From the NCBI GenBank assembly GCA_960531495.1, contig OY482855.1, positions 12,098,865-12,162,864 on the forward strand: a stretch of 64,000 nucleotides of DNA, read 5' to 3'. The notes below the pieces were generated by a model. That model did no database searches. It saw only the letters and a program-made list of their open reading frames with translations, and was not told the origin of the DNA. Positions 1 through 64,000 of the stretch are shown in pieces; position 1 is the first letter of the stretch, and every line of letters begins with the position of its first letter. Origin of the DNA: Zeus faber. Lineage: Eukaryota > Chordata > Actinopteri > Zeiformes > Zeidae. The translations under genes and the position numbers were made by a program.

Positions 1-264
1 AATATATTATTACATGGTTAACGCGATTGGGTGTGGTTTCAGCATCAGGAACTGGCTTTTTTTCACGATTTTGAAACTCAATTTTATATACTTGGCAATT
101 TTTTTAATAATTCAAATTTGGCTGGGTGGTTAACAGCACATTATTCTGTGGTGTGACAAACTCAGAACACAATTTTATTTTCACTTTACAGGTGCATTCT
201 GTTTGTGAACTCGCCGGCTCCCCCATCAAGTAATCATCTCTCAGTCACGTTTGTTCCTCTCTAA

Positions 265-39017
<38,753 letters not shown>

Positions 39018-39405
39018 AATGAACCCCACCAGCCACCCTGGAGCCTTGCTACTCTCTCTGCTTAAGAAATGTAGACCCTCCCAAGCCCAGAGTAGGGACC
39101 CCTTTCCACGCTCCTCTAGGCCTGTACCCTACCACCCCACTCCGAAAACCTGGATGGATTCATCCGGACGCAGCATGGCTGAAGCCATATCCCGCCCGAG
39201 CCCCAAAATTAGTCCCCTCGCCCCAGCAGACACCAGCAGTTGTTACCTACCCCCACCTCCCCCAATACACCTGCTGTTAAATAGACCTTCAGGTCACCCT
39301 ATAGGTCTATATAACAGCTGCTCCCAATATCCACTATGTACAGGCTTTTTTTCTATGTCGGGCCTGATCATTATTTAGGCAAGAGCACAGGGGAATACCC
39401 AATGT

Positions 39406-39437
39406 GAATACCCCAGTATGTTCATACTGGGGTATTC
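39406..39437 (+). repeat. Perfect 15-bp hairpin in the myh10 3' UTR
   Basis: GAATACCCCAGTATG, loop TT, CATACTGGGGTATTC. Nearly 400 nt after the stop codon; both arms are exact. Confidence 0.85.
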
Positions 39438-40803
39438 AAAAAAATGTATGTATTAATCAGAATAAGTATTAAACGTCATATATTTTAATTGTTTTAAGAT
39501 AGTTTGGAAATTAAATTACATCGGCAGATCATTGACATAGTTGGCCATGGTTCCTGGCTTCCTATAGACTGTAAACAACACTGTATGGACAAGTATATTT
39601 GTAAAAGTTATACAAAAGTTGTCCTAAATTTGGAAATTAAAAAAAATTATCGGTTTCAAACAGTTTGAAGATGAGCGTAGAGATTTGTTTTTATCATGGC
39701 ATCCAACACCCCATTCTGCATTCTCTAGCAAAATGAACCATTGAGCTACGTTAGTTCGGCTGTTGCTGATGTCCGCTGTCCGCTAATGAATGTGCTCAGT
39801 TTCGCAATTAATCGCCTTGTTGCCTCAGTGCTAAAACGTGCTCCCTCTTGACAAAAATTGTAATGAAACTATTTGGCAATACGTCACTGTCAACTCAAGT
39901 AGATTTCTAAGCGGTCAAAAATGGACGGTTTGGCAGTTCAGCCACTTGATGAAGGCATTTGAGGTGCACATAGGTGTGCTGCACCTGACACAAGTCTTAT
40001 CCAGTTCTGGATATTTCAACATGCTATCGTCAAACCTTTGCCATTTGTGTCCTTATAATAGCCACTCTCATCAAATGCCTGAAATAATATGAAGAAATGC
40101 TCTATTAAACGTTTGAATGAGTGTTTTAAACACAGTTTGAATGGATCAGGGGATCCAAACGGATCGATTGAAGAGCTCAGATGAAAATATGTGTGTTGTT
40201 ACTGTGCAATGACAATTTTACCATTCTGTAAGCTGTGCGGCACACGTCTGAGGCCTTTCCATCTCATAGCAAGCAAAATAAAAAGTGAAAAACACGTTTT
40301 GTGAGACATCTCTAGAAAGTGCCTTCGGTAATAATCAGCAGAGGGAACAGAAGTTGGTCACGGACAGAACACACAGTGGTTAAGGTGAGTGTATAAATTT
40401 TAAAAAAAGAGAGTGTTTGAGATGTTGAAAGAGGAACTGTCCAGCCAAGCTTTGCTTTATATCAACCACACACACGCACACGTCACGTTTGTAGCATTTC
40501 GACAGAGGGTTTGTGAGGATGAATCGGTGGCGAGTCGAGACTGTCCCATTGAACGATTTAAGAAATGTTTGTCTTTTCTTTTATGTTCTCTGGAGGATGT
40601 ACCGATTCTGTGTCCGGGCAGAAATGAGCTATGACCTACAGGATGGAAGCGTTCTAGTTGGGGATTGACCGGGTTCAAAGCTTTAACATCCGTGGAAGGT
40701 TGTTATGACTATGACTGAACTGGCTGTTGACAACCAGGTATTATTCATCATCTCCTATTATTTTTCTTGTACTCCTGTATTTCTAGACTTTTTGTAAAAG
40801 ACC

Positions 40804-40809
40804 AATAAA
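40804..40809 (+). terminator. Poly(A) signal AATAAA, probable myh10 end
   Basis: AATAAA within TGTAAAAGACCAATAAACAT, followed 30-50 bases later by a T/GT-rich stretch. First well-supported signal after the myh10 stop apart from a weaker context near 40268. Confidence 0.5.
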
Positions 40810-41166
40810 CATATTCATGTAGTAAATGTTGGAACTCCTCTGCTTTTTCTTTTTTTTGTAAGAAGTTAAATTATAGGAAGAAAGAGAAATTTGTCTTCAA
40901 CCCAGAATGAGAACATTCCGTTGAATCATTACTGTAACTTTGCGTACTTGAATACATTCTACATCCATTGCTTTAATACTTTTTCTTTGAGTAAAATGTT
41001 GTGTTCGTCCCACGTTCAGACCCAAGTTCATAGAAGACAAGCTGAGGCAGAAGCTAAATGAAACATGGGGGAAAGTGATTGGCTACAATGCCACATATTC
41101 CCAATCCAACTCAATGATTTGACTCGTTAATCAATGACTGAGGAGGTAAATATGAAGTAATGTATA

Positions 41167-41951
41167 TACACCCATCAGCCACAACATTAAAACCACCACT
41201 AATAACCACTAATATTGTGTAGCTCTCCCTCGTGCCGCCAAAACAGCGCTCACCGTCGAGGCATGGACTCCGCAAGACCTCTGAAGGTGTCCTGTGGTGT
41301 CTGGCACAAGACGTTCGCAGCAGATCCTTTAAGTCCTGTAAGTTGTGAGGTGGGGCCCCCATGGATCAGGCTTGTAGTTCCAGCACATCCCACGGATGCT
41401 CCATCGGATCGGACCCTAACCCTGGCCATTCACATGATGTAGAAGAAAACGTGATTCATCAGACCAGGCCACCTTCTTCCATTGCTTTCAGCAGTGGACA
41501 GCCCCATACGCAGCAAGCTGTGATGCATTGTGTGTTCTGACACCTTTCTATCATAGCCGCATTAACTTTTTCGGAAATGTGTGCTACAGTAGCTCTTCTG
41601 TGAAGTCGGATCAGATGGACTAGACTTCGCTCCCCACGCGCATCCATGAGCCCATGGGCGCCCATGACCCTGTCACCGGTTCACCGGTTGTCCTTCCTTG
41701 GACCACTTTTGGTAGGTACTAACCACTGCATACCCCACAAGACCTGCCGTTGCTAGCCATCACAATTTGGCCCCTCGATCAGATCCTTACGCTTGCCCAT
41801 TTTTCCTGCTGCCAACACATCAGCTTCAAGAACTGACTGTTCACTTGCTGCCTTAATATATCCCACCCGTTGACAGGTGCCATTGAAACAAGATGATCAA
41901 TGTTATTCACTTCACCGGTCAGTGGTTTTAATGTTGTGGCTGGTCGCTGTA
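41167..41951 (-). mobile_element. Deleted Tc1-like transposon
   Basis: Inverted ends TACACCCATCAGCCACAACA and (right end, complement) TACAGCGACCAGCCACAACA, both leading into TTAAAACCAC. The minus strand keeps pieces of a Tc1-type transposase: the N-terminus (MGKRKDLIEGP), GAHGLMDARGERSLVHLIRL, RRATVAHISEKVNAAMI, and the C-terminal PPHNLQDLKDLL. The middle third, with the catalytic DDE core, is missing, so it cannot move itself. Inserted at TA. Confidence 0.85.
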
Positions 41952-41976
41952 TGAAGGTGTGACTGTAATGTCCACA

Positions 41977-41977
<1 letters not shown>

Positions 41978-42010
<33 letters not shown>

Positions 42011-42560
42011 TTAAATCTGTATAGCGCCCAAGGTCGCATTACAGGAGAGGGGCAAGGGGGGGGGGGGGGGGGGGTGACAAATTAAGGGAGAGAGGAACAC
42101 AACAGAACAAATGGATAGCTAAACTAACTAACTAATGGGGAAAGGCCATGGTGAAAAGGTGGGTCTTGAGTGTTGTTTTAAAAGTGTCCAGGGTCAGGGC
42201 GTTACGGATTATGGGAGGGAGAGAGTTCCACAGGGTGGGGGCTGCCATGCTGAAAGCTCTGTCCCAGAAAGTTCGTAGTCTGGTACGGGGGATGGACAGC
42301 AGACCCATGTCTGAGGACCACAAATTCCCGGATGGAGTGTGCTGGTGGAGGAGGTCGGACAGGTATTGGGGGGCGAGTGCGTGAAGGGATTTGTATGTGA
42401 GGAGGAGTTCGTAAGAGATGCGGAACTTGCGGACCGGGAGCCAGTGGAGGTGGATGAGGGTGGGGGTGATGTGCTGCCAGGGCTCGGTGTGAGTGAGAAC
42501 CCTGGCAGCCGAGTTCAAGCTGAACAATGAGTTCACAGCAGACTTCAAAACTCATTGTAA
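41978..42560 (-). mobile_element. L2-clade LINE 3' fragment
   Basis: The minus strand encodes an open C-terminal reverse-transcriptase segment at 42132-42548 (LNSAARVLTHTEPWQHITPT, LHWLPVRKFRISYELLLTYK, RAFSMAAPTLWNSLPP, FKTTLKTHLF), then a 3' end with GCGCTATACAGATTTAAG and a TTA repeat. Strongly 5'-truncated. A G-run of about 18 lies at 42057-42074. Confidence 0.8.
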
Positions 42561-43789
<1,229 letters not shown>

Positions 43790-44182
43790 AGAAATTGTCA
43801 AGGTGTGGAGTTTTTTGTCTTAATGGAAGCATCATGACATCATTATGACGTCATTGGTACAAATGCATTCTATTGTGTTGACTTAAATTCTTGCACTACA
43901 CCATGTGAGAACAGATAATGGGCAAGACAGGATGCAAGCTGCCATAAGAACCCAAAAAGAACAAGTACTGTATTTACCAAGCTAATAAGAACAGCTGTGG
44001 CATTATTGATGTTAGTAAATTCCTCACAAATGGTTCAAATTGACCCTCTTTTTATAATATATTTCTATAATATATATTATATATTTTACGATATTTATAT
44101 TGTAATTATTTTTATGTTTACATAATATATTTAAAATTTTTAATAGTAAAGATTTCCTTTACGATATTTTATTTATGTAAGA

Positions 44183-46135
44183 ATGACGCTGACGACTATA
44201 AAAGATGGCGAGTACACAGCCACGATCTATAAACTGATTAAAGATAGTCGTTATGGAGACGCCATACGGATTCTAAGTAATGAGCTTCAAAAACACACTA
44301 GGTCCAGGGCAGCTTTCTCTCTGCTGGGCTACTGCTACTACCACCTGCAGGACTTCACCAATGCGACAGAGTGTTACGAGCAGCTCACGCAGCTGCACCC
44401 AGAGGTGGAGGAGTACAAGCTGTACTACGCCCAGTCCCTGTACGGAGCCTGCGTCTACCCAGAGGCCATGAGGGCCACCTTCCTGCTGGACAACCCCAAA
44501 ACTCACACCAAGAGGATTAAACTTCAAGCAGCTATCAAGTACAGTGAAGAGGAGTACGCTGCAGCCAAGGCGCTGGTGGAGCAGCTTCCTCAAGATGACC
44601 CAGACTATAACGTGGATCTGGGCTGTCTGGTCTACCAGGAGGGGAAGTATGAGGAGGCCTGCAAGAGGTTCAGCTCAGCCCTGCAGGAGCTGGGGTACCA
44701 GCCAGATCTGTCTTATTACATTGCGCTCTGTCACTACAGTCTCAGAAACTACACTCAGGCCCACAAGCACATTGCAGAAATCATAGAACGAGGCATCAGA
44801 CAGCATCCAGAGCTGAGTGTGGGCATGGCGACAGAAGGCGTGGAGGTTTGCAGCGTAGGAAACACTTTCGTGCTGCACGAGACTGCGCTGATTGAAGCTT
44901 TTAATCTGAAGGCGGCTATCGAGTTCCAGCTGAAAAACTATAAAGCTGCTCAGGAAGCTCTTACGGACATGCCTCCCAGATCTGAGGAGGAGCTGGACCC
45001 TGTGACACTCCACAACCAGGCTCTCATGAATATGGATCAGAATCCGTCAGTGGGGTTTGAGAAGCTGGCCTTCCTGCTGCAGCAGGTTCCCTTCCCCCCC
45101 GCCACCTTCGCTAACCTGCTTCTGCTCTACTGCAAATTTGAGTACTTTGACCTGGCGGCTGATGTCTTGGCAGAGAATGCCCACATCACATATAAGTTCC
45201 TTTCCCCATACCTCTATGAGTTTCTGGATGCCATGCTGACCTGTCAGACAGCTCCTCAGGAGGCCTTCAAGAAATTTGACGAGATGAACGGCAAACTCAC
45301 AAAGCAGTTACGCAAGCTCGCCAAGCAGGTGCAGGAAATGAGGCTGTCTTGTGATGAAGAGGGGCTGAAAAAGGGCGTGCAGGATTACGACCAACTGCTG
45401 GAGAAGCACATCCCGGTACTAATGGCTCAAGCTAAGATCTATTGGAAGCGGGAGAACTACCAAATGGTGGAGAAGCTTTTCCGCAAATCAGTGGAGATCT
45501 GCAACGAGCATAACACCTGGAAGCTCAACGTAGCACACGTGCTCTTCATGCAGGAGAAATACAAGGAGGCCATTGGCTTTTATGAGCCCATAGTGAAGAA
45601 CCACTATGACAACATCTTGAATGTCAGTGCAGTGGTTCTGGCTAACATGTGTGTGTCCTACATCATGACCAGCCAGAATGAAGAGGCAGAGGAGTTGATG
45701 AGGAAGATAGAGAAAGAAGAAAAACAGATCTCGTACGATAACCCAGACAAGAAGGTTTTCCACCTCTGCATCGTCAACCTGGTCATTGGGACCCTGTACT
45801 GTGCCAAGGAAAACTTTGACTTTGGCATCTCTCGTGTCATCAAGAGCCTGGAGCCGTACAACAAGAAGCTGGGGACGGACACCTGGTTCTACGCTAAACA
45901 TTGCTTCCTGTCCCTGTTGGAGAACATGGCCAAACAGATGATCATGCTGAGAGACTCCATCATCCAGGACTGTATCCTGTTTCTGGAGCAGTGTGAGATG
46001 TACGGCAGGGGGGAGTCTGCCATAATTAAGCAGCCTCTGGAGGATGAGCACCCTCATGATGGCAAGAACACCGTCACCTATGAGGCGCGGCAGCTCAAGG
46101 CGCTGTTCTACGAGGTAATCGGATGGAACCAGTGA
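44183..46135 (+). CDS. ttc30a: Tetratricopeptide repeat protein 30 / IFT70, intronless
   Basis: 650 codons, intact, beginning MTLTTIKDGEYTATIYKLIK and ending FYEVIGWNQ. Family members are about 650-665 residues, so it is full length. TPR helices run through the protein, e.g. AFSLLGYCYYHLQDFTNATE (about 45-64), VDLGCLVYQEGKYEEACKRF (about 144-163) and LNVAHVLFMQEKYKEAIGFY (about 450-470). IFT70 is a core subunit of intraflagellar transport complex B, binding IFT52/IFT88. It is needed for cilium assembly and, from the zebrafish fleer mutant, for axonemal tubulin polyglutamylation. TTC30 genes are naturally single-exon in vertebrates, so the lack of introns does not mark this as a retrocopy. The ATG at 44183 matches the family N-terminus; the upstream 100 bases are very AT-rich with no clear promoter. 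Whether the name should be ttc30a or ttc30b cannot be told here. Confidence 0.96.
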   Translation: MTLTTIKDGEYTATIYKLIKDSRYGDAIRILSNELQKHTRSRAAFSLLGYCYYHLQDFTNATECYEQLTQLHPEVEEYKLYYAQSLYGACVYPEAMRATFLLDNPKTHTKRIKLQAAIKYSEEEYAAAKALVEQLPQDDPDYNVDLGCLVYQEGKYEEACKRFSSALQELGYQPDLSYYIALCHYSLRNYTQAHKHIAEIIERGIRQHPELSVGMATEGVEVCSVGNTFVLHETALIEAFNLKAAIEFQLKNYKAAQEALTDMPPRSEEELDPVTLHNQALMNMDQNPSVGFEKLAFLLQQVPFPPATFANLLLLYCKFEYFDLAADVLAENAHITYKFLSPYLYEFLDAMLTCQTAPQEAFKKFDEMNGKLTKQLRKLAKQVQEMRLSCDEEGLKKGVQDYDQLLEKHIPVLMAQAKIYWKRENYQMVEKLFRKSVEICNEHNTWKLNVAHVLFMQEKYKEAIGFYEPIVKNHYDNILNVSAVVLANMCVSYIMTSQNEEAEELMRKIEKEEKQISYDNPDKKVFHLCIVNLVIGTLYCAKENFDFGISRVIKSLEPYNKKLGTDTWFYAKHCFLSLLENMAKQMIMLRDSIIQDCILFLEQCEMYGRGESAIIKQPLEDEHPHDGKNTVTYEARQLKALFYEVIGWNQ

Positions 46136-46189
46136 TGTCATGAAACCGCATCATTGTCAGTTTCCTGTTGGCTGTCAGTTGCACTGATA

Positions 46190-46740
46190 AAGGAATTTTA
46201 CCGCGCCAGCCTGGCAGCTGGAGCGCTCACTTAGGCCCACAATGAAATACGACGGCTAACCGATGAGCTGGAGTCTGCTCGCTTGACCCAGAGAGCTTAT
46301 GAGCTCTGCAGCAAGCTTAACAAGAGAACAGCTCCTCAGACAGGAAGTCAGTAAACTGAAGAATTGTCCGATTGTTCCGCTGCACACAGAACTCTTAAGA
46401 ATAATCGACTAGATCAAGAGAAGAGCGAAGCCGCATTCCTGTGATGCTGAGATGAGCTCCCTGCATGACAAGATGGTATCTCTGCAGAGGGAAGTGGATC
46501 AGCTGCGGTCTGTACTCCAATTGCAGCAGAGCGAGGCTAAACAGCAGCTTCTAACTCTGCAGGCTCGGTCAGACCAGGCCAACGAGTTGGCAAAATCTTG
46601 TGCATCTTAAATGAGAAGATAGTTGATCAGACACTGCCTTGCAGAGAGCAGAGGTAGTACTGCAGAAGGAGATGCACAGACTTGAGTCTGTCCTCCAAGG
46701 GCAGCAGCATGAGGCTAAAAATCGATCAGGTCGGACGGTT
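46190..46740 (+). pseudogene. Degraded coiled-coil-coding stretch
   Basis: Pieces of heptad-like peptide lie in succession but in broken frames: LTDELESARLTQRAYELCSK near 46256, an open 52-codon run 46452-46610 (MSSLHDKMVSLQREVDQLRS...QQSEAKQQLL), and LQKEMHRLESVLQGQQHEAK near 46657. The last two share the pattern LQ-(K/R)-E-x-x-(Q/R)-L-x-SVLQ-x-QQ-x-EAK, so an internal repeat of a coiled-coil gene seems to have decayed here. Parent gene not recognised; it does not match the myh10 rod. Confidence 0.4.
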
Positions 46741-47107
46741 GCACGGACATAAGTGGATGCAGAATCGTGCCGGGCAAACAAATTATACTCCGTACGTTTT
46801 CTCATTGCGGCAAACTGATATCCCAAACTCCTCAATGTCTTCCATGACAGCGGATGTGCACGGACAGCTGAAAAGCTACTGCACGGAACCTACATCTTTC
46901 CGTCTGACATAATTTTGGCCGCACTGTGACTCACGCCTTCACAGATGCATCAGGAATAAATCAGCATTTACTCTGCAGACCACAGGCTGGTCATGTTATC
47001 AGCTGGCTGTATTGCCTACGTCTGAGTTGGCCCAGAGCAACCAGACATGCAGGATTTTAAAGCGACTGCTTTGCCAAAATGAAGAAACAGTGGCATCAAG
47101 TTCATGT

Positions 47108-47345
47108 ACAAGTTTATTTATATTGTGCTTTAAAAACAAATCAGGTTTGCACAAAAGTGCTTTACAACAATTGTGGATTGCATAGATCGTTTTGACACAC
47201 TTGCTAATACACATACATGGCTAATATGGTAAGACATGATGAGTTCAGAAATATAGCCACGAGCAAGGCCATGCAGAGCTTTACACATGGTTCCAAACTG
47301 AATCCTGTCCACGACTGGAAGCCATTGCAAAGATGCAAGAATTGG
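47108..47345 (-). mobile_element. L2-clade LINE 3' fragment
   Basis: The minus strand reads LPVVDRIQFGTMCKALHGLA and RGYISELI, the usual LHWLPVxxRIxFKxxxLxxKALHGLAPxYISELI block, then AAAGCACTTTTGTGCAAACC and an AATATAAATAAAC end. Short and 5'-truncated. Confidence 0.7.
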
Positions 47346-49285
47346 AGTGATGGTCTGTTTTTTGGGGTTTTTTTTACATTTGAATTATAGCCTTGTCTTG
47401 CTTAAAGCATTTGCATCTGTTGGGGTCTCTAGAGATGGGCTACATAAACCTGATGATTACAATGCCATGCTCAGAACACCATCACACTGCATAAAGCCTT
47501 AATTGTTAATAAACATGTGTGTACTATGGAAAAAAAAGCTACCCACACTGTCAAAGCAAAGGATCCTTACAGGGTAAGGCATCGGAACATGGCAGCAACG
47601 GAGCCTGAGTGAAAAATATTCTGCAATGTCGGAGGATTAACTCAGGACGTTAGGAAACGATATCTCACCGGACAATGTTCTGGGTCTACGTGCTGTTACT
47701 GAGGATTATCTCTGCAGATTTGAAGACAAGCCAACAGCATTGGCTTCACAAAATAAGTATTCACACCACAGCAGCTATATGCATGTCTGAATGAGTTATT
47801 AGTGACTTGTTTGGTGCCTCATTATTTGTGTTTTAAAATAAAACACTACATCAAACAAAATACCCTCATCATTGATATCAACTGTCTTCAACATTTTTTT
47901 CAAAGTTTAATGTTTTCACTTGTAGTGCCTGTAAAGTAATGAAGACTGAAACTCTTGATAGTTAAGTATGTTCACATTGGAGGGGGAGATTCACCACACC
48001 AGGCTACAATTAAACATAAAACCAAAACACATTTACGCAGAAAACATAAACATCGGAGGACAACATGTATTAAAAAAATAGTTAATTAAGTCCAGGAAAA
48101 CTGGAACAGCAATTGGGCACGTGGCCTCTTCCTGTCATCGTTATGGCAGTAAATGAAGGAGGAAAGGAAAGGAATGCTCCAGGAGGGTGCTAGGGTGTGA
48201 TCAAAGCAGGTGTGTGTGTGTGTGTGTGTGTGTGTGTCCACCGGTGAGTGTACAGGACTCCCAATTGGTTCTGGTGTATAAGGTCGGTATTATATCGTGA
48301 CGCCTTCAAGCAGTGGAAAGGGCCCCGAAGCCAAAACAAAATGTACTTAAGTACAGATACTTCAAAGATGTACTTAAGCTTTCCACCACTGCTATCTGTC
48401 TGTCTGTCAAAAACTAATTTTGTGTTTATTTAGGAGTAGATATGAAGGAATCCATTTTATCACGGCAATTATGGGTAATATTATACAATATAAATCACAT
48501 TATTTCCTTATATGCACTTTTTTTGAAAAACCCCCATATTAAATGGTTTAATAATGTAATTTATCAGACTAGGTTTCATACTGATGGTAATCTGTTTGGC
48601 CTTGAATTTAAACTTTTATAATTGTCAATTGTCTGAAAAGAAACTATTACCATGGAACAAGTTTATCGTAAAGTTTGCTTATTCACCACCATGTCCGTGT
48701 CCACTCTGTACGTTCTCTAATGGGCCTGTTTTTTCTAATTCAAATTATTGGGATACTTATTATTGGGATACTTGTGCATCACTCACATGGGATGTGAGTG
48801 ATGCACGGCGCCGATCACTGGAGTGTCAAAAGGAAACCCAAACACTCTGGAAAAAAATAAAAATTCTCAAGAGCCCGTGGCACCCCAAGGCTCAAGGCAA
48901 TTGCTGAACTATGCCATATGGAAAGACTGCCTGTGGGAACACAGGCCAGTAAAAAAATGGTCTGAGCCTAGTAACCCTGCGTAGGAACCTCATTTTGGCC
49001 AGCTATATCCTGGACCTGAGTCTTTTGGTCACTTGCAAATGCTCATGACAATAGGTGAAGGTTAGAATGCATATTGACCAGTAAATTGAGAGCTTGGCCT
49101 CTTGACTCAGCTCTCTCTTCACCACGTTGGTCTGGGACAGTGTCTAGTTTCCTGCAGATGCTGCACCCGTCTGTCTGTCAGTCTCACACTCCCTCCTACC
49201 CTCACTTGTGAACACCAAGACACGTAAACGCCTCCACTTGGGTCGCCTGCTCTCTCACCAGTCAGAAGTGACAAGCCATCTTTTT
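47346..49285. other. Gene-poor stretch with repeat pieces
   Basis: Contains a fragment (47850-47965) matching the flank of ORF-family copy 2 (CCCTCATCATTGATATCAAC), a short (GT)n at 48211-48237, a transposon-end-like GTACTTAAGTACAG to TTTCCACCACTG piece at 48340-48392, and a perfect hairpin at 48774-48806. No gene recognised. Confidence 0.5.
48774..48806. repeat. Perfect 15-bp hairpin
   Basis: GTGCATCACTCACAT, loop GGG, ATGTGAGTGATGCAC. Preceded by a direct duplication of TTATTGGGATACTT. Confidence 0.85.
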
Positions 49286-49855
49286 TCCAGGTGAGAACCA
49301 TAATAATAATAATAATAATAATAATAACTTTAATTTATTAGCGCCTTTCAAGTAAGACACATTCAACTTCACATTTTTAGTTAAGAGAGAAATAAAAGGC
49401 CTGACTGGAGAGGTGGTTTGAACCTCTTTTAAAAAATGTCCAAGGACCCTTCGTTGCAGATCTCAGGCGGTAGAGAGTTCCATACCGCCGGAACAGAGGG
49501 GCTGAAGGCTCTGTCCCCTAGAGTCCGCAGCCTAGAGCAATTCTGTGTCAGAGTGGGGTGGAGGGTTGGAGGAGGACTGCCAAGCACTGAGAGGCAAGGG
49601 TGTGGAGGGATTTGTCGGTGAGGAGCAGAATTTTGAAAGCGACATTGGACTTTATGTGTGCCATAAGAATGAGGGTGGTGTGCTGCAGGGATTTGGTGCA
49701 GGTGAGAAACTTGGCAGCAGAGAGGATGTAGGACTCTATTGCAGTAGTCCAGGCAAAATGAGAGGAATCCAGAATAACACTGAGGTGGCGGATTTCTGAG
49801 GAGGGGCAGATGGAGCAGTCGTCAATGCATAGGATAGGGGGATCCCCAACCATCC
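49286..49855 (-). mobile_element. L2-clade LINE 3' fragment
   Basis: The minus strand keeps IRHLSVILDSSHFAWTTAIE, LHTLASQCLAVLL and, in another frame, a PRTRLHT-like GTPAVPDSRG region, then a GGCGCTAATAAATTAAAG end and a TTA repeat (49302-49326). Degenerate, with several frame changes. Confidence 0.6.
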
Positions 49856-49859
49856 GGAG

Positions 49860-50095
49860 CAGTGCCTTGGAAGTTCCCCACCTTTGCTGTCTGCCTTCAC
49901 TTTCCTCACCCTCACTCTATTTCCAACTTCAAAGTTCATTCTTTTCTCGTTTTTTTTTTGGGGGGGGGGGGGAGCCCACTGAATCCCAATGTACTCTTTC
50001 ACATCTTTCACCTCTTCCTCTCGCGCAGCTTCCCCAACCTCCTGCAGCTTCTTTTTCTTTTTTTGTTTTTCTATAGCCTTCTTTTTCTTTATCTC
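49860..50095 (-). other. Lys/Pro-rich open segment, unassigned
   Basis: On the minus strand an open run reads IEKQKKKKKLQEVGEAAREE, then IQWAPPPPQKKNEKRMNFEV and GNRVRVRKVKADSKGG before entering the LINE. It lies just 3' of ORF-family copy 1 on the same strand. The run crosses homopolymers (a G-run and a T-run), so its openness may be chance. Confidence 0.25.
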
Positions 50096-50216
50096 ATCTC
50101 ATCTCTCACTTGTTTCCAATGATGCAAACTCCACTCAGTTTGCACCTCTACTCAACTTTATTTCTCCAAATGCAGCCCTCCTGATTCCCTTTTACTGAAT
50201 GAGGAGGGGTAAAATT

Positions 50217-50696
50217 TCACATGTGGAAGCGTTTGCGTGGCTGCTGACCTTCCTCAGTTAATTCAGAAGATCTCTTGCAGCCCTGCTTCACTGGAGCTTC
50301 AGGTGAGGAGCCCAGAGCAGAGCTCATTGTCTGCTGGTTCCTCTGCAGGATGTGCTGCACTTTTTCAGCCCACTTTGGCACAGGACCAAGTGTCACCTTC
50401 TTCCTCATTGGTGGGCAAGGAATCAGGATAGCCTTTCTGTGTACTTTTGGGTGCCGGATGGAGTCCGGTACTTTGATTTTTTTAAGAATGATCCTGAGTG
50501 AATCAGGATTCTTTGGATCCTTCACCGGGACAGAAATCCATGTGTGTGACGGATCCTCTGCATCCTTGTTGTTTATTCCTTTTGAATGGGAAACGCCCTG
50601 CGTTGGGACCTGCCTCAGGAGTATCCTCACACCAATGCTGCTTGGGTTACGGACCAGAGTGGAGGTCCAGACCAAGGAGTTATCCCGTTGATCATC
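50217..50696 (-). CDS. Uncharacterised ORF family, copy 1
   Basis: Open for about 159 codons to a stop at 50217, beginning ILDIDDQRDNSLVWTSTLVR just after ATAG at the 5' side. Aligned with copies 2 and 3 it keeps W-T-x-TLVR-(N/D)P, (V/M)RILLRQV, the DP-S-(H/D)TWISVPVKDPKNP block and SLR(I/V)ILKKIKVPD, then P-x-PKW-x-xKV-x-x-ILQR and EAPVKQGCK; the C-terminus adds SSELTEEGQQPRKRFHM. An in-frame TAG directly precedes the run and the copy has ATA where the others have ATG, so it is more likely a 3' exon with acceptor ATAG than a whole gene. I do not recognise the domain. A conserved frame despite clear nucleotide divergence argues for real coding (inference). Confidence 0.5.
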   Translation of the reverse strand, partial: DDQRDNSLVWTSTLVRNPSSIGVRILLRQVPTQGVSHSKGINNKDAEDPSHTWISVPVKDPKNPDSLRIILKKIKVPDSIRHPKVHRKAILIPCPPMRKKVTLGPVPKWAEKVQHILQRNQQTMSSALGSSPEAPVKQGCKRSSELTEEGQQPRKRFHM

Positions 50697-51169
50697 GATG
50701 TCCAGTATCTATAAGATAAAATAACAACACTTGAATAATCCCCGGGGGAGAATTCAGGTGTTGCTGCAGCAAAACACTGCGAACCAAGAAAGAGATTAAC
50801 ATGAGTTAAACAAAATAAATACAAAATATGTATGTTTACTGACTGTAGCGCTGTCCAAGATGGGTAGGTGATTTTCTTTTTACAAATAGTATAAAGCTGC
50901 GGTGCTTAGCAATAATATGCAATTATAGTATTATTGCATATTATTGCAAGACACTGCTGCAGATATTTACTGTACCAGCTTATTACTAGGAGACCGTGTA
51001 AGAGATTGGAAGTAGGAGACAGACTAGGAGGCAGTCAAGGAGGTTAGAGACAATTTAGGAGCAAGGGCGCAGTGCAGTCTTCTTCTGGAGTTTTACAGCC
51101 TACTCTGCTACATCTTATACACCACCCTCCTGCTGCTGTTGCATCGTGTCTAAGTACAACTAGAACATT

Positions 51170-51440
51170 TCTGGTAAAAATGTGAAAGCGTGCTGGCCCC
51201 TTGCGCGTGTGGCTTTGTGGAGATTTCCCTTAATATGTTTACATATGTTTCCATGAGGACTATATTCATGTGCCATATTCTATGCTTTTCCCATAGGAAA
51301 CCTCTATGGCCATATTGTGGCACAGAAAGTGAAATATCTTGTAAACCTTTCGCCAAAACCCTACAGCACACCGGTTGGGATCGAGCCGGTCATTTTGGTA
51401 TATTTCACATGTATGTGGATTGAAAACTGTGAGAGAAGTA
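51170..51440 (+). repeat. Interspersed repeat related to 12245-12570
   Basis: Same ordered blocks as the intronic copy: GCGTGCTGGCCCC, TTCCCTTAATATGTTTACAT, ATGTTTCCATGAGGAC, CATGTGCCATATTC and CCAAAACCC. A further short piece of the family (GGGCTATGTGGGGAATCCCC) lies at 52460-52500. The remainder of 50830-53770 is AT-rich with a G-run/GT tract at 52252-52288; no gene recognised. Confidence 0.5.
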
Positions 51441-53770
51441 GCGTGGCACAATTTGATGTGTGGCCACTCAAAATGATGTGCAATAAGTGTGTGGCGCTGC
51501 CAGCAGACATAAATAGAAACGTTTAAATAAATTGGGTTATGATGTGATGGCATTTAATACCTGTAGTTATGCCATTTATCTTTGGTACATAATCTATTGC
51601 ACTTGCAGCTGCAACTAATACAATACGTAACTGAATTATTTACCCATTGCCTTTTTTTACTTGTCTACAGAGACCACGGAGCAAAACCAAGCTAATAAAA
51701 TGAATGGCAGAGAATGCCTTTTCACCAAAAATCGCATTACTGCTAAGCATGGCCGGGAGTTAGTACAGTTATTATGAATATTATTATGAGTATGATGATA
51801 TTGCAGCATTAGTAATTAAAATAAATGGATAATTGATTCATTGATTGATATACATTAATATACTGTTTGTGGTATTGTGCAGTTTTCCATTATAATTGTC
51901 TACCATCCACAGACATTTATGGTCACTGTAGTGCATGATATGAGGACATGGTTAGTTCAGTAACTTCAAGGTGAAGTTGAAACTTTTGGAGTTGATTACA
52001 ACATTCAGAAAAGTGTGAAGTTATGAAGTGAGTTGAATAGAGTTGAGTTATTAGAGAATGTGATTTGTTAGGCCTTTTTCCCCAGGAAAACACCCCATTA
52101 ATGGGCAACCAATAGTTGGACACCAGCCGCTTGGTGACGTTTTCATATAAACAGGAAATGATGACAGAGGGGACATCGTCAACACCTTGAAACAAGTGTC
52201 ACTCAAAAAAGGGGGGAATAGTTAAGGTTGCGTGGGGGCGGATGGGGGCTTGTGGGGGGGGGGGGGGGGGGCGTGTGTGTGTGTGGGTGTGTGTGACTGA
52301 CGGAGGGAGTTGAGGTAGCACCCCTCGTCTACTGACGAGGGCTTCTCTCTGCTTTTGCTTCTGCTTCGTCTTGGGTTTTCACTTCTTCTGCACACGAGAG
52401 GCTCGGCTCGGCTTTAAAGGTGCAACGTTGTGACGTCACAAAGACATCACATGATGATCTGGGGGCTATGTGGGGAATCCCCCAAATGTTTTCATGCGAC
52501 AAAACACAATGACACCAGTTACACAATTTTGAAAAACAAAAGAAATAAACAAAATTGTTCCAAAGATAGAGATGTGAGTGTTTTTATAAGATATCCTGGT
52601 TATGATTTTTAATTGTAAATAGTTTTCTGTAATTGCAGTTAAAATGCTGGAATCAAAATAAAAAGATAAAGAGTGGCTTGAAAGAAACATTTTATTTTTC
52701 TTATTCCTTGGGTTGTAATGGAGGAAATAATAAAGGTTCTCGTGCATTGTTTCCTGGGTATTACATATTTCTTACATATTTAAATGTAAACTCTTACACA
52801 GCCATTATCACAATTGTTTTCTAAACCCACTTTGTTTCATGTGATTGCACAAAACAATAGCATTTTAAAAGGAGAACATTTTAAGCAGAGTGTGTGATGC
52901 TATCTGTCTTCCTCTGTCGCTTTTCGTGTCAGTTTCAGCAAAAGAACGTTACACAAATCAGTGACAGAAGTCTGTTTGGTTTTACATCATATATAACGCC
53001 TTTGCGGAGGAATAAGTCCGTTCTTCTCTCAGGCTCCAAGCGGTTGAGTGGAATTGTATTTTATTGAGACGGACCTGGAGAGAGAATATCAGTTTAGAGG
53101 GTTTTGACGTTGTAGAATTGACATGCTTGAATAACGACTTCCGAATTCCAATGGAATGCAGCACTATCTCCTGAGTCAAAGAGTCTCCCCCCATCCACCC
53201 ACACACACCTGGGGGCTGGCCCTACAGGTTTGTACATCCTGCTCAAATTTGGTGTTACAATGCGTCCTTGGTGATGCGATCACAAGTGGACAGCTCTGAA
53301 TCCAGATGCGATCACACCCAAAGCATTGAGGAAGCACTGAGATCCCCACGCTCACGCCACATTGGGAGGTGGTCAGGGATCCATGGAGGTCACATTAGTG
53401 TGTCAGAGTGTTTCACAACCTTTGTTTACGCTGAAGTATTCCCACAGAACACCACTATCCTGTTGAACGCTAAAAAAATGTCATGTATTACTCATATAAA
53501 TACATGTATTGTATAACTAGTAATAGTTCATTTTCAGTGTGAAATTTGGTCTGAGCACAGAGCTGTTATTCTGGCTGTAACTGATTTATTAGTAGAGCCT
53601 TACAATTCTGATCTTGCACCACAAACTCATTTCCATTATTTATTTGTTTTATGTGGAATTTGGTACATTATCCCGGGACCACAGCAATTTCCTACTGTTA
53701 AATTGAGGAATTTGATCAAGACAGATTAAATATTTTTCTGAAATATGAGACGATTTGTAAAAATAAAATT

Positions 53771-53772
<2 letters not shown>

Positions 53773-53816
<44 letters not shown>
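53773..53816 (+). repeat. (CA)n microsatellite
   Basis: Forty-odd bases of CA, ending a few bases before the 3' end of ORF-family copy 2. Confidence 0.95.
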
Positions 53817-53820
<4 letters not shown>

Positions 53821-53825
53821 TGTGC

Positions 53826-54161
53826 TTAATCTGAGTCCACCCTCTGGTTCCTCTGGTTCTTCAGGATCCTGTGCACTTTCTGGGGCCACCTAGGCCTAGG
53901 ACCGGGGCTCACCTTCCTCTTCCTCTTCCTCTTCCTCTTCCTCTTCCTCTTCCTCTTTTGGGGATTATTGGGCTCCTTCACTGGGGCAGAGATCCAGGTG
54001 TCTGATTGATCCTCTGGGTCTTGGTTGTTCTTCACATGTGAATGGGAGACTAGGACCTGCCTCAGGAGGATCCTCATCCCGAGGTGGGGGCTTGGATCCT
54101 GGACCAGAGTGCACGTCCAGACCCAGGACTGGTCACCTTGACTATCCATGTCCAGCATCTA
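53826..54161 (-). CDS. Uncharacterised ORF family, copy 2
   Basis: 110 codons, MLDMDSQGDQSWVWTCTLVQ to the stop at 53826, preceded by TTCATAG as in copy 3. Shares GMRILLRQVL, NNQDPEDQSDTWISAPVKEP and PRWPQKVHRIL with copy 3. The middle SLRVILKKIKVPD block is replaced by a 16-residue alternating Lys-Arg run encoded by a (TTCCTC)n repeat on the plus strand. Shorter at the C-terminus than the other copies. Possibly a decaying copy; no stop inside. Confidence 0.45.
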
Positions 54162-54785
54162 TGAAGGATGAGTCACTGTTTTTTGTTATGCTCTCAAATT
54201 TATTTTATTTTTTTCAAATTAAAATAAACAATAATAATAATATCATAATATACTATATTAAAATGATACACCCTCATCATTGATATCAACCAAACAAAAG
54301 TTCTTCAACAGTATTTTCAAAGTTCCATGTTTTCCTACAGTACTTGAATGCCTAACAGGCAGGTAAAATGCAAAAGGAGCTTCCTACTTTTGACAGAGTT
54401 CTGTCGAAGTTTCTATTGCTGTTTTACTCTTGTAGTGCATAGTAATAGTAATGAAGACCATGTCCGGATGAATTTCAGCTAAAACCCACAAAAAAAAATC
54501 AATCAATAATAGAGAGAAGTGTGTGTGCGTATGTGTCCATGATGTCACAGGTGGAATTATCTGTCATTCCAAGTGTTCCATGGAATGTGATGTGATGGAA
54601 ATTCTATGATCTCAATAGCAACAATCATCCAAAATAAATGGATTAGAATGTGAATAGAATAGCAGAATGAGAATAAAGAAAACACCATGTAATTTTATAT
54701 ATCTTTAATCAATATGTTGTAATACAAACGCTCATAGAGAAGTACTTTGACATTGGGGTTTACCAAATATAATATATGAATGTAT

Positions 54786-55245
54786 CGATATGCCCTTGTC
54801 CTCGTCTTGTCCTGTGTGGCGTTGGCATGGGGGCCCCACCTGCTTGCTCTCTGGGTGGGCCGTCCTGACAATGGGTTGGTCGCGGGCTGTGGTCTGTGCT
54901 TGCCGTCTGCGGCTCGGTTCTTCGTTTGCGGGTACGTCTTATGGCTGTGCATGGGGGTGGGTTGTGTGTGCGATGCAGTTGTGAGGGCTCATCTTGTGCA
55001 TTTGGGGACTGGTGGTGTGCGTGGATGTTGCTCTGCGGGCTCTTGGCTTCTCTGTGGGTTCAGGGTTCTTGGGCTCGGAATGTTCTTGCAGCTGTATGGC
55101 ATTTGCGTGGCTCTGGGGTTCACGTGTTGACCAATCCTGTGCACTAACTGTATAGGTTGATACATAACTCTGCACTCGGCACTCTGAGTCTAATAACCCA
55201 GGGACCCACAGAGGTCTCAATGCTGCCCTAACTCGCAAGTTATGT
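54786..55245 (+). other. GC-rich spacer of the inverted duplication
   Basis: In contrast to the AT-rich arms this segment is rich in G and T (GGGTGGGCCGTCCTGACAAT, TGGTCGCGGGCTGTGGTC). Frames are open for 80-116 codons but encode a Cys/Trp/Gly-rich sequence with no recognisable domain; composition explains the openness. Probably repeat-derived, family unknown. Confidence 0.4.
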
Positions 55246-55938
55246 TTTTTTTAAATGATGTATCTACATATACTATAATTGTGGTTCTCAATTTTCATCT
55301 AGTATACTATATCAATTATATTTTATACATTATATTTAGTAAACCCCAATGTCAAAGTACTTATCTATGATAGTGATAGTTTGATAGTGATAGTTGATAT
55401 GATAGTTTTTTTTATTAATTTTTATTTATTATAGAAATATTAAGTCACATAGTGTGGTTTTTATTCTCATTCAACTATTCTATTGACATTCTTAATCCAT
55501 GTATTTTGGAGAGTAGTTGCTAAGGAGATCATAGAATTCTCATCATACATTCCATGAAACATGTGGAAAGAGATTGACAGATCATTCCACCTGTGACATC
55601 ATGGACACATATACATACACACATCTCTCTGATAGCACTTGACATTTTATGGATTTTAGCTAAAATTCATCACGACACAGTCCTCATAACTATATGCACA
55701 GCAAGAGTGGAACACCAATCTAAACTTTGACAGAACTGTGTCAAAGGTAAGAAGCTCCTTCAGGGTTTTACCTCAAGGACCATAGGAAAACATGAAACTT
55801 TGAAAGTACTGTTGAAGACCTTTTATTCAGTTGATATCAATGATGAGGGTGTGTTTTTTGAAATAGTATTTTTTTTTTAACAAACAAACAAAAACAATTA
55901 TTTGAGAGCATAACCAAAACACACTGGCTCAGCCTTCA

Positions 55939-56397
55939 TAGATGCTGGACATGGATGGTCAAGGGGACCAATCCTGGGACTGGACCTGCACTCTGGTCCG
56001 GGATCCGAGCCATCGCCTCGGCATGAGGATCCTCCTGAGACAGGTCCCAATCTCCCCTTCACACAGAAAGAACAACCAGGATCCAGAGGATCCATCAGAC
56101 ACTTGGATCTCGGTCCCGGTGAAGGACCCTAAGAACCCCCATTCACTCAGAGTTATCCTCAAGAAAATCAAAGTACCTGATCCTGTAGTTCCCAGGCAAG
56201 CTATCCTCATCCCCTGCCTCCATATGATTAGAAAGAGGAAGAGGAAGAGGAAGAAGAAGGTGAGTCCTCGTCCTGAGCCAAAGTGGACCCAGAAAGTGCA
56301 CAGGATCCTCCAGAGGAAGCAGGGGATGGACTCTGCTTTGGACTCCTCAGATGAAGCTCCAGTGAAGCAGGGCTGCAAGAGTCCTGCTGGACCCTGA
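55939..56397 (+). CDS. Uncharacterised ORF family, copy 3
   Basis: MLDMDGQGDQSWDWTCTLVR starts at 55942 just after TTCATAG; about 151 codons to the stop at 56395-56397. Contains GMRILLRQVP, EDPSDTWISVPVKDPKNP, SLRVILKKIKVPDP, a basic RKRKRKRKKK, PKWTQKVHRILQRKQ and DEAPVKQGCK. The most complete copy next to copy 1. The basic block could serve nuclear targeting (inference). It points away from copy 2 in a divergent pair about 1.8 kb apart. Function unknown; expression evidence needed to call it a gene. Confidence 0.5.
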
Positions 56398-57065
56398 GCC
56401 TGGCCACAGCATCATATCCAGATTATAGCCACATTATGTCCAGTTTGTATCCAGTTATATCCATATTATATCTTTCCCTTCAACCTGGTACAACGCCATC
56501 AAAGAAATGAAAGTTACACATAAATTATCTGCATTTTTACGGGTGTAAAGTATATACAGTTTTGAGTTGTGAAAGTTTGTCTGAAATTAAAGGAGCAATT
56601 ATGGATTGTAGAGCATATGTAGGACCAGTCTTCTTAGCTTAATACCCGAGCTATGTCCTTCTCAGACTTTTCTCATATGTGGTTGGTGTTAAATGGGGAG
56701 CTTTTTTACAGGAGCCTATAAACTTTGGAAATACATTTGGTAGTTTTGCCTGTATCGTTAAGCTTCCAGCTTAGAAGGTTGTATTTTGTTAAGTGATTCG
56801 ACCATCACCATGGCCGGCCAGAAATAATCTAAACAGAAGGGAAGAGGGGACATTGTAGCTATCCTGAATTTGAGGGAGGGATATAAAAGTACCATTACTA
56901 AAAAGGGGCGGATTCCTTGTATACTTGTGTCGTTGTTGAAGCAAGCAGTTAGGCATGGGTTTCTCTTTGAAACAGCCCTCTTTTTCATTGCTGCAGCTGG
57001 GAGGTCAGATTGAATATATTTATTTCTTTCCTTATGTGTCTGGTTGCGCTCTTCCCCAGCCAACC
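56398..57065. other. Intergenic, nothing recognised
   Basis: A short tandem of ATTATATCC/GTTATATCC words at 56415-56470 follows copy 3; otherwise AT-rich unique-looking sequence. Confidence 0.6.
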
Positions 57066-58755
57066 TAGCTGGTTGCTGCTTGGTAGCCAGGTTATGCATG
57101 GAAGCCTGGGTGCTGCTTGGAAGCTTGGGTGCTGCTTGGGAGCCTAAGTGCTGCTTGGAAGCCAGGTTGCTACTTAGTAACCTTGTTGCTCCTTGTTTCC
57201 CTGGTTGCGGCCTGGGAGCCTGGTTGTTCTTGGAAGCCTGGGTTCTGCTTGGAAGCCAGGTTGCTGCTTGCAGGGAGCCAGGTTGCTGCTTGGAAGCCTG
57301 GGAGCTAGTTGGGAGCCTGGTTGCTGCTTGGAAGCCTGGGTGCTGCTTGCAAGCCTGGGGGCTGCTTGGAAGCCTGGTTGCTGCTTGGGAGCCTGGTTGT
57401 TGCTTGGGAGCCCAGTTGCTACTTGGAAGCCTGGGTTCTGCTTGCAAGCCTGAGTGTTGCTTGGGAGCCTGGTTGCTGCTTGGAAGCTTGGGTACTGCTT
57501 AGAGCCTGGGTGTTGCTTGGGAGCCAGGTTGCCGCTTGGCAGCCAGGTTGTTGTTTGGGAGCCTGATTGCTGCTTGGAAGCCTGGTTGCTGCTTGGAAGC
57601 ATGGTTATTGCTTGGAAGCATGGTTACTGCTTGAAAGCCTGGTTGCTGGTTGCTGGTTAGAAGCCTGGGTGCTGCTTGTGTCACGACCAAAAAGGTCCAA
57701 ACCTGGGCTAGTAGGAAGTCTGGATCTCTGGACGACGTTTCTATCTATTCTGGCCTCAAAAACTTAGAAGAAAAAACACTGGAACCGTCTGATGTGAAAA
57801 AGTTTATTGTGGATCCGAGAGTCAAGCACAGCAACAAACAGTGAGTAGCGCTCTGGAGCCCGGCGAACAAACTGATCCCTTGGACTTCCTTATATATATC
57901 CAAGAATTTCTCTCCCCTCATTACATGGCCTACCCCTTTCAGTGCAGGGAACCAATTATAGTCTTTGGGTTATGTCTCAGGGAACCAATCGCAGTCTTGT
58001 GACTTCATCCCCTGTTCCCAGAAAGGCCTGTCATGGTTCCTGGAATGCTTGTGTCACATTTTACCAAATATCGGCATGTTTTCTTTTCCTGCTGGTGTTT
58101 TGTTCAGATATGACTGTGGCTTGTTTCTCAGTATCAGCTGTATCTGCCTGGTGTTCTGCTCAGGCCTGTTTCCCTAGAAGACTATGTTCTTTCTGTTATT
58201 TTATTACTTCCCTTTTTTTGGGTTTTATAGCATACTTTTTTTTAAAGATTTATTTAATAAATATACCTTGAATATATACCTTGAATATTGGTGGTTTAGT
58301 ATAACATGTAATCATTTTCTTGTCATGTGGGGATTAATTATTAACGACAACACTTGGAAGCCTGGGTGCTACTTGGGAGCCAGGTTGCTGCTTGGGAGCC
58401 TGGTTACTGTTTGGGAGCCTGATTGCTGCTTGGAAGCCTGGTTGCTGCTTGGAAGCCTGATTGCTGCTTGGGAGCCTGGTTACTGCTTGGAAGCTTGGTT
58501 GCTGCTTGGAAGCCTGGGTGCTGCTTGGAAATCTGGGCACTGCTTAGAAGCCAGGATGCTGCTTGGGAGCCAGGTAACTGCGCGGGAGCCAGGTTGCTGC
58601 TTGGGGGCCAGATTGCTGTTTGGGAACCTGATTGCTACTTGGAAGCCTGGTTACTTCTTGAAAGCCTGGTTGCTGCTTGGAAGCCTGTGTGCTGCTTAGA
58701 AGCCAGGTTGCTGCTTGAGAGCCTGGTTGCTGCTTGGGAGCCTGGTTGCTGCTTA
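57066..58755 (+). repeat. 19-bp minisatellite, split by an LTR insertion
   Basis: About 32 units at 57066-57678 and about 21 at 58353-58755 of the consensus CTTGGAAGCCTGGTTGCTG with frequent variants (GGGA for GGAA, CAGG for CTGG, GGGTGC for GGTTGC). The unit has no stop in any frame on either strand, and 19 is not a multiple of 3. Long frames therefore open everywhere with a 19-residue period (LLGSLVAAWKPGCCLEAW-like). They are not genes. Confidence 0.95.
57679..58352 (+). mobile_element. Solo LTR (fossil) with 4-bp target duplication
   Basis: 674 bp beginning TGTCACGACC and ending ACGACAACA, with TGT...ACA termini. It is flanked by CTTG on both sides (57675-57678 and 58353-58356), which belongs to the minisatellite unit. 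It carries a TATA-like TTATATATATCC near 57892 and an AATAAA near 58255, as expected for an LTR. No internal region is present, so it is the product of LTR-LTR recombination. The family is not assigned; the clean target duplication suggests moderate age. Confidence 0.8.
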
Positions 58756-59639
58756 CCGGGCCAGTGCGGTGCATGTTACTGATGAGTGGCTGGGTCCCAA
58801 ACCTGTCCTCGCTAAACAGCTCCCAAATAAGAGAATTTGAGCACAATGTCAGATTCACTTTTTCAGTACTGTCCGCTAAACCCAGCACGCGTATGTTGAA
58901 TTTGTGGCTGTGGTTTCCCAGTTACTCTTGCTTCTGCTTCAGGGTGATATTCTTGGTTTTGATTGCCATATAATTCTTCTCCAGAACAGTGTTTTTCAAC
59001 CATTGTATTGCGACACAATAATGTGTCGTGAGAGCTCACCAGGTGTGTCTGAATTTTCCTCAAATTCCCCTTATATAAAAAATTATTATTAAATTTCAAG
59101 GCTGCACAAATTCATCAGTTCCAGCCAGAATAACAACTGTGTTCATCAGAACAAGCTCAAGTAGAGCCTATTCGTAGTGATTCAACTATTTTTTTCGGAT
59201 TTGGTTGAGTCACTCAGTAAAAACAGTTGTTAGATTTTCAGACTCGGTAATTTGAATCAATTGGTGTAATGTGAGGGATGACTTCCGCTGAATGAGAGTC
59301 AGAAGAGACATTTCATTCTGTCAAAATTATTTATTTTGGTGGAATGCAAAGAGTAAATCAGTCACCTTAATTTTGAATTGTGCCAAATGCCTTGGAGTTT
59401 TTTGCCATGAACTTTAATGTAGTCCTCTGTAGCCATTGTCATTTTGTGAGTTGAAGATTCAGACTTTTTAGTGCAGGAGTTGAGCAAGCGAGCAGCAGCT
59501 GCTCCACGCAGCTGCACTAGTTAAATTTTTAATGTTTTTAACTAATTTACTCGGAATTAATCTTTGCACTTATAGTAGTCTTTTACCATTATATCACAGC
59601 ACCGTTGGTTTTACGCTGCTTACGCTGCTTTCTTCCTTT
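58756..59639. other. Intergenic with a hAT-end fragment
   Basis: CAGTGTTTTTCAACCATTGT followed by a TGTGTCGTGAGAGCTCACCA stretch at 58988-59045 is the typical start of a widespread hAT-type element. No matching other end is seen. The rest shows nothing recognisable. Confidence 0.45.
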
Positions 59640-61980
59640 TGGATTACACGTTATGTACTGATCCGGCTACTAGCTTAGCTAGGCTCGTCTTTAGCCTGGT
59701 GCCTAAGTTTGGTAGCGGGCCTCTGCACATCATCATTTGAACTGACAGGACATCTGGCCCATCCTCGGGACTAAACCCAAGACCCAAGCCTCCCTGCAAC
59801 TCGAGCTCCGCCCCTGACCTAGCTGGTAGCTCCTCTGGGTCCAGCCCCACCAGGCGGTCAGGCGTGCACACTCAGGTGTGGCGCCCACCCTCGGTACTTG
59901 TTGTCTGCACCTCCATCGTCCGGCACGTGGCAGTGCGTGGTGGCCGGATTATCTGCTATCCAGGTGCCTGCATAAACGACATTACACCCACCGCTCTGCA
60001 GCTGTTTCAACAACACAACTCTGCCTCTGCAGTCGTTTTTCAGGCCCTCATAAAAATGAACAGTCAGAGACCCTAGTATAGGTATAGGACCCAAGGAGGA
60101 GTTTGTGCGTCTCTGCTGGAGACCGGAAAGCAGGTAAATATTTCTCCCTGCCCTATATGCGTGTTTTGGTGACATGACGTTCACATTCGGCAACTCCAAA
60201 TATGGATAAAGGTTTACTGCCGGAACAGAGATAACCCCTTAGTTGACAGTTTTGCTACCTTTTTAAATAGGCTCAGCTTTTTAAAACAGATGGTCTCCAT
60301 CATTCCCAGGAATTTTCACGTTTTTCATCAAAAAACATTGAACTGACCTTGCACTCCTGACTTGAGTCCACCTGACTGTGCCTCCCTGAGCTCATATAGT
60401 ATTTCTGTAAGGATTATGCCTAGGCTACCTGTCATTAACAGAGACACAAACTTCCCCATTCATGCTTGGACAACTACTTAACACAACGTTTTCAGCCCAC
60501 ACTCTGCATCTCTGCAGCGGTGGAGTGGACCCTCCAAACTCTTGACAGTTGTGACGTGCATCTCCTTCGTCAAATGACTCTGACTCTGTCAAAATGGCTC
60601 TGGTCAGCGCCAGTGGTGTCCAACAAGTGGTTTGAGGTTTGTTGATGAGTTGGTCGCTTTATTTAACTCTACCTGTTTAAGCATCCCTGACTCTGTTTCC
60701 CCCCTTAAATCCAGGCGGCCTAAACCCAAATCTCAACTCTGGCTAAATGATTCTACCTGTGCCATAAGGCAGGACGGTAGAAGAGTGGAGCATAAATGGG
60801 AAAAGATTAAGTAGAGTTTAAAGCTTAAAGTATTTTAGGATATCTTGAGAGACTGTTTGACTCATTACCAACGTACTAAAACTGTGGGAGCAAATAATTT
60901 TTCTAATATCATCGCTAAAAACTGTCACAGGCCAAAAGTTATTTTTGACACTATAAATGCAGTACTTAATCCTCTGGTTCCTGCCAGCCTTGATGTGTCC
61001 CCAACAACCTGTGAAAATGTTCTTAAATTTTTTGTTGATAAGGTAACTGATATTTGATCACACATCTCACCTTCTACTAATGATCCTTCTGTCTCTCCTG
61101 TGCCTACTGTTGTCTTATGTCGGTTTGAGCCTGTCTCCCTCCCTTGTTTACTGGAAATAGTTTGCCATTTGAAACCCACAACCTGCTCCGTTGATATTGT
61201 TCCATCACGCCTCCTTAAAGAGGCTTTTTACAGTTTTGGCCTGAGCATTCTGTCAATTATCAATAGCTGTCTTGGTACAGGCTATATTCCATCTTATTTT
61301 AAACACACTGTAGTTCAGCCTCTCATCAAAAAGTCAAACCATGACCCCACAGTTCTCACTAATTTTAGATTGATTTTTAAAAGGTCTTTCATTTCAAATG
61401 TTCTTGAAAAGGTTGTCTTTCGCCAACTACAATCCTTCCTCGATGACAAAGCTTCCCTAGAAGTGCTCCAGTGTGGGTTCAGAGTACGTCATAGCACAGA
61501 ATCAGCTCTGTTAAAAGTTACAATGACTTTGAGCTGTTGATTCTGGGGACTGCGCTATTTTAATACTGCTGGACCTCAGCGCCACTTTTGACGCAGTCAA
61601 CCACAAAATTCTCAACTCTGTTGTAAAGGGAAACTTTTTCCAACTAAGACAGTTAGCTCAAATCAAGTCCTTTCTCTCTGTCCATGATCTTGAGAAAGTA
61701 ATTCATGCTCTCATTTCATCCTGGCTGGACTACTGGGGTGGTCGTGCTTTTCCTGCTGCCCCAAAGCTGGGGAATAGCCTTACCATTCCCCTTCCCATTA
61801 TTCTCCCTGGCCTTTGAATCTTTTTCAAATTCAGTATCATGCACATCTTTTTATCTTCTGTTCTGTGTTATTGTCTATCTGTTATAATGTATGCTGTTGT
61901 AACTCACATGCTGGACAGCACTTTAGTCAACCCTGGTTGTTTTTAAATGTGCTTTATAAATAAAAATTAACTTCACTTTT
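59640..61980 (+). mobile_element. L2-clade LINE with esterase-type ORF1, decayed
   Basis: ORF1 remnant 59860-60320: PSVLVVCTSIVRHVAVRGG matches the SGNH-esterase start (VLVxGTSIVRxVAVPGG) found in fish L2 ORF1, followed in other frames by RQLQIWIKVYCRNRD and DSFATFLNRL. ORF2 remnants 60632-61540: KSQLWLNDSTCAIRQDGRRV, THYQRTKTVGANNFSNIIAK, VDIVPSRLLKEAF, NVLEKVVFRQLQSFLDDKAS and the CGFRVRHSTESALLKV motif, then LLDLSATFDAVNHKIL. The endonuclease is nearly gone, and a large deletion after 61620 removes most of the RT palm and thumb. The 3' end GCACTTTAGTCAACCCTGGT with TGCTTTATAAATAAA is intact. Many frame breaks; inactive. Confidence 0.8.
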
Positions 61981-62400
61981 GACGGAGTGGCTACCGACTG
62001 TATTTGATGGGGTGACTTGAGTGATTTCACTTGAGTTGTTCTCTACCAACGTGTTGCACAATTGTACACATACACGTTATATAAAAGAACAAATTGAGGT
62101 ACGAACAAAAATGTTTGTGGAAACGTTAGACTTTGTGAATGTTATTTCTCCAACCCAGTACATGTTTCCAATTAGCGTTTTTAAGGGTGAAAATTCAAGG
62201 CGGGGACTTTAAACCAGGTCGATTCTGTACATATAAATAAGACAAAGACAGAGCTTTGAAACGGGTTAAACAGATTATGTACAACAACATTATCCAAAGT
62301 TTTTCCCAGTTGATAAACTCATATGAATAAAATCACATTTCCAGACAAATATATTGTGTCCTACTTTTTCCAATCTATCTATCAATATGTGTTTCAGACT
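61981..62400. other. Intergenic, nothing recognised
   Basis: AT-rich sequence without open frames of note or recognised repeat ends. Confidence 0.6.
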
Positions 62401-64000
62401 GAATGCCAATGGTTAGTGTGGCGGGCCAAGGGGGCCTGGTCCGGTGTAGGCTCCCATCCCGGGGCCACTCAGCTGCTGCGATTCGGACGAATCAACAGAG
62501 GGGTTCTGCTGATTCGTCCGATCCAAGACCAGGAAGTAATTAAGGGTTTGTTTTTCCACACAGTGAGGAAGATGCATGTGGACCGGGTGAGACAAGCGCT
62601 GAGCATAGCGAGCCGGACACCTCACAGTGGCAGAGCACCTAAGCTCCGCCCTTCTGGACTCTTTCCCCATTTGCCAGCGAGCCTTTGTTTTTTCACTTTT
62701 GGCCCACAAGCTGCCTTTTGTTTAAATAATTAATGAATACATGCCCACAGGTGCTGTTTTGCCTCCACCTGCCTCCTCTCTTGCTCATTCCCTGGCCCTG
62801 GGCCAGAACACACGTCCATAAGTGGCACCTGGATGGGATGGAGCAGTGCAAGGCAGAATCCTGAACGCCCTCACCCCTGGAACAGATGGTGGCGGCCCTT
62901 GCCACAATGCAGGAGCAGCAAACCCTGCAGTTCTGGGAAATGGCGAGGGTCCACCAGCGGGACTAGGAGGCGCTCCGGGAGAGCCAGCAGGCCATTCAGA
63001 CCGGATGAAGAATGACTGCCGGGGCCCCCTGTCCCCACGCTACAGAAGATGATGGGAAAGGGAGGAGGCGTGGCGGCTCATTCCCCTCCTCACTCCCCCG
63101 CCTGTGCCTCTTGTCACTCCCCTATGATACTGGCACAACCAGAGGAGCGCTCCCCGCACCAGATCATTGAGGCAGTGGCCACAGAACAGTTCATTGACAA
63201 TATCCAGGCCCGCGTTAATAGCTGGGTGCGTTGCCAAGCTGCCATAGCCCAAGCCGAGGCCCACGCGCGCACCTGAACCTACCGTGCTGGGTCAGAGAGG
63301 GGCCCACCGAGGGAGCCGAGGGACGTCAACCATCGGGGACCGGCGAGGGGCCCACACCCAGATCCTGCATGGGAGTTGTCGCAGGACCGGCAAGTACCAG
63401 CGCTGTGGACCTAGCAGCCATCACCATCCTCCTCCCAACCAGGGCCCCAGAAGAGGCCCAATTACCACCCCTTCCCCCACCAGAGGAGGGACGACCACCG
63501 GCAGGAGGCCACATCTTACCCCGCTCCACCCCCCGGATTCTTCCAGGGTGGCATGGCCTCGGGACCACCGGAAACTGGACAGAAGCCTGGGCAGGTATGC
63601 TGGCGATGCGGCAATGCATCATGAAAGTCGGACAGGTCGGACAGGTCGCCGGTCCACCAGATCACTCCCCCGGTCGAGAAGGGGCCTACCGCGTGCCAGT
63701 AAGCTTACAAGGTAGGTAGGGTAAAGGCCGCAGTTAGTTCCCACCTGTCGCACCCCCTGATTTTGGGTACAAATTGGCCGGGTTTCGATGTTTTAATGAG
63801 AGAAGCAGTGGGGGGGGTTGTGCGCGCGCTCACGGTCTGCATGTATATGTGAAGGTTACGTGGCGCACAGCGACATGGAGGTTGCACTTGCGGAGGTCAC
63901 CAGAGAGGGGGAGGGGGACCCCTAGGTGGTAACTTCCCCGGAACCCCCAGTCTCTCCCAGGGAGGATTTTCCTCTGGAACAGTCGCAGGACGATACACTT
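62401..64000 (+). mobile_element. LTR-retroelement gag-region fossil, running off the window
   Basis: 62880-63700 carries remnants of a gag-like region of a fish LTR retrotransposon (probably Gypsy-type): a Gln/Arg-rich start, a capsid-like segment with PHQIIEAVATEQFIDNI and RVNSWVRC, a Pro/Gly/Arg-rich stretch, and a CxxC zinc-knuckle-like piece near 63600. The segment 62401-62820 may be its leader or 5' LTR, but the ends are not certain. It is plainly broken at several points and old. The right end lies outside the window, so the presence of pol or a 3' LTR cannot be judged. Confidence 0.5.

Follow-up and report, generated by a model that had tools for sequence, protein, structure and literature searches.

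We have identified, within a window of 64,000 nucleotides of the Zeus faber genome (the whole stretch of DNA analysed), three related open reading frames that are coding and whose frame is kept by purifying selection. The copies, here called c1, c2 and c3, are likely 3' exons of genes that were duplicated locally and form an uncharacterised teleost family, with no convincing match within the searches made.

The three copies and selection on their frame

A sequence-only reading of this DNA had proposed that three ORFs on different strands keep one frame. This was borne out when each copy was compared with the window by tblastn, as the other two copies were recovered with E values of 8e-20 to 2e-46 and the next match had an E value of 0.16. 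On the minus strand, c1 (50217..50708) is open over 163 codons from an ATA to the stop and c2 (53826..54158) has 110 codons, with a net in-frame loss of 72 nt in the second of two internal repeats, while c3 (55942..56397, plus strand), with 151 codons, is the most complete copy among those with an ATG. Directly 5' of each copy lies the sequence ATAG (50709..50712 and 54159..54162, minus strand; 55938..55941, plus strand), the TAG of which is itself the in-frame stop and supplies an acceptor-like AG, located in c1 behind a T-rich tract. The arrangement of an ORF starting right behind ATAG and an in-frame stop was thus seen in all three copies, as had been claimed, and the copy reported to start without an ATG is c1, where ATA stands in its place and the second ATG has become ATC. 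The first codons had been misplaced, and lie at 50708, 54158 and 55942 rather than at 50696, 54161 and 55939. The motifs described as shared are present but not letter-perfect, since c1 reads HTWISVPVKDP, c2 has RW for KW in the last motif (KW..KV..IL), and c2 is without most of the second repeat. An AGGAAG hexamer array is also found in c2, and its stop codon adjoins a CA microsatellite. No further copies were detected in the window's frames by tblastn, by a profile of the three proteins or by a profile of the repeated module, the best non-self matches in those frames having E values of 0.10 (protein profile) and 0.37 (module profile).

The selection on the frame that had earlier been suspected was now shown by dN/dS. 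For c1 and c3 the ratio was 0.296 by the Nei-Gojobori method and 0.324 by maximum likelihood (ML) over 131 codons (2dlnL 18.3), for c2 and c3 it was 0.253 and 0.250 over 94 codons (2dlnL 15.9), and for c1 and c2 it was 0.441 and 0.393 over 93 codons (2dlnL 8.3). A ratio near 1, which the sequence-only reading had named as evidence against itself, was looked for and not found (0.30-0.32 for c1/c3 and 0.25 for c2/c3). A one-ratio model over the three branches gave an omega of 0.33 (2dlnL 18.6 against neutrality), and in single-branch tests neutrality was rejected for c2 (2dlnL 8.4) and was not rejected for c1 (1.6) or c3 (2.6). The noncoding arms upstream of c2 and c3 were used as a control, in which 70 noncoding windows of at most 39 codons each had a median omega of 0.79, and among the six windows listed none with an omega below 1 exceeded a 2dlnL of 5.5. 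Synonymous divergence between c2 and c3 (0.46) is higher than the divergence of the arms (about 0.21), so that omega is nearer 0.56 with the arms as yardstick; the nonsynonymous sites of this pair differ less than the arms do (P 0.0099).

Sense frame 0 was the only one of six frames to be free of stops in both compared pairs (c1-c3 and c2-c3), and the only one to score positive, in all three copies, when codon usage was compared with that of the IFT70A gene of the window. When the DNA of c1 and c3 was aligned without regard to codons, from ATAG to the c3 stop, the indels measured 3, 9, 12, 24, 3 and 2 bases; five of the six are multiples of three, and the 2-base indel sits at the last sense codon of c3. 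The ORFs of c2 and c3 differ, up to the c2 stop, by indels of 20 and 52 bases (net 72) and of 6 bases, and in the noncoding arms of this pair 3 of 10 indels are multiples of three. In neutral simulations at a K of 0.63 and with the indel rate of the arms, none of 20000 runs retained an open frame in which every indel was a multiple of three. Antisense ORFs of 138 and 139 aa lie opposite c1 and c3, respectively, and the antisense frame whose third positions are in common with those of the sense frame gave an omega of 0.50 for c1-c3 (2dlnL 7.0) and 0.29 for c2-c3 (2dlnL 12.5). Antisense coding was rejected, as there are one or two stops and the likelihood-ratio values fall below those of the sense frame (18.3 and 15.9), and the antisense signal was ascribed to shadowing by the sense frame.

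Local duplication and upstream sequence

The copies c2 and c3 form an inverted head-to-head duplication. The arm upstream of c2 (54163..54780, minus strand) is an inverted duplicate of the arm upstream of c3 (55322..55937, plus strand), and the two noncoding arms are 82% identical (466 of 570 aligned bases, over 55325-55937 of the c3 arm) and are separated by an unpaired spacer of 541 bases (54781..55321). A degenerate copy of the upstream arm, relic D, was mapped to 47822..47950 on the minus strand (77% over 106 columns by blastn); its score to c2 or c3 was reached by none of 500 shuffles, and no exon was recognisable beside it in tblastn and profile searches of the window. Between c1 and c3 the exon is common from ATAG on, with no alignable sequence upstream, and the region upstream of c1 showed no detectable homology to those of c2 and c3, as 154 and 401 of 500 shuffles, respectively, scored as well. 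Since it has only the exon in common with c2 and c3, c1 is probably the oldest copy. Every copy found in the 64-kb window falls in a span of 8.3 kb, and the chance of such clustering, calculated post hoc, is 0.008 for the four loci and 0.022 for the three exons.

In c1 the first ATG does not come until about codon 101, and directly upstream of this copy stands an in-frame TAG, so that, unless its start was lost, c1 would be translated only via splicing or from a non-ATG start. Of the two readings offered earlier, duplicated 3' exons of a gene or the ORF of an element, that of 3' exons is favoured because c1 is open for 163 codons behind a TAG with no early ATG, with the element still a rival and the upstream exon not found. 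Such an exon was sought by comparing peptides in six frames from the sequences upstream of the copies, and by an ATG-to-donor scan. The best peptide match upstream of c1 was weak (24 residues, E value of 9e-5 with composition correction off), the other matches were between the homologous arms of c2 and c3, and the ATG-to-donor candidates (four for c1, one for c2 and four for c3) were mutually dissimilar. The best of the matches between the arms, an aligned open frame (54387-54563, minus strand; 55578-55727, plus strand), was considered as an upstream exon and rejected, since selection on its 39 codons was not significant (ML omega of 0.49, 2dlnL 1.8; Nei-Gojobori 0.34).

On balance we lean towards reading each copy as the last exon of a gene that was duplicated locally and encodes a small, basic and probably nuclear protein. 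Splicing would take place into ATAG across a phase-0 intron, as c1, having no ATG, would need. Local duplication would give rise to copies that keep their frame while under selection and then erode, the last step being suggested by the shortened second repeat and 3' end of c2 and by relic D.

The main rival, which we hold to be rather unlikely, is that the copies are the ORF of an undescribed mobile element, on which selection acted earlier in an active lineage, and that the insertions seen here (c1, c2, c3 and relic D) are dead. As in the ORFs of fish transposable elements, for which low dN/dS between dead copies is typical, the frame is selected, noncoding flanks are repeated together with the exon (c2 and c3), and there is a relic, D, made of flank without an ORF; that no first exon was found would also fit. 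The copies differ from such elements in being clustered, in having the exon alone common to c1, and in that no Pfam mobility domain was found in c1-c3 and no inverted pair of at least 14 nt was found to enclose the unit of c3 or that of c1, the scan having yielded only a palindrome of 15 nt, a 14-nt pair in the interior and a hairpin (50896-50960).

Predicted protein and searches for relatives

Beyond what had been noticed earlier, a module of about 35 residues recurs within the predicted protein as an internal repeat, behind which lies a Lys/Arg tract that is short in c1. The score of the repeat was reached by none of 5000 shuffles for c3 and by one of 5000 for c1, and the two halves match only weakly by BLASTP (E value of 0.088). 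Two structure models were obtained, both of low confidence (mean pLDDT of 52.5 and 42.5). In c3, all on the plus strand, the first repeat (55972..56070, residues 11-43) was modelled as a beta hairpin with strands at residues 12-20 and 28-36, the second (56095..56196, residues 52-85) in both models as a strand and a helix rather than a hairpin, which argues against a fold common to the two repeats, and the segment carrying KW..KV..IL (56281..56322, residues 114-127) as a C-terminal helix. The Lys/Arg tract of c3 (56230..56259, residues 97-106) is likely to act as a nuclear-localisation or nucleic-acid-contact segment. The pI of the copies is 10.2-11.2, and judged from composition only the protein is probably nuclear. 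It might work as a nuclear adaptor, in which a partner would be bound by a small face with beta structure, formed by the repeated module, and the Lys/Arg tract would retain the protein at nuclear DNA or RNA. More tentatively, the copies may define a new teleost family in which a small beta-containing module, present twice in tandem, is joined to a polybasic tract and, at the C-terminus, a helix; its last exon would be propagated by local inverted duplication, giving head-to-head gene pairs, and would evolve fast under strict selection on the frame.

No convincing match to c1-c3 was found in Pfam, NCBIfam, PHROGs or the PDB (the PDB queries being c3 and the three-row profile), and no relative was found in the viral contigs and prokaryote genomes scanned. 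In a set of 5.8 billion proteins, where the search admits proteins with 0.55-1.75 times the length of the query (for c3, about 83-264 residues), none of 94 candidates reached an E value of 0.01 or below and none of 7984 scored candidates an E value of 1 or below; the positive control, IFT70A, was found in many fishes in the same set. The only Pfam match, between c2 and DUF3381 / Spb1 (E value of 0.072), is alike in a Lys/Arg-rich stretch; it scored 13.3 bits against a curated cut-off of 25, was given by c2 only, overlaps a low-complexity tract, and was regarded as chance. Weak profile matches in the PDB, the best of them to a transcription elongation factor S-II entry (E value of 0.047), were likewise regarded as chance. 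The description of the protein as unknown holds only within the searches made, among which the protein search was limited to short proteins.

Because the protein search was blind above about 264 residues, the copies might belong, as 3' exons or fragments, to an already annotated longer fish gene outside the length range admitted, with which a frame start that fits an internal acceptor would agree. We regard this as improbable, given that the copies have no convincing match in Pfam or the PDB, so that at least the part encoded by the exon resembles no domain described there. That the copies are a noncoding or antisense repeat with accidentally open frames, as the long antisense ORFs opposite c1 and c3 might suggest, is very improbable indeed, being contradicted by dN/dS, the six-frame test, codon usage, the indels, the arm control and the neutral simulation.

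If the copies are the last exons of duplicated genes, as we prefer, they would represent a family of coding genes that escapes annotation based on homology, because the last exons are short and hold no known domains and one copy has no start codon. Nearby paralogs in a single genome can thus suffice to detect selected coding sequence, and the family offers a small internally repeated module with no convincing match in the domain libraries used. As far as the account in PMC3599513 describes them, zebrafish orphan genes average 131 aa and 2.3 exons and teleost-specific genes 168 aa and 3.7 exons, and among the lineage-specific and orphan genes a part have paralogs and many have no known function. 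The copies resemble the genes described there in the short protein and few exons predicted for them, in having paralogs and in lacking a known function, and differ in the head-to-head inverted pair that two of them form. A literature search found nothing joining IFT70A with an uncharacterized teleost protein. When Pfam was run on 20 other ORFs of the window, out of 131 of at least 80 aa, only a myosin exon passed the cut-off.

Reading frames and the selection on them

Sequence-only reading had described three related ORFs that share a frame and start directly after ATAG with a stop in frame, one of them lacking an ATG at that point, and all of these features were borne out. The ORFs, named c1 (50708 to 50217, minus strand), c2 (54158 to 53826, minus strand) and c3 (55942 to 56397, plus strand), keep one frame along their length, the TAG itself is in frame in each, and c1 has ATA where c2 and c3 have ATG. 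The second ATG of c2 and c3 is replaced by ATC in c1, whose first methionine is found only at about the 101st codon. At the protein level, c1 is 69% and c2 74% identical to c3. Since the in-frame TAG lies directly before each ORF, there can be no read-through from upstream without splicing, and it is likely, chiefly because c1 has no early ATG while its frame opens at the conserved TAG, that c1-c3 are duplicated last exons of a gene. Antisense ORFs were also seen opposite c1 (50275-50691, plus strand, 138 aa) and c3 (55959-56378, minus strand, 139 aa), with third codon positions common with the sense frame.

Selection on the frame, which had been suspected, was confirmed, as dN/dS was below 1 and differed from 1 in all three pairs. 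The ratio was 0.30-0.32 for c1-c3 (131 codons left after removal of those with gaps and of alignment column 150 and all beyond it; likelihood-ratio 18.3), 0.25 for c2-c3 (94 codons, low-complexity and deleted region masked; likelihood-ratio 15.9) and 0.39-0.44 for c1-c2 (93 codons; likelihood-ratio 8.3). A one-ratio model of the three branches gave an omega of 0.33, with a likelihood-ratio of 18.6 against neutrality. When branches were taken one by one, neutrality was rejected for c2 only (8.4), and not for c3 (2.6) or c1 (1.6); the continued function of c1 is thus not proven. The noncoding arms, homologous sequences upstream of c2 and c3, served as a control, in which 70 windows with a maximum of 39 codons, fewer than in the exon comparison, had a median omega of 0.79 and, among those listed, a highest likelihood-ratio with omega below 1 of 5.5. 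The reduction was milder when the arms were taken as the neutral reference, the c2-c3 nonsynonymous p-distance being 0.11 versus 0.18 (P 0.0099), and the synonymous p-distance of 0.35 exceeded the 0.18 of the arms (P 0.0035; 53942-54158 and 55942-56141 compared). At most, base composition or a bias in aligning the arms might account for this excess. In a six-frame test, sense frame 0 was the sole stop-free frame in both compared pairs, and a codon-usage score against an IFT70A reference was positive in that frame only, in all three copies.

A codon-unaware alignment of c1 and c3 from ATAG to the c3 stop contained indels of 3, 9, 12, 24, 3 and 2 bases, the last of which sits at the last sense codon of c3, where the C-terminal tails have lost resemblance; a further 1-base indel lies immediately before ATAG. 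Up to the c2 stop, c2 and c3 differ by indels of 20 and 52 bases (net 72) and of 6 bases. Changes in the AGGAAG array were left out of the indel evidence because the array period itself preserves the frame. Neutral evolution was also simulated at the c1-c3 synonymous distance, with the arms supplying both the rate and the lengths of indels and no credit given for compensating shifts; an open frame with solely multiple-of-three indels arose in 0 of 20000 runs. That c1-c3 are coding and under selection is strongly supported.

An internal repeat and the search for relatives

The encoded protein carries an internal repeat of about 35 residues, absent from the earlier description, with the pattern W-x4-V-[RK]-[DN]-P-x(4,5)-[LMV]-R-[IV]-[LI]-L. 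It occurs twice in c1 and in c3, while c2 has the first repeat, where Q stands in place of R/K, and only the start of the second. Local alignment of the c3 halves scored 49, whereas 5000 shuffles averaged 21 and none of them reached 49; the score of the c1 halves was reached in 1 of 5000, and BLASTP of the two halves was weak (E 0.088). C-terminal of the repeat are a Lys/Arg tract, which is short in c1 and long in the other two copies, and a segment with [KR]W..KV..IL. AlphaFold2 models were poor (mean pLDDT 52.5 with three sequences and 42.5 with two); at low confidence, both show repeat 1 as two paired strands, repeat 2 as one strand and then a helix, and the C-terminal motif as helical, so that a common fold of the two repeats is unsupported by the models. 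The proteins are basic (pI 10.2-11.2), and from composition and tentative secondary structure it is suggested that the protein would act as a nuclear adaptor.

Searches of Pfam, NCBIfam, PHROGs and PDB with the exon protein gave nothing above cut-off or with a convincing E-value. A set of 5.8 billion proteins yielded no relatives, first among 94 candidates (E<=0.01) and later among 7984 that were scored (E<=1), in a search that admits only proteins of 0.55-1.75 times the query length, so that a long protein ending in the exon would escape. The set is rich in fish, as an IFT70A query returned 2037 proteins; of the 120 that were listed, those with a name came from teleosts, apart from the coelacanth. 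The main rival explanation takes c1-c3 for the ORF of a mobile element instead of a gene exon. Zebrafish orphan genes are reported to average 131 residues and teleost-specific genes 168, both with few exons (PMC3599513), a pattern that fits c1-c3 but is no proof of membership.

Duplication of the locus

Together c2 and c3 form a head-to-head inverted duplication. The arms (54163-54780 for c2, 55322-55937 for c3) share 466 of 570 aligned bases, differ by ten indels and are separated by an unpaired spacer of 541 bases; the similarity extends along the exons as far as 53833 and 56333. Similarity of c1 to c3 is confined to the stretch from ATAG to near the stop (50712-50264 versus 55938-56389), and a shuffle test detected none between the sequence upstream of c1 and that upstream of c2 and c3. 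Such exon-only similarity is as expected if c1 is an older duplicate, whose putative intron would have drifted while the exon held. A degenerate copy of the upstream arm (47822-47950, minus strand) resembles both arms, its score being reached by 0 of 500 shuffles against c2 and likewise against c3; sequence searches for the exon within the window found none next to it. The putative intron upstream of c1 contains a hairpin-like inverted repeat (50896-50960, 32 nt, 81% complementary). The arms of c2 (54387-54563, minus strand) and c3 (55578-55727, plus strand) also hold aligned open frames, with an omega of 0.34-0.49 over the 39 codons compared, which is not significant.

Neighbouring features

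IFT70A/TTC30A is present as an uninterrupted single-exon ORF of 650 codons (44183-46135, plus strand), with its best match in Polymixia lowei (86% identity); the other teleosts among the 120 matches listed do not exceed 83%. This gene marks the window as teleost DNA. A nonmuscle/smooth-type myosin heavy-chain exon at about 32898-33131 (plus strand), for which the closest solved chain is Myosin-10, indicates a complete or partial myosin gene upstream of IFT70A. Immediately downstream of IFT70A, 46450-46700 (plus strand) was read by eye as possible broken coding remnants, coiled-coil-like. A UnaL2 LINE 3' element (Rfam RF00436) is found at 19728-19781 (plus strand), and an inverted pair at 14240-14570 and 36413-36074 (340 columns, 79% identity) is probably a dispersed repeat. 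Just past c3, a 19-bp minisatellite forms two arrays, at 57069-57678 (about 31 copies) and 58353-58754 (about 21 copies).
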